Positions 1 to 64,000 of a DNA stretch of 64,000 nucleotides are shown here, in pieces; position 1 is the stretch's first letter; every line of letters starts with the position of its first letter. The position numbers and the translations under genes were made by a program. The stretch spans positions 496,001 to 560,000 of the forward strand of contig JARVLF010000020.1 in assembly GCA_030849465.1 (NCBI GenBank), written 5' to 3'. Under the pieces are notes generated by a model, which was given only the letters and a program-made list of their open reading frames with translations, ran no database searches and was not told the origin of the DNA. Source of the stretch: Moesziomyces globuligerus (taxonomy: Eukaryota; Basidiomycota; Ustilaginomycetes; Ustilaginales; Ustilaginaceae).

Positions 1-3000
1 GCTTCGGCACCCATCTCGCGCACAGGCAGCGCAGCCGGCTCGGCTTCTCGTACCGGCAGCGCGCTCGGCCCTTCCCGTCTCGGGCCCAGGAGCTCGGCGG
101 GAAGCGCCGTCAGCTCGGGCCGGACAAGTGCATCTCAACGCCTGCTCGATCACGAAGAAGCCGCTCTTTACGACGATGACCTCGAAGACGACGATGCGCA
201 AGACGTCCTTGGTGCCGAGCCGCCGCTTGACGACGTTTTGGACGCAGACGAGGCTGATGAAACCATCTCGGCTGCAGAACCGACGCAAGCCGCAGGCGCG
301 GCCGCGGACACGACGCTGCGATCCACCAAGCTGCTCAACAAGTCGACGCGCGACTTTATGAGCCTGGTCGAGCCCTCGGCGTCGAGCTCGGCGCTGCGCT
401 CGTCCGCCGAGTTCGGCGCGCTGCAGAAGGAGGTCGAGGAGCTGCGCGCCAAGGTACGCGTGCTTGAGAAGAAGCGCGACGACGAGCGCAGCCGCATCAG
501 CGAGCTCGAAAAGATCAAGGACGAGGCCGAGCTCTCGATCGCCGCGCTCCCCAAGCTCAACGCCAAGCTGCACGATCTGCAGGCCGAGCTCAAGGACCAG
601 CGCAAGCTCGAAAAGGATTGGAGCGTGGAGAAGGACGACTTTGAGCGTCAGATTGCTAGGCTCAACGATGAGCTCGAGTCGCTCACGCTGGATCGGGAAA
701 TGGCCGAGGAGAAGGCTGAGACGGCCGCCCTCGAGGCGCAAGAGCATCTGCTCTCGCTCGAGACGGCCAACGCCAAGATCGCGGCCATGGAGAAGGATCT
801 CAATCCGCATCTGCTCAGGCGCCGCGAAGAGACGGCCGAGCCAGGAGAGGGAGGAGCTGCGGACCAGGAGGAAGACCACGCCGAGTACTCGGCTGCGGCG
901 GAGCTGCTGCAGCGCGAGAACGACCAGCTGCGTCGCGTGCTGCGCGACCTGCGCGACCGCTCGAACGAGATCGAGGGCGAGCAGCGCCGCAAGATCGTCG
1001 AGCTCGAGCGCGAGAACGCGGAGCTGATCGAGCTCAACTCGACCAACGACTCGCTGCTGCCCGAGCTGGAGAATGCCGAGTCGATGATCGAGGATCTGAA
1101 GCTGCAGCTCGACGATGCGCTCGGCGCGCAGGATCTGGTGGAGCAGCTGACCGAGCGCAACCTGCAGCTGAGCGACGTGGTCAAGAAGCTGCGCGACGAG
1201 ATTGTCGAGCACGAGACCATCGCCGAGATCAACAACGAGCTCGAGGAGCAGCATACGATCAACGAAAAGGAGCTGCGCGAGGAGGTGGATCTGTGCGAGT
1301 CGCGCATCCGCGAGCTGCACGCGCGCAACGAGGCGCTCGAGAACAACGCCGCCGACTACCAGAACACCTTTGGCCAGTTCCGCGAGCTCGTCTCCAACCT
1401 CCAGGCCGAGCTCGAGGCGGCCAAGGCCGAACAGGCCGAGTACGGTGGCGCAGCCGGAGCGGGTCGCAAGGAGTTGGCCGATCAGGCGATGCTCAACCTC
1501 AACCTCAAGCTGCAGTCGAGCGCGCTCAAGAGCCAGGCCAAGACGATCGATCTCGAGCTCGGACGGCTGGCGGCGTCGCAGGCCACGTCGCACCTCGAGA
1601 TGGTGCGGTCGTACTTGCCCGCGGCGTACTTTGAGGCGGATCAGGATGCGGTCAACTGTCTGCTCTTCTTCCGACGCATGGCGGTCAAGAGCGACCTCAT
1701 CAAGTCGATCGTCGAGACGAACCACGACATCCAGGAGAGTCTGTCCGGCATCGTGCCCGAGGTCATGGTCAGCGTCTGCCAGATGCGCCACTCGATCGCG
1801 CACTTTAGCGCGCTCTCGCAGCAGATCGCGGCGGTGCTGCGGCTGGCGCCGAGCGAGGTCTTCCTGCGTGGCGGGCGCATGTATCGCGAGAACATGGCGA
1901 TCGAGCGTAAGGTCGACGCGTTCATCGCCGCGCTGCGGCGCGAGGAGCTCAAGGAGCACGAGTGCGGGCTCGAGTTCGGCCGATTCGTCAAGCAGTTTGA
2001 AGACTTTACCATGACGCTCGGTGGCGACGAGAACGACAGCGACCTCGCGGCCAAGGAGGTGGGCTCGGCCAATCTGATCGACCACGATCTCGACACGCTC
2101 ATCGCCGCGCTCGGCTATGCCAAGCAGCAGCTCGCGCAGCTCTACGCCGACGACGAGGTCGAGTGGGTGCTCGCCGCGGGAGGCAACATTGAGGACGACC
2201 TGTTTGATCCGCTGCAGGAGCTCATCACGCGCATCCGCAACACCAAGGTGCTCACGCGCAAGGTGCTGAGGCGGCTGGCAAGCCTCGCGGACAACGACGA
2301 GGCGGTGCGCATGGAGGCCATCATGCATCTGCCGCCGCTCGGACGCGTCACGTCGCAGCTCGTCACCTTTGCTACGCAGCTCGCGCACACCGTCGCCGGC
2401 TACGTCGGCGAGGTGCGCACGGCCAAGGTGGCCTTTGACGTGGCTCGGGTGGTGGAGCTGGTGGGTGATGCGACCGAGGAAGGGTTGGGCAAGCGCGACG
2501 TGCGTCTGTGGGCAGCTCCGCTGGCTTCGACCTCGCACCTTGCGTCGACGGTCCAGACGGTGCTGACGGCGATCGTCGAGCAGGACAATGTGATCCGGAT
2601 CGTGGGTCCGGGACCGTGGCTAGCGCGTGCCGAGGAGATCAAGGTGCAGGCGATGCAGAATCCCGAGCTCGAACGGCAGGTGGGCAAGCTCGGCGAGGAT
2701 GCGCGCGATCTGCTGCGACAGGTCAAGGCGCGCGATCAGGCGCTGCAGGAAGGCGCGATCAAGATCGAGCGGCTGCAGAAGCAGCTCGACAAGGCGCGGG
2801 CGCAGGCGGACGAGCAGAGCGACGTGCGCGCGACGCTGGGCGAGACGCAACGCCAGGCACACGCGTACCAGGAGGCCAACGAGGCGCTCCAGACCGAGAT
2901 CGAGGCGCTTCAGAAGGAGCACGATGCACTCAAGCTGCAGCTTGCTGCTGCGACGGCCGATACAGCGGGCGCAGCGGGCGCGGCGGGAGAGGTCGAGGCG

Positions 3001-3552
3001 AGGAGTGGCGCCGCGACGAGGGTAGAGGGCGCCGAGGCGATGGCGGGGTATACGAGTCTCGAGACGTCGTACTTGGTTGGGCAGCTCGAGTCGCTCAAGG
3101 GAGCGCTGCGACATTTGCGGCGCGAAAACGCCGTGCTCAAAGGGAGTACGCTGCTGCAGCGGATGCAGGCGTTGCCCGTGCTTCCGCGACCTTGCGCGCG
3201 CACAGACGAGGCAAGGGTGGAACGGGATGTCAAGCGCATTGGCGAGCCGGTTCAGCGCACCGCTCCGCGTTCCAGCACGGCTCAAAAGACGTCGGCGCGC
3301 ACAGAAGCCAGACAGGTATACACAACCGCGCTCAGTGCCCTGGCCCTTTCGAGCATCGTCGACCTTACGCCGCTCACCAAGCCAGCATCGGCTGCGGAGG
3401 GAGCAGAGCCAAAGTCGACCAAGAGACCCTGGTTGCCCTACAGCAAGCAGCCGCGCGTCCAGATCGAGCAGCACCGACGCACGCGCGCGCGCCTCGCACA
3501 GCAGCTCGCCGCCGCATCTCACAGACTCGCAACCGCCCCGCTCTCCACGTAG
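1..3552 (+). CDS. Dynactin large subunit p150Glued, C-terminal part (5' end outside window)
   Basis: The frame is open from base 1 to a TAG at 3550-3552, giving 1183 residues with no start inside the window, so this is the 3' part of a larger gene. A Ser/Gly-rich, then acidic segment (about residues 1-110) leads into a long coiled coil. That coiled coil includes the dynactin-type stretch around bases 1020-1440 (motifs LVEQLTERNLQLSDVVKKLR and NNELEEQHTINEKELREEVD). A globular inter-coil region (about 1600-2640) contains YLPAAYFEADQDAVNCLLFF, and a second coiled coil follows (about 2640-2950) with a basic tail. In the family this subunit links cytoplasmic dynein to microtubules and cargo. The N-terminal CAP-Gly domain expected in the family would lie upstream of base 1. 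An internal ATG at 238 is in frame but is probably not the start. Convergent with UTP23, 72 bp away. Confidence 0.9.
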   Translation, partial: ASAPISRTGSAAGSASRTGSALGPSRLGPRSSAGSAVSSGRTSASQRLLDHEEAALYDDDLEDDDAQDVLGAEPPLDDVLDADEADETISAAEPTQAAGAAADTTLRSTKLLNKSTRDFMSLVEPSASSSALRSSAEFGALQKEVEELRAKVRVLEKKRDDERSRISELEKIKDEAELSIAALPKLNAKLHDLQAELKDQRKLEKDWSVEKDDFERQIARLNDELESLTLDREMAEEKAETAALEAQEHLLSLETANAKIAAMEKDLNPHLLRRREETAEPGEGGAADQEEDHAEYSAAAELLQRENDQLRRVLRDLRDRSNEIEGEQRRKIVELERENAELIELNSTNDSLLPELENAESMIEDLKLQLDDALGAQDLVEQLTERNLQLSDVVKKLRDEIVEHETIAEINNELEEQHTINEKELREEVDLCESRIRELHARNEALENNAADYQNTFGQFRELVSNLQAELEAAKAEQAEYGGAAGAGRKELADQAMLNLNLKLQSSALKSQAKTIDLELGRLAASQATSHLEMVRSYLPAAYFEADQDAVNCLLFFRRMAVKSDLIKSIVETNHDIQESLSGIVPEVMVSVCQMRHSIAHFSALSQQIAAVLRLAPSEVFLRGGRMYRENMAIERKVDAFIAALRREELKEHECGLEFGRFVKQFEDFTMTLGGDENDSDLAAKEVGSANLIDHDLDTLIAALGYAKQQLAQLYADDEVEWVLAAGGNIEDDLFDPLQELITRIRNTKVLTRKVLRRLASLADNDEAVRMEAIMHLPPLGRVTSQLVTFATQLAHTVAGYVGEVRTAKVAFDVARVVELVGDATEEGLGKRDVRLWAAPLASTSHLASTVQTVLTAIVEQDNVIRIVGPGPWLARAEEIKVQAMQNPELERQVGKLGEDARDLLRQVKARDQALQEGAIKIERLQKQLDKARAQADEQSDVRATLGETQRQAHAYQEANEALQTEIEALQKEHDALKLQLAAATADTAGAAGAAGEVEARSGAATRVEGAEAMAGYTSLETSYLVGQLESLKGALRHLRRENAVLKGSTLLQRMQALPVLPRPCARTDEARVERDVKRIGEPVQRTAPRSSTAQKTSARTEARQVYTTALSALALSSIVDLTPLTKPASAAEGAEPKSTKRPWLPYSKQPRVQIEQHRRTRARLAQQLAAASHRLATAPLST

Positions 3553-3624
3553 CAGCACCGCGCGGCAGAATGGATGATGATAGAACGCAGGTTGCAGTGC
3601 AAAACAAGTGACGGAGGTATGTTT

Positions 3625-4680
3625 TTACTCGGCGGGTGTGGATGCCGGTGGTGGTTGTGTGGTGCCAGCGGCAGAGGAGCGCTTTGAACGCACGCGCTTC
3701 TTCTTTGCCGGCGTCGCCGAATCCGCCTCGCCTGCTGTGGTGTTGGCGTTGGAAGCGGTGGTGGCGGTGGTGGTGGATGGTGTTGGCTTTGGTTGCGGGG
3801 CGGGCTTCTGGGATGGTGCTGAGTCGGTGGCGGTAGGAGCGGGCTTGTTGGAGCGTTTGCGCTTTCTCCTTGCCGGTGTCTTTTCTGCATCTGCGTCTCC
3901 ATCCTCGGACTTGCCCTTGGTAGCCTGAAGGCGAGCGCGGGCTGCAGCGCGCTGCTTCTGCTTCTTGAGCTCCTGTTCCCTCTCGAGCTTCTGCTCCAGG
4001 GTGAATCTAGGCGACTTTGGTTTGCGAACCGAGAGCGGATTGGGAGCCTTTCGCTTCCTCCTCCTTGCGCCCTCTTCCTTCAGCGGCTCCTCGTCTCCCT
4101 CCTTGGTTTCTCCGACGATGTCCACTTGGACATCGGGCTTGTTCCTGGCCAGAGCGGCCTCGCTGGCGGGGAGCGCGAGCTTCATCTCCTCCTTGTCGTC
4201 GATCCGGCTCCGCGTAAGCGGCGACATGGGCTCCAGCACCATCACCGCCTGGGTGAAGTGCATCAACGGCAGTCCAGCAACGGCGAGGCGGAGGTCGCGG
4301 CGCAGCTCGCCCTGTTCCGAAGCGACAATGTAGCGGTGCTTGTTCTCGGCCCCGACGCACTGCTTGATGCACTCGGTCGGCGCAATCGCCTCGCGGTGGT
4401 TGCACATCCTTCGCTCCCACTGCTTGGCCATCTCGACCGTCGGCTGATGCTCCTTGCCCAACGCATACAGCGCAGCCATGCAGCACTGCGTGATGAGCGG
4501 CTTGACCTTCTTGGTCTGCAGCACGTTGCCAAACTGGTGCAGCGGATCGCCGATCTTGTACCGCGCCAGCGCGAGCGTAAACGTGTCGTCGACCAGCAGC
4601 TGGTACGGCTCGCGGAAGCCGAACTGCAGCGAGTACTGCTGCAGCATCTTCCGGTACAGCTTGGCGCGTCGTTGCCTCAT
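3625..4680 (-). CDS. UTP23: UTP23-like small-subunit processome protein (PIN-domain family)
   Basis: A single-exon ORF of 351 residues. It starts MRQRRAKLYRKMLQQYSLQF and continues with FREPYQLLVDDTFTLAL, the typical opening of Utp23. Residues about 1-175 form the Fcf1/Utp23-type PIN fold with a Cys/His-rich stretch (TQCCMAALYALG, then CNHREAIAPTECIKQCVG). The C-terminal half is basic and of low complexity, and holds the family motif KAPNPLSVRKPKS followed by Lys/Arg-rich and Ala/Thr/Pro-rich repeats. Utp23 works in the nucleolus in early 18S rRNA maturation and snR30 release (family knowledge). The C-terminal extension is longer than in yeast Utp23 (254 residues). The start codon coincides with the conserved N terminus, so it is well supported. 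Confidence 0.9.
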   Translation of the reverse strand: MRQRRAKLYRKMLQQYSLQFGFREPYQLLVDDTFTLALARYKIGDPLHQFGNVLQTKKVKPLITQCCMAALYALGKEHQPTVEMAKQWERRMCNHREAIAPTECIKQCVGAENKHRYIVASEQGELRRDLRLAVAGLPLMHFTQAVMVLEPMSPLTRSRIDDKEEMKLALPASEAALARNKPDVQVDIVGETKEGDEEPLKEEGARRRKRKAPNPLSVRKPKSPRFTLEQKLEREQELKKQKQRAAARARLQATKGKSEDGDADAEKTPARRKRKRSNKPAPTATDSAPSQKPAPQPKPTPSTTTATTASNANTTAGEADSATPAKKKRVRSKRSSAAGTTQPPPASTPAE

Positions 4681-5607
4681 CTTGATGCGTGTCCGGAACG
4701 GGGTCGGGGAGGATGATGGTATGGATAGGTAGAGGTGGCTAGGCTAGCATCGGCCGGTCGAGCAGAATGCGCGTGAGGAGCGCAAATCTGCCGCTCTCAG
4801 GGTCTCGTGCAACTTTTTTTTTTCTCTTTCTTCTGAGTTTCTTCTCGGCTACTCCGCAAATTCATTTCAAGCGGTGGAGGTTCGAACAAACTCGCTTTCA
4901 ACATGTTTGTTATTGAAGCGTAACACTACGGGACTTTTTTACCATGTGGGCTTCTAGCCCACCATATCATGGCGGGCCGTCACTGCAAGCCACGATTGCG
5001 AGACTGCAGAGGCCATTGTTCCATGCAACGCAATGACCATCGAAAGAATGTATGTCAGAAGTGGGGTCGATGCTCCTTCCTTATGCACTTCATCGTGCTG
5101 TCTGGCCCCCACCTCGCTTCCTCCCTCACTGGTTGGATCCCCCGTGGTAGATATCGACTTGATAGCAAGCCAAGCTACGATGCCGAAAGCACCCCCGTTA
5201 AATGTGTCTCTGCTGGGCTGTATCCGCAAACAAGACCACGCGGTGCACGAATGAAGGTGATTCATGTATCACATCCAGTGTTGTGGCTGGGAGGTGGGGT
5301 CTCGCATCGTAGGTGGGCATGAAGCGTCAACAAGGCTCTAAAGGTCAAAGGGCACGAGGGGCGAGAGCTTTCATGTCTGCATATGAGGTCGAGTGCCAAG
5401 GTCAAACTAAACTCGGGGCGCCACAATGCCCGCCTCGACGCTGGTGGCGGTGGGACGTTTCGCCGTCATCCCCCTGTCTCGGCCCCGCGCATTCCAGCAA
5501 CTGAGTGCGCAAAGCACTGGCGTACTTCACCACCATCAAGTTGTCACTGGTACCATCTCACCGCTCAGAGCTTTCCGAATCGGACTGAATCGGACTGGAC
5601 GGTCGGC
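4681..5607. other. Intergenic region between divergent UTP23 and membrane-protein genes
   Basis: No convincing gene was seen. A T/pyrimidine-rich tract (about 4809-4850) lies upstream of the UTP23 start. Small ORFs at 4954-5322 show no recognisable family and look like chance. A frame upstream of 5608 stays open back to an ATG at 5383, but its translation is low-complexity and lacks a signal peptide. Confidence 0.5.
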
Positions 5608-7008
5608 ATGACTCTGCATCGTGTGCGGCGTGGTGTCACAGATGGCGGCGACGATGCGGACGGGCGTGTGTACACGCGTGTCGACGACACGAGCCGGCGC
5701 ATTACCTTTGCGCCTGGTCCGTCGCCCTTCGTTGGCGAATCGGCGTGGACCGTCTTACCGACTCCGCTGGCGTGGAACCACACGGCGGTGACGAGCGATG
5801 CACGTGGTGCGCAGCTCACGCTGCCCTTTGCGGGCGATACGCTGTACCTCGCCATGCTGTACAATGCCAACGGCCTCAACGCCCGCCTGACGCTCGAAAA
5901 CGGCACCGTCTTCCCGCTCTTCGTCGCTCCCAAGGACGCGCTGCTCAGTTCACCCAACAAAGACCCCACGGCCATGCAGAAGAAGCTGTTCCAGTTCCGC
6001 GGCCTTGGCTGCTCCAACCACACGGCTATCCTCGCCGCGCAGCCCACGGCACCCGCGCTCGGCTTCTTCGACTGGTACAGCTTCGTCGCTCCCAGCCCTG
6101 CCGGCTGCTCATCCAGAGCCGCAGTAACGAAGGCCACGACGACGCGGGTGAAGGCCCCCACGACAGATGGCGAGGGCAGGGGGGCAGATGACATCATGCT
6201 GCATGTGGGCATTGGGGCGGCGGCGGCACTTGCCTGTGTCGCTATCGGACTGCTGGGCTATTGCGTCAAGCGGAGGAGGAAGCCAGTGGTCGATGAGGCA
6301 GATCGCGTGTACAAGCCACGTCGAGGACAGCCGAGCACTGAGACCATGGCGCTTCCCCTCGCAGCCTCGTTCTACGGCGCCAAGGAGCTCGACGTGGAGC
6401 CGGGAGAAGAGTACCGACCCAGAGCAATCGCACTGCTCGAATCCAGGTCCGAGAGCCTTCTCCACCCGCCCGTATGCAGCGACGAAGAGGCCTTCCACAT
6501 CGGTCAGACGCTGCTCGGAATGGACTCCGAGCATCCTGCCCTACCACAAGTCGAGGCCAGCCCCGGCGAGGGTACTGTCGTCACCTCGCCGCTTCTCACC
6601 GCTCCCGCACCCGAGCAAGAACAGAGGGCGGGCGCTCGGTCGATCCAGTCGGTAGGACGTCCTTTCACCGCGTCGGCGGCCGATCGGCTGCGCGGAGAGG
6701 TGTGCGAGCTCAACATAGGACGCCCGCTCTCGCCGTTTGAGCGGCAGCGGCTTCCCACGGCGCCCGCGCGGCCGGTAGCCCACCGCTTCCGACGCAACTC
6801 GACCGCCTCGGTCAAGACCCACTGGTCATCCGCCTCGCTCGACGAATCCTACCTTGCCCCACATGCCCCACTCCAGACCAGACCGTTGGAGCGCGACCGC
6901 GTGCAGAGCACAGCCACTCTGCCTCGACGTCCGCCCAAGTCGCCCCACCGCCCCGCCACCGGCACCGGACCCCCACAACCGCTTTCCTACCAGCCTTTCA
7001 CCCTCTAG
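5608..7008 (+). CDS. Hypothetical single-pass membrane protein with beta-rich ectodomain
   Basis: I do not recognise a named family. From the ATG at 5608 the protein has about 466 residues. The N-terminal part (about residues 20-165) looks like an extracellular beta-sandwich, with motifs RVDDTSRRITFAP, AWTVLPTPLAWNHTAV and DTLYLAMLYNANGLN, and with N-glycosylation-like NHT sites. One hydrophobic segment, HVGIGAAAALACVAIGLLGY (around base 6200), is followed at once by KRRRKP, which predicts a cytosolic tail of about 250 Ser/Pro/Arg-rich residues. This layout resembles many basidiomycete surface proteins of unknown function. No signal peptide is visible from either in-frame ATG (5383 or 5608), so an upstream exon carrying it may be missing. 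The N terminus is uncertain. Confidence 0.6.
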   Translation: MTLHRVRRGVTDGGDDADGRVYTRVDDTSRRITFAPGPSPFVGESAWTVLPTPLAWNHTAVTSDARGAQLTLPFAGDTLYLAMLYNANGLNARLTLENGTVFPLFVAPKDALLSSPNKDPTAMQKKLFQFRGLGCSNHTAILAAQPTAPALGFFDWYSFVAPSPAGCSSRAAVTKATTTRVKAPTTDGEGRGADDIMLHVGIGAAAALACVAIGLLGYCVKRRRKPVVDEADRVYKPRRGQPSTETMALPLAASFYGAKELDVEPGEEYRPRAIALLESRSESLLHPPVCSDEEAFHIGQTLLGMDSEHPALPQVEASPGEGTVVTSPLLTAPAPEQEQRAGARSIQSVGRPFTASAADRLRGEVCELNIGRPLSPFERQRLPTAPARPVAHRFRRNSTASVKTHWSSASLDESYLAPHAPLQTRPLERDRVQSTATLPRRPPKSPHRPATGTGPPQPLSYQPFTL

Positions 7009-7121
7009 ACCCCCTTTTCCCGCGTGGCTCGCCTGTCGTTTCGCTAGAGACCACCGTTCACTCGTTTGCACACGGTCGTAAGTCAACACGCGCTGCAAGG
7101 TGTTGAAACCGCTTGTGGATT

Positions 7122-9224
7122 CTACTGCGCAAAGTCGCCGCCGAACTCGAGAGCGACCCGGTCGTCGAGCCTCACGTCTATGATCTCGTTCCATCCTAGA
7201 CCGTGCGAGGGGAGCTGGAGTCGAGCTAGGGCCTTGGCGGATTCCCACGGATGGCGTGCTGCGCGCAGGGGGGCGGTAAGCACGGAGACGGGGGAGCGGC
7301 GGTAGAGCGTGATGTGCGCCTGGCAGCGGTACGAGTGGTGGCAGTAGGCTGGTTTCCAGCCGCCGCTGCAGGGTCCGGGGATCTGCGTAGCGAATGTCTC
7401 TGGTGCACCGGCGATGCGGATGCTCGCCCACCGCACCGCATCCCACACGTCGAGCTCCAACGTCTTGCGTGCAAAGTCGCGGCGGAGGGTGAATCCGACA
7501 CCGCGGTGGATCCTCTCGCTGCCGCTGCCGGCGAACGCATGCTGCGGGCCGAGTGCAAAGGGCGGGGTGAAGTTCCAGTCGATCTCGCCTGCGGCCTGGT
7601 CTGGACGGATATGGATGCCGACGAGAAACGCCGTGAGGCCGAGAATGGATCCTCCAGCCAATGACAGCCTGACTGCTGGCTGGGATGGGCCGGGAAGGGG
7701 GAGGGAAGGGTCCGGTAGAGGCGTAGCACCGTGCGCCCACATCCAGCCGGAGGGAAAGCCATGGCCCCAGTTCTTCTCCACGTGCAGCAGCGCGCGTCCG
7801 GCCGCGACTGCATCGGCCAATTCCATGCCCGCACTCGCCTCGCCCGAGTCGGACCGGACGACGTGTTCGAGCGAGAACATTGCGGGCGCGCTCGAGGTAT
7901 GCACATACCAGTGGAGCGGTAACGCAGCGCCGAGATGCTGGATCCACCCCTCGGGACCTCGACTGCCCATCACGCCACGCGCAGCCTTGGGATGCCAAGG
8001 AGCAAACTTGGTCGAGCGCACACGCACCTTGGTCGCGACACGTCTGGTGGTCGACGACTTGTGCGGATTCGGGAGCGTGAGGTCGACGACGACATTGCCG
8101 TCGGCGGCCACCTGGAGGAATCCGAACGAGTTGCCGTCCACCTCCCCCGCACCCGCGGGAAGCTCGACACGGAACGGCTGCACGCTATCTGCGCTTGCAC
8201 GTGCGCCCAGCTCGAGCTGCCAGGCGGGGATGTATCGGATGATCTCGAACGAGTCTCTGCTCCTGGCCTTGTCCTTGGACTCGGCATTGTGCGGCAGACG
8301 ATCGCCGTCGTCGTACCTGTTGGGCGAATGCAGTGCCTCGTTCAGGGCAGCTTCTTCGCCGTGGACGATCCAGCGCATGTAGATGCAGATGCGCTGGTCG
8401 ATCGGTGCCGACTGCAGCTCGCACACCACAAGGATGAGATCGGCCGGCGACGACGTCGGCAGCGAGCGCGCATCCGCGCCCTTGGCACGAACGCTCTGCT
8501 TGGCCGATCCATCCAGACCAAGAGGATGGGCGATGTACGACTCGGGACTGTCGAAGACCGGATCGATGGCAGTGAGCATCATCTGCTGCTGCGTCTGCGA
8601 GCTGCCCGTACCGCCCGCCGCCGGCGCAGCTGGAGCTCGTGCGAGCGATATCCTCCGTGACGCTGGCGTGGGAGAAGGTGGATCTGCACCAGAGGAAGCG
8701 GATGCAGCTGATCTCGCGGAGGATTCTGATGAGGTCGAAGACGAACGCAGCCGACGTTGCCGGAGCTGCGGCAGCCTCGTGTGTGCCGTCTTGCTGGGCG
8801 AGTTGGCTGGACTCGACCGGGCGAGGCGCGGGATGCGAGAGGGCGACGACCTCGCTGTCGCTGGTGAAGAGCTCTGTGCCTTGCTCTTGGCGGTGTATTT
8901 CGAAGATCCGTTTGCGGTCTGCGCTCGCGGCTGCGGGGACGTCGAAGGCTGTGCGGCATGCGTGCGGCCCGAGTGCGATTCGAGGCGGAGGAAGAAGCCC
9001 TCGAATTCGGAGCCAGCCTTGTGAGTGGGCGGGAAGGGATCCGCCGCCAAGGGCAGAACTCTAGATAGGATCGACTGCATCCTGTACCGACTTGCAGCTA
9101 TGTCTATGAAGATGGTGTGAGGAGTGGATGGAGCAACGAGTGCGAAGTGGGCGGCTAGGGTCAGCGTGGGGTTGGACAGGCTTCGGATGTCGGGAATGTG
9201 GAGGTTCGGCACGTGTCGAAGCAC
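7122..9224 (-). CDS. Tocopherol cyclase-like (VTE1-like) domain protein
   Basis: A single-exon ORF of 700 residues. The core motifs match the plant tocopherol cyclase family: FEGFFLRL near residue 75, LHWYVHTSSAPAMFSLEH around residues 435-452, and HVEKNWGHGFPSGWMW around residues 478-495. Plant VTE1 has a closely similar EKNWG...FP..WFW segment. The region between about residues 85 and 240 is a Ser/Pro/Arg-rich insertion absent from the plant enzyme. In plants the enzyme closes the chromanol ring of vitamin E. Fungi are not known to make tocopherols, so the substrate here is unknown and the activity should not be assumed. ATGs exist at 9224 and 9080; the second sits closer to the conserved domain. 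No signal peptide is evident. Divergent from the GH5 gene across 430 bp. Confidence 0.65.
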   Translation of the reverse strand: MLRHVPNLHIPDIRSLSNPTLTLAAHFALVAPSTPHTIFIDIAASRYRMQSILSRVLPLAADPFPPTHKAGSEFEGFFLRLESHSGRTHAAQPSTSPQPRAQTANGSSKYTAKSKAQSSSPATARSSPSRIPRLARSSPANSPSKTAHTRLPQLRQRRLRSSSTSSESSARSAASASSGADPPSPTPASRRISLARAPAAPAAGGTGSSQTQQQMMLTAIDPVFDSPESYIAHPLGLDGSAKQSVRAKGADARSLPTSSPADLILVVCELQSAPIDQRICIYMRWIVHGEEAALNEALHSPNRYDDGDRLPHNAESKDKARSRDSFEIIRYIPAWQLELGARASADSVQPFRVELPAGAGEVDGNSFGFLQVAADGNVVVDLTLPNPHKSSTTRRVATKVRVRSTKFAPWHPKAARGVMGSRGPEGWIQHLGAALPLHWYVHTSSAPAMFSLEHVVRSDSGEASAGMELADAVAAGRALLHVEKNWGHGFPSGWMWAHGATPLPDPSLPLPGPSQPAVRLSLAGGSILGLTAFLVGIHIRPDQAAGEIDWNFTPPFALGPQHAFAGSGSERIHRGVGFTLRRDFARKTLELDVWDAVRWASIRIAGAPETFATQIPGPCSGGWKPAYCHHSYRCQAHITLYRRSPVSVLTAPLRAARHPWESAKALARLQLPSHGLGWNEIIDVRLDDRVALEFGGDFAQ

Positions 9225-9654
9225 ATGCCCACCACGACCAGCGCAACGAGCTGTAGCTTTGGGTCTGTGGGAAAGCTGGATGCTTCCGTTGCGAGCTAGA
9301 GGTGGGAGGTGGGACAGGGTGGCGCCTCTGTGCCGAAAGCTGGCGAGAGGGTGAAGTAGGAGCGTCCCACATCAGCTGTTGCTGGTGGTGGAATTGGTAG
9401 ATACTTGTGCCGTGCGACAAGCTTCTTGTGGCGCCAACGCCTTGAAAATGAAAAATATCCGCGCCAAGTTGGAAGAACGTTGACGAGGCTGGCTCGTGCC
9501 CGTGCCCACCCTTACCTGGACCCCACGACCGACTTCATCTAGGCCCCCTTGGCCCTATCCTCTTACCTCCCTCTTCCTCCTCCTCTCCATCACACGTTCA
9601 GCCTGAAAGTGGTCGCTCCGTAAGCCTTAGACAAGGGACAGAAGCGGTGCGAGC
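9225..9654. promoter_or_regulatory. Shared upstream region of the VTE1-like and GH5 genes
   Basis: 430 bp between divergent starts. No ORF with family character was seen. The part next to the GH5 start (about 9540-9600) is pyrimidine-rich (CCTCTTCCTCC-type runs), as is common in fungal promoters and leaders. Promoter function is inferred from position only. Confidence 0.4.
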
Positions 9655-12201
9655 ATGTCTCGTCGATATGCTGCGCACGATCTGTCGGACGCAGCGCTAG
9701 GTGGCTCCGGTCTGCGCATTCGCAACGGCCACTTTGTCGACTCGAGCGGCCGTACCGTCAACCTGCACGGCGTCAATGTCGCTGGGTCCAGCAAGCTTCC
9801 TACCACGCCCAACGGCCTCTCGCATCTGCACGAGGGCTTCTACGAGTCCCATCGCACCGTCTCGTTCGTAGGCAGGCCTTTCCCGCTCTCCGAGGCGCCA
9901 CTCCATTTTGCCCGTCTGCGCGCATGGGGGCTGCCGCTCATCCGGCTCCTCGTCACCTGGGAGTCGATCTCGCATGCTGGTCCGCGCACTCAGGATGTCG
10001 ACCTTGACTATATCCACTACCTCGAACAGCTCGTCAAGCTCATGGCCGACTACGGCCTCAAATGCTTCATCTGCGCGCATCAGGACGTCTGGTCCAGATT
10101 CAGCGGCGGCTCCGGCGCGCCCGCTTGGACCTTCCAGGCCGCAGGTCTGGACATCGAGACCTTCTCCTCCACAGGCGCAGCATACATCCACTGCCAAGAC
10201 GAGAAGCAAAAGCAGCAAGCAAGCACACCAAAGAAGGAGGAGACCGGCGCCTTCCTCTGGCCATCCGGATACCAGAAGCTCGCTGCGAGCACCATGGCCA
10301 CCTTGTTCTGGGCCGGCGATGCGCTCGCACCCAAGTTGACGCTCGATAGCCTCGATCCCGAGAGAGGCGCTCGCAAGGTCGGAGTGCAGAGCTTCCTACA
10401 GTCGTCCTACATCGAGGCCTTTGGCATGCTGGCGGATAGGCTCTTGCCGCTCGAGGCATGCATCGGCTTCGAGCCCATGAATGAGCCGCACCGGGGTCTC
10501 ATCAATCTGCACGACTTCCACGCGTGGAACTACGACACGGATCTGCACATCGGTCCCTACCCTTCGCTCATCCAGGCTCTCGCGCTCGGCAGCGGCTACA
10601 AGCAGCAGGTCAAGTTCTACGTCAAGTCCTGGCCTTTCCCCACGCGCGTCTCGCACACCACCACCATCGACCCCGACGGCCGCTCGTGCTGGCTCACGCA
10701 GAAGCACGACTCTGCCGACGCATCCGACGTTCTGGGCCACGGGCTTGGCTCGTGCCTCTGGCGAGAACACGGCGTTTGGGAGTGGGACGAGTCGAAGCAG
10801 GTGCCTGTGGTGCTTCAGTACGACTACTTTGAAAAGGACCATCGCCAGGGACGTCAGGGGCAGCGCATCGAGTGGTATCGCGATTGCTTTGGACCGTTCC
10901 TCCGGCGCTTCAGCGAGCGTGTCAACCGCGCGCGCCCCACCGCTTTCACGTTTGTCGAGCCGATCCCGAACGAGTTCATCCCGCCCTGGATCCCTGCACG
11001 CGTCATAGAGGACGCCGTCACCGCAGCCGAGTACAAGCAGGCTGCGTATGCGCAGAAGTACGCCACGCGCACGCTCATCGATACGCCGCGTCCCGGTGGC
11101 CAGGCAGGCTTCGTGTACGCGCCGCACTTCTACGACCTCAACGTGCTGTTTGGCAAGGTGCACTCGTGGATGAGCGTCAACGTGCAAGGGCTGAGCCGCG
11201 GGATGTTCATCACCAAGGCGCTCTACTTTGGCGCACAGGGGCTCAAGAACAACTACACGGTGCAGATCGGCCGGATCGCACAGCTGGCGCGCGCCTCGTT
11301 GGGCCGCGTACCCATCATCGTCGGCGAGGTGGGGATCCCGTTTGACATCAATGCCAAGCACGCGTACTCCACGGGCGACTACAGCAAGCAGCACGGGCTC
11401 ATGGATGCCCTCATCGCCGCCATGGAGACGCACGCGCTCGGCTTTACGCTCTGGAACTACAACCCGGACAACCGCGTCGAGTACGGCGATGGCTGGAACT
11501 TCGAAGACTTCAGCATCACCAACGGCGACCATGAGCATGTCGATGCCAGTGCTGGAGCGACGCCCGGCCTGAAGCCTGATTTCCGCAATGCGGCGCACGA
11601 GGACGATCCGCTCTACCGCGGCGGCCGGACGCTCGAGGTCGTCATCCGCCCATACGCTGTCAAGGTCGCGGGCATCCTCGTCGCCACCCGCTTCGACGCC
11701 GACACGCTCTTCTTCGAAGTGCACTGGAAGAATCCCGCCAAGCAGTCGGAAGAGCACTCGTCCGATGCCAGGGACGAGGAGAAGAGGAGGACGACCGAGA
11801 TCTTCGTCCCCGCCTACCACTATCGCCACAAGCGCTTCAGCATCACCACCACCGATGCCGAGACCACGTTCGACGCCGAGCTCCAGACGCTCTTCGTCAC
11901 GCATATCGACACCCGGCCCAACGTGCTGCACAAGCTCAAGATCGAGCTCGAGGATCCGCACGCGCATCGCCTGCACCGGCTGCGCGAGCGACGTCGACTC
12001 ATTCAGCCGCACGGCGTCGTCGAAAGACTGGGTAGACTGTGCCCGGAAAGTGTCGTTCTCGGCTGGAATGCGATGAGCGCAGCGCAGGTGCGCAGCATCG
12101 TCCTCGTGCTCCTCGTCATAGCGCTCGCCGTCTGGACGGTCGACCATCACATGTCGCGTCTCATGACGAGCCGAGCCTCAGCACTCGAGGACGAGCTCTG
12201 A
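9655..12201 (+). CDS. GH5 glucosylceramidase / sterylglucosidase-type enzyme (EGCrP-like)
   Basis: A single-exon ORF of 848 residues. The start of the fold is LRIRNGHFVDSSGRTVNLHG, typical of the fungal endoglycoceramidase-related GH5 group. The acid/base glutamate is E277 in GFEPMNEPHRG, and the nucleophile is E558 in IIVGEVGIPFDIN. The motif FTLWNYNPDNRVEYGDGWN follows, as in the family. A C-terminal beta domain is followed by a hydrophobic segment (AQVRSIVLVLLVIALAVWTV, about residues 810-830) that could anchor the protein in a membrane. Characterised fungal relatives hydrolyse glucosylceramide (EGCrP1) or steryl glucoside and other beta-glucosides (EGCrP2/Sgl1). The sequence alone does not tell me which substrate applies. 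Confidence 0.85.
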   Translation: MSRRYAAHDLSDAALGGSGLRIRNGHFVDSSGRTVNLHGVNVAGSSKLPTTPNGLSHLHEGFYESHRTVSFVGRPFPLSEAPLHFARLRAWGLPLIRLLVTWESISHAGPRTQDVDLDYIHYLEQLVKLMADYGLKCFICAHQDVWSRFSGGSGAPAWTFQAAGLDIETFSSTGAAYIHCQDEKQKQQASTPKKEETGAFLWPSGYQKLAASTMATLFWAGDALAPKLTLDSLDPERGARKVGVQSFLQSSYIEAFGMLADRLLPLEACIGFEPMNEPHRGLINLHDFHAWNYDTDLHIGPYPSLIQALALGSGYKQQVKFYVKSWPFPTRVSHTTTIDPDGRSCWLTQKHDSADASDVLGHGLGSCLWREHGVWEWDESKQVPVVLQYDYFEKDHRQGRQGQRIEWYRDCFGPFLRRFSERVNRARPTAFTFVEPIPNEFIPPWIPARVIEDAVTAAEYKQAAYAQKYATRTLIDTPRPGGQAGFVYAPHFYDLNVLFGKVHSWMSVNVQGLSRGMFITKALYFGAQGLKNNYTVQIGRIAQLARASLGRVPIIVGEVGIPFDINAKHAYSTGDYSKQHGLMDALIAAMETHALGFTLWNYNPDNRVEYGDGWNFEDFSITNGDHEHVDASAGATPGLKPDFRNAAHEDDPLYRGGRTLEVVIRPYAVKVAGILVATRFDADTLFFEVHWKNPAKQSEEHSSDARDEEKRRTTEIFVPAYHYRHKRFSITTTDAETTFDAELQTLFVTHIDTRPNVLHKLKIELEDPHAHRLHRLRERRRLIQPHGVVERLGRLCPESVVLGWNAMSAAQVRSIVLVLLVIALAVWTVDHHMSRLMTSRASALEDEL

Positions 12202-12543
12202 CTGTAAAGCAGTTGTCGACCGTAGGGGCATAGACCAGTCCGAGACTCATAGAACCTGCAGATAGAATCCCAGACTGTCCTTACCTGTCTGTCCGACGGC
12301 GAACGTGCCAATGGCGAGCTTGTGAGTGCGAGGACGAGCGCGAGCGGAGGAGGGCCTTCGCTGAAAAAAAGACGGCTGTTTGACCTGCCGCTTCGACAGT
12401 TTGCGGCCTTTTTTCCCCCTCCGGCAGTCGGATCTGCACGGATCACTTGGACCGCTTCTCCATACGCCTCTACTTCCCTCACCAACACCAACACCAACAC
12501 CTGCTCTGGCGCGTCGACGTGGTCACGAGCATAGTAAGCGAGC
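12202..12543. other. Intergenic region upstream of the TRAPPC13-like gene
   Basis: 342 bp between tandem plus-strand genes. It contains an imperfect hexamer repeat CACCAA (about 3.7 copies, 12480-12501) in the likely leader of the downstream gene, and pyrimidine-rich stretches. No gene seen. Confidence 0.4.
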
Positions 12544-14934
12544 ATGGCGTCGCAAGCGCCGAGTGTGGCTGGGCCACCCGTGGCGGCCTCGCAACCCTCG
12601 CCGGGCTCGAATGCGAATGGCGCGCAGCAGGCGGGGCCGCATCTGCTCTCGCTCAAGGTGATGCGCGCTTCGGCGCCGGCGCTTGCGGTGAGCGAGAAGC
12701 CGTACTACGACGACGCGGATCTTCCACCTGGCGACGGCCTGCTTGCGGCCGTAGGCCGGGGCATCGATGCCGGGCTGAGCCAAGACCTGCTGGCGAACGC
12801 ATGGGACCGCGGAGCCTCGAGCAGCTCGGCAGGCGGCGCGGCGTACCGCGCAGCATCCGAGTCGTTTGCGATCAGCGGCCTGCTGGTGCTGCCGAACTCG
12901 TTTGGGACGCTGTTTCTCGGCGAGACGTTCCGGTCGTACCTGTGCGTGCGCAACGAGAGCGGCGCGGCGGTGCGCGAGCCGAGCCTCCGCGTCGAGATGC
13001 AGGTCGGCGCCTCGGACGCGCAGCAACCGTCGGACAGCGGACGCTGGCATCAGCTCGCGCACATCATCCTGCCCTCGCCCTCGCGCTACTCGCCCGAGCC
13101 CTCCTCCCGCCCCGCCCCCGGCCCAGACGGCGACGACGACGACGACGACGACGGCAGCGGTGGTGGCGACGGGCATCCGGTTTGGGAACTCGCTCCGGCT
13201 CAGGCGCTCGAAACGAGCCTGGGCTACGACATCAAAGACCTCGGCCCGCACGTGCTCGTCTGCACCGTCGGCTACAAGGCGCCGCTCACGCTGCCGGACG
13301 GGACGGTGTCGTGGGTCGAACGCTCGTTTCGCAAGTTCTTCAAGTTCGCCGTCGAGCGCTCGCCGATCTCGGTGCGGACCAAGGTGCATCAGCCGCGCGC
13401 GGCGTGTGCGCAGCTGCATCCGGACGCGGGCGTGCGCGAGCGCGTCGAGCTCGAGGTGCAGCTGCAAAACGTCGCGGCCAACGGCGCCTCGCTCGTGCTC
13501 GAGCGTCTCGACCTCAAGCCCGCGCCCGGTTGGAGGTGGCAGAGCATCGACCGGCCGTGGCTGACCTCGGAGGCGGTGGGTGCGGAAAAGGAGGCGGATG
13601 CGGATATGTGGACGGCGGGTGCGGCGCGGAGCAACCTGCTTTTGGCTGACGGCGATGTGCGGCAGTACCTCTTTGTGCTGCAGCGCGCCGACGAGGTGGC
13701 GTGGTACGAGGCGCGGCAGCAGGGTGCCGAGATGGGCGTGACGCCCGAAGGGTGGATGGTGCGCGGCGATGCGTTGGGCCATCTGGACATCGGTTGGCGC
13801 ATGAGCTTGGGCGAGCCGGGAAGGCTGCAGACGTCGCAGCTCGTGCGTCGGCGAGTCGTCGCGCCGGCGGTCTCGCCTGCTACTGCGCCCGGAGAAGGGC
13901 TGCCGGGTCCGCAGCTCGTTACGCAGCTGCAGCTGCGTCCGAGCGCGATCGACGCACTCGCGCACGTCGCGGCCGACACCGCAACGCTTTCGCTCGACGT
14001 TGCCGTCAGCATCGCCGACCTCTCTAGCCTCTCGCCAGGCGAGCCTAGCCGAGGCGGAGAGCGAGAGGATCAAGTGCGGGAGGATGAGGATGACGATACG
14101 CCGTTGTCCGAGATCGCCTCGCCGCAGCGCGGGCGTGTTCGGCCGGGCGCGCGCGCAGGCGAGGGTGGCGACGAGGTGCGCTCGGTGGTACGCACGTTTG
14201 AGCTCGCACTGCAGCACTGTAGCGTCGAGGCGAGCGAAGCGCGCGGGCCCGAAGAGGCTACGTTGGACAGTGGGGTTGTGACGCCACGTCGGGGTGGGAG
14301 GTCGAGTCGGACGTCGACGCCCGTGGCCGGGGCTGCGCAGTTGATGCAGAGGACGAGGCTTCAGACGAATCTCTCGAACCTCGTGCGTGCTGGTTCGCTC
14401 TCCCTTCGACCGGGACGGTCGTCGTTGGACGCAGAGACGTCGAGTGGTACATCGGGACCGACTCGACAATCCACTCCTGCGCCACCCATGCAAGAAGAGG
14501 CGCCGGTGGTACCGCCCAAAGCCTCTGCGGGTGCGGGGATGCCGGTGCCCGTCTTGTCGAGTGCGCGCATGGACAAGATCCACGCGGCGTGGATGCAGAA
14601 CCACGCCCAGGCCGTATCTCGAAGTCTGCAGCCAGACCATCTCGATCCTTCGCACTGCGCCCGATTCCTAGGCACCTCGATCGTAGCCTTGCCGCCCGTG
14701 ACACTCCGACTCGAGGCTCGTCGACACGCGGGACGGTGGCAAACCATGTCGCCGAGCGCACAGACCGTCGAGACCTCACTCACCTACGCGCTCGATGCGC
14801 CTCCTGGCTCGCATCTCCGCTTGGGCGCAGTCCGCATCCTACTCCTCAGCTACCGCGACGATGATGTCCAACGCTCCATCAGTCCGACGGTCCTAGACGA
14901 AATCCCCGTCATCGCAGAATGCCTCATACCGTAG
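12544..14934 (+). CDS. TRAPPC13-like TRAPP complex subunit (DUF974 family)
   Basis: A single-exon ORF of 796 residues. The family hallmarks are HLLSLKVMRASAPAL at about residues 35-50, then FAISGLLVLPNSFGTLFLGE followed by TFRSYLCVRNES at about residues 108-140. These match the N-terminal domain of TRAPPC13. An Asp run (about residues 197-205) and Ser/Arg/Glu-rich inserts (about residues 495-680) make it longer than animal TRAPPC13 (about 420 residues). The C terminus returns to beta-rich sequence, with SPTVLDEIPVIAECLIP at the end. TRAPPC13 belongs to TRAPP complexes acting on Rab GTPases at the Golgi. The gene lies about 4.5 kb from YPT1, the yeast TRAPP substrate; that proximity may be chance. 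Confidence 0.8.
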   Translation: MASQAPSVAGPPVAASQPSPGSNANGAQQAGPHLLSLKVMRASAPALAVSEKPYYDDADLPPGDGLLAAVGRGIDAGLSQDLLANAWDRGASSSSAGGAAYRAASESFAISGLLVLPNSFGTLFLGETFRSYLCVRNESGAAVREPSLRVEMQVGASDAQQPSDSGRWHQLAHIILPSPSRYSPEPSSRPAPGPDGDDDDDDDGSGGGDGHPVWELAPAQALETSLGYDIKDLGPHVLVCTVGYKAPLTLPDGTVSWVERSFRKFFKFAVERSPISVRTKVHQPRAACAQLHPDAGVRERVELEVQLQNVAANGASLVLERLDLKPAPGWRWQSIDRPWLTSEAVGAEKEADADMWTAGAARSNLLLADGDVRQYLFVLQRADEVAWYEARQQGAEMGVTPEGWMVRGDALGHLDIGWRMSLGEPGRLQTSQLVRRRVVAPAVSPATAPGEGLPGPQLVTQLQLRPSAIDALAHVAADTATLSLDVAVSIADLSSLSPGEPSRGGEREDQVREDEDDDTPLSEIASPQRGRVRPGARAGEGGDEVRSVVRTFELALQHCSVEASEARGPEEATLDSGVVTPRRGGRSSRTSTPVAGAAQLMQRTRLQTNLSNLVRAGSLSLRPGRSSLDAETSSGTSGPTRQSTPAPPMQEEAPVVPPKASAGAGMPVPVLSSARMDKIHAAWMQNHAQAVSRSLQPDHLDPSHCARFLGTSIVALPPVTLRLEARRHAGRWQTMSPSAQTVETSLTYALDAPPGSHLRLGAVRILLLSYRDDDVQRSISPTVLDEIPVIAECLIP

Positions 14935-15013
14935 ACAATTCACAGCCGGATCACAAATGCGTAGGGGAGAGACAGTGGCGTGCAAGGGGTACGATTGCGT
15001 CGACGTTGCGGTT

Positions 15014-18000
15014 CTACAATGTGAATGTGCGAGCTAGGGCGATGAGATGGTGAAGCGGGGTGATGTGGAGCCAACCTGCATCGACGGCGACTTGGGCTTC
15101 GACTTGAGGTCGAAAGCGCCTCTCTTGCAACCCGTCGTGAGGACCCGTGCAGACTACGAGCTGGGAAGGCTCGCCACCGCTGCGCGGGGTAAGTCGGACA
15201 TCGACAAACGCACACGTCTGCACGTCTTTGCCGTCTACGCTGAGGCTAGGCGTGTGCGGGGTGGAAAAGTCGATGTGGATGCGGTCAAAGTCGAAGCCGA
15301 GCCCTACACCCAGATGCTTGGTATACGCCTCCTTGTAGGTCCAGAGCGTATAAAGCCGTTCTAGTGCCTTGCGTTCATCCTGTTCCACATCGAGGGGATG
15401 TAGTACCCAGTTGGTCTCGGCGCGGGTGAGTGCCATATCCATCGTCTCTACAAATGCCCGCACGCTGTTCTCGTAGCGCGGCAAGGCGATCTGCATCACA
15501 TCCACGCCTACCATGCTGTTCTCCAGCGGCGCGAGGCAGAACGCCATCACCACCCAGTCGCCATCGTGCGAGAGGTTATAGACGACACGCAGCGCCAGTT
15601 CGGGCGCGACGAGGTACGGTCGTCCCTGCGCGGTAGCACCGAAGCGAACGCTCGTCCAACTGACGCCGAATCGCTGCGCCACAAGCACGCGTGGCAGCAA
15701 CCGCGCTACGAGCGAACGCACGCGGTCCACATGCCGATGATACCGCATCACCTTTTCGCGATCCCCCGCATTCGCCCTCCCCGGCAACAACGCCTCGACC
15801 ACCGCACCCAACTCCGCCTCGTCGAGAGCAGCGCAGTCCGAGATATCAACCGCCCACACCTGTAGATCCGAATCCGCACCGATCGCAAAGAGACCATCAA
15901 CCGCCGCGTCAGCAACTCTGCTCTCGAAAGCCTCGTCGGTCGTACCACTCGCCACTCCCTTGTCCGCAGAAGATGCGGGTATGGAAGCGGGTATGGAAGA
16001 AGGGGACTGACCTGAGCTAGACGCGACACCGGCGCGCGTGGAGACGGCCTCCTTGGCCACGATGAGCGCGTCGATGGTGTTGACGCGGCAGTCACGGAGG
16101 AACGAGACGAGGTCGGTGCCACCTGTACCCTTTGCGCCGCCGCCGTCGTCGTTGGAGCTGGTGTCGAGCGCTGCATTCGCCTCGGCCTCCTGCGCGAGCC
16201 TGGAGGTGGCAGCGAGCCTCCGGTCGACGGCCGGCTCGCCCGTGAAGCCCTTGGGCAGCGGTGCATAGGCATCCGGCGCCGAGCCGCGCGCCTGGGCGAC
16301 AATGTAGAGGTAGGCGATCTTCATGTGCTCGTCGCGCAGCGCCTTGAGCTGGGTGAGCGCATTATCGTACGCGGCAGGCAGACCCTCGTCGTGCTCCTCG
16401 CCCTTGGCCTTGAGCGCGAGACTGCGGATCGGATGCGGCCTCTCGCTCACCTCGCTCTCTGCCTCCGCCTCGTTCCCTGCAGCACTGGCGCCATGCGAAC
16501 CCAGGCTCGCATCATCGTCGTCGACATCGTCATCGTCGGCATCGTCGAACGAGATGGCGCGCAGATGCGAGAGGAAGGCGCGGTGGTGGCCAGGCATGTA
16601 CAACGACATCCTCTCCATGAAGGTCGCATCAGCGCCGCGCGCATCGCCGTTGACCGTGGCGGCGGGACGGTGGAGGCGCTCCTTGCGGCGTGTGTGGTCG
16701 ACGTCGAGGAAGACGTCGATGGCGTGGATCATGGAGCTCTGGCCGGCCGAGGGACCGGAAAAGACGCGCTTGACGCCTTCTGGGTCGACGCCCTCAAAGT
16801 GCCAGCCGAGCTCGTCACCCTTGTCGACGGTGTCGCTGCCGACGAACCAGGGTCGGATGCCCCAGTAGAAGATCTTGGGGTCGCAGGCGCTGCGTACGTC
16901 GTGGAGGAGACGCGTGAGGTCCTTGATGACGAGGGCGAGCCTGTTGAGATAGCCGGTGATGCGGCGACGAGCGACGCGGTCTGCGACAAAAGCCTCGTCG
17001 AGACTGACGCGCATGAGCTCGAGCGCCTCGACGCCTCTGGCCTCGATGAGGAGCGAGGTGAAGAAGAAGTGATGCTCTGAGGGGGTGGCGGTGAAGGTCT
17101 CGACGATGCGCAGGTTGTCTGGCTCGAGGCCGCGCGCAGGGTCGATGTAGTCCCAGTTCCAGAGGACGGTGGTGGCGTAGGTGAGCACAGGGGGCAGGTC
17201 GAGCTTCTGCGAGAGCTGAACCCAGGGCACGGCGATGGCGGCGGGAAGGCGGCGGGTGAATTTGCCGGCGAGCTCGTCCGCCAGATCCTGGTCGTCCTGG
17301 ACCTCTTCGGAGGACTTGCGGGAGAAGACGCCGAGCCAGCTGCGAGGAGTGAGGGTGGTGGGGGCGTGGTTGAGCTTGTGGGGCTGGCTGTGGATGTAGA
17401 AGTGGGCGAGGAAGGCGAGGACGAGGTGTCCGCGTCGGGCGAAGCGGATGTCGTTGGCGAGTTGGTCGGAGAGAGGCAGGACGGGCATTTGACGGAGGGA
17501 GCGACGCCATCTGCGCGCGAGGAGGCGCTGGTGTGGCGTGATGGTGGCGCCGCCGCCGCCGTGCATGAGTGGGATACGCTTTGCCTCGTCGAGCGCGTTC
17601 TCCCAGTGATCGGCGTGTGCACCGGTCAGGCGGCGTACGGGCGCCTCTGGGGGGAGGAAGCCGGAGCGGACGTCGATGTCAAAGTCGGCGGCAGCTAGGG
17701 TGGAGGTGTCTGGGATGTGGTCGTCGACGGTGGAGAAGCCGGCGGGACGGGGTACGGCGTCTGCGAGGCGATCCGAGGGGAGGTTGATGCGCGCGAGCGA
17801 AGAAGGTGCGGCGGGGATGCCTGCCTGCACGGCGATGGCTAGCTCGGAGAGCGGCTGAGAGGCGGCATGGGGGAAGGCGGCGGCAGCAGCTTGGGATGGT
17901 GATGAGGAAGCTTGGTCGAGGGTGGATGCGGAGGAGGTGGAAGAGCGACGAGCGGCGGGGGTGGATTGTGAGGCGTCGGTGTGGTGCGACTTGTGGGGAC

Positions 18001-18145
18001 CTCGCTGCTGGGCGAGGAAGTGGTCTGGGGGCACTTCAAAGTACTCTGCCTCGTCGTGCGAGTCGGGCCAGGAGGGGTAGAATGTGGCTTTTGGTGACGA
18101 GGAGAGGCGGCTGGGCCCTGCGGCGGCGTTGTTGTTGGAGTGCAT
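15014..18145 (-). CDS. Indoleamine 2,3-dioxygenase fused to Lys5/AASDHPPT-type phosphopantetheinyl transferase
   Basis: One uninterrupted ORF of 1043 residues. After a Ser/Pro-rich N terminus (about 1-130), residues about 140-700 are an indoleamine 2,3-dioxygenase. Motifs include DFDIDVRSGFLPPEAPV, PPVLTYATTVLWNWDYIDP, FYWGIRPWFVG, AGQSSMIHAIDVFLDVDH and MPGHHRAFLSHLRAI. H521 corresponds to the proximal haem ligand. An acidic insert follows the histidine, and the domain closes with GTGGTDLVSFLRDCRV. After a Ser/Pro linker, residues about 760-1043 form a 4'-phosphopantetheinyl transferase: YNLSHDGDWVVMAF, GVDVM with metal ligand D882, and LWTYKEAYTKHLGVGLGFDF with K938/E939. GVDVM rather than GIDIE points to the Lys5/AASDHPPT class. 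IDO opens tryptophan to N-formylkynurenine; the PPTase activates carrier domains, including alpha-aminoadipate reductase in lysine synthesis. The linker has no in-frame ATG suitable for a separate PPTase. Convergent with TRAPPC13, 79 bp away. Confidence 0.88.
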   Translation of the reverse strand: MHSNNNAAAGPSRLSSSPKATFYPSWPDSHDEAEYFEVPPDHFLAQQRGPHKSHHTDASQSTPAARRSSTSSASTLDQASSSPSQAAAAAFPHAASQPLSELAIAVQAGIPAAPSSLARINLPSDRLADAVPRPAGFSTVDDHIPDTSTLAAADFDIDVRSGFLPPEAPVRRLTGAHADHWENALDEAKRIPLMHGGGGATITPHQRLLARRWRRSLRQMPVLPLSDQLANDIRFARRGHLVLAFLAHFYIHSQPHKLNHAPTTLTPRSWLGVFSRKSSEEVQDDQDLADELAGKFTRRLPAAIAVPWVQLSQKLDLPPVLTYATTVLWNWDYIDPARGLEPDNLRIVETFTATPSEHHFFFTSLLIEARGVEALELMRVSLDEAFVADRVARRRITGYLNRLALVIKDLTRLLHDVRSACDPKIFYWGIRPWFVGSDTVDKGDELGWHFEGVDPEGVKRVFSGPSAGQSSMIHAIDVFLDVDHTRRKERLHRPAATVNGDARGADATFMERMSLYMPGHHRAFLSHLRAISFDDADDDDVDDDDASLGSHGASAAGNEAEAESEVSERPHPIRSLALKAKGEEHDEGLPAAYDNALTQLKALRDEHMKIAYLYIVAQARGSAPDAYAPLPKGFTGEPAVDRRLAATSRLAQEAEANAALDTSSNDDGGGAKGTGGTDLVSFLRDCRVNTIDALIVAKEAVSTRAGVASSSGQSPSSIPASIPASSADKGVASGTTDEAFESRVADAAVDGLFAIGADSDLQVWAVDISDCAALDEAELGAVVEALLPGRANAGDREKVMRYHRHVDRVRSLVARLLPRVLVAQRFGVSWTSVRFGATAQGRPYLVAPELALRVVYNLSHDGDWVVMAFCLAPLENSMVGVDVMQIALPRYENSVRAFVETMDMALTRAETNWVLHPLDVEQDERKALERLYTLWTYKEAYTKHLGVGLGFDFDRIHIDFSTPHTPSLSVDGKDVQTCAFVDVRLTPRSGGEPSQLVVCTGPHDGLQERRFRPQVEAQVAVDAGWLHITPLHHLIALARTFTL

Positions 18146-18527
18146 GGTGGAGCAAGGCTGGCGATGATGGTGGTTTAGCAGCTGGAGGGCTCAGAGCAGC
18201 GGCAAGCAGAGGGTGGGGATAGCCGGTGCGAGCGAGCGAGTCGAGTGCGGGAGGGCGCGTGGTTGATATAGTGCGGAGGCTGGGTCGGGTGAGGCGCCGT
18301 ATGTAGCGGTAAGGTTGCAAGACTGAAAGCGCGGACGAGCACCTCGGGCTGGATGGAAAGGAGTTGATGCCAGGGATGGCAGGGTGGATCGAGGCTTGTG
18401 TGTGTGCGAGAATGGAGGGTTGGGGTATGATGTCGAGCTCGGCAATTCGTGGCGTTGGCTTGGTTGATCAAGAAAATTCCCGAAGTAAGCGGCAGTTCCC
18501 GAAGATGAGCTCAGACCTCTGAGAGAG

Positions 18528-18571
18528 AGCAGCAGCAGAGCAGCAGCAGAGCAGCAGCAGAGCAGCAGCAG
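18528..18571 (+). repeat. Tandem repeat, 4 copies of an 11-bp CAG-rich unit
   Basis: Four perfect copies of AGCAGCAGCAG, located 383 bp upstream of the IDO-PPTase start codon. The 11-bp unit breaks the triplet phase, so this is not a coding polyglutamine tract in any one frame. Confidence 0.9.
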
Positions 18572-18835
18572 CACACGGCGTGACTCGGGCATCGCAGCCA
18601 CGCTATCGCCGAGATCGCGAATTCAAGGCGATCGCGATCTGGCAACGCGTATCCCCGATGCTCGGCGCTCGATCTTGGATGGCCAAGCCGAGCTCGGCCT
18701 TGCTCGACATTCCATAGCTAATTGCATCTGCTCTGACTCTGCAAGGGTCACCTCTGTGCACTGTGTGCTAGGCGGAGGATGAACGGCGATGAGCACCTGG
18801 CCTGCTGACGAGCGAGTCTGACGATGGATGCAGTT

Positions 18836-18862
18836 GCAGGCGTGGCAGGCGTGGCAGGCGTT
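18836..18862 (+). repeat. Short 9-bp tandem repeat
   Basis: Three near-perfect copies of GCAGGCGTG (the third ends GTT), followed by a degenerate partial copy. It lies in the IDO/YPT1 intergenic region. No function is evident. Confidence 0.8.
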
Positions 18863-19403
18863 GCAGCGTTGCGGGTTGTAAGGGCTGCACGTCATCCGCA
18901 TCGTGCTTGATCTGCTCGCTGGTGGCTGCCCCCTATTTTTGAGCGTGCGTTTGATTCCGAGTCGATTGGCAGCCGCGTGAGAGGGCGTGGGGCTTGGAGT
19001 GCGGCTGGGAGCGGCGCTGGGAGCGGCGCTGTTGGATTCCATCTTTTTTCTGGCTTTGAATTGAGAGCGACTGCGAATGTGGCGGCTGACTGCGCTGCAA
19101 TAATGCTCTCACAGCCTCAGCACCCCGAGCAAGCCGAGCAACTGAGTGATGCACTGCATCCGCAGCCGCCCGCGCCGAGCGCAGCAGAGTGGCATGGCAC
19201 TGATTGTGCGCTGAGCCGCTGCTGTTGGCCGACGCTGCCTCTCTCTACCTCCACCATCTCTGTCAGTCCTCATCGCCCCTACCGACCCCGCCCACCGCCT
19301 TCAACCTCGCCCCCTTCTCCTGTCGCTTGCATCCTACGCCACCCGCTTACTTGCCCACCCTGCGCCCTCGATCCTCGGCGTAACCGCTGCTCACCTGCCC
19401 ACC

Positions 19404-20189
19404 ATGGCTGGCCTCTCCGCCGACTACGACTACCTCTTCAAGCTCCTCCTCATCGGCGACTCCGGTGTCGGAAAGTCGTGTCTCCTCCTCCGATTCGCAG
19501 ACGACACCTACACCGAGTCCTACATCTCGAGTAAGCTTTCCATCCTTCCACCAACCGCCTCGCATCTGGTCTCGGTCGGCTGACTTCTTCCTCCCCCCCC
19601 CCCCTTCACTGCCCGCAGCCATCGGCGTCGACTTCAAGATCCGCACCATCGAGCTCGAAGGCAAGACCGTCAAGCTTCAGATCGTAAGTCTCCGCATTGC
19701 TTCGACCTCGAATCCGACCCCCCAACTCACGCTTTGGCTTTCTTGTGTACACAGTGGGACACGGCGGGCCAGGAGCGCTTCCGCACCATCACATCGTCGT
19801 ACTACCGCGGCGCACACGGCATCATTGTCGTCTACGACGTCACGGACAACGACACGTTCACCAACGTCAAGCAATGGCTCCAGGAGATTGACCGCTACGC
19901 CTGCGAGGGCGTCAACAAGCTGCTCGTCGGCAACAAGTCGGATCTCACCAACAAAAAGGTGGTCGAATACACCACCGCAAAGGAGTTTGCCGACCAGCTC
20001 CAGATCCCCTTCCTCGAGACCTCGGCCAAGTCGGCCACCAACGTCGAGCAGGCCTTCCTCACCATGGCCAAGCAGATCAAGGACCGCATGGGCAACTCCA
20101 CCGTCAACAACCAGCAGGGCGCAAAGTCCTCCCTCAAGGTCGGCCAGGGTCAGAACGTCTCGCAGCAGTCCAACGGCGGATGCTGCTAG
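19404..20189 (+). CDS. YPT1: Rab1/Ypt1 small GTPase
   Basis: Three exons: 19404-19530, 19619-19683 and 19755-20189, giving 208 residues. The introns (88 and 71 nt) have GTAAGC/GTAAGT donors and CAG acceptors. Splicing restores [18 protein letters not shown] and [20 protein letters not shown] exactly as in Ypt1. Visible elements are the P-loop GDSGVGKS, switch I threonine in the joined STIGVDF, DTAGQE, NKSD, ETSAKS and a C-terminal CC for geranylgeranylation. Ypt1 controls ER-to-Golgi traffic and autophagy and is the nucleotide-exchange substrate of TRAPP. The first intron carries a run of C just before its acceptor. The start context CACCATGG is strong. Confidence 0.97.
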
Positions 20190-20391
20190 ATCGTTCCTTG
20201 TAGTCGCTCTCCCATACACGCCCTTCGCACCGCACCGCCCACTCGCTGGCCGGGGCGTGAGCGGCGCGTAGCCGGCGACGCTCCCGCGTTTTGCCTCTCG
20301 ACATTGCAACATGAATGCCTGTACAGATCAGTGCGTGTGTCTATGCGTCGTACCTCTCGAGTCAAGAGCGACGGCCCTTTGAGTCAGAGAA

Positions 20392-20437
20392 CGAGAGAGG
20401 GAGAGAGGGAGAGAGGGCGAGAGGGCGAGAGGGCGAG
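20392..20437 (+). repeat. GA-rich imperfect tandem repeat
   Basis: Repeating GAGAGAGGG and GAGAGGGC units between YPT1 and NSE4, about 300 bp upstream of the NSE4 start. A purine-rich tract; it may be in the promoter or leader. The rest of 20190-20738 shows no gene. Confidence 0.75.
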
Positions 20438-20738
20438 ATCTGAGATGCAGGGCGGGCAGCGCGGGGCGGCGCGGCCGACGCGACTCAGCCTCTCTACGCA
20501 GTGCAGCGCAGGCTCAGCTGAGACCAACGCTGTCTTTCGACCAGACGCGCGCGCGGCGGGAAAAAGGGCGAGCCGCACACTTTGTTACTTTCACTCTCCA
20601 CATGAATTGCGCCTGCGTTTTGATGCGGCTATCACTCGGGCCATCACCTCGACCATCGTTTTCCTTGTCTGCATATCCTTGCATCTTTTCTTGCTCCACC
20701 ACGCTTCGTATCCTGACTCTGACTCTGCGCTCTGGGCC

Positions 20739-21910
20739 ATGCCGTCTACATCTGGGCGTTCGCAGGAGGTGCGTTCGCAGGCGGGGGGTTCTCGGAAGCG
20801 CGGCGCCGACGTCGTCGCGACGGCGGAGGCGGAGGAGGAGTTTGTCTACAATGCGCGGCAGGATGTGCACGAGCGGCGGGCGGTGCGGGCGGACTACCGT
20901 GCGCTGATCGCCGAGGCGGACGATGGACGGCGCGACCATACGCTCAAGCCGCAGCAGCTGCTGGCGCTCATCCACAAGGCGGACGCGCTGCACGCGCGCG
21001 TCGTCGCGCCGAGCGAGAGCGTGCTCGACACCAAGACGCTCGCCTCCATGTCGCAGATCGGCGCGCGCATGGCCAAGAAGATGAAGCTCCAGCAGGATGC
21101 GTTCGACACGCACGAGTTCGTCGCGCGCCTCGCGAGGTTTCTCGGCGGAACCGCCTCTCCCATCCGTACCGCCACCCAACGCGACGACGACGATGACGAC
21201 GATGCAGACGACCACGATTGCAGTCGGTGGCATTGGCACAAGCTCGGTAGGCTTGCAGCCGCCGTCTCGCGTCGTGCGGTCGCCACCGACTTTATGCTCG
21301 GCCCACTCGAGATCCAACCCAAGCAGAGAAGAACCGGCACGGTGAGGAGACACGAAGAGGCTCCTGCCGAACGAACCGCTCCGCGTGCGCTGGGCCAGCA
21401 GGATCTGCAGGACACGGCGGGCAAGGAAAGCACCTCGCAGATCCTCCGTGTCGCCCAACTGCTCGGCCAACAGGGCCCAGACGGCATCTGCCTCTTCCGC
21501 TTCGCCGTCGATCCGCACAGCTTTGTCAACACGGTCGAAAACTTCTTCCACGTCAGCTTCCTCATCAAGGAAAACAGAGCCAGCCTCCGCACCGACGACA
21601 AAGGCAACGCCATCCTAGGTACGTATCGCCCACACTGCGGGACGATCATGACGAGACGAGAGACTGACTGTATGTTTGGATTTTGCGGGGTGCGGGTTGT
21701 AAAATAGCGGCTGCGCAACCGCCAGCGGGGGATGAGGAGGAGGCTGAGGACGACGAGCTGCGGTCCAAGCAGTTTATCATGGAGATCGACTATGCGACCT
21801 ATCTCGATGCGATCGAGCTCTACCGTTTGACGAGCAGCGTGATTCCTACGCGGCCGAACCGCGTAGATGCGCTGAGTGGACTCGAAGCGCTAGCCGCCCG
21901 GTCCGGCTAG
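20739..21910 (+). CDS. NSE4: NSE4-like kleisin subunit of the SMC5/6 complex
   Basis: Two exons, 20739-21618 and 21708-21910, give 360 residues. The 89-nt intron has a GTACGT donor and TAG acceptor and joins GNAIL to AAAQPPAGDEEE in frame. The N-terminal kleisin part includes YRALIAEADDGRRD and LLALIHKADALHARVVAPSE, followed by SVLDTKTLASMSQIGARMAK. The C-terminal Nse4 domain has FRFAVDPHSFVNTVENFFHV and SFLIKENRASL, ending near QFIMEIDYATYLDAIELYRL. A Ser/Asp-rich linker lies between. Nse4 bridges the Smc5 and Smc6 heads in DNA repair and chromosome stability. The frame stays open upstream of 20739, but that extension looks non-coding. The 3' end overlaps the SRR1-like gene by 21 bp. Confidence 0.9.
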
Positions 21911-23077
21911 ATGCTTTAGCAATGGCGAGTCTTTCTGTTCCAGCGAGGAGGGTGGGAGGGTGTGGAAGGCTAGGTCGTGAAGGGCGTGAGTGTGCCAGAG
22001 TCTTGCGACGGTTGGGATGGCAGCGACGGCTTGGGGTGGGTGGGAGAGGGAGAGATCGGAGCGACGTTTTGCGTTCCAGTTGGGGAGGGGGGTGGTTTGG
22101 AAGTGCGGTAGGAGGCGATGGAGGGTGGGCGATTCGAGGGCGAGGTCGCGCGTGAGCGTCGTGTAGATCGCCAGCGTGTTGCAGAGCAGTACGGCTGGTT
22201 GCGCCGGATCGAGGTGCGAGAGAATCTCTTCGTACAGCGCCCGATCGCAGTGCGGCATATACAGCAATCCTCCAGCCCGAGACGTTTGGCAAGTCACCTC
22301 GGAAGCAGAGAGCAGACGCACATCGTAGTGCGATAGAAGCCGAGCGTCCGAGTCGCTAAAGATCGGATCGTAAGCTACGCAGTCCACCCTCCCGAGTCCC
22401 GTGCCACGTGCTACCTCGCTATGCGGTTCGGCTGAGCAACTCGTGTTGCCTGGCTCGGGTTCTGCTGTGGTGGTCGTGTTGGCTGGGTCCGAGATGGAAG
22501 CTTCCGGGTCCACGACCCTGGACTCGGTTGGTGGCACTTTGCGGGCATCGTGTGCGTCTGGTGGGCTCAAAGTGTTGGCTGGATTCGCTTCCACGACCTG
22601 GCTGGATGCGCTTGGTGGTGCTTTGGTCACCTTGCCCTCTGCTCTGCTCGCACGGCTTGGAGCCTCGAAGAACGCGCGCAGAGTCAGCAGCAGCGCGAGC
22701 TGGATCTGTGCACTCCGACTCGTGGTGGGCGAACCCAATCCCAAACACACCACATGCTCCACTTGCACTCCCTTGTCGTTCTGCTGCGTCTTGAACACCG
22801 CCTCGAAGCTGGCTGCCAGTCGGTGTGCGAACGAGGTACCCTCGGTCGTGGTGTTGAGCTGCGAAGCGAGGTAGGTGGTGAGACTATCGACCGTCGTTCG
22901 GGCGCGTTCTACCGCCTTTTGCTCCTCCTCGACATCGACAGGACGTACAGAGGCATACGAAAACCCCGAGACCCCCGAGGCGCTGACATTGGTCTTGCCA
23001 CCACGTGTGGGACGAGAGGGACGAGATCGACGTGCCCGTCGCACCACCTCGAATGGCGCCTCGTCCCCATCGCTCAT
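21890..23077 (-). CDS. SRR1-like domain protein (BER1 family)
   Basis: A single-exon ORF of 395 residues starting MSDGDEAPFEVVRRARRSR. SRR1-domain motifs are VVCLGLGSPTTSRSAQIQLA (about residues 130-150), then VAYDPIFSDSDARLLSHYDV, LLYMPHCDRALYEEILSHLD and PAVLLCNTLAIY. A low-complexity insert (about residues 170-235) splits the domain. SRR1 was named for a plant light/clock regulator; yeast Ber1 is linked genetically to microtubule function. The biochemical activity of the family is unclear. The last 21 bases, including the stop at 21890-21892, overlap the coding end of NSE4 on the opposite strand. Confidence 0.85.
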   Translation of the reverse strand: MSDGDEAPFEVVRRARRSRPSRPTRGGKTNVSASGVSGFSYASVRPVDVEEEQKAVERARTTVDSLTTYLASQLNTTTEGTSFAHRLAASFEAVFKTQQNDKGVQVEHVVCLGLGSPTTSRSAQIQLALLLTLRAFFEAPSRASRAEGKVTKAPPSASSQVVEANPANTLSPPDAHDARKVPPTESRVVDPEASISDPANTTTTAEPEPGNTSCSAEPHSEVARGTGLGRVDCVAYDPIFSDSDARLLSHYDVRLLSASEVTCQTSRAGGLLYMPHCDRALYEEILSHLDPAQPAVLLCNTLAIYTTLTRDLALESPTLHRLLPHFQTTPLPNWNAKRRSDLSLSHPPQAVAAIPTVARLWHTHALHDLAFHTLPPSSLEQKDSPLLKHLAGPGG

Positions 23078-23326
23078 CGCCGCACTGGTGGATTTTCAAA
23101 AGATGATGATGGTAGCCCACCAAAAGTCGTCCAAGACTTCTCGTGCATCGGCTTTCTTTTTTTGGCACCCAAAACACAATCTAGGGTCCAACGATTTTGC
23201 AACTCCACACAGCATCCCCCACGCTCGGCCCACACGCTCGTGACCTCATCCATGCCCGTCTGCATCCGACGCTTCTCGCAGCGGTGTGGAAACGTCCATC
23301 AGCGCAGGATGCGGGTATACGGCAGA

Positions 23327-24074
23327 CTAAAAGTACTCGAGTTCGATGAAGAGAAACGCCGTCCGTGCGGGATGCACCAGTCTCAGCCCCGCCGGCTGCA
23401 GCACGTCGGCATTGGCGCGCTCCACCAGCTCGTCGACCCTCTTCATCGTCTGCACCATCGCCGTCACCTTGCCGAAGCGTCAGCAAGAGTCGTACACTGT
23501 CGTGGGTAGAAGAGGGAGGGGGGGGGTACTTACGCGTTTGTGGTGCGAATCGTAGACCAAGGTGGATAGGTAGAGCGTGGCGATGGCGAGCGTATTGTCG
23601 ATCCAGACGCGCGCCGGACGGTGTGCTTGGATGAGGATCGTGTTGAGGTCGTTGACCAGCTCGCTGAACGTTGTTGGCGAGATCTACACACAGACCGTTT
23701 AGCCTTCTACTCCAACAGATCAAAGCCCCAGGGAAGGAGGGGGGGTTTGACTTACTCTGCCTTCAAGTTCAAGGGGAAACGAGGTGTGGAACTGGGGCAA
23801 TTCGCCTGCGGAATAATCTCGCTCGATCCTACCACGCCCCCGCAGTCACCGACACGGCAAGTTTCAGCAACACTTCAGAGCTTTAGGGGGGAAAGAGGGG
23901 TTGGGGGGAAGCGTACCTGACGATTTCCTTGGGGAGGTGGACGTTGGGATCGCCAGTGACCGGTTGGCCAAACGCACTCGTCGACGCGGGTGGGCCAAAG
24001 TAGTACGAGCTCACTGCGGGCGGATAGTAACCTGCGCCGGTCGGCGCCGTCGTCGACGCAGAGACCTCCGCCAT
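23327..24074 (-). CDS. ERF4 / Golgin-A7 family protein (palmitoyltransferase partner)
   Basis: Four exons on the minus strand: 24074-23917, 23828-23756, 23683-23534 and 23467-23327, giving 173 residues. All introns (88, 72 and 66 nt) have GTACGC/GTAAGT donors and AG acceptors, and each junction keeps the frame. After a Gly/Pro/Tyr-rich N terminus the joined protein reads ELPQFHTSFPLELEGRISPT, followed by ELVNDLNTILIQA, the hallmark of the ERF4/Golgin-A7 domain. It ends in LVHPARTAFLFIELEYF. In yeast Erf4 (Shr5) binds Erf2, the DHHC enzyme that palmitoylates Ras, in the ER; GOLGA7 plays the same role in animals. All three introns start with a C-rich stretch just after the donor. Confidence 0.88.
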
Positions 24075-24526
24075 CGTGCGTGCGCGGCAGGTTCACGGAC
24101 AGAGAGCTGATGGTGGTGGTCGACGAGCATGCTCAAGCACATCGCCTTGCCAGATATTCGCGTGTTGGTCTCGTGCTTTAAAGTTCAAATTGGCCCCGGC
24201 CTGCAAAATCGGCGCTCCGTGCCTCCACCAAGTCTGCAGCGCCACTCGCAGGTCGCTCGCCTCAATCCCACCACAGAGCCCAGCAAAAGAGGCTCTCTTC
24301 TCCGAATACGCTTCGTCTTGCCCCTACGACATGCCCATCCAAGACTCGTCCAATGCACACACGGCAAATGCACAGAATGATAGTATTACAAAAAGAAACT
24401 GAAAAACGCGAGTGGCGGTTCGCGGCGCCACGGTGGCCAACGTCGTGGCCAATGTCGTGGCCAACGTCGGTCGCCAAAGCATCGAGCTGCAGCAATGTGC
24501 CAAGACAGCGGCGTCTCTGCATGGGC
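24075..24526. other. Intergenic region between RPB5 and ERF4-like gene
   Basis: 452 bp between tandem minus-strand genes. No ORF with family character. It contains a 3 x 12-bp tandem repeat (24433-24468) close to the RPB5 stop, probably in its 3' UTR. Confidence 0.4.
24433..24468 (+). repeat. 12-bp tandem repeat, three copies
   Basis: Three copies of GTGGCCAACGTC; the middle copy has T for C at one position. It lies 59 bp downstream of the RPB5 stop, likely in the 3' UTR on the minus strand. Confidence 0.85.
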
Positions 24527-25153
24527 TCACATGCAGATGCGGTAGGAGCAGTACCTGCCACTGGTCTCTGAGGGTCTTGTGATCTTGACGACCTGACCCC
24601 TCTGGAGGCCAAAGTACCTTGCGACGGGGTCTGCCTGTTGGATTCGGGGCAGCTGGGTTTCCTTCAACCTGTATCTCTGGAGGAGATCCTTCTTCTCCTG
24701 CGGGTAGAGCGGTTCGTGCGTAGGCACGAGGTGGTGGTGGGTGATGTTGACGAGCAGGAACGCCTCTTCAAAGTCCTCGAGGTGGAAGGTGCCGCGCATG
24801 GCGTCGATCACCTTGCGTGCGGCGCTCGTCATCTTTTCGGGCCAGATGATGATGCCGCGCTGGATGTCGCGCTCCTCCATGATCGAGATGAACTGCCGCA
24901 TCGTCTTGACGCCCACGTTGCGCTCCACCGAGTAAAACACAAACAGACGCTGGTTCTCGTGCTCGCTGTGCTCGGTGAAAAAGTTGAGCTTCGTCCGATC
25001 CACAGACCCGCCCGTCGGCGCATACTCGGCCTTGAACGACTCGAGATCAATGTTGATCTCGTCGTCGGCCACCTGGTAGCCTCGATCGCGCACCAGCTCG
25101 TGGATCGTCTTGTTCACCCGCCACAGCCGAACCGTCTCCCTGTCGTCCTCCAT
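24527..25153 (-). CDS. RPB5: RNA polymerase I/II/III shared subunit RPABC1 (Rpb5)
   Basis: A single-exon ORF of 208 residues, about the usual length (yeast 215). The N-terminal jaw domain begins RLWRVNKTIHELVRDRGYQV and includes FFTEHSEHENQRLFVFY. The C-terminal assembly domain (about residues 135-208) has LVPTHEPLYPQEKKDLLQRY, DPVARYFGLQRGQVVKITRP and ends SETSGRYCSYRICM. The subunit is common to all three nuclear RNA polymerases and contacts downstream DNA and the core. The start codon is immediately before the conserved N terminus. Confidence 0.97.
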   Translation of the reverse strand: MEDDRETVRLWRVNKTIHELVRDRGYQVADDEINIDLESFKAEYAPTGGSVDRTKLNFFTEHSEHENQRLFVFYSVERNVGVKTMRQFISIMEERDIQRGIIIWPEKMTSAARKVIDAMRGTFHLEDFEEAFLLVNITHHHLVPTHEPLYPQEKKDLLQRYRLKETQLPRIQQADPVARYFGLQRGQVVKITRPSETSGRYCSYRICM

Positions 25154-26213
25154 CCTGCCCAGACCAAGCTAGTCGACCCAAGAAGAACGCGGGTGCGCGG
25201 CGTCGATGGATGCGGGGCCCTTTTGGATGTGCGAGCAGCCACTCGCTCCGTCTACAGGTCCCTGCGAACTGCCGGATGTCGCTGCTGAGCCGTGTGGAGA
25301 CCGGATGAATTGCCTTGCGTAGAGGCGAGTAGCAATCGGCGCTGCGTGCAAGTCGGACACCAACGCTTCGAGACCGAGACCTGGCGCAATCCAGCAAGAG
25401 CGAGATATGAGGTTGCTGTCGCCGCGTGCAAGTCGAAAGTTGATGGCGAGGATGCGGGCAAAGGTGAAGAGATGGTGGAGGGGCTACAACAGGTGCAGCT
25501 GCGCAAAGAGGCCCTACCAGCGCCTTTTGGGAAATTTTTGGAACTTCTGCAAGCCGCTCGCGCTCAACTCGGAACCGAAACCCGAACCATCGCGCTCTAA
25601 CATTCTTACTCTTTGCGCATCACACCAGTGGAGCTCGTGATGGTGCGGCCAGAAGGTGGTGCGGACGCTTGCGGCGGTCTGCAGCTGGCGTTTGACTACC
25701 GAGGCTCAAAGCACGCAGAGAAAGCGGAAGAATTGGGACTCTCTGCGGCAGACTGCGCATCGGGGAGGCAAGAGGCTGGCAAGCCACTTCTCCAGTCCAT
25801 TCCACGACGAAAACGACCCCAAGCAGCTCTCTACAAGCACGGCTCGCTCGGCCTGCTATCGTTGAGACGTGAAACGAATTATCCTATCGCTATTGCGGCA
25901 AGTATGATGCGGGGGAAGTGACGAGCGCGACCATGCTGAGCGGCACCAGGAGCGCGCGCCTGCGACCTCGAGCTTCAGGCGCTGGCGACGCTCGTGGCAT
26001 CCAGTTGGGGATGAATGTGAGGGGAAATAAGGTATGCATGTGACGAGGGAATAGGCAGCCAGAGAGGCCGTAATGTATATCGGTGGGCACATGTACAACA
26101 GCTGTGGCCCAATTTCTGGGGAAGATCCGGGAAGAAAGCGGGAAACGGTGACGTGGAAACATGCGCAGAGCGACAATGCTGAGTCGATACATCGGAAGGG
26201 TGGCACCGCATGC
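25154..26213. other. Intergenic region between the multi-KH gene and RPB5
   Basis: 1060 bp between two minus-strand genes, holding the RPB5 upstream region and the 3' UTR of the KH-domain gene. Small ORFs (for example 25613-25921) have no recognisable family. Nothing else was seen. Confidence 0.4.
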
Positions 26214-29200
26214 TCACGCGCGATCAAAGGCGAGCTGAGCCAAAACCCGGCTCACCTCGTCCATCGTCGACGCGTCCGGGATGGGCGCATTGCGGCCGGG
26301 CGGCAGACGCGAGATGCTGGCCGACGCCGCATGCAGATGATGCGGCTGCGCCTGTCCCTGGCCACCATGGTGGTTGTGCAGACCAAAGCCGGGCTGCGCC
26401 TCGTGCTGCGACTGCGCAGTCTGCTGCTGAGGCGCCTGATACAGATGATGCGCCGGACCTCCTCCGTTGTAGCCAGCCGGCGCACCGACGAGGCCAGGGA
26501 AGTGCGTGGGCGCGCCCGTGCCGATGGGGCCCAGCCCGTACGGCGTCGATGGCCCCACGCTCATGCTGCCGCTCGTGTGCTGCGAGGCTTGCTGTGCCGC
26601 CATCGCGCCAATGTCGAGGCTCTGCGCCCGGTGCGCAAACGAGCGCGGCTTTCGCAGCGCCTTGACACGGTCCTCCATCGACATTCCCTCGACGCTACGG
26701 TTCATGTGCAGCTCGTCCGACAGCCTCGGGTTCGTCGACTGATGATGCAGCGGCTGCGAAGGGAACTGGATCCCACCCGCAGGGCTTGGCATCGCCCCGC
26801 CGATGGGCCCAGGGCCGGCTGGGCTCGGCAGAGCCGCGCTCGGCGTGCCCACCGCAGGAGCAGGGAGCCCGATCAAGCTCGGCGTGGCGCTGCTCGCAGT
26901 GCTCGTGGGAAAGCCCCGGGTGGGCATGCCCCACACATCGCTGCCGAAGCCACGTCCGTTGCCGTACGGCGAAGCGTATAGCGAGGAAGCGATCATAGGC
27001 GAGTTTGCCGCCGTGGCGCTGCTCACGCCGTTGGTCGTCGGAAAGCCGGGCCCGCCGTGCAGGTGCTGCGCGGGCGAGTCAAAGAGCGCCTTGATGTCCG
27101 GTGTCGATGCAGCAGCGCGCAGACGACGTTCGTTGACGCGCGCCTGCTCCGCAGCCGCAGCAGCCGCGGCCGAGTTCTGGAACGACTCGTTGGACTCGGC
27201 CGCCGCAGCGGTGGAGATGAGCTTGTTTGCAAAGTGCGGGAACGCAGATGCAAACGAGTCCGAGCGCGTCCTCGAAGGCGCAGCGTAGATGTTGGCGTTG
27301 CGGTTGATGAGGAAGTCCTCGATGGCGTCCTTGGCCGTGGGCAAGAAGTCCGTGTTGCTCCGGTTGAGTCGCAACTTGAAGACAGCCTCGCCGCCAGGCC
27401 TTCGCTGCTCGATCACCGGCGAGACGGCGATGCTCAGGTCGCGCTTGAGCTGTTCCGTCAGCGTGGTAAACTCCGCCGTCTGGATCGCCTGCGCGAGCTC
27501 GAGTGAGTTGGGCGCGCGGAACTCGGCCTCGAAGGGAACGTGGTCGAGCAGCATCTGCGCCGCGATGTGGATCTGCGACTCGGGCCCAAAGATGGTGACC
27601 AGATCCGACGCCGACTCGCGCGCAGGGAAGCGGACGCTGGAGCTCGTCTTGCTCTCGATGTCGTGGATGAAGATGGCCTTCTCGCCGAGCAGCGTGCGAT
27701 GATAGCGGCGCGAGATGGAGACCGTCTCGCTGATGTAGTCCTTGTCCTTCGGACTGACCAGCTCCATCACCGACAGCTTGAGGTTCTCGAGGTTGGCCGC
27801 ATTCTTGGCAGGCGTACGAGCAATGACGTTGTCCTCGTTGTCCAGGTAGCCACCGAGCGCCGCAAACTCCTCGGCATTGCTGAACTTGACGTAGACGCCA
27901 AACTTCTTCATGATGCGCTGGATGTTCTTGCCACCGACGCCGATGATGCGCTTGTGGTACGCCTCGGGAACGTGGAACGAGATCTCGGCGGGCAGCTCCT
28001 CCTGAAGCAGTCCAAGACCCTGCAGAACGCCGTTGCGGTCGTTGCCAGATACGTCGATGAGGAAGTTGTAGTCGTTGAAGGTCTCGAACTTGATGCGGAC
28101 GCCGCATTGCTTCATGACCTTGTTGACCTTGCCATTCTTCTTGCCCGAGATGAATTCGCGGTGCTCGTTGGCAAGCTCGATCTGGAAGCGGACCTCGAAG
28201 TTGAAGCTCTTGATCAGGTCGAGGTCGAGCAGCGCCGAGACAGCGGTGCGCACTTCGGACTCGAGGCCATGGATCTCGAAGCAGTTGCTCTTGAACACGA
28301 CTTCGGCGCCCGACGCACTGCTGACGTGCTTGAGTACGGGCGCGACCTGCGTCGGATTGAGGTTGGCCTGCGAGGGAAGGTAGACGTCAAAGCCTACGGG
28401 CAGAAGCCAGAGCGAGGCAACGTAGAACTGGCAGGCGAGCTGCATGATGGAGCGGATGGTGCGCTCGATGTTGACACGGTGATCGCCAAAGACCGAAATC
28501 AGGCTGGCCTGGCTGCCGAGCAGAGGGAAGGCGACGTAGGTGCCATTGTCGATCATGATGGATCGCAGCTCCTCGAGCCGCTCGGTGAGCATCCAGTCGA
28601 GCTTGCGCGGCAGGATGGCGGCGTCACGAGAGATGATACCCTTGCTCTTGTGCATCGACACCTGGAAGAGCATGTCGCGGGCCCTCTGGACGCCAAAGAA
28701 CTCGCCGGTGATGTGGATCTGGTTCTGCTGGGCGGCGACGGCGGGACCTCGTCCAGCGGCAGTGGAGCCAAAGGTGCCGAGGAACGAGCTGGGCAGGTAG
28801 ATGTTGGTGCCGGTCTCCTCCTCGATCTTCTGGACGACGCATCGCTTGCGGCCGCCGATGATGTTGTGCAACTTGTAGTCGATCTCGCACATCTCGGAGC
28901 GCAGACCGGTGATCTCGTCAAAGATGACGAGCACCTTGACTCGGGCGAGCTCGACGCTCTCAAAGGGACCCGAGACGAGCACTTCGATCACGCGCTCGGT
29001 CTCGAGGCCGTAGCCGAGATCGGCTCCGCGCACGTCGTTGCTCTTGAGCGTGATGGTGGCGCCGGTCGCGGTCTGGACTTCGTCGAGCTTGCGGCGCACG
29101 TCGGCCTTGACGCTCTCCTTGCCAGGGGGAGAGGAGCCGGGAGCGACATCGAAAACGTCGGCGCGGGGCACCTTGATGGACGAGGTGGACTTGAACGGGT

Positions 29201-30425
29201 TCTCGCGCAGGATGGTGCCGCGAGCGTTCATGACCTGCTGGTAGCCGCCGCTGAGGTGGAAATTGTACTGGGGCGGCTTGGCGACACCGCTGAGGCTGGG
29301 ACGCGAGGCGGCCCTGGTGGCAGAATTGGGCGAGCGCAGTTGGGCGGAAGAGAGACCTACTTCCTGCGCGACATGGCTGCCGCTGGCCGACTGAGGGTTA
29401 AGGGAGGAGAGCGAGAGGGAGCTGGAATTGAGGCCAGGGAAGCCAGCGCCGAGCGCTTCGCCTGCTGTGCGGCCGGTGAAGTAGGCGGGCGAGTGCGCGT
29501 CGGGCGTGCCAATGGGCTGGGGATGGTACTGCTGGTAAGGGTAGCCGGAGGCGTTGGCGCCATTTGGGTTGGGGAAAGGAAGCTGGTCGAGGCTCTGAAG
29601 GGAGGAGAAGGAGCTCTGACGCGGGAAGGGATGCGTGAGCGGGGTGGAAGGCATGCGTGACTCGTCGACCTGGGCGACAGGAGCAAAGGAGACGAGGCAC
29701 TGGTGGTTGGACATGACGTCGGAGCTGAGCTTCTGGATAGCCTCTTGAAGATCCTTGCTGCTCTGAGACTGCGTCATGCCACGCTCATGCTGGTTGGCGG
29801 AGATGGAGTTGGAGGCAGAGTGAGTGGCGCTACCGGCGTTGCCACCGACGGCGCTGCTGGGAGCGGTGCTGTCTGCGACGAACGAGGCGGCGGATGAGAC
29901 GTCAAAGCTGGAGCGGGTGCCGACGGTGGAGCGGCTGTCTCGATGCTGGTTGGCGGCGACGTCGTCGGCAAGGCCTGAACTGGAGAGCTTGGAGGGGCGA
30001 GCGTTGCCGCGCTCGCCGATGGGAGCGAGCGGGGTGGAGGTTTCAGCGTCGTTGGCAGAGGCAGAAGCGTTGGCGTTGGCGGGGGCGGAGGCGTCTGACT
30101 CGGCCTTCTCTGCGCCGACGGCCTCGACGATGCGTTCGCTGGTACGCTTGCCACCGAAAGCACTGGGCATGAAGGCCTTGACGCTTGGGGGGAAACGGGA
30201 ACGCATCGAGGTGAAGCGACCGGGGAGTGAGGAGGCGGGCGCCTCGGGGGCTACGGAGGGAGCGGTTCCGGTTCGCGCACCTACGGCGTTGTTAGAGCGA
30301 AGACCATCATGACCAAAGCCGGGCGCCGAATTGGAGGGAGCAGCCGAGTTGGCGGGAGCGTCCGAGACAAAGCTGCTCGCGCCGATGGAGCGCGGGATGG
30401 TGAAGGAAGTCGAGTAGAGATCCAT
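26214..30425 (-). CDS. Multi-KH-domain RNA-binding protein, Khd4-like
   Basis: A single-exon ORF of 1403 residues. A Ser/Ala/Asn-rich N terminus (about 1-400) precedes several KH-type modules. Clear examples are ADVRRKLDEVQTATGATITL (about 450), IDYKLHNIIGGRKRCVVQKI (about 510), FHVPEAYHKRIIGVGGKNIQ (about 810; canonical GxxG as GVGG) and ISRRYHRTLLGEKAIFIHDI (about 900). A degenerate module follows near 1020. The C terminus (about 1130-1403) is Gln/Pro/His/Gly-rich. Size, module order and disordered ends resemble U. maydis Khd4, a post-transcriptional regulator of filament morphology and virulence reported to bind AUACCC. Orthology is an inference from memory of the family; a generic multi-KH protein (yeast YLL032C type) is the alternative. 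An antisense ORF of 706 codons at 27540-29660 is a GC-rich shadow. Confidence 0.8.
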   Translation of the reverse strand: MDLYSTSFTIPRSIGASSFVSDAPANSAAPSNSAPGFGHDGLRSNNAVGARTGTAPSVAPEAPASSLPGRFTSMRSRFPPSVKAFMPSAFGGKRTSERIVEAVGAEKAESDASAPANANASASANDAETSTPLAPIGERGNARPSKLSSSGLADDVAANQHRDSRSTVGTRSSFDVSSAASFVADSTAPSSAVGGNAGSATHSASNSISANQHERGMTQSQSSKDLQEAIQKLSSDVMSNHQCLVSFAPVAQVDESRMPSTPLTHPFPRQSSFSSLQSLDQLPFPNPNGANASGYPYQQYHPQPIGTPDAHSPAYFTGRTAGEALGAGFPGLNSSSLSLSSLNPQSASGSHVAQEVGLSSAQLRSPNSATRAASRPSLSGVAKPPQYNFHLSGGYQQVMNARGTILRENPFKSTSSIKVPRADVFDVAPGSSPPGKESVKADVRRKLDEVQTATGATITLKSNDVRGADLGYGLETERVIEVLVSGPFESVELARVKVLVIFDEITGLRSEMCEIDYKLHNIIGGRKRCVVQKIEEETGTNIYLPSSFLGTFGSTAAGRGPAVAAQQNQIHITGEFFGVQRARDMLFQVSMHKSKGIISRDAAILPRKLDWMLTERLEELRSIMIDNGTYVAFPLLGSQASLISVFGDHRVNIERTIRSIMQLACQFYVASLWLLPVGFDVYLPSQANLNPTQVAPVLKHVSSASGAEVVFKSNCFEIHGLESEVRTAVSALLDLDLIKSFNFEVRFQIELANEHREFISGKKNGKVNKVMKQCGVRIKFETFNDYNFLIDVSGNDRNGVLQGLGLLQEELPAEISFHVPEAYHKRIIGVGGKNIQRIMKKFGVYVKFSNAEEFAALGGYLDNEDNVIARTPAKNAANLENLKLSVMELVSPKDKDYISETVSISRRYHRTLLGEKAIFIHDIESKTSSSVRFPARESASDLVTIFGPESQIHIAAQMLLDHVPFEAEFRAPNSLELAQAIQTAEFTTLTEQLKRDLSIAVSPVIEQRRPGGEAVFKLRLNRSNTDFLPTAKDAIEDFLINRNANIYAAPSRTRSDSFASAFPHFANKLISTAAAAESNESFQNSAAAAAAAEQARVNERRLRAAASTPDIKALFDSPAQHLHGGPGFPTTNGVSSATAANSPMIASSLYASPYGNGRGFGSDVWGMPTRGFPTSTASSATPSLIGLPAPAVGTPSAALPSPAGPGPIGGAMPSPAGGIQFPSQPLHHQSTNPRLSDELHMNRSVEGMSMEDRVKALRKPRSFAHRAQSLDIGAMAAQQASQHTSGSMSVGPSTPYGLGPIGTGAPTHFPGLVGAPAGYNGGGPAHHLYQAPQQQTAQSQHEAQPGFGLHNHHGGQGQAQPHHLHAASASISRLPPGRNAPIPDASTMDEVSRVLAQLAFDRA

Positions 30426-30441
30426 CTCTGCGACGGGAGGG

Positions 30442-30447
30442 GGGTAT
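30442..30447 (-). promoter_or_regulatory. AUACCC motif 16 nt upstream of the multi-KH start codon
   Basis: On the minus (sense) strand the sequence reads ATACCC, ending 16 nt before the ATG at 30425. AUACCC is the RNA element reported for U. maydis Khd4. Whether this hexamer is used is unknown; see the finding on possible autoregulation. Confidence 0.4.
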
Positions 30448-30652
30448 ACGGAGACCTGGACCGCAGCGGGAGCGCGGCACCAGAGCTCCGGGCAGCAGAG
30501 GGTCGCAACCGAGGACGTTGCCGTGAGCGAGCGAGAAACGAGGCGTGCGTTGTGCGCTTCTTTCGGCAGTCAAGGGCGTTGGATGAGGAGAGGAGCACGA
30601 ACAGATCGATGAACTTGCGAGCTGGTTGCGAAGGGAAAAAGGGTAGGCGGTA

Positions 30653-30658
30653 GGGTAT
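30653..30658 (-). promoter_or_regulatory. Second AUACCC motif upstream of the multi-KH gene
   Basis: A second ATACCC on the sense strand, 227 nt before the start codon. It counts only if the transcript leader extends this far. Confidence 0.3.
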
Positions 30659-32222
30659 ATCCGAGAGGATGGGCGGCTCGAGGTATATTGGAAGCGTGGG
30701 GAATAGTAGTGTCGATGCGAGGTCAGCGAGGAGGCATGAGCTCGAAGCACGGACGGACGGATTCGAGCGAGATGAAGGGGGCGGATGCTGGTGGGCAGAA
30801 GAAGTGGTCGGCGGAAGTGGCGGAAGAGTTGGAGGGTCGAATGCAGAGGAAGCAAAAGGCGGAGGTATCGATGAATGCGAGCGAGAGCTGCGAGCCAAAG
30901 CACTGGGCGAGGACGAGGAGGAGCAAGGAGGTCAAGGTGGGGAGGACGAGTTGGGCGTGAACGACGGGGTATGCACGGAGTATATGTCGAAGCTGTCCGC
31001 CTCGAAAGATGCCTGCCTTCTGAGCGATGCGGTCGGAGCGGGGTGGTTGGGGGTAAAGGAGGATGGTGCGAGGGAGTGGTGGGCTCGCGGGTGGTGTAGG
31101 GTCGAGCCAAGCGCAAGGTACAGACGGTGTGACAAAGTGGTTGTGCAGCGAGGCGGGTTGCTCAAGTCACGGTGCCAACTTGGCTACTCTAGCAGCTGGC
31201 GGTGATCGGAGGGTGAAAAACGACAGGCTGCTGCTGCTGCCGCCATAGGGAGAAGAAAAAAGGCTGAAAGAAAGGCTCACTTTGCTCTCAGGCGCGCGGT
31301 CCAAGCCCACCACCAGTCAGCGACACTCGAGTCTGGCTTTTTCTTTTTCTTTTTTCCCCTTTTTGCGTGGCTCCCGTGGCTTCCCCTGCATTGTGGTTTG
31401 AGGCGGAAGAAAATCCTCATTGGCTAGGGCGGTGAAGGTCATTTTTTTTTCGCATTTTCTGGAATTGCAAGCTTAGCCAGGGCAAAGCGTCAAGACGACC
31501 TGGCTCCGGCAGCTCGATGCCGACCAACACTTTTGTGGCCTCAGCTCCACGGCTTTTCTTGGGCAGTGTGGAGGCGTGGCCGCTGCGGCGTATTCGGAGC
31601 GTGCGGATGCCGCCTCGCATTCGCATTGCAACACCTCACCTCCACACCCAGCTCCGGGTTGGGCATTCACCATTGGCTCGTCGTGTCGCCGAGGTTCGAT
31701 CGCCTGCAGCTGGGCATCGTCGGGCCAAAGCCGACGAGCCAAAAGGCGGACGACTCGTTCTTCGCATGAAGCGGCTCGTGCGGGATCCTCGTTGCACCCA
31801 ACGGAGAGGCTGCTGGTCATCATCGCATCGTGCACAGCCGACACTGCCGAATCACGCTCTCAACGGCCAAGCTCGCTTTTGCTCCGTGTCCGCGTCACCC
31901 CGTCGACGCAGAGCCGCGATCTCAGCCTGGCATGCCTGAGCTCAAAAAAGCTGACGCACCAATGGGCGGGTGAGCCATGAGTGAGACACAGCACGCGGCC
32001 AAGCTCGCCTCGCATCCAAATTCTCCGATGGACATCGGCGCACCCCCTCCAGCACGGCTGCAATCACGGTCTAACAGCTCTCAAGTATTCGAGGCCCAAC
32101 GACTAACGTGCACCGAGCCCCGCCTCTCACAGTCTAACCACGCAGCTGAAGTACTTTGCACAGCGAACATCAACAAGCATACGATGACTACGGAATCCAC
32201 AGGCTCGAATCGGCCGCGGCCT

Positions 32223-33221
32223 TTACTCGGATGGCGGGGTGTAGGGCTCGATGAGCAACTTGCTGAAGCTCTTGAGCTTCTCGGTGCCGCGGACCTCCTC
32301 GGTGAGCAGCGGCATCTTGACAATGTGGAAGTCGTCGGCGTAGAGCTCGGCCATCTCGTTGAGATACTTTTCCTGCATCTGCTTGCGCACCTTGCAGTGC
32401 TGGCAGTTGGAGTCCTTCTTGGGATAGAGCAGCTGGTTGCACACGATGGCGTGCGTGTCGATCTCGTACTGCGTGAGCTCCTGGATGAGCCGTTCGGTCT
32501 CGTAGAGCGAGAGGAACTCGGCGATGCACACGCACACGAAGGTCGTCTTCTCCGGATCCTTGAACTGCGTGTTGACCTCGGTGATCACCTCGCGCATGCT
32601 CTCGAGCTTGGCAAACATGTCTTCCTGGTTGGCGCCACCGCCGCCGCCGAGCATCGATTGGAACTGGCCCAGCATCGGTCCGAGGCTGCGGCCGAGCGTG
32701 CTGAACTTGGCCAGCGCCTTTTCCAGCACGGTGGGGAAGGAGAGGAAGCGAAGCGTGTGACCGGTAGGTGCCGTGTCGAAGACGATCACGCTGTACTCCA
32801 TCGACTTGACGTGCTTCATGATCTCGGCGAAACCCATCGCTTCGTCCACACCCGGGATCGCAAACGCCAGGTCCTGCATCATCTGACCCATCGCACCGCC
32901 CGAGCTGTCCGACTGCTCGATCATCTCCTGGATGCTCGAGCTCGGATCGATCTCCATCGCAGAGAGGTTGTCAAAGCCGTTGACCTTGGTCGCTTCCTTG
33001 CCAAACTTTTGGCCAAACGCATCCGAGAGGTTGTGCGCCGGATCCGTCGAGATCAGCAGCACCGATTCGCGCACCTTGGACAGCTGGATCGCCAGCGAGC
33101 ACGACGTCGTCGTCTTGCCCACGCCACCCTTGCCGCCCACAAAGAGCCACTTGAGCGTCTTCTGGTCCAGGATGTTCTGCAGCGTAGGCGCAAGCGCGTC
33201 CTCTACCACCGCGGCCGACAT
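32223..33221 (-). CDS. GET3: GET3 / ASNA1 tail-anchored-protein targeting ATPase
   Basis: 332 residues from the ATG at 33221 ([20 protein letters not shown]). The deviant Walker [11 protein letters not shown] carries the signature lysine K31 and P-loop lysine K36. Switch I is [16 protein letters not shown], switch [17 protein letters not shown], and the zinc-binding CxxC is C273-Q-H-C276. A hydrophobic Gly/Met-rich helical region ([10 protein letters not shown] and [16 protein letters not shown]) corresponds to the client-binding groove. Get3 delivers tail-anchored proteins to the Get1/2 receptor in the ER. The frame is open upstream to an ATG at 33416, but that Arg-rich extension is not conserved in the family, so 33221 is preferred. 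Confidence 0.95.
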
Positions 33222-33696
33222 TGTACTAGATGCCTCCCGTTTCTTTTTCCGTCTCTGGAGCTTGTGGTTCGAAGAGGTTTGAGCGTGAACAAGCGAAGGT
33301 CTGCGTCGGATATCGATGCGGTCCTCTTGGCGTCCTCTTGGGGTCCTTCGCGATGATTGATCGAGGCAAGAGTATGTGCGTGTGCGTAGACGGTAGCTGC
33401 GATTGTCCGAAATCACTCCGCACTTTCAGCACGCACGACAGCCTAAATTCCAATCCTTCGTCCTCCACCCGCGCTGCACTGCCTGATTGCTGCACCGCGC
33501 ACGTCCACTCTCTCGCTCGCTGCTGCCACGTCGGCCCGGCCCTTCGACCATCTACCGCGGGCTTCCAGACGCTGCTCGACGCGACCCAAATTCACCCACC
33601 GCCCGCCTCATCCTTTTCAATCACAATCGGAGCTAACACTCACTACGACGCTGCCAAGCGTGCATGTTTTGGAAGATTTGCATGGGGTGTGTGAGA
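33222..33696. other. Intergenic region between biotin-protein ligase and GET3
   Basis: 475 bp between tandem minus-strand genes, containing the GET3 upstream region and the 3' UTR of BPL1. No gene-like sequence was seen. Confidence 0.4.
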
Positions 33697-36246
33697 TCAC
33701 ATCTTGCGCTTGACGAGGTTCTGAAGCATGTCGAACGAGTTGCCGTCCGGCTGTAACTGGACGATGCCGCTGGCTCCTGCCTCGTGCGTGGTGCCCCAGG
33801 CCTTGGCGTCGGTGGCGTAGATATTCGACGTGCGCGGGACCGCCTGTAGCAGGCCGTAGTCGGACGAGATGCCGACGATGCGGACGCGTTCATCCCCCGC
33901 CGTCTGCGCGGCGGCCTCGGATCGAATCGCATCCTCGGTGAGCGTAGTCTCCTGGTCGCTGTGCAGCCACACCTCTCTGTACCTGTTGACAAACGGTCGA
34001 AAGTCGCCACCGTGTTGCAGAAAGACCTTCCAGATCGAGTCGAACGTCGAGAGGATGGCGCCCGCCAGCTTCTCCTGCGAGACCACCTCGAGCATCTGTT
34101 CGGCGCTCGCGCTCTGGTTGTGGATCGTCACCAGGTCCGAGACCGAGGTCGTCGGTCGCGCATTGAGGCAGTTGACACCGCATCCCGAGATGAGCACAAA
34201 CTCGTTGCCGCCACTGAACTGCGAATTGACCAGGATCCCACCGAGCTTCGCATACCGCTTGCCATCCAGTTCGAACGTCGCCGTCTTGGCCCTTGCGCCC
34301 TGCGTCTCCTGATCCGCGGGCGGGACTTCGGCGTAGATGTCGTTGGGCCACTTGATGCGTACCTTGTCGGCCACGCTACGCGCCGCCGCGCTCGTACCCA
34401 GCGCAAGCCGGATGCCCTCGACCACCGCAAGGCCCGAGAGGTACTGGAGGAAGACCGTCTTGCTGGCCATGGACACCGGCACGCGGAAGACGGCCGAGAA
34501 CTGCAGACAGCCCTTGGGCGAGATCCAGCGGTTGCCGCCGCGTCCCCGCCCGCTCATCTGCTGCGTCGCGAAGAACGTCGTCCCCACCGGCAGCGCCGCC
34601 AGCAGCCGCATGTTCTTGTCCAGCATCGTCTGCGTCGACGTCACCATCTGCGTGTACAGCGTTGGCGTTCCGAAGCTCGCCTCCACCGTCACCCCGCCCG
34701 AAGTGCCGAACGGGTTGAAGGGATCATAGGGCGCACGCCACGAGGTCCAGTGGCCAGGCTCCTGCTCCTGCTCGCGCTGCTTCTGCAGCTGGCGGAAGTG
34801 CTCCAGATGCGTCCCGTACGCCGCCATGTCCCAGTGCGGCAGCACGTCGGTCGACGGTTTTTCGTCCTTGCATACGAGCACGTACTTGGGCACCGCGTCC
34901 AGGTCCACCTCCTTGTCCGGCGTCGACTCAGCCTCCCCCTCTGCTGGCGTCGCCGGGATGATCGGCTTGGAAAACGCATCGTATTCGGCCGTCGAGCACA
35001 GCGCCTGTGCCTCTCGGATGCTGGCGGCGTCGGCGCGCACAAAGTGCATCGCGTCGTTCGAGTCCTTGACGCTCACGATGTGCGCCGTCTTGAGCGCGCC
35101 GCGCGCGTCGAAGCTATCGAGGTGCGATGCCGACGTCGCGCTGGCTTCCTTGGTGAGCTTGGCGGCGATGGCGTCGACGACCTGGTCGGCATCGCGTCCG
35201 ATCGCCGAGAGGAAGATCGGCAGCAGCCTGGGCTCTTCCGCATCCACCGCCGTTCCCGCTGCTGCGCTGACTGCCTTGTCCAAAGAAGCAGGGGCGGACG
35301 ATGCGGCCCAGGCCGGCAGCTCAGATCGGAGTCCGAGTCGACTCGAGAAGAGCTCGTGGAGCCAGTGGAGGCGGCGTTGCTCGTGGAGGCGGAGCTGGCG
35401 ATCGCGCTCCTCGCGGTCCGAGTGCTCGCGCGCGTGTGCCTGGCTGTTCTCCGCTAGCCGCACCGGCGTCGACGTCGGTAGCAGCGGGAACTCGGGATGC
35501 GTACCGAACAGCAGCGCCTTGCCGAACCCGACGCTGCTCAGCACCACCGCAGCTTGCCCCGCATAGTCTGGCCGGCTGGCCGCCGCCTCGGCCCGGTTCA
35601 GGTCGATGTCTAGACGCAGTTCATCGGGCTGCGTGTGCGCGTACCTCGCGAGCACCTCGACGCCCTGTGCAGCGAAGGTGTCGGCGTCCATGAATGCGCC
35701 GCCGCCGTTGTAGTGGCATCTCCACTGATCCTGCCCACCCCCGCCGGTCACACGGTCGAGGTCGACGATGCGCGCACCCTTGTCGGACTCGTACACGAAG
35801 CCCGCATACACCGTGCCGCGGCAGGTGCCGGGGAAGAAGCGGAGGAACGGCCGTGCGCCGTCGACCTGCATCGGCGTGCCGAGCTCGAACGAGCAGTGGC
35901 TCGACGCGAAATAGGCGCCGGCACAGATGCCGAGGAAGTTGCCGCCCGCCTCGACGTAGGTGCGGATCTCGTGCGCCGCCGTCCTCTCCGGTCCACTCGG
36001 TGCGCTCCGAGACGAAGGGTCGTCACTTCGGCGGAAGGGTCTGGCGAGCTCGGCGACGTACGGCAGATCGCGGCCACCGGGCAGCACGACGAGCGCAGTG
36101 CCCTTCTGCCATGGGTCGAGAGCGAGCGTGCGCGCATCGACCGACTTGACATCGTACGTGGTCAGAAGCAGCCGGAGCGTCTTGAGGGTGTGGTGGAGGG
36201 CCGACGTCGAGACGCCCGGGCCCGAGTAGACGAGCACGTCCGACAT
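33697..36246 (-). CDS. BPL1: Biotin-protein ligase (holocarboxylase synthetase)
   Basis: 849 residues from the ATG at 36246 (MSDVLVYSGPGVSTSALHHT). The N-terminal BPL_N domain (about residues 1-280) resembles a class I glutamine amidotransferase, with VVLPGGRDLPYV and FLGICAGAYFAS as the nucleophile-elbow-like region. The catalytic biotinyl ligase domain follows (about residues 510-760): TTFFATQQMSGRGRGGNRW contains the biotinyl-adenylate loop GRGRGG, followed by KGCLQFSAVF, RIKWPNDIYAE and GGILVNSQFSGG. The enzyme attaches biotin to carboxylases (acetyl-CoA and pyruvate carboxylase). Length is above yeast Bpl1 (690 residues) because of inserts. An in-frame upstream ATG at 36411 would add 55 Arg-rich residues; see findings. 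Confidence 0.93.
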   Translation of the reverse strand: MSDVLVYSGPGVSTSALHHTLKTLRLLLTTYDVKSVDARTLALDPWQKGTALVVLPGGRDLPYVAELARPFRRSDDPSSRSAPSGPERTAAHEIRTYVEAGGNFLGICAGAYFASSHCSFELGTPMQVDGARPFLRFFPGTCRGTVYAGFVYESDKGARIVDLDRVTGGGGQDQWRCHYNGGGAFMDADTFAAQGVEVLARYAHTQPDELRLDIDLNRAEAAASRPDYAGQAAVVLSSVGFGKALLFGTHPEFPLLPTSTPVRLAENSQAHAREHSDREERDRQLRLHEQRRLHWLHELFSSRLGLRSELPAWAASSAPASLDKAVSAAAGTAVDAEEPRLLPIFLSAIGRDADQVVDAIAAKLTKEASATSASHLDSFDARGALKTAHIVSVKDSNDAMHFVRADAASIREAQALCSTAEYDAFSKPIIPATPAEGEAESTPDKEVDLDAVPKYVLVCKDEKPSTDVLPHWDMAAYGTHLEHFRQLQKQREQEQEPGHWTSWRAPYDPFNPFGTSGGVTVEASFGTPTLYTQMVTSTQTMLDKNMRLLAALPVGTTFFATQQMSGRGRGGNRWISPKGCLQFSAVFRVPVSMASKTVFLQYLSGLAVVEGIRLALGTSAAARSVADKVRIKWPNDIYAEVPPADQETQGARAKTATFELDGKRYAKLGGILVNSQFSGGNEFVLISGCGVNCLNARPTTSVSDLVTIHNQSASAEQMLEVVSQEKLAGAILSTFDSIWKVFLQHGGDFRPFVNRYREVWLHSDQETTLTEDAIRSEAAAQTAGDERVRIVGISSDYGLLQAVPRTSNIYATDAKAWGTTHEAGASGIVQLQPDGNSFDMLQNLVKRKM

Positions 36247-36569
36247 GCTGCCGCGTTGCGTATGCAGGCGCCGCAGAGGCTCGACGCTCCAGCAGCCCGG
36301 ATTCGATGCTCTTACTGCCCACCTGAGAGCGATCTTCAGCGTCGGGCTCGGTCGAAGGCGAGATGTTGGCGTGGCGCAGCAATGGACAAACACCTTGACC
36401 GCGATGCACAAGCGCGCCTATCACTCTGCGGTCAGAGACTGTAGGTGGTGCTGCCGGTGGTGTTGGTATTCTCGGAAAGCAGAAGCGAGGGGTGCTTCTG
36501 GTCCGACACTTTCGCCCGCACGGACGGAGTCCTTTGCCGGACCCAGTCAGGCCACCGCCAATGCCAATG

Positions 36570-36575
36570 TATATA
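36570..36575 (+). promoter_or_regulatory. TATA-like element upstream of tRNA-Lys
   Basis: TATATA, about 37 bp upstream of the tRNA 5' end, where fungal tRNA genes often carry a TFIIIB-favouring TATA element. Inferred from position and sequence only. Confidence 0.4.
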
Positions 36576-36611
36576 CGCAATATTCCGCGCTTCGGACATC
36601 TAAGAATTTCA

Positions 36612-36710
36612 TCCCGGCTAGCTCAGTCGGTAGAGCGTCAGACTCTTATTCAAGGGTTTCCGAGCTTCGCTTGGTATCTGAATGTCGTGGGTTCGAGCCC
36701 CACGTTGGGA
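36612..36710 (+). tRNA. tRNA-Lys(CTT) with 27-nt intron
   Basis: A full cloverleaf can be drawn. The acceptor TCCCGGC pairs with GTTGGGA (two G-T pairs). The D arm is GCTC/GAGC with loop AGTCGGTA. The anticodon stem TCAGA pairs with TCTGA, and the anticodon is CTT at 36645-36647. The variable loop is ATGTC, and the T arm GTGGG/CCCAC has loop TTCGAGC. The B box is GGTTCGAGCCC at 36690-36700. An intron occupies 36649-36675, directly after position 37, the canonical place for nuclear tRNA introns cut by the splicing endonuclease. It decodes AAG, the preferred lysine codon in this GC-rich coding sequence. It is the only plus-strand gene in a run of minus-strand genes. Confidence 0.95.
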
Positions 36711-36717
36711 GATTCAC

Positions 36718-36726
36718 TTTTTTTTT
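36718..36726 (+). terminator. RNA polymerase III terminator of tRNA-Lys
   Basis: A run of nine T beginning 8 bp after the tRNA 3' end, the usual Pol III stop signal. Confidence 0.85.
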
Positions 36727-37060
36727 CGCCCTTTTGCTGCCATCATGAAGGGCAGGATTCTTGCCCCTTTTTGCCTGCCATCACTCTTGTGCTTTGGTCG
36801 AAGCATCGGGGCACCTGATATGTCTGCACGGAGCTGAACGCATATGCATGACTCAAAGCCGGTCGGGTAACGACTGTCCACGCCGGACTCGGTCTGATGG
36901 GGCTGGGCCTGTACCAAGCCGACTGCGAACGGCCGACTCAAAGCGACACACATGAGCGCAGGAACTCGGTAAGATGGAGAAAGGAAAATTGTTTATTCGA
37001 TACGGGGGGTATAGAGCCGAGGAGTGGCTTGTTTGGATCGACGCTGAAGAGCGCTGTCGA
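36727..37060. other. Intergenic region after tRNA-Lys, with RCL1 3' UTR
   Basis: 334 bp downstream of the tRNA terminator and of the RCL1 stop on the other strand. It includes an ATACCC on the RCL1 sense strand (37008-37013), 47 nt past its stop. No gene seen. Confidence 0.4.
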
Positions 37061-38302
37061 TCAACCGACCTTTCTGAAGCCGGCAAAGTTGATGCCTACG
37101 CAGCTGACGGCGAATTGTTGCGGGTTGGCGATAGACTTGAGCAGCTCGTTCTTCTGCGCCTGCTCGTCGTCTTGGTCGTCGTCGCTCGCCTCTTGCTCGT
37201 TCTCCACTTGCGGGAGGGAGCTTGGGTCGGCGGGGGAGATCTTGAAGCTGACGCCGAGGGCTTCCTTGATGTCGCGCATCATCTGGATGGCGTTGGCGGT
37301 GGGATGCGCGAGGGTGCACTTGGCCACGTCCTGTGGGCTCAGCGCCATGAGCAGGAGCGCCAGAGGTTGGTGGCTGCGGTCGATGCAACCGCGCTGAGCG
37401 ATCTCGGTGAGCAGCATGCGTGCCGCCGTCTGCGCGAGGTCTTCGGGCAGACCGGGTTCCTGCGTCCTGCTCACCGCCTCTGCCGAGTAGATCGCACCCG
37501 TCGTCGAGGTGGCGAGCAGCGTGATGGCGAATCCTGGCGACTTGCCCGAGTCCTCGCCCCTGTAGACATCCGCAAACAGGTACAGATCCGGAATGTAGCG
37601 CCCGAGCACGCCCCGCGCGGCGTCGATCAGCCTGTTGGCCATCTGCGGGCTCACGCGCGTCGAAGTCGCAATGCCACGGATCTTCTTCACCCTGCCTGGC
37701 GCCGTAAAGTTGAGCGTGGAGAGATGCTTGACGATCGGGCATCTGAAGTGCACCTCTCCGCCGCCGAGCGGGGCCGAACCGCGCTTGGCGATGCGCAGCT
37801 CCAGCGAGCTCGCCAACGTCGATACCGAGTCGAGCGGCAAGAACAGCGACAGATGCGGCAGCGTGACTGTACGAATCGTATCCACGCCCAGATCGCCCTC
37901 CATGTTCGTCACGCCTCGGAGCGTGAGGTGGAGCTCCTTCTTGGCAAACGGAGCGAGCACGACGATCCACTCGAGCCAGTAGCCGATGCCGCGCGTGAGC
38001 GCGCAGTCGTGGACCACCTTGCCGCCCGCGATCACACCGGGCTTGAGCAGTACCGACGTACCCGTGTACGAGATCTCGACGTGCGAGCCGTTGGTCACCT
38101 TCTCGATGAGGCGCAGGAAGTTGGCCTCAAAGTCGCGGATACCCGGGCTCGACGAATCGGGTCGGATGCCATCGATGCGCACGGGTCGCTGCGAGACGAG
38201 CGCAAGGATGAGACGCTGTCGGAAGTTGCGGTGGCCTGTGAAGCGCAGCAGCCGCGACTTCTGCTCGGCGCTCGCGCTCGATGTCGATGCGGAGGCGGCC
38301 AT
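37061..38302 (-). CDS. RCL1: RCL1, RNA 3'-phosphate cyclase-like ribosome biogenesis protein
   Basis: A single-exon ORF of 413 residues (yeast Rcl1 367). RTC-family motifs are RFTGHRNFRQRLILALVSQR near the start, GSHVEISYTGTSVLLKPGVI, RGIGYWLEWIVVLAPFAKKE and the signature RGSAPLGGGEVHFRCP. The protein lacks the catalytic His motif used by true cyclases, as far as can be judged by eye, which fits Rcl1. In yeast Rcl1 joins Bms1 in the small-subunit processome and is required for pre-rRNA processing at site A2. An acidic/Gln-rich insert (about residues 360-385) precedes the conserved end QFAVSCVGINFAGFRKVG. Confidence 0.93.
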   Translation of the reverse strand: MAASASTSSASAEQKSRLLRFTGHRNFRQRLILALVSQRPVRIDGIRPDSSSPGIRDFEANFLRLIEKVTNGSHVEISYTGTSVLLKPGVIAGGKVVHDCALTRGIGYWLEWIVVLAPFAKKELHLTLRGVTNMEGDLGVDTIRTVTLPHLSLFLPLDSVSTLASSLELRIAKRGSAPLGGGEVHFRCPIVKHLSTLNFTAPGRVKKIRGIATSTRVSPQMANRLIDAARGVLGRYIPDLYLFADVYRGEDSGKSPGFAITLLATSTTGAIYSAEAVSRTQEPGLPEDLAQTAARMLLTEIAQRGCIDRSHQPLALLLMALSPQDVAKCTLAHPTANAIQMMRDIKEALGVSFKISPADPSSLPQVENEQEASDDDQDDEQAQKNELLKSIANPQQFAVSCVGINFAGFRKVG

Positions 38303-38822
38303 ATTGTATGCGAACTCTCGAGAGATGGCCGGTCAGCCTTGTCGTGTGCAATTGATGGGCGGCTTTGAGCAGGAGACCTTCGGCCTTCGTTTGTACGTTT
38401 CCGACCTGTGTGGTGAATGAGCGAATGCGAGAAACGGACTGCGATGCCGGTCGAGGCGGATGATGGAGGAGCACAAGCGCCCAAATCGCAGTATGCACTT
38501 TTTTTGGACACGGCTGCACCCAAGCGCTTCTTCCGAAAAACTTCGCCTGGCTAAAAAATCGGCCCCTCCTCGCCACGCCTCCGACTTCCGAACTCCACTC
38601 ACCCTCCCTTGCCCAGCCACACACTCCTCTGCTCTGCTCTTCGCCGCCTCAGCCATCCCTCTCATTTGACACCACACAAGCACATGAAACGAGACACAAG
38701 CTCTGTGTTCTTCAGCAACGATAATACACATATGCAGGGATGCAGGCAAAGCTAAGCGGGGTGAGGGGGAGAAACGATACAAATACAGTGTGGTGAAGGA
38801 TGGCGGGGTTGATCTGTGCGGG
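38303..38822. other. Intergenic region between IRE1 and RCL1
   Basis: 520 bp between tandem minus-strand genes. It holds the RCL1 promoter and the IRE1 3' UTR. No gene-like sequence was recognised. Confidence 0.4.
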
Positions 38823-41800
38823 CTAGTGCTCCGGCTCTGCGCAGTGGAAGTACTCTCGGAAGACCGGTTCGGTCCTGATGAGGGGCTGCTCGACCACGGT
38901 GTTGTAGACGTGCAGGAAGAGCTCGGGGAACCTGCGCGTAAAGTAGTTCAAATACCCGTCCGGCAGCGTGCCCAAGATCTTCTTGAGCGTCGGGGGCAGG
39001 TCCTGGTAGTGGTGCTTCTTGTTGCGCATGGCGCGGAGCAGGTCCTGGACGGACGAGGGATCGTACTTTCGGAACTTGCCGAGGTTCTCGAGGAACATCT
39101 TGTCGCACCTCCTGTGCCAATCCGTACCGAGCACGTTGCGTGCCCTGGACTCGAGCAGCACGAGCGCGGCAGTCGGCGGATCCTTGTCCATGATCTCGAA
39201 CCGATCCGAGGCATCCTGCAGGAAGTTGAGCCTCTTGTTCGGATCCCAAAAGTACGGATGGGTGAGCACCTCGGCTGCCGACGGCCTGTGCCTCGGATCG
39301 TGCGAGACCATCTTAAGCACCAGGTCCTGCGCCTCGTGCCCCTCCTCGCCGAGCCCGTCCAGCCGCGAGAGCTCGACGCGCTTGCGGATGATGTTCATCT
39401 CGCGCTCGAAGCGCGATCCGAACGGATGGTCGCCGTTCGACAGCACGTAGTACGCCAGACAACCCAGCGCAAAAATGTCGACCGCCCGGGTCAGACGCTG
39501 CTTCTCCTCGCGCGTCGTGCTCGGCTTCGGATTGTTGCCCATCGATGACTCGGACTCGGAACCGGCATCCAGATTCACATCGCCCCGCAGGATCTCGGGC
39601 GCACGCCAGCCCACCGTGCCGCCCGGATTGTTGACCGTCTGCGAGAAGCTCGTCTGCGCCATGCCATCCAGCCGCTTGGAAAGGCCAAAGTCCGAGAGCA
39701 GCATTTTGAGATGCTTGCCGTTGGTCGACGTCGCCACCAGGATGTTCTGCGGCTTGATGTCGCGGTGCACGATCGAGAGCGAATGCAGATGACGCAGACC
39801 GGAGGTGATCTGGTGCAGCGCCCGCTTAGGATCCAGCAGGTTGCTCAGATCGCGATAGTCTGCCGGCCTCTCGACCACCTCGGCCAAGCTCGCCGGACAC
39901 AGCTCGAGCGCGATGAACAGGAAGCTAGGCGTGAGCTCCTTGTAGAAGTAGCGGATCACGTTTGGATGGTTGTCCGCCGACTCGAGCAGCGACACCTCTT
40001 TGGAAGCCACGTGGACAAAATCGCGCAAGAGTCGCTTGACGGCCACCGCACGGCCCTGGAACGTGCCGCGGAAGACCACCGTGCCGGACGATCCGTAGCC
40101 GAGCACCTCATCCGAGATGCTGAGCGACGACGTGCTGACACCGTTGTTTGGCGCCGCACTGGCAGACTGGCTGGCTCCCGTGGCGGCAATCTGCGCAGCC
40201 GCTCTGCCCACCGAGGCCGCATCTTCTTCCTCGAAGCCGGCCCAGCCCGTGTTCAACAGTGGCGAGCGCATCTGGGGAGACATGAGCTCCTGTGCGCGCT
40301 GAAGGCTGTCGCTCGCCTTGATCGCCGATCGCAGCGTGCCCATGCCGCTGGACTTGCTCGACATGCTCTCGACATGCTGTTTGCGTGGCGTCTGCGCCTC
40401 CTCATCTTCGTTTGAGTTCGAGGAAGCACTGTCCGAGACAGTGTTACCGGAATCTTTCCTCGGCTTGGATGCGTTGCCAGCCTCGGTGGGCCGAGATGGC
40501 GTGAGAGCAGCTTCGTTCTGACGGTCGTTCGCTGTCTGCGCGGGCGCATCCGCGCTTGCGCTCGGGCCCGCATCCGCGTTGTCGCGGTCACCGCGCTCTT
40601 CATCTACGGGCTCAGGACTGCCTTCGTTGCCGCTGGCTTTGGCAACCTTAGCGGCAACGGCCGCACCTGCACGCTTTCCGCGGCGTCTGCGCTTGTTCTG
40701 CTTCTTCTTGCCGGTGGAGCCGGCGCCCTCCTGGCCCTCTTCGGCCTCTTCATCGTCGTCCTCGTTGGCATCTACGGATTGGTCGGGGCCAGACCCACCG
40801 GGCACAGATTTTGAGTTGGACTGAGACGCGCTCTTCTTCGACAGTGCGATCGCCTGTTGCAGCTGACGATCCTCCTCCGCACGCATCTTCTCCGCCGTCG
40901 CTCCGTCTGCGAAGCCCGCCTCGTCCTCTTTGAGCACTGGGATCCAGACGACGCCCTTTGCGATGTCGGCTGCCTGCCTCTCGGCTCGCGCCTTCTGCTC
41001 CTGCAGGCCAAGGTAGGTGGCGCCGGCGAGGACCGAGACGACGAGCACGCCAATCACTTGGAGGAGGACGAGCGCCATGCGCGCCTTCCAACTGCGAGCA
41101 GAGCCATCCGGGAGAGGATCGGAGGACTGTCTGGGCTTTCTTGGCGATTCAGAGCTCTGCTCGGAGTCGACATCCAAGCTGTCGGGCGAGCCTCGACTTC
41201 CCGGCCTGCGAGTGCGGGGTGGCGTCTTCTTGCGTCCCGGCGGCGTTTTGGCGGGATGAGAAGAGGTCGAGGAAGATTGGCCGTTTGTGGACTGGTCCGA
41301 GTCGTTGAGGTTGGAAGAGCCCGGCTCCGACTGGAAGGCGGGTGAATCGCCGATGCTCAGTCTCGGCTGGCCGCCATCGATCTCGAGAGTGGGATGCGAT
41401 CCCAAGAGTGAGTCGCGCAGCCTACCCTCGGCCGAAGGGTCTACCTGCAACGTGTAGCTGCCGAGCCAGCACCCAAACGAGGCGCACTTCTGCTGGCCTT
41501 GATGCGCCCAATCACGCTGGGAGGGCGGCAGACCGGGCGTCCAAGTTTCGCCCGCCGAGGCCGAGCTGGAGCCATCGGCAAGGCTAGCAGCGGCCTTGGA
41601 GGTGAAGGCTACCAACGGAAAGCGATGCGAGCTCATCGCATAAAGGCTGTCGCCGGCGATGCCGAGGTAAGCTGAGCGGCGCAGCGGGCGAACGCTGGTA
41701 CCGAAGCCATCGGATTGTCGATCGTGAGAGTCGCCGATCTGCGGGAAGATGCGATGGAGCGGGATGGGGGGATGCGGGACGAGGATGGGTCGGCTGAGCG

Positions 41801-43193
41801 ACTTGGTATTCTGCAAGTGCGGTGCGGGGTAGACAACGTCGAACACGCCAGCGAGGCTTGCGCGAAGTTCGCTGGACCAGAGTGCGCGCGTGCCGTCGTC
41901 CTGAGACGAGCCGTGTCGTGCCGCGCGGTCGGCCTCGGTGAGGTTGAAGCAGACGACACTGCCTTCTTCGGGCATGCCAAGGATGGCGCGGTGATCTGGA
42001 TGATCTGCCTGCGTCCAAAGGATCTGTACGTCGCGATCGCCTGCGTTGGGGGCGAAGGTGCTGAAGTGAAGGGTCTGCAGGGCCTCGGGGGAGCTGCGCG
42101 AGTGGATGTTGAGCGTGTAGTCGGTGCGACCGATGTAGGCGAGCTGGGATGTGGACTTGGACGACGATCCCGAGAGCGTGGGTTCGTCGTCGATGCAGGC
42201 GTCGGCGTGGGCGAAGGATGAGCCGGAAGCAGCTGATGCGGACGGTGCGTCAGGGTTGGGGTCGAGGTCGTGAGCCTGAGCGCCACACCATACACCGGCC
42301 TGTCGACCTCCGAAGACGGCGCCGAGCTCGCCGGTCTGGATGTTGAGCTCGACCAGGGTGGTCTGCTTCTGGCCGACAAAGACGCGGGTGTCGTCTCCGG
42401 CAAAGGAGAAGGGGCTGAGCTCGACGAGCTGGGGCAGAGTCAGGGGCAGCTTGTCGAGCTGAACGGAGCCTGGCTCGCCGTTGAGGGTAGCGGCGGCGCC
42501 AGCTTTGTTGTTTGCGGAAGAGAGCACATAGATGTCACCCGCCGAGGAGGGTTCGACGATGTAGATGCCGCCGTTGTCGAGCAGGGGCGAGGATTGGCTG
42601 AGGGGAGAGGCGAAGGTGCGCCCACCCTGTGCGATCTGTGCAAACGACTTTTGGTCCTTGCCATAGAGTGCAGTGACGAGAGGGCGGAGAAGGGAGTCGG
42701 ACTCGTGACTGGAATGCGGAGAGAGAGACCAGAGCTGCTTTCCTGTTTCGCGGTCGAGGGCGTAGAGGCCGCCCTCTACGGTGGTGAGGACGACGGTCTT
42801 GGCAAGCACGAGATCGGAGACGGAGGCTGGACGTGTGGAAGGAATGCTGCGAAAGCGATGGCCGCCCGAGGCGAGCTGATGCTGCTTTCCTGGACGCACG
42901 AGTTCGCGTTGGTGGAGGGCGGCGGATGTGCTGACGTTGGGGTCATCTGCGAGACCGGCAGCAGCTGCGGCGGGGGACTGGCTGGCCACTGCAGACACGC
43001 CTGAGAAGGCGTCGAAGATGACGGCGACGAGGGTCCAAATGATGAGCTGGAGGAAGAAGACGTTGCTATCTGTTCTGGACGAGCGTGTAGGCTTTCGCTG
43101 GTGCACAGGTGCGAAGGTCGCGGCGCCAAATTGACGGGGTTGTTGGCGAGCGCCCGGAAGACGGAAGAGCTTCATGATGGCTAGCGGCGCCAA
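38823..43193 (-). CDS. IRE1: IRE1 unfolded-protein-response kinase/endoribonuclease
   Basis: A single-exon ORF of 1456 residues. A hydrophobic segment (FFLQLIIWTLVAVIFDAF, about residues 46-63) acts as signal peptide or anchor. The ER-luminal sensor domain (about residues 110-640) has VVLTTVEGGLYALDRETGKQ, the usual beta-propeller-like start. The transmembrane helix is at about residues 708-731 (VIGVLVVSVLAGATYLGL), followed by a low-complexity linker of about 290 residues. The kinase domain (about 1025-1310) has LGYGSSGTVVFRGTFQG, K1053, HRDIKPQN with D1145, and SDFGLSK with D1168. The C-terminal KEN RNase domain has FLQDASDRFEIMDKDPPTAA. In U. maydis Ire1 splices cib1 mRNA; this is likely its ortholog. 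It is longer than yeast Ire1 (1115 residues). ATGs at 43193 and 43175 are both possible. Confidence 0.95.
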   Translation of the reverse strand: MAPLAIMKLFRLPGARQQPRQFGAATFAPVHQRKPTRSSRTDSNVFFLQLIIWTLVAVIFDAFSGVSAVASQSPAAAAAGLADDPNVSTSAALHQRELVRPGKQHQLASGGHRFRSIPSTRPASVSDLVLAKTVVLTTVEGGLYALDRETGKQLWSLSPHSSHESDSLLRPLVTALYGKDQKSFAQIAQGGRTFASPLSQSSPLLDNGGIYIVEPSSAGDIYVLSSANNKAGAAATLNGEPGSVQLDKLPLTLPQLVELSPFSFAGDDTRVFVGQKQTTLVELNIQTGELGAVFGGRQAGVWCGAQAHDLDPNPDAPSASAASGSSFAHADACIDDEPTLSGSSSKSTSQLAYIGRTDYTLNIHSRSSPEALQTLHFSTFAPNAGDRDVQILWTQADHPDHRAILGMPEEGSVVCFNLTEADRAARHGSSQDDGTRALWSSELRASLAGVFDVVYPAPHLQNTKSLSRPILVPHPPIPLHRIFPQIGDSHDRQSDGFGTSVRPLRRSAYLGIAGDSLYAMSSHRFPLVAFTSKAAASLADGSSSASAGETWTPGLPPSQRDWAHQGQQKCASFGCWLGSYTLQVDPSAEGRLRDSLLGSHPTLEIDGGQPRLSIGDSPAFQSEPGSSNLNDSDQSTNGQSSSTSSHPAKTPPGRKKTPPRTRRPGSRGSPDSLDVDSEQSSESPRKPRQSSDPLPDGSARSWKARMALVLLQVIGVLVVSVLAGATYLGLQEQKARAERQAADIAKGVVWIPVLKEDEAGFADGATAEKMRAEEDRQLQQAIALSKKSASQSNSKSVPGGSGPDQSVDANEDDDEEAEEGQEGAGSTGKKKQNKRRRRGKRAGAAVAAKVAKASGNEGSPEPVDEERGDRDNADAGPSASADAPAQTANDRQNEAALTPSRPTEAGNASKPRKDSGNTVSDSASSNSNEDEEAQTPRKQHVESMSSKSSGMGTLRSAIKASDSLQRAQELMSPQMRSPLLNTGWAGFEEEDAASVGRAAAQIAATGASQSASAAPNNGVSTSSLSISDEVLGYGSSGTVVFRGTFQGRAVAVKRLLRDFVHVASKEVSLLESADNHPNVIRYFYKELTPSFLFIALELCPASLAEVVERPADYRDLSNLLDPKRALHQITSGLRHLHSLSIVHRDIKPQNILVATSTNGKHLKMLLSDFGLSKRLDGMAQTSFSQTVNNPGGTVGWRAPEILRGDVNLDAGSESESSMGNNPKPSTTREEKQRLTRAVDIFALGCLAYYVLSNGDHPFGSRFEREMNIIRKRVELSRLDGLGEEGHEAQDLVLKMVSHDPRHRPSAAEVLTHPYFWDPNKRLNFLQDASDRFEIMDKDPPTAALVLLESRARNVLGTDWHRRCDKMFLENLGKFRKYDPSSVQDLLRAMRNKKHHYQDLPPTLKKILGTLPDGYLNYFTRRFPELFLHVYNTVVEQPLIRTEPVFREYFHCAEPEH

Positions 43194-44234
43194 GGCCTAG
43201 GGCCTCGGCAGGACACAAAGCACAGAGGGACGCGAAGCGCCACGAACTGGAGCGTAAGCTGGGCAGTGTTGGAGGCGAGAGGCGGAATGTGCGCGTCAGA
43301 GACGGCGGCGGCGACGGCAGCGTTTCAAGGTGAGCGACGCCATGTGCAGGTGCGTGGCCGAGCTTGTCTGCGTCGCTGTATGTCGAGGATGAAGGAGGGT
43401 AGACGAGCCGGTCAGTTGGAGGGCGCGTCTGGTGTGACGCAGAGTTGGCGGCCACGACTCAACGACCGATCGGCGAGGAGAAAGAGCGAAGTTGGAAGAT
43501 CTGGCGATGCAGCGCGTGAGAGAGACGGACGATGAAGCGCGAGGCGAAGCAAGGAATGGCTGCTGCGGCGGTAGGTGATGAGGCGAGATGAAGTTGGCGG
43601 GTCCTGAGTTAGCCGCCCAACCTCGCACTACTGTCAAAGTGGATGGGATGTGAGTGAGGGTTGGAGTGACACTTTTGCTCGCACAGCTCAAATTCAATTC
43701 TGTGGTTCACGACTTGCTGCTGATCTGCCGAGGCGCGGGGCAGAAGCGGCAAAGGGCTTGAGCGCGGTGGTCTCCACGCGTGCAGGGCCATGAACCAACT
43801 CTGCATCTGCACGGCCAAGCCGCATACTGTAGCAGCCAGACAGCTGTTTGCCGCCAAGCCGAATCGATTCTGCGATTGGCAAGCCAAGCCGGCTTTTCAA
43901 CGCTCAATTTCGGCTTCACTGAGTTAGCGTCGGACCTCAGTTTCTAATTTTCGACTCAGGAAGGCCGACCTTCCGAGCTGAGCGCTGCAAGCCCTGCCGT
44001 CTAAAGCGACTTTGACTCCCCGCGCTCTCCCCTCTTAGGCTCCTTCGACACAGCCGCGCCGCGGAGTTGGACGCGTCTCCCGGAACAGTGCCTCCCAGAA
44101 GCATGAAGAAGGAAAGGCACACGTAGCATTCTCGACAGCAACTCGAATCCAATGCGACACAGTCTGCAAGCCGGGCCAGCACGCACTGGAGCTATTCGTG
44201 ATTGCATCTGTCTTGGCTAGTGCTTGCTCCTTTC
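43194..44234. other. Intergenic region upstream of IRE1
   Basis: 1041 bp between SYF1 and IRE1, both minus-strand. Short ORFs on the minus strand (43609-43919) have no family character. It probably holds the IRE1 promoter. No UPR element was identified with confidence. Confidence 0.4.
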
Positions 44235-47200
44235 TTACAGCAGGTCGTCGTCGTCCTCGTCGTTGCCGCCCACCACCTCGGCGTTCGTGTTGTCCTGGCT
44301 GCTCTCGACGCGCGCTCCGCTTGCCGCCGTCGTTGCGGCCACAAACGCAGGTTGGCGTCCCGCAGGTCTGGCGGCCGCTGCTGCCTCGACGCGGGCCATG
44401 GGGTCGTCCTTCTCGTCCATCTCTGCCGCAGCGAGGGCGCCGCTTCCGCCATTGACGCCTGTCTCGTCCCTGTGCTGCGCCTGGCTGCGTTGCGCCTGGC
44501 TGAGCGCCGACGCCGCAATGTACGAGACGTCCGTGTTGAACTGCGCTTGCACCGAGCGCTTGATGCGCAGCATCTCGCGGAACGTGTCTTCCGATCCCGT
44601 CTCGATCTCAAACTGGTTCCACTGCTTCCAGAACTCGGCCTGCGTGCGTGGATCGCAGAATTGCGCCGCGTGCGCATAGATCGCGCGCGCCCGGTCGATC
44701 TCGCCCAGCTTGCGCTCCAGCTCGGCGAAGCGCACGCACATCTCGGCCGTCTGCGCATCCGGCAGCGCCTCAATCGCCCGTTCGTAGATCGGCCGCGTCG
44801 CCGCCAGCCCAAAGTTGGCCGCCGCCTTGGCAATGTAGAAGCTGAACAGCTCGAACCGCTCCTCGCTCCGCACCGACTGCGTCGCCCGCTCGTAGATCTT
44901 CATCGCCCGCTTCGCAAGCCCGTGCTCCTCCTCCAGCTTGCCGTACATCAGCATCAGCGGCTTGCAGAACCGCGCAGGACACTTGTCCAACGCCTGCTCA
45001 AACAGATCCCGCGCCCGCTCCAGCTTGCTCCCGCCGTACCGCTTGATGAACTTGCTCAGGTACACGTTCCAGATCTCGAACGCCACCGGATACGTGAACA
45101 GCTCCACCCCGCGCTCGTACACCTTGAACGCCTCCTCAAAGTACTCGTGCTCCTCCAGGAACGCCGCGTAGTTGATCAGGATCTGCGCGCTGGCGATCTT
45201 GAGCTCCACCATCTTCTCGTACACCCGCTTCGTGCTCTCCACATCCCCCAGCGACTCCTCCAGGTCCACGTAGAAGCTCCACAGCTTGAGCGACTTGAAA
45301 AGCCTCGTCTGCGGCGCCAGCGTCTCGTCGTGGTACTGGATCCCTTTGGTGTTGCGAGGCGGCGCCACGCTCCGTGCCATCACCCGGATCGCACCGTCGT
45401 AGTTCGAGTGCCGCAGCTCCATCTCGGCCCACTCGCACCACACCTCGGCCAGCTCGTCGACGCGCCGGAATGGGATCGTCACGGCCTTTTCAAAGATCTT
45501 GCGCGCCGATTCCAGGTCGCCCTCGATCTCTGGCTCCTCGGCCGCGCCCGCATCAACTTTCTCCTCCTTCTCTTGCGCGAGCTTCGCCAGACCCTCCGAG
45601 CCACCGTACTCGTAGAACTGGGCAAAGTTGAGGAAGAGCTGGTGTAGGTTGGCCGTCGCCTTGCGCGGGTTGATCTTCTGGATGGCCTCGCGGTACGTCT
45701 CGATGATCTTGGCGTCGTTGTCGCCGTACAGCACCACGCGCTTCTCCCACTCCTGCACATCGTCCGGATTGCGTCGGAGCAGCACGTCATTGACAAGGAA
45801 CGGCCGTCGCTCCATCAGCTCCTCGAACTCTTGCATGCGACGATCCAGCTCCGCCTCCTTGTGCTCGCGCGGCTCCTCCTCGTCCTCCTCTTGGCCATCT
45901 TCGGCGAGCTCGTCCATCATAAAGGCGATCACATTCTCGCTCGTCTCCGCATAGGCGTCGAAGATCTGCGTAAAGTCGCGCACCGTCTTGACCGCCCTCA
46001 TGCCCGCCTCGAACGTGTCGCGCGCCGCGTCGAACTCGCCGCGCTTGATCCAGTAGGTTGCCAGCCCCGTCCACAGTCGTCCCGACTGGTCCGCAAAGCG
46101 TTCCAAGCCATCCTCATGGATGATGGCAGTGACGTTGAGACGCGACGCATCTCGCGCGTCCGTTTCGAGCTGCTTGGCCAACGACGCGTCCGACGGCTCG
46201 GGTGCCCCGGACGCTTTGCCCTTCGCACCCTTGTGTGCTGATGCTTGCTTGGTTGTTGTGCCTTTGGCGGATGCGCTTGAGGCTGTGATGGGAACGACAG
46301 CTTGCTCCAACGCAAGTTTCTCCTCTTCAGGATCGAGTCCAATCTGTTCCGGATACTTCTCGGTGAGTTCGAGCCATTCGATGAAGAGCTGGTAGGCACT
46401 TTTGTCGTCCGGGCTCACGTACGAGCCATCCGCCGCTCTGCGCGCCAGTCGCAACAGGAGTTTGGATGCTTCCAACGCTTTTGACGGGCCTCGTTTCGGT
46501 TGCGCCTCGGTCGCCGAATCTCCCTCGTCGTCGTCTTGGGCTTCCTCGTCCTGGTCCTCGGTCTGCGCGAGTAGGATGGAGACGTATCGTTCGGTCAAGG
46601 AGGGATCGACGCGGAGGTATCGACGCCATACCTTGAGGCATGTCTCTCCTCCGCGATGCTCTGCCCACCTGAGATACACCTTCCAGATGCGGAGATGAAG
46701 CGAGCCAGGAAGCGTGCGCAGCGCCCGGTCGAAGGTGCGACGCGCATGTGTGTGCGACAGCGTCGGAGGGCATTGAGGATGGAGGAACATGGAGAGGTAG
46801 TTGAGCCAGATGCGAGGCATGGCCGGTAGCCACATGAGCGCGCGCTCGTACAGGGCCGCAAGGCTTCTCCACTCCTGCCATCCGACGACGCCGTCCAGTC
46901 CACCACGGTACGCCGGTCCGAAATCCTCGTCTTCCGGCGGCTCTACGAGTGCCGGGCCAACGTCGAGCTTCTCGCGAGCAGCCTGCAGATCGCGCTTGCG
47001 CTTGGCCTCGAACCCACCCTTGGGCTCGCCGAGCACGAAGCGCGAACGATGCTGGAGATAGTCGCGCCAAAGGGCGTAGCGTGTCGGAAATTGGGCCAAG
47101 GCACGCTCGTATATGCTCGTGATGCGTCGAAGTGCTGTTCGCTGAGTACTGCTTGAAAGCGGGCCTAGAAGGGAAGCCTGGTATGTGCTGAACGACACAT

Positions 47201-47480
47201 CTGGTGGCGGGCGCTTGACCACGTTGGTCTCCACGATATGGTCGATGTACGACGTCCAGACGCGGTAGTTGTCTGGGTTGCGCAGCAGCTCCTGCTCGAG
47301 CTTGGCATCTGCGAGCGGTATGAGTGTGTCGTCGCTTGTTGGGTCTGGGAACGGTGAAGTGATCGGGAAGAGGGATGCCAGAGGGTCCATGGCCTCTGGA
47401 AGGGACGACGGGTCGGTGACGCTTTCGACGGCTTCCACAGGCGCCTCGTCCGTCGGTGCGGACCGCCTCTTGGCCGGCAT
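44235..47480 (-). CDS. SYF1: SYF1 pre-mRNA splicing factor (XAB2 family, HAT repeats)
   Basis: A single-exon ORF of 1081 residues, longer than yeast Syf1 (859). It is built of HAT repeats throughout. Diagnostic repeats are LLRNPDNYRVWTSYIDHIVE, SIYERALAQFPTRYALWRDY, TFDRALRTLPGSLHLRIWKV, KIFEKAVTIPFRRVDELAEV, NYAAFLEEHEYFEEAFKVYE and RAIYAHAAQFCDPRTQAEFW. Acidic and Ala/Ser/Lys-rich inserts interrupt the repeats (around residues 325-440 and 515-545). The C terminus ends in a Glu/Asp-rich tail DEDDDDLL. Syf1 is a structural component of the Prp19-associated (NTC) complex that activates the spliceosome. The start at 47480 precedes conserved sequence by about 60 residues. Confidence 0.95.
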   Translation of the reverse strand: MPAKRRSAPTDEAPVEAVESVTDPSSLPEAMDPLASLFPITSPFPDPTSDDTLIPLADAKLEQELLRNPDNYRVWTSYIDHIVETNVVKRPPPDVSFSTYQASLLGPLSSSTQRTALRRITSIYERALAQFPTRYALWRDYLQHRSRFVLGEPKGGFEAKRKRDLQAAREKLDVGPALVEPPEDEDFGPAYRGGLDGVVGWQEWRSLAALYERALMWLPAMPRIWLNYLSMFLHPQCPPTLSHTHARRTFDRALRTLPGSLHLRIWKVYLRWAEHRGGETCLKVWRRYLRVDPSLTERYVSILLAQTEDQDEEAQDDDEGDSATEAQPKRGPSKALEASKLLLRLARRAADGSYVSPDDKSAYQLFIEWLELTEKYPEQIGLDPEEEKLALEQAVVPITASSASAKGTTTKQASAHKGAKGKASGAPEPSDASLAKQLETDARDASRLNVTAIIHEDGLERFADQSGRLWTGLATYWIKRGEFDAARDTFEAGMRAVKTVRDFTQIFDAYAETSENVIAFMMDELAEDGQEEDEEEPREHKEAELDRRMQEFEELMERRPFLVNDVLLRRNPDDVQEWEKRVVLYGDNDAKIIETYREAIQKINPRKATANLHQLFLNFAQFYEYGGSEGLAKLAQEKEEKVDAGAAEEPEIEGDLESARKIFEKAVTIPFRRVDELAEVWCEWAEMELRHSNYDGAIRVMARSVAPPRNTKGIQYHDETLAPQTRLFKSLKLWSFYVDLEESLGDVESTKRVYEKMVELKIASAQILINYAAFLEEHEYFEEAFKVYERGVELFTYPVAFEIWNVYLSKFIKRYGGSKLERARDLFEQALDKCPARFCKPLMLMYGKLEEEHGLAKRAMKIYERATQSVRSEERFELFSFYIAKAAANFGLAATRPIYERAIEALPDAQTAEMCVRFAELERKLGEIDRARAIYAHAAQFCDPRTQAEFWKQWNQFEIETGSEDTFREMLRIKRSVQAQFNTDVSYIAASALSQAQRSQAQHRDETGVNGGSGALAAAEMDEKDDPMARVEAAAAARPAGRQPAFVAATTAASGARVESSQDNTNAEVVGGNDEDDDDLL

Positions 47481-48335
47481 CGCGGCAAAGTCTCCACGAG
47501 CGCTCGACCTCGAGGGTGGCGTAGTATGGGTCGGAGAAGGAGATGTAGAGGCTCAGCCAGGGAGAGGTTCGTGACAAGTGGAGCAGTGAGGAAAGCGGAT
47601 GACGAGCAGCTACTGTAGCACTTCCGATTCGCGAACTTCTCGCCTTTGGCCTTCCCAAGTCGCGTCACGTGTGGTCGGCCAAATTTGAATCGCGATTCCG
47701 ATCCGACTGAGAGAGGTGCCATCGGGCTACATGGGACCCTGAAGCAAAAGAAAAGGCTCCGAGCGCGGGTGACCCGATACCCCTTGTTTGGCTGAAGACT
47801 TCCACCCTCCTTTGGTATAAAGACAAGCCCATCTGCTCGACATCAACGCACACCCCTCTCCCGGAGAGAGATACGAATGGTTGGAGACACGAAGAGCAGC
47901 TTCTCTTGATACTCATAGGCAAAGCTCGACGAGAGGCAGATCATAGTCATTGGCTCGTAGAGGAGCCTATTTCTATCACTCTTCACACTGGCTCAGAAAC
48001 GCTCCGAGAACCTTTTCCGAGAAGCTGTACCGGCTTGCTTTGATCTTCTGCAGCCCCGGACCGCCGTCTGACCAGAAGAAGCGCTCATCCGCAGCTTATT
48101 CAGCTCGCCCGACCCGGTGCGGGGATTTGCAGTAGACGCCTGCAGTAAGCGCAGGTTCGGTTTGCAACTGCAGAAGACGAGACGCAGGAACCACACTAGT
48201 CTGATCCGGGAGCTCACTCGGAAGAAGCTCAGTCAGGCTGCACTTTGATTGCACTGCACTCAGGACGTGGTCGTCAGGCCGGTCCCTTTGAGAGCGCATC
48301 CGATCCGGACTTCGGCATCCTCCCGATCCAGCGAC
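47481..48335. promoter_or_regulatory. Divergent upstream region of SYF1 and the zinc-cluster factor
   Basis: 855 bp between divergent genes. An A/T-richer patch with TGGTATAAAGACA (about 47813-47825) could be a TATA element for the plus-strand factor gene. No other gene seen; the frame from 48249 to 48336 is an optional N-terminal extension of the factor. Confidence 0.4.
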
Positions 48336-51323
48336 ATGTCGGCATCAACCGCCGCGGTCTTTTCGCCAACTCCTGAGCGGCCACGACATTCTTCGGGCCC
48401 AAAGAAGGTACATCCTCCTCATGGCCTTGACCATCAGGTTACCGTAGCCTCTCGATCTTCTCTTACCCTGTCTGATTCGTCGCGATCTTCGCCTCGAAGC
48501 AGATCTTCCGGCGAGGCGGTCCGCACTCCCGCCACCTCGTCCAGCTCTCGCATCTCGGTCTCGCCCACCAAGTCCAAGCTGCCCTCGGATGGCAGCAGCT
48601 CCTTCCCACACCCTGCCGCTCCCTCTCGCTCAGATGGCAAGGGCAAGTCAGCGTCGTCCACGGTGCACGCACTCACCTCCGTGAAACCCCCTCCATCGGA
48701 CAGAGCCACGGGCAAGATGCATGACGGCGACTTTGCATCGGCCCTCGATGCGGTGAACGCCGGCCTCGGAGGTGGCAGCAAAGCCGACCGCATCCTCGGG
48801 CCCGACGGCAGACTCTACACGCAGGGAGAGGCGGCGCGGCTTGGGCTCATCATCCGCACCGCCTGCGAAGCGTGCCGCAACCGCAAGCTCAAGTGCAGCG
48901 GCGTCCTGCCCGAGGACGGCGGTTGCGGCAGATGCAACAGCGACAACGTCGAGTGCGTCTACTCGGCCAGAGCTCCCATCGGACGTCCAAAGAAGCGCAA
49001 GGCCGAGGAAGGCCGGGATGCCTCGAACGGCTCTGCTTCGCCTTCGCGCTCCGCCGCTTCGACTCAGGACGCTGGTCCTTCCACACAAAAGGCAAAACTC
49101 AAGGGCAAGAGCAGGGATCTTTCGGGAGATGCAGCGGTCCGCATGGCCAAGATCAAGTCCGAGGACTCGACTTCGTCCGTCGGCTATCCCTTCGGCAGCA
49201 GCCGAGCCTCGTCTTTCCCCGAAAACCTCTTCCTGGCAGCAACGCCCGAAAGTAGCGCCGCGCCACACGATTCGCACTCCTCGACGATGTCCGCAGCCAA
49301 CATGTTTGGGATCGGCCCGAGTCCGCTTTCGACACCCGGGATGCTTGCTCCCAATATCGTCGACGCACGGCTGCCATCGACGCCGTCCGTGTGGTCGCAG
49401 CACCAGTTGGCGTATGCCGTCACGCCGTCCGACGTCCTGACGCCGGCGTCGGGCATATCGCTCTCCGATACCTCGCACGCGAGATCGGCCGGGACGCAGA
49501 GCAACCTCTCTTCCAAGATGCCCTCGCTCGACGATCTGTCGGTGGCTGCATTCCTGCAGTCGCTCGACATGCTCGAGATCTCGTCGGAAGAGCTGCTGCA
49601 CCAACAACAGCAACAACAGCGCAGCTTCTCAGAAGCAGGACCCAGCTCGGCGGGCTCGGCAAACGCGACCTTCGTGCCGAATACGCTGCCCGAGGGCGGC
49701 GAGGCGCAAGGCGTTCCGACCTCGTCCGTCGAGGCGTGGGCCATGAGCAGCGCCGTCCTCCAGCCCGGCCTGAGCTTCGCCGTACCTGCCGACTTCAGCT
49801 GGTGGGATCTCGGCCTGAACGGCGCCGACTTTAGCTCGGCAGGGCCCAGTCTTTCGGGAACACCGTCGACAGAGCCATCGGCCTTCCCGTCTGGCCTCGG
49901 ACAGATCACGCAGACCAGCGCGACCCCGGCGGCGACCGACGCGATCGCTGGAGGAGCGTCGGCATCTCCGTCTGGAAAGATGCACACGACTTCGACGACG
50001 CGGAAGCGCCGTCCTACGATCGGCAGCGACCGGGCATGGCCCCGGGGCGCATTGGCAGGCATGGGGCAGGGTCAGATCCAGCAGGCTGTCGCAGCCACCG
50101 AGAGCGGGCTCGGCTGGTCTACGCTACCCGCGATCGAGCCTGGCAGAACACCGCCGAGTCCAAGCGGCCATGGCTCCGACGTGTCCGACACCAAGAGCTG
50201 CTGCTCTTCCAAGACGAAGGACAGCAAAGACAATTTACGGTCTGGCGATCCGAAGCGACATATCGAGCAGGTCGCGGAAAGCGTATCGAAAAGTCCGTGC
50301 TGCACCTCCGAGCAGAATCGACAAACGTCGTCTCCCGAACAGCCGGCGAAAGGAACACCCTCCTGCTGCGCTGGCAAGACCGCTCTTCGCGGAGCCGATG
50401 ATACCGCTGCGCAGCGAGTCCAAGTGGCGGAGACCAAGAGTTGCTGTTCGGGTCACGGTGCGAGCGCGCCGTCGACAATCGGGGCGGAGGGCGAGATCGA
50501 GATGGGCCCGCTGTCGACGTCGGCGGCGGTGACGGGCAAGGGTAAGGAGGCGCTGGATGGTGAGCGTCGGCGGCATGCCGAGACGCACGTGCACCATCCG
50601 GGCAAGGTGCACTGCGTGCCGAATCCGAACGGCAAGGGATGTACCTGTCTGTGCGACATGAGTGTTGCGCTGCTCAGTGTCAAACAGGTGCTTCGGGAGA
50701 CGGATCCGCAAAAGCGGAGCGACGCCTCGCGCGGGGCCACTGCGGATGGGCGAGGTCGGGCGAGCTTTGCGACGGATACGATCCAGTTGACGTTGACTGC
50801 GTCGCAGGCGATCACGGCGCAGTGCGCTTGCTCTGCCGATTGTCCGACGTGTCAGTCGGATCCTTCGACCGAGATCTCGGCCTCGCTGCTTGTCTCGACT
50901 GCACTGCAGATCTACGCGCGTGCGGTGCGCATCCTGCGCGAAGGCTTTGCAGCCTCCTCGACCACAAAGTCCGATCCATCGTCCGAAGCTGCTACCACCG
51001 CAGCAGGTGGTTTCTTTGGAGGACTCGATGTGACCATCGGCACGTACAAACCGTCGGCTGCCAACGCCAAAAAGATCGCGCTCTACGCCATCAAGCTCGA
51101 ACTAAAGGACCTCCGACGTGCGCTCGGCAAGATCTCGCGCATGGCTCAGAATTGGGGCTCCACAGACCCAGCCAGATCGCTCAACGGGGCATCACAGAAT
51201 CAAGCTTCGCTCGATCAAAAATCGCTCGCCATGAACCCAATCGACCAGCTCGTCATCCTCAAGCTCTACCGCCAACTCACAGAACTCCTCAAGACCGTAG
51301 AGGGTCTTGAAGACGCAGCCTAA
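48336..51323 (+). CDS. Zn2Cys6 transcription factor with C-terminal Cys-Cys repeat region
   Basis: 995 residues from the ATG at 48336 (MSASTAAVFSPTPERPRHSS); an in-frame ATG at 48249 would add 29. A fungal zinc cluster with spacing Cx2Cx6Cx9Cx2Cx6C begins at C177 (CEACRNRKLKC ... CGRCNSDNVEC), followed by the basic linker IGRPKKRK. A long Ser/Ala/Gly-rich region with a short Gln run follows. Four cysteine pairs then lie within about 85 residues: KSCCSSK (622-623), SPCCTSE (655-656), PSCCAGK (677-678) and KSCCSGH (703-704). After these come HVHHPGKVHCVPN, KGCTCLCD and CACSADCPTC, and a helical C-terminal domain ending LYRQLTELLKTVEGLEDAA. The DNA-binding role is clear from the family; metal sensing by the Cys region is inference. 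The target genes are unknown. Confidence 0.85.
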   Translation: MSASTAAVFSPTPERPRHSSGPKKVHPPHGLDHQVTVASRSSLTLSDSSRSSPRSRSSGEAVRTPATSSSSRISVSPTKSKLPSDGSSSFPHPAAPSRSDGKGKSASSTVHALTSVKPPPSDRATGKMHDGDFASALDAVNAGLGGGSKADRILGPDGRLYTQGEAARLGLIIRTACEACRNRKLKCSGVLPEDGGCGRCNSDNVECVYSARAPIGRPKKRKAEEGRDASNGSASPSRSAASTQDAGPSTQKAKLKGKSRDLSGDAAVRMAKIKSEDSTSSVGYPFGSSRASSFPENLFLAATPESSAAPHDSHSSTMSAANMFGIGPSPLSTPGMLAPNIVDARLPSTPSVWSQHQLAYAVTPSDVLTPASGISLSDTSHARSAGTQSNLSSKMPSLDDLSVAAFLQSLDMLEISSEELLHQQQQQQRSFSEAGPSSAGSANATFVPNTLPEGGEAQGVPTSSVEAWAMSSAVLQPGLSFAVPADFSWWDLGLNGADFSSAGPSLSGTPSTEPSAFPSGLGQITQTSATPAATDAIAGGASASPSGKMHTTSTTRKRRPTIGSDRAWPRGALAGMGQGQIQQAVAATESGLGWSTLPAIEPGRTPPSPSGHGSDVSDTKSCCSSKTKDSKDNLRSGDPKRHIEQVAESVSKSPCCTSEQNRQTSSPEQPAKGTPSCCAGKTALRGADDTAAQRVQVAETKSCCSGHGASAPSTIGAEGEIEMGPLSTSAAVTGKGKEALDGERRRHAETHVHHPGKVHCVPNPNGKGCTCLCDMSVALLSVKQVLRETDPQKRSDASRGATADGRGRASFATDTIQLTLTASQAITAQCACSADCPTCQSDPSTEISASLLVSTALQIYARAVRILREGFAASSTTKSDPSSEAATTAAGGFFGGLDVTIGTYKPSAANAKKIALYAIKLELKDLRRALGKISRMAQNWGSTDPARSLNGASQNQASLDQKSLAMNPIDQLVILKLYRQLTELLKTVEGLEDAA

Positions 51324-51484
51324 CGCAGCTCGCTCCACACCACACACATCACCACTCTCGTCCCCCCTGACCGCATCGAGGCTCGGAATGTAGGCCGCAA
51401 ACTTTCGCCAAGCGCACGAGCCTCGGCGTGGCAGAATGTGATGACAAACGCAAGTGAGATTGTGCTGGCTGAGAAGAAAAGGGT

Positions 51485-53065
51485 CTAGCGGCGACCCTTC
51501 TTGCCGGCAGGTGCACGTCGGGAAGCCGGCTTGGAAGGAGCCGCTTTCTTGGGCGCTGGGTCCTGAACATCGTCGTCCGAGTATTCGGGCCACTCGTCGG
51601 CGCTGCCGTAGTCGTGCTGCAGGCCGCCGAGCGCGATGGGCTCGAGGTCCGACTCGTCCGACACGGGCTCGACACCGGGCGGGTTGTCGTAGCCCGACTC
51701 GCCGCGTGTCGGGTTCCACGCCACGCCGCCCGCCTCCTCGTCGTCATCCTCGTCATCATCATCCGACTGCTCTTCCTCCTCATCCGAGTCCTCCTCGTGG
51801 TCATCAAAGAGTTCTTCGTCCTTGTCCATGGTGTCTGCGAACTGGTCCTCGTAGGCAAACTCGTCCTCCTCCTCCTCGTCCGCCTCATCGCCTTCATTGT
51901 CGGCCGCCTCGTCTTCGGCTTCCGACTCGGAGGCGAGACCCGCATTGCGCCGGCTCGTCTTGCGCAGTTCGGCCTTTTCGGCCTTTTTGCGCTCGACGTT
52001 CTGCTCCTGCTCGAGTCGACGCTGCTCCTGGAGCTTCTTCTTGTCGATGTGGTCGCGGTGTTGCTGGTTGAGCTCCTGCGCCGACTTTTTGATGTACTCG
52101 TGGAAGAGCACCGCACCCTCGTTGCAGCCCTCCTCGATCTTGACCAGCTTGAGCTCCATGCGCGGGCCGATCTCGCGCAGACGCACCGCTTTCTGCGTGT
52201 TGGCCGCATTGCCGCGTCCGACGTAGCGGTCGTGCAGATGCACCTTGTTGCGCGGATCCGCAATGTCTTCCGCCTCGGACTCGGCCTCGGAGGCATCGGT
52301 CTCAAACTCGCCGTTGACCGAACCGGAGCCGTTGGTGCGGCCGAGAACGTAGTCGGAGATGTCCTGCGTCGAAGAAAGGTCGGGCAGGCGACCGCGCTTG
52401 GCAGCTCCGCGCGAGCCGGCGCGCGTGCCCTCGATGACACGACGCACGCTCTTGGACACGCCGACGGGACGCACCGAGATGAGGTAGTGTCGCCAGTCGA
52501 TCGTGCCGGTGGCGGCGTTGTAGTTGAGAAGCACGATCCTACGCGCCTGGCTGAGCTTCATCGATTGCACCTGGATGGGCGGGAAGAGGTTCTGGAACGT
52601 AGCGACGAGCAGCTTGATCTGACGTTCCTCGCCTCCAAAGTTGTTGAGCACGAGCAGCGGTGGAGTGACAAACTCGCTGCCAGGGGGCGTCGGACGTCGG
52701 CTGCTCGCCTGCACGTCCTTGGCGAGCGCGTACTTGTTGACGCGGAACGTGAGCGTTGGTCCACGCGGCGCGCGCAGGATGCGCAGGTTGGTGCCGGCAT
52801 CCGTCTGGCCAAAGATGAGCAGGTGCGTCACGCCGATCGGCCCGGCCATGCTGATGTAGTCCTTGAGCTTGTTGTTGTTCCTCTCGCGCAGCCGTGTCGC
52901 CGTGTTGGGCTCCATCACCTTACGTGTATCTTGCACTAACGATGACACCGAGCGAGGAACCTTGCCCGTCCGGATGATAAACGACTTGGGCGCACTCGTC
53001 GAGGTCGCCGCGCTGTTGTTCGGCCCCTTGAGGTGCGTGCGCGTCTTCCTACGCCTCTTGACCAT
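51485..53065 (-). CDS. SSF1: SSF1 / Peter Pan family ribosome biogenesis protein (Brix domain)
   Basis: 526 residues from the ATG at 53065 (MVKRRRKTRTHLKG, the usual Ssf1 start). The Brix domain (about residues 27-330) has KSFIIRTGKVPRSVSSLVQD, then KDYISMAGPIGVTHLLIF, PTLTFRVNKYALAKDV and PPLLVLNNFGGEERQIKLL, followed by NYNAATGTIDWRHYLISVRP. The domain closes with GPRMELKLVKIEEG. The C-terminal third is very acidic with Lys/Arg-rich blocks. Ssf1 helps 60S subunit assembly (with Rrp14/Rrp15) in the nucleolus. The frame is open upstream to 53257, but that part is not conserved. Convergent with the zinc-cluster gene, 161 bp away. Confidence 0.95.
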   Translation of the reverse strand: MVKRRRKTRTHLKGPNNSAATSTSAPKSFIIRTGKVPRSVSSLVQDTRKVMEPNTATRLRERNNNKLKDYISMAGPIGVTHLLIFGQTDAGTNLRILRAPRGPTLTFRVNKYALAKDVQASSRRPTPPGSEFVTPPLLVLNNFGGEERQIKLLVATFQNLFPPIQVQSMKLSQARRIVLLNYNAATGTIDWRHYLISVRPVGVSKSVRRVIEGTRAGSRGAAKRGRLPDLSSTQDISDYVLGRTNGSGSVNGEFETDASEAESEAEDIADPRNKVHLHDRYVGRGNAANTQKAVRLREIGPRMELKLVKIEEGCNEGAVLFHEYIKKSAQELNQQHRDHIDKKKLQEQRRLEQEQNVERKKAEKAELRKTSRRNAGLASESEAEDEAADNEGDEADEEEEDEFAYEDQFADTMDKDEELFDDHEEDSDEEEEQSDDDDEDDDEEAGGVAWNPTRGESGYDNPPGVEPVSDESDLEPIALGGLQHDYGSADEWPEYSDDDVQDPAPKKAAPSKPASRRAPAGKKGRR

Positions 53066-53587
53066 TGTGAACGAGGGTGGTGTCGGTTGAGTCGACCTAC
53101 GGCTTCGATGGACAGTGTTTCTTGGTCTTTTGGAGAGCGAGTGACCTTGCTTCGGCGCGCTCGGTGTGTGCTGGAGCTGATGATGAGATCTGTGCGGAAG
53201 TGGGGGTGGTGATGATGAGCGGGTAACGACAGCCAAAGCGCATCCATGCATCTGCACCCGAAGAAAACTCGCTCGCGGCGCAGTCCTTCTGAAATTTTTC
53301 GGGGCTTCGTGTGGAGTTCAGGGTCTTCGTTGCAAACTGTTAGACCGTATAGTCATGATTGTCAGGTCCTTGCAACCACGCTTCTCCACTTGTCTGGCTC
53401 AAGCATTGACAACATGCTTTGTAGGACGGACTCATGCCAATCGCTGTGTTTCGGTTCTGCTGTCTGAATGCTCTCCAACACCACGTCGGCGCACACACAC
53501 CCCTCTTTCGGCGTACAGAGTATCAATGAGCTGCTGCGATTGGCTGGCGGACGGAAGAGTGAAGAGTACATGTGTATCCACGACCGA
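53066..53587. other. Intergenic region between SSF1 and SDH4
   Basis: 522 bp between tandem minus-strand genes. It carries the SSF1 upstream region and the SDH4 3' UTR. No gene seen. Confidence 0.4.
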
Positions 53588-54758
53588 TCAGGCCGTCCAG
53601 ACCTTGGCGATCAACTCGGTGAGTCCGACATCGTCTGCGAGCACAGAGAGGACAGCAAGCCAGATTGGCGATCAGTACCTCGGCAGTCAATCGAACAGAT
53701 CTATGCAGGAAATAGGCGGGACTTACTGGTGTTGAACTCGTAGAGACCGTAGAGGGTGGCAAGGGTAGCAGCACGCAGCGTCCAGGTGGAGAGGGGACCG
53801 GCGATGGGGAACTTGCGCTTGTGGAGGTAGTCGGCGAGGATGCAGTCGAAGCCGATGTGCGAGTGCACGACGAGCGTGAGCGCCAGCGCACCGTCCAGGA
53901 TGGCCGACGAGCCGTGCTTGGCGAAGCCAGCCGCGACGAGGGGAACCAGAGCGACCGAGAGACCACGCTCGAACGCCCAGTGGTTCGAACCGTGTGCGGC
54001 GTTGGGCTCGGGGAAGGTGGTAGGGTCGTTGACAGTGCCCTTGACGTAGGCTGCGTGTAACAGAAAAGCGGTGCAAGCATGACCAGGGTCGAAGCAAGGG
54101 ATTGAGTCAGTGCGTCTATCTCTTGGAGGTGTGATTGCTGTTGCATTCGGCCGAGCCTTCCTCCGCAATAGCCGAACGGTTGCACAGCATGTTGGACGCA
54201 TTGATAGCAGTGCTTTGATGCTTCTCGGAGAAGGCACAGCAGCTGTTGAACGCGAAGCGGTTGAAAGATACCGAACAACCCGGATGGCAGGGGCTTTGAT
54301 GTCGTTTGTGCAATCGACATTGCCAGGCTCCGTCCGATCTGTCCATCATTCCAGTCAAGCAGGCGATTTGCTCTAGCATCTCTGGGCGTTCCCTCCTCTT
54401 GCGTCCGCGTCCGCGACCAGCGCGGATGCACGAGCGTCTCTCTGCGAATCGCGTCGCCGATCCGGAGCTGTCCGTCCGTTTTCCGACTCCATTGTTACCC
54501 CACATCGACTCGACTTCGTTCTCCATTCGGGTGTCGCGGGAATTCTTCGATGGCCTGCGATGCTGCGGTGCTGCGGTGCTGCTGTGCTGTGCAGATCCGT
54601 AGATATGGATACTTACGTCCTTGACTGGAGGCAGCGACCTTGCCGGTAGGGGTGGTCTGGAAGGCGCGCGAGCCGCCGGCGATCATGCGAAGCTGCGGAT
54701 TGCGCGCAGCCATGGAGAGCCGCAAGGGCTGCTGAAGTGCGGGAAGCATAGCACGCAT
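53588..54758 (-). CDS. SDH4: Succinate dehydrogenase membrane anchor subunit (CybS, SDH4)
   Basis: Three exons: 54758-54617, 54050-53727 and 53634-53588, giving 170 residues. The introns are 566 and 92 nt, with GTAAGT donors and CAG acceptors, and both junctions hold the frame (SSQG to PYVKGTVNDPTTFPEPN; YEFNT to NDVGLTELIAKVWTA). The N terminus is a typical mitochondrial presequence rich in Arg and Ala (MRAMLPALQQPLRLSMAARN). The core has HGSNHWAFERGLSVALVPLV, three membrane helices and VVHSHIGFDCILADYLHKRK, whose histidine pair region includes the haem b ligand in this family. SDH4 anchors complex II in the inner membrane and helps form the ubiquinone site. The first intron is unusually long for this window. 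Confidence 0.92.
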
Positions 54759-55433
54759 CTTTGTTGTTCGAGATGGGTGGATGATGGTATAGGAGATCAG
54801 GGTGAGGGCGATGGTCGACGCGCCGGGTTGGTGTGGGTGTGGGGCAGCGGAGGCGGGTCTGCGCGCTGGTGCTTGAGCCAGCTCTCTCTTGGCTGTTGCT
54901 CTTTCTCTGGCTGTCGCGCCATTTGTCATCGGCTCGAGCAGTCCTGAGCGAATGCCTCGCCAGTCACTTTCATCCACTCTCAATTTCGACTTGCTCCGAT
55001 CGGCACCAGCTCGCCTCCAACAGCTGCGCACGCGCGCGCGACTAGGCTGCCTGCTTTCGCCCGGCCAATTCCGTCCATTTTGTCCCCTTCCCCGCCGCTC
55101 ACTCCTGTCGGGTCCGAACAGTGGTGGTCTAACATCATCATCAAGATTTTGCCCCCTGCTCACTTCAACCAAGGCGACTTTGTGTGTGCACTGGATACGC
55201 CGCCCTCCAGCAATGATTGACTCAAGTTCGTCGAGCACAAGGACAGCGCAGACTCCACTCGCGGAAGGGAGCCAGGTAATCGTATCGATTTTTTGGGGGG
55301 TTGCACTCATGGCAGATGCAATGTGGGTGGGGGTAAGGGAGGGGGAAGAGATGCGGGTGATGAAAATACAAGGGGAATGAAAGGTGAAGAACAAGAATCA
55401 AGCCTACGAGGCCAAAGCGAGCGAGGCTCTCGC
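54759..55433. other. Intergenic region between SDH4 and RPL3
   Basis: 675 bp between tandem minus-strand genes, holding the SDH4 promoter and the RPL3 3' UTR. ORFs here are short and without family character. Confidence 0.4.
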
Positions 55434-57580
<2,147 letters not shown>

Positions 57581-58546
57581 GTTGACCTGTAGGTGGTGGA
57601 TGGGTGGTGGCAGGAAGGGAACACAGGACACGTCAGTTGGACTGCTCTTGGTCTGCGGATGCTGCTGGTCTGAGGCGCAAGCGGTGCTGCCTGAGTAGCT
57701 ACTCACGTTAGGCCTTGAGGATGTCGTAGGGGAAAGGAAAAGGCGTGCTCCGCTTGCGCTGTTCACAAACCTCAAGCGCTCTCGCCTCCAGTCTCGCTCG
57801 TGCGGACAGGCGAGCCCATCGTTCTCTCACCCGAACTCTGTGAACTGCCACAGCTGTGCGCGCTCTGTTTGGCTCGCCCTGAACTCTGGCGCTGTGCTGT
57901 GCCAAACCCAGAGCCAGGCGGCGTGCCCGTTCTTCCTCAGCACCGAGGGATCACAGACTCAGCTGGTCAGCGCAGTCGAAAATTGTATACCTCGAAATTA
58001 GGTCTCGTGACTTGGGCCCCTTCAGCTAGCTGCCAGCGCATTTCGCGTGCCAAATGTCGAGGGAGCGTGGGAATTTTTATTTCAGGCTAGATCAAGTTCG
58101 GATTTCTCCCATCAGCGTGCTCATACTGTCGCTCTCACACTCATAGGCTTTTCTCCGCTCGCCCTATCTGACATATCCTACTGAGGCAGTAGGACCTCGG
58201 TGTGATCCGGTCCTCTCACTGGATGTCACACTGCGCGAGCGGACGCCGCCGTTCGCCACCGATTTTGCGCTCGATGCTCACCACGGCTTTTGCCGTCCGT
58301 CGCACTTAAATGATGATTCTCGTCACACGGAGAAAGGAGAGTCAAGCCTAGATTGAGAGAGATGCACTTCGATACAACACGTCATGACGGAGCCTGAGAA
58401 AGAATGATGAGGTCGGCGCCGAGGAGGCGAGCAAGCGCTGGCTCATAAAGCCATAGAGCGAGCGCCCGTAAGCCTACCTCTGCGCGGATGTGACCTCGTA
58501 TGTACGAAAGGGAGGGGGAATGGGGAAGGAGAGCTGCACACACGCT
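57581..58546. other. Intergenic region upstream of RPL3
   Basis: 966 bp between GLT1 (3' end) and RPL3 (5' end), both minus-strand. No gene seen; small ORFs (57708-58090) have no family character. Presumably the RPL3 promoter and the GLT1 3' UTR. Confidence 0.4.
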
Positions 58547-61500
58547 TTACGCAGTGGCAGCGACCTTGGCCTTGTCGGCGATGGGGTGGAACTGGCGCTT
58601 CTTGATAGAGCCGGCCCAAGGGAGGCGAGTGTTGCCCATGAGGTCGCTGTCGACCTGAGCCGCACAAGCACGACCTTCCTGGATACCCCAGACGATGAGC
58701 GACTGGCCACGTCGGCAGTCACCGGCGGTGTAGACGCGCTCGACGTTGGTCTTGTAGGGCGACTTGCCCTTCTGGTCGTCGGCCTTGATGTTCGAGCGGC
58801 CGTCCTGCTCGAGACCAAGCGCCGAAATGGCGTCGTTCTCGGGACCCAGGAAACCGAGCGAGAGCAAGCAGAGGTCGCAAGGCCAGCGCTTCTCGGAGCC
58901 AGGGATCTTGTTCATCTGCCACTTGCCCGAAGCGTCGAGCTCCCAGTTGACCTTGATGGTGTTGAGCGCCACGAGCTTGCCCTCGGCATCCTTCTCGAAC
59001 GAGGTGGTTGAGATGCAGTATTCGCGCGGGTCGCTACCCCACTGCGCAGCCACCTCGGCGTGGCCGTAGTCGACCTTGAACACACGGGGGAACTGCGGCC
59101 AAGGGTTGCCCTTGGCGCGCTCGTTGGGCGGCTGCGGCAGCAGCTCAAAGTTGACGATGCTCTTGGCACCGTGGCGGAGCGCGGTAGCCTGAGCGTCACA
59201 ACCAGTGTCACCACCACCAATGACGATCACGTCCTTGCCCTTGGCGCTGAGGTAGTGGCCGTCCTGCAGACCCGAGTCGAGGAGCGACTTGGTGTTGGGG
59301 GCCAGGAAGTCCATGGCGAAGTGCACGCCGTCCGCCTCGCGGCCGGGCACCTTGAGGTCACGCGGCCAGGTGGCACCGACAGCGTAGATGACGGCGTCGT
59401 TCTGAGCGTGCAGCTGCTTGGGGTCAACGTCACGACCAACCTCGGTGCTGGTGATGAAGTTGATGCCCTCGGCGGCCATCAGATCGACACGGCGCTGCAC
59501 GATGCCCTTGTCGAGCTTCATGTTGGGGATACCGTACATGAGCAGACCGCCGATGCGGTCGGCACGCTCGTAGACCGTGACCGAGTGGCCAGCCTTGTTG
59601 AGCTGGTCAGCGCAGGACATACCGGCGGGACCGGAGCCGATGATGGCCACGGTCTTGCCGGTGCGGATCTTGGGCGGGCGGGGCACCATCCAGCCCTCCT
59701 CGAAGCCCTTGTCGATGATGGCGCACTCGACCGACTTGATGCCGACGGGCTGCTCGGTGATGCCGAGCACACAAGCACCCTCGCAAGGAGCCGGGCAGAC
59801 ACGACCAGTGAACTCGGGGAAGTTGTTGGTCATGAGGAGGCGGTTGAGCGCATCCTCCCACTGGCCCTTGAACACGAGGTCGTTCCACTTGGGGATGATG
59901 TTGGAGATGGGGCAACCAGTGTCGCCCTGGCAGAAGGGCACACCGCAGTCCATGCAGCGAGCGGTCTGGTACTTAAGCTCAGCCTCGCTCAGGCGAGTCG
60001 AGAGCTCCTTGTAGTCCTTGACACGCTTCGACGGGTTGCGGTAGTGCTCGCCGAGACGCTTGTACTTCATGAAGCCGCGGGTCTTGTCGAGCTTGTTGAG
60101 CCTAGCCTTGGCAGTCTCGTCGTCGACCATCGAGTCCTCGACATCGACGACAGCAGGCTCGGCAGGCTTGGCAGCGGGGACCTCGCGGACGCGGTCAGCA
60201 GCGTTGTCCTTGGGCTGGTCCTCGGAGACCGAGACATCGACCTGGCTGCCGTGGCGCGAGAGAGTGCCGAGCAGATCGACGTGGCTCGAGCGCTTCTTCT
60301 CGGCGGCCGCCTTGGCAGCCTCCTCCTCGAGAACACGCTTGTAGTCGTGAGGCATGACGCGCACGAAGCGAGGAAGGAGGTGGTGGAAGTCGTGCAGCAC
60401 GTGGTCGGCCACCGTCGAGCCAGTGTAGTGGCGGTGGTTCTCGATGAGGTTGCGCAGCTCGGCGATCTCCTGAGGGTCCTTGACAGGGCCGAGTTCCACC
60501 ATCTCCGTGTTGCATTTGCTCGAGAAATCGCGGTTCATATCCAGAACGTACGCGATACCACCCGACATACCCGCAGCAAAGTTGCGTCCGGTGGACCCGA
60601 GGATCACAACTCGTCCTCCAGTCATGTACTCGCAGCCGTGGTCGCCGACGCCTTCGACGACTGCGTGCGCACCGGAGTTTCGCACAGCGAATCGCTCTGC
60701 CGCAATACCGCGGAAGTAGGCATGACCGGAAGTAGCACCGTACAGGCACGTATTACCGACGATGATGTTCTCCTCGGCCTTGAACGACGAAACCTTGGGC
60801 GGATAGACGATCAGACGACCGCCAGACAAGCCCTTGCCGTTGTAATCGTTGCTGTCTCCCTCGAGCTCGAGTGTAATACCCGGAGCAAGGAAGGCACCAA
60901 ACGACTGACCGGCAGAACCCTTGGCATTGATGTGGATCGTGTCACGGGGAAGGCCCTCCTCGCCGTACAATTTGGAGACGCGGTACGACAGCGTAGCACC
61001 AAGCGCGCGATCGGTGTTGACGACCTCGCAGTCGATCTGAACGGGCATGCCCTGGGTGAGGGCGGGCTCGGCCTCGTCGATGAACTTGTTGTCGAGGCGC
61101 ACGTACAGCTTGTGGTCCTGCTGGCGCACCTTGTAGGTGGCTGCACCAGGGCGCATCTCGTGGGCGGGCTTGAGCAAGGCGCTCAGATCGAGGTTGGCCG
61201 TCTTGGGCGTGCGCAGGGTGTCGTCAACGCGGAGCAGGTCCGAGCGGCCCACCATCTCGTTGATGGTGCGCAGACCGAGCTTGGCCATGATCGAACGAAG
61301 CTCCTCGGCGAGATAGTAGAAGAAATTGATCACGGCCTCGGGCTGACCGGCAAACTTCTCGCGAAGCTCGGGATCCTGGGTGGCGATGCCGACAGGGCAT
61401 GTGTTGAGGTGGCACTTTCTGTAGTCGGAGGAAAAAAGGGAGAGTCAGCGACAAGTCTGAGCAAGAACGATTGTTGGAATGGAGACGTACCTCATCATGA

Positions 61501-64000
61501 TGCAACCAAGAGCAATCAATGGGGTGGTGGCGAAGCCCCACTCCTCGGCACCAAGAAGACAGGCGATAGCGACGTCGCGGCCGGTACGGATCTGACCGTC
61601 GGTCTGGACGGTGACACGGCCACGAAGATCGTTGAGGACGAGCGTTTGGTGGGTCTCGGCGAGACCGAGCTCCCAAGGCAGACCGGCGTACTTGATACCG
61701 GTCCATCGCGAGGCGCCGGTACCACCGTCGTGGCCCGAGATGAGGATGTGGTCGGCCTTGGCCTTGGCGACACCGGAAGCGACGATGCCGACGCCAACCT
61801 CGGAGACGAGCTTGACACTGACGCGGGCGCGCGGGTTGGCGCACTTGAGATCGTAGATCAGCTGCTTAAGGTCCTCGATCGAGTAAATGTCGTGGTGAGG
61901 AGGAGGCGAGATGAGACCGACACCGGCAGTCGAGTGACGCGTACGGGCGATCGAGGGCGAGACCTTGTGACCAGGCAGCTCACCACCCTCACCGGGCTTG
62001 GCACCCTGAGCCATCTTGATCTGCAGCTCGTCCGAGTCGGCAAGGTAGTTGCTCGTCACACCGAAACGACCCGAGGCGATCTGCTTGATCTTGGAGCGCA
62101 GCGAGTCGCCGTTGGGCAGAGGGATGGAACGCTCGGCGTCCTCACCACCCTCGCCCGTGTTCGACTTGCCGCCGAGACGGTTCATGGCGATGGCGAGGGC
62201 CGAGTGGGCCTCCATGGAGATCGAACCGTACGACATGGCACCGGTGCAGAAGCGCTGGACGATCTCGGTCCAGGGCTCGACCTGGTCGATGGGGATGGCA
62301 CGCGACTTGCTGTAGTCGAACTCGAGCATACCGCGGAGCGAGGTGGCCTTGACAGCGTTGTGCGAGGCCTTGGAGTAGGCGTCATACGCAGACTGGTTCC
62401 TCTCGCGCGCAGCATCCTGGAGGTGGGCGATGGCCATGGGGTCGTTGATGTGCGCCTCACCACCGTCACGGTAGTGGTACTCGCCCGACTCGGGCAGACC
62501 AGGAATGGAGATGGTGTCACGCGACGGGTAACCACGGTCGTGGAACTCGAGCGCATCCATGGCGAGCAGGGTGAAGTCCGAGCCCGACACACGCGAGGCG
62601 GTACCGGCGAAGCAGCGGTCGACGACGCTGTTGGCCAGACCGAGCGCCTCGAAAATCTGGGCACCCTTGTAGGAAGCGAGGGTGGAGATACCCATCTTGG
62701 ACATGACCTTGAGGATACCGTTGTCGACGGCATGCTTCCAGTTGTCGATGAGCTGCGAGGCCGAGAGATCGGCCTTGACGAGGCCCTCGCGCGAGACCTT
62801 GAGGATGGCCTCCATGGCGAGCCAAGGGCAGATGGCGTCGGCACCGTAGCCGAGGAGCACGCACATGTGGTGCACCTCACGAGCCTCGGCGGACTCGATC
62901 ATGAGGGCGATGCGGCTGCGCTCCTTGTTGCGGATGAGGTGGTGGTGGACACCACCGCAAGCAACCAGCGACGAGATGGCGACGCGGTCGGGGCCAACGG
63001 CGCGGTCCGAGAGGATCACGACACGGTAGCCGTCGCGGATGGCCTGCGAAGTCTCAGAGCAGATGCGGTCGATGGTGTTCTCGTAGCCAAGGATGCCGTC
63101 GCCCTTGTCGTAGGTGATGTCGATGGTCTTGGCAGTCCAGTCCGAGTGGACCGAGTCGATCTGCTTGATGGCGTTGAGCTCGTCGACGCTGAGGATGGGC
63201 GAAGGGAGCAGCAGGCGGTGGCACTGCTCGGGCTTCATCTCGAGCAAGTTGCCCTCGGGGCCGACGTACTGCTCGAGCGACATGACGACCGACTCTCGGA
63301 TGGGGTCGATGGGAGGGTTGGTGACCTGGGCGAAGAGCTGGCGGAAGTAGTCATAGATGACACGAGGAGCGGTGGAGATGCAGGCAAGCGGAGCATCGTT
63401 GCCCATCGAGCCGAGCGCTTCCTTACCGTCGGCCACCATGGGAAGCATGAGCAGGTTGATCTGCTCGGCAGTGTAGCCGAAGGAGAGAAGCTTGGGGTCG
63501 GTGCTGAGACGCTCCTGGTCGAGAACGGGAGCGATGGCGTTGCCGGTGTTGCGGCGAACGGTGTCGACGATGTCCGGAAGACGGAGCATCTGGTTCTCGA
63601 GCCAGGCGGCGAAGTCGGCGCGCTGGGCGGTCGACATCTTGAGCTCGCGGTCCTCGACGACACGGCCCTCGACGGTGTCGACGAGGAGCATCTTACCGGG
63701 CTGGAGACGGCCCTTGGCAATCACGGTCTTGGGGTCGATCGTGACGGTGCCGACCTCGGAGGCGCAGATCATGATGTCGTCGTCGGTGATGTAGTATCGG
63801 CAAGGACGGAGACCGTTGCGGTCGAGGTTGGCACCGCAGTAGCGACCGTCGGCGAAGGTGAAGAGCGCGGGACCGTCCCAGGGCTCCATGAGACAGGCGG
63901 CCCATCGGTAGAAGGCGACCTTCTCGGGCTCCATGTGGGAGCTGGCGCCCTGCCAAGCCTCGGGAATCATCATCATGACGGCCTGAGGCAAGGTGAGGAC
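58547..64000 (-). CDS. GLT1: Glutamate synthase [NADH] (GOGAT), partial; N terminus beyond window
   Basis: Two exons inside the window, 64000-61491 (open at the edge) and 61418-58547, give 1793 residues. Roughly 300-350 N-terminal residues, including the glutaminase Cys, lie outside. The 72-nt intron (GTACGT, CAG) joins CIMMR to [14 protein letters not shown] and so lies inside the 3Fe-4S cysteine motif. The order is the end of the glutamine amidotransferase domain ([13 protein letters not shown]), central domain, FMN/synthase domain ([20 protein letters not shown] and [20 protein letters not shown]) and GXGXG repeats ([20 protein letters not shown]). The fused NADH-oxidising part follows, with [45 protein letters not shown] and [13 protein letters not shown]. 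The enzyme makes two glutamates from glutamine and 2-oxoglutarate. Fusion of large and small subunits is normal for fungal NADH-GOGAT. Confidence 0.97.

What the first reader, a model, noticed from the sequence alone, without database searches (positions are those of the whole stretch)
15014..18145. Single ORF fuses indoleamine 2,3-dioxygenase to a Lys5-type phosphopantetheinyl transferase
Seen: an uninterrupted 1043-codon frame with a complete IDO (haem ligand H521, closing motif GTGGTDLVSFLRDC), a Ser/Pro linker, and a complete PPTase (D882, K938/E939). No in-frame ATG in the linker could start a full PPTase. Known: IDO opens tryptophan toward kynurenine/NAD+; Lys5/AASDHPPT enzymes activate carrier domains, such as alpha-aminoadipate reductase for lysine. 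I am not aware of a described IDO-PPTase fusion. Inference: either a true bifunctional enzyme coupling amino-acid catabolism to carrier-protein activation, or a fused precursor that is cleaved or alternatively expressed. If it is the only Lys5-type PPTase, the fusion would make IDO expression essential for lysine synthesis.
Basis: partly seen in the sequence, partly recalled or inferred. Interest (0 to 1): 0.8.

Follow-up and report, generated by a model that had tools for sequence, protein, structure and literature searches.

The report
Two-enzyme smut gene with switchable intron
A smut-fungus gene joins a tryptophan-degrading enzyme to the enzyme that switches on lysine and siderophore assembly lines, and the DNA of the joint looks like an optional intron that could decide whether the second enzyme is made at all.

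Summary
The ORF is real: window 18145-15014, minus strand, 1043 codons, complete IDO (Pfam 388 bits) plus complete Lys5/AASDHPPT-type PPTase. The fusion is not peculiar to this genome: 18 of 48 database homologues carry the same three Pfam domains. Named Exobasidiomycetes and Malassezia have a free PPTase, and trees fit one fusion event. It is the only AASDHPPT_N match in the 18.5-Mb assembly, which also holds Lys2; a second, divergent IDO exists.

[SDN]GQ[SG] occurs in 19 of 19 linkers that are otherwise unalike; CAGGTNAGT occurs once in 64 kb. One GenBank model (U. loliicola, 785 aa) ends as this splice predicts. Best reading: one gene, two outputs. Intron kept = IDO-PPTase; intron removed = IDO alone, 715 aa. 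No transcript was seen and relatives' DNA was out of reach, so splicing is inferred. No title or abstract listed by my paper searches describes the fusion.

The parts
15014..18145 (-). IDO-PPTase fusion ORF, 1043 aa plus stop
   Evidence: open frame of 1058 codons in the assembly
16070..17692 (-). IDO domain (residues 152-692)
   Evidence: Pfam PF01231, 388.4 bits, profile 2-411 of 412
16325..16327 (-). H607, predicted proximal haem ligand
   Evidence: aligned to IDO1 LRSYHLQI; invariant in 47 rows
15860..16060 (-). Ser-rich linker, residues 696-762
   Evidence: pLDDT under 50 up to residue 758
15860..16011 (-). predicted optional intron, 152 nt, phase 1 donor and phase 0 acceptor, frame-breaking
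16004..16015 (-). S711-G712-Q713-S714, TCA GGT CAG TCC, donor CAG|GTCAGT
   Evidence: only CAGGTNAGT in the 64-kb window, both strands; [SDN]GQ[SG] in 19 of 19 linkers
15908..15912 (-). CTGAC, predicted branch site (A745-D746), about 50 nt before the acceptor
15860..15865 (-). CTACAG, predicted acceptor (L761-Q762)
15017..15859 (-). predicted second exon: Lys5/AASDHPPT-type PPTase, residues 763-1043
15542..15766 (-). PPTase N-terminal half (AASDHPPT_N, 794-868)
   Evidence: sole match in the assembly
15206..15511 (-). PPTase C-terminal half (ACPS, 879-980) with D882, K938, E939, K943

Best explanation
A single Ustilaginomycete gene makes two proteins by optional splicing of an intron that doubles as the coding linker. 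If the 152-nt stretch is kept, the mRNA encodes a 1043-aa protein with IDO followed by a Lys5-type PPTase that charges the carrier domains of Lys2, NRPSs and PKSs. If it is removed, the frame shifts and a 715-aa IDO ending ...SSSGVGG is made, without PPTase. Splicing efficiency then sets the amount of PPTase relative to IDO. Shown: the ORF, both complete domains, conservation of the fusion, sole AASDHPPT_N match in this assembly, a splice-signal signature. Inferred: that splicing happens, that both products accumulate, and both enzyme activities.
For: Donor CAG|GTCAGT, branch CTGAC and acceptor CTACAG| sit in order in the linker; removal gives a 715-aa IDO that stops after GVGG. CAGGTNAGT occurs once in 64 kb on both strands, here (AGGTNAGT three times); the full AG|GTNAGT...CTRAC...YAG pattern occurs once, here. 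Codons that make the signals are rare: TCA 7/203, GGT 35/190, GCT 35/300, CTA 10/257, GTT 10/181; linker GC3 0.60 against 0.80. Synonymous redraws of the same protein stretch gave the donor in 77 of 20000 and the full pattern in 12 of 20000. [SDN]GQ[SG] is in 19 of 19 linkers, residue shuffles give 0.59 of 19 on average and 0 of 2000 reach 19; a residue pair able to spell CTRAC lies 38-72 nt before the acceptor in 19 of 19, shuffles 9.95 on average, 0 of 2000 reach 19. The U. loliicola model P0015 ends IPSSDLGR, which is what S-S-G|AT CTG GGC CGT TGA yields if its second exon starts IWAVD like its fused relatives P0012 and P0014. The predicted exon edge falls at the PPTase fold edge: strand from 761, pLDDT under 50 up to 758. 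Intron retention made up 59% of alternative splicing events in U. maydis ESTs (passages of PMC2219887).
Against: No transcript of any species was seen. All signature tests were made after I had seen the signals, and the codon background is three ORFs. The donor has C at +3 and the stretch is not richer in pyrimidines than the ORF (0.52 against 0.55). A looser branch pattern, [STPA][DN] anywhere in the linker, is no commoner than in shuffles (19 against 18.8). Linkers of 2 of 19 rows do not end in Q: P0011 ends HVH, which offers no CAG there, and P0019 ends KLR. Q before [VI]WA also occurs in 3 of 11 named free PPTases and WAVD in 11 of 11, so acceptor and stop are weak evidence apart from their rare codons. 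SGQS might be a protein-level motif. P0015 is a gene model: passages of PMC9603552 give RNA-seq support for U. hordei, none for U. nuda and U. tritici, and do not state U. loliicola's method. Five named smut species seen (U. hordei, S. graminicola, S. scitamineum, P. hubeiensis, Testicularia cyperi) are not among the named hits.
Confidence: 0.6

Rival explanations
1. Obligate bifunctional fusion: one unspliced mRNA and one IDO-PPTase polypeptide; the SGQS motif is a protein motif or chance.
For: 18 of 48 hits are models of the whole fusion with an uninterrupted linker (being fused models they are open by selection). The PPTase has no Met start in the linker of the window.
Against: The donor motif is the one feature shared by linkers that are otherwise unalike; rare codons and synonymous redraws favour a splice signal; P0015 ends as the splice predicts.
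Confidence: 0.16
2. Unproductive splicing: the intron is removed in part of the mRNA, but the spliced form (stop followed by about 0.8 kb of former coding sequence) is destroyed by nonsense-mediated decay, so splicing only lowers the output of the fusion.
For: The spliced stop lies just after the junction, leaving a long 3' part. An in silico study of the NMD factor UPF1 in U. maydis exists (PMC4749658, title and start of abstract in the listing).
Against: The spliced frame ends just past a complete IDO domain, near where the free IDO of Acaromyces ends (P0024, NTIEALLGEQA), so the product should be a usable enzyme.
Confidence: 0.15
3. The two enzymes are separate products of overlapping transcripts: PPTase is translated from an internal ATG or an internal promoter, and the long ORF is incidental.
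For: P0049, a 273-aa protein on unnamed contigs (longest 3937 bases), starts at an internal Met of the PPTase and is sister to the fused S. reilianum protein; 11 of 18 homologues have a Met in the linker.
Against: In the window the first Met after 608 is M800, inside the PPTase, beyond the conserved WAVDIS strand; linker Mets are absent in 7 of 18 homologues and in the window. In-frame linkers of 66-121 residues in 18 relatives would be odd if incidental, though these rows were selected for being fused.
Confidence: 0.07

Closest known systems
Lys5/AASDHPPT (Sfp-type) PPTases, such as A. fumigatus PptA
   Same: AASDHPPT_N plus ACPS halves, GVD and WxxKExxxK motifs; fold matches human 2cg5. PptA serves lysine, siderophore and secondary metabolism (abstract of PMC5516258).
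   Different: Here it is the C-terminal part of an IDO protein and has no start codon of its own in the linker of the window.
Indoleamine 2,3-dioxygenase / BNA2-type tryptophan dioxygenase
   Same: Full Pfam IDO domain with conserved haem His and GTGGTDL motif.
   Different: Carries a disordered linker and a PPTase; the Exobasidiomycete hits have IDO alone.
Dual-output genes of fungi: glycolytic enzymes with peroxisomal isoforms made by alternative splicing or readthrough (Freitag 2012, not read; as cited in passages of PMC4207609) and SKI7/HBS1 (passages of PMC3597508)
   Same: One gene, two proteins, choice made by splicing; the SKI7/HBS1 paper reports U. maydis ESTs with exon 2 skipped.
   Different: Those add a targeting signal or make two related proteins. 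Here the choice would add or omit a whole unrelated enzyme, and the intron itself is the linker.
Free PPTases of Exobasidiomycetes and Malassezia (P0050, P0052, P0054-P0057, P0061, P0068, P0077, P0078, P0081)
   Same: Nearest named relatives of the fused PPTase domain (P0057 not put in the trees).
   Different: Models of stand-alone proteins whose N-termini lead into the WAVD strand.

Membership tests
Indoleamine 2,3-dioxygenase | Full-length PF01231 match over its cut-off | tested here: met
   388.4 bits, cut-off 26, 2-411 of 412
Indoleamine 2,3-dioxygenase | Proximal haem histidine | tested here: met
   H607 aligns with the IDO1 ligand position (ligand number recalled), invariant in 47 rows
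Indoleamine 2,3-dioxygenase | Tryptophan dioxygenase activity | not testable with these tools
   needs an enzyme assay
Lys5/AASDHPPT (Sfp-type) PPTase | Two-lobed architecture AASDHPPT_N + ACPS | tested here: met
   55.1 and 46.4 bits over cut-offs; Foldseek 2cg5 E 1.9e-12, TMt 0.78
Lys5/AASDHPPT (Sfp-type) PPTase | Motif residues GxD and WxxKExxxK | tested here: met
   D882, K938, E939, K943 invariant in 19 aligned rows
Lys5/AASDHPPT (Sfp-type) PPTase | Activates the aminoadipate reductase Lys2 | not testable with these tools
   Lys2 is present in the same assembly (TIGR03443, 1707.8 bits, cut-off 1030.1)
Retained-intron dual-product gene | Canonical donor, branch and acceptor in order | tested here: met
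Retained-intron dual-product gene | Both forms would encode complete enzymes | tested here: met
   1043-aa fusion and 715-aa protein that holds the whole IDO domain
Retained-intron dual-product gene | Both transcripts observed | not testable with these tools
   no RNA data in reach; P0015 is a gene model
Retained-intron dual-product gene | Splice signals conserved in relatives at DNA level | tested here: inconclusive

The most novel reading that the evidence does not exclude
Since the origin of the Ustilaginomycetes the only Lys5-type PPTase of these fungi has been expressed only when a coding intron escapes splicing: the same nucleotides serve as donor, branch site and acceptor and as the protein linker. 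Splicing efficiency would thus be a dial that links tryptophan catabolism to the capacity for lysine, siderophore and polyketide synthesis.
Probability: 0.4. Interest if true: 0.82.

Novelty: new variant of a known kind. Interest (0 to 1): 0.7.

Why it matters
Carrier-protein activation is a bottleneck for lysine, siderophores and secondary metabolites, and PptA has been proposed as an antifungal target (abstract of PMC5516258). If smuts make their sole Lys5-type PPTase only from intron-retaining mRNA, one RNA event would gate several pathways at once. It would also be a clear case of an intron that is simultaneously a conserved coding linker. The idea can be tested directly with existing RNA-seq of smut fungi.

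Tried and rejected
Rejected: H521 as haem ligand. 'Fusion is an assembly or frame accident': the same architecture is in 18 of 48 homologues. In-frame splicing from the same donor: of seven YAG acceptors 35-500 nt away, the only in-phase one removes 306 nt and cuts off the PPTase start. 'U. loliicola lost the PPTase': its IDO sits among the fused rows and its tail equals the predicted splice product, though its PPTase was not seen. A first PPTase tree of 43 rows with far outgroups split the fused set (3 changes, long branches warned). I rebuilt it with 32 Ustilaginomycotina rows, dropping 11: nine far outgroups, a fern-labelled row and P0049 (1 change, support 87/84, 88% of bootstraps). The trees used 13 of the 86 PPTase hits and 13 of the 29 free IDO hits; in the IDO tree P0015 was counted with the fused rows, and that tree carries long-branch warnings. 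G712 is listed as invariant, but for P0016 and P0018 the aligner put another Gly in that column, so I rely instead.

Led nowhere: literature searches for the fusion. The AlphaFold model of the IDO half was poor (19-row alignment, mean pLDDT 52.9); a second job with 47 rows was still unfinished when last asked.
Full report
OBSERVATION. The minus strand of the window holds an unbroken ORF at 15014-18145 with 1043 codons and an ATG start. It lies in the assembly G000 (18,538,747 bases in 24 contigs), where the frame is open without stops. Pfam finds a full IDO domain at 152-692 and a two-lobed PPTase at 794-980. PDB sequence matches are IDO1/IDO2 chains for the first part and AASDHPPT and Sfp for the second. 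Foldseek with the predicted model gives 2cg5, E 1.9e-12; its IDO matches are weak (best E 1.1e-3, TMt 0.21) because that half of the model is poor.

CONSERVATION. A search of about 5.8 billion proteins returned 48 homologues (7995 candidates scored). Of these, 18 have IDO, AASDHPPT_N and ACPS together; named ones are Moesziomyces aphidis, Ustilago trichophora (two), Sporisorium reilianum, Kalmanozyma brasiliensis, Melanopsichium pennsylvanicum, Pseudozyma flocculosa, Thecaphora frezii and Violaceomyces palustris. The other 30 have IDO alone: 28 at 38-52% identity, one Rhodotorula (P0048, 35%), and U. loliicola P0015 at 72%. A search with four PPTase domains returned 86 proteins. Named Ustilaginomycotina with a free PPTase are Parajaminaea, Sympodiomycopsis, Tilletia, Meira, Exobasidium and Malassezia; none of the named rows is a smut of the fused group (class placement recalled). 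Both domain trees place the fused rows on one side of a branch (PPTase 87/84; IDO 95 by SH-aLRT, quick method, P0015 counted as fused, long branches warned), which fits one fusion event at or near the base of Ustilaginomycetes. An earlier tree with far outgroups did not. Against universality: U. hordei, S. graminicola, S. scitamineum, P. hubeiensis and Testicularia cyperi, all present in the same database, are not among the named hits; they may be among its unnamed rows, or absent.

GENOME CONTEXT. In the own assembly PF01648 matches at three places: a FAS-like frame of 3703 codons, the fusion, and a frame of 1035 codons on contig 13 (FAS part). AASDHPPT_N matches only at the fusion. The search is exon by exon in six frames, so a strongly split or diverged gene could be missed. 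IDO matches twice: the fusion, and C20:240318-241481 with 129.5 bits, a 681-aa ORF that is 24% identical over 245 columns. Clients are present: 24 PP-binding places, among them Lys2 on contig 6 (TIGR03443, 1707.8 bits). Kynureninase is over its cut-off; the 3-hydroxyanthranilate dioxygenase model matched below its cut-off in two pieces. By analogy with A. fumigatus PptA (abstract of PMC5516258) the PPTase half is predicted to be needed for lysine.

THE LINKER IS AN INTRON IN DISGUISE. The Ser-rich linker (residues 696-762) is hardly conserved, yet all 19 fused proteins examined, the window's included, contain [SDN]GQ[SG] in it; residue shuffles give 0.59 of 19 on average. In the window these codons read TCA GGT CAG TCC, which is CAG|GTCAGT, a near-consensus 5' splice site (consensus recalled). 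Downstream lie CTGAC and CTACAG|, 152 nt in all. CAGGTNAGT occurs once in 64 kb of both strands, AGGTNAGT three times, and the whole donor-branch-acceptor pattern once. The codons used are rare ones (TCA 3.4%, CTA 3.9%, GTT 5.5%) and GC3 falls from 0.80 to 0.60 in the linker; T rises from 0.18 to 0.24, but total pyrimidine does not (0.52 against 0.55). Redrawing the same residues from local codon usage gave the donor in 77 and the full pattern in 12 of 20000 draws. In the 18 relatives only proteins could be read: a residue pair able to encode CTRAC lies 38-72 nt before the acceptor in each of the 19 rows, shuffles 9.95 on average, none of 2000 reaching 19. The same pairs counted anywhere in the linker show no excess. 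Linkers end in Q in 17 of 19; P0011 (HVH) has no CAG there and P0019 (KLR) would need a shifted site. These patterns were chosen after I had seen the sequences, and the codon background is three ORFs.

WHAT SPLICING WOULD DO. Removal shifts the frame and stops after GGT GTG GGC GGT (TGA), giving a 715-aa IDO. The GenBank protein of U. loliicola (P0015, NDA16_000152) ends SSDLGR: G|AT CTG GGC CGT TGA, the same donor and acceptor applied to an exon that starts IWAVD, as in its fused relatives P0012 and P0014; its own DNA was not seen. This suggests that a gene finder chose this intron, not that the cell does: passages of PMC9603552 say BRAKER with RNA-seq for U. hordei and without RNA-seq for U. 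nuda and U. tritici, and do not name U. loliicola's method. P0049, a PPTase piece starting at an internal Met and sister to S. reilianum's fused protein, would fit a spliced transcript contig but also a truncated one. WAVD, which supplies the stop, occurs in 11 of 11 named free PPTases and the Q before [VI]WA in 3 of 11, so these carry little weight on their own.

MECHANISM. Most likely the gene yields IDO alone from spliced mRNA and IDO-PPTase from intron-retaining mRNA, so that splicing sets the PPTase dose. In U. maydis ESTs intron retention made up 59% of alternative splicing events (passages of PMC2219887), and splicing-made dual products are known in fungi (passages of PMC3597508 and PMC4207609). 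That the fusion is kept in 18 relatives, and that this is the only AASDHPPT_N match in the genome, argue that the retained form is used; the conserved donor argues that the spliced form is used too. Whether the spliced mRNA is translated or decayed is open.

NOVELTY. Seven of my ten paper searches bore on the fusion or its enzymes; the other three on splicing and U. loliicola. One search (indoleamine, PPTase, Ustilago together) found no paper; in the others I saw capped listings, and no title or abstract start describes an IDO-PPTase fusion. The library holds open-licence PMC papers only, and of six papers opened I read passages or an abstract. As a kind it is a new variant of known things (fusion enzyme; dual-output gene by intron retention), with the unusual point that the intron is the linker and gates an entire, probably essential enzyme.

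Noticed in passing
G000:C13:202131-202448 (+), locus L004:88-2823: An AcpS-type PPTase domain sits inside a cytosolic phospholipase A2-like ORF (PLA2_B 100-264, ACPS 472-576, a DAGMSNNLP stretch after it). Named smuts (U. hordei, U. trichophora, S. reilianum, S. graminicola, M. pennsylvanicum, S. scitamineum, P. hubeiensis, Testicularia, P. flocculosa) have both Pfam domains in one protein. Stachybotrys and several other ascomycete proteins of about 890-960 aa align over 100% of the searched part at 47-51% identity, but Pfam lists only PLA2_B for them and a scan of one (P0154) found no ACPS; many shorter ascomycete PLA2s align over only about 56%. All three ACPS domains found in this genome are thus parts of larger proteins.
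   Followed up: partly
G000:C20:240318-241481 (+), locus L006:982-3027: Second, divergent IDO (681-aa ORF, 128.6 bits) whose N-terminal region looks like a mitochondrial presequence (by eye); it has ATGGSPILQYLPN in place of GTGGTDL.
   Followed up: partly
window 12544-14934 (+) and 15014-18145 (-): The neighbouring TRAPPC13-like gene converges on the fusion gene with only 79 bases between the two ORF ends, so overlapping 3' ends and antisense RNA are likely.
   Followed up: no
P0049 (273 aa, unnamed contigs): PPTase piece beginning at an internal Met, sister to the S. reilianum fused protein; possible trace of a spliced transcript in an archive assembly, or a truncated contig.
   Followed up: partly
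window 9655-12201 (+): Glycoside hydrolase family 5 gene with the GH5 C-terminal domain.
   Followed up: no
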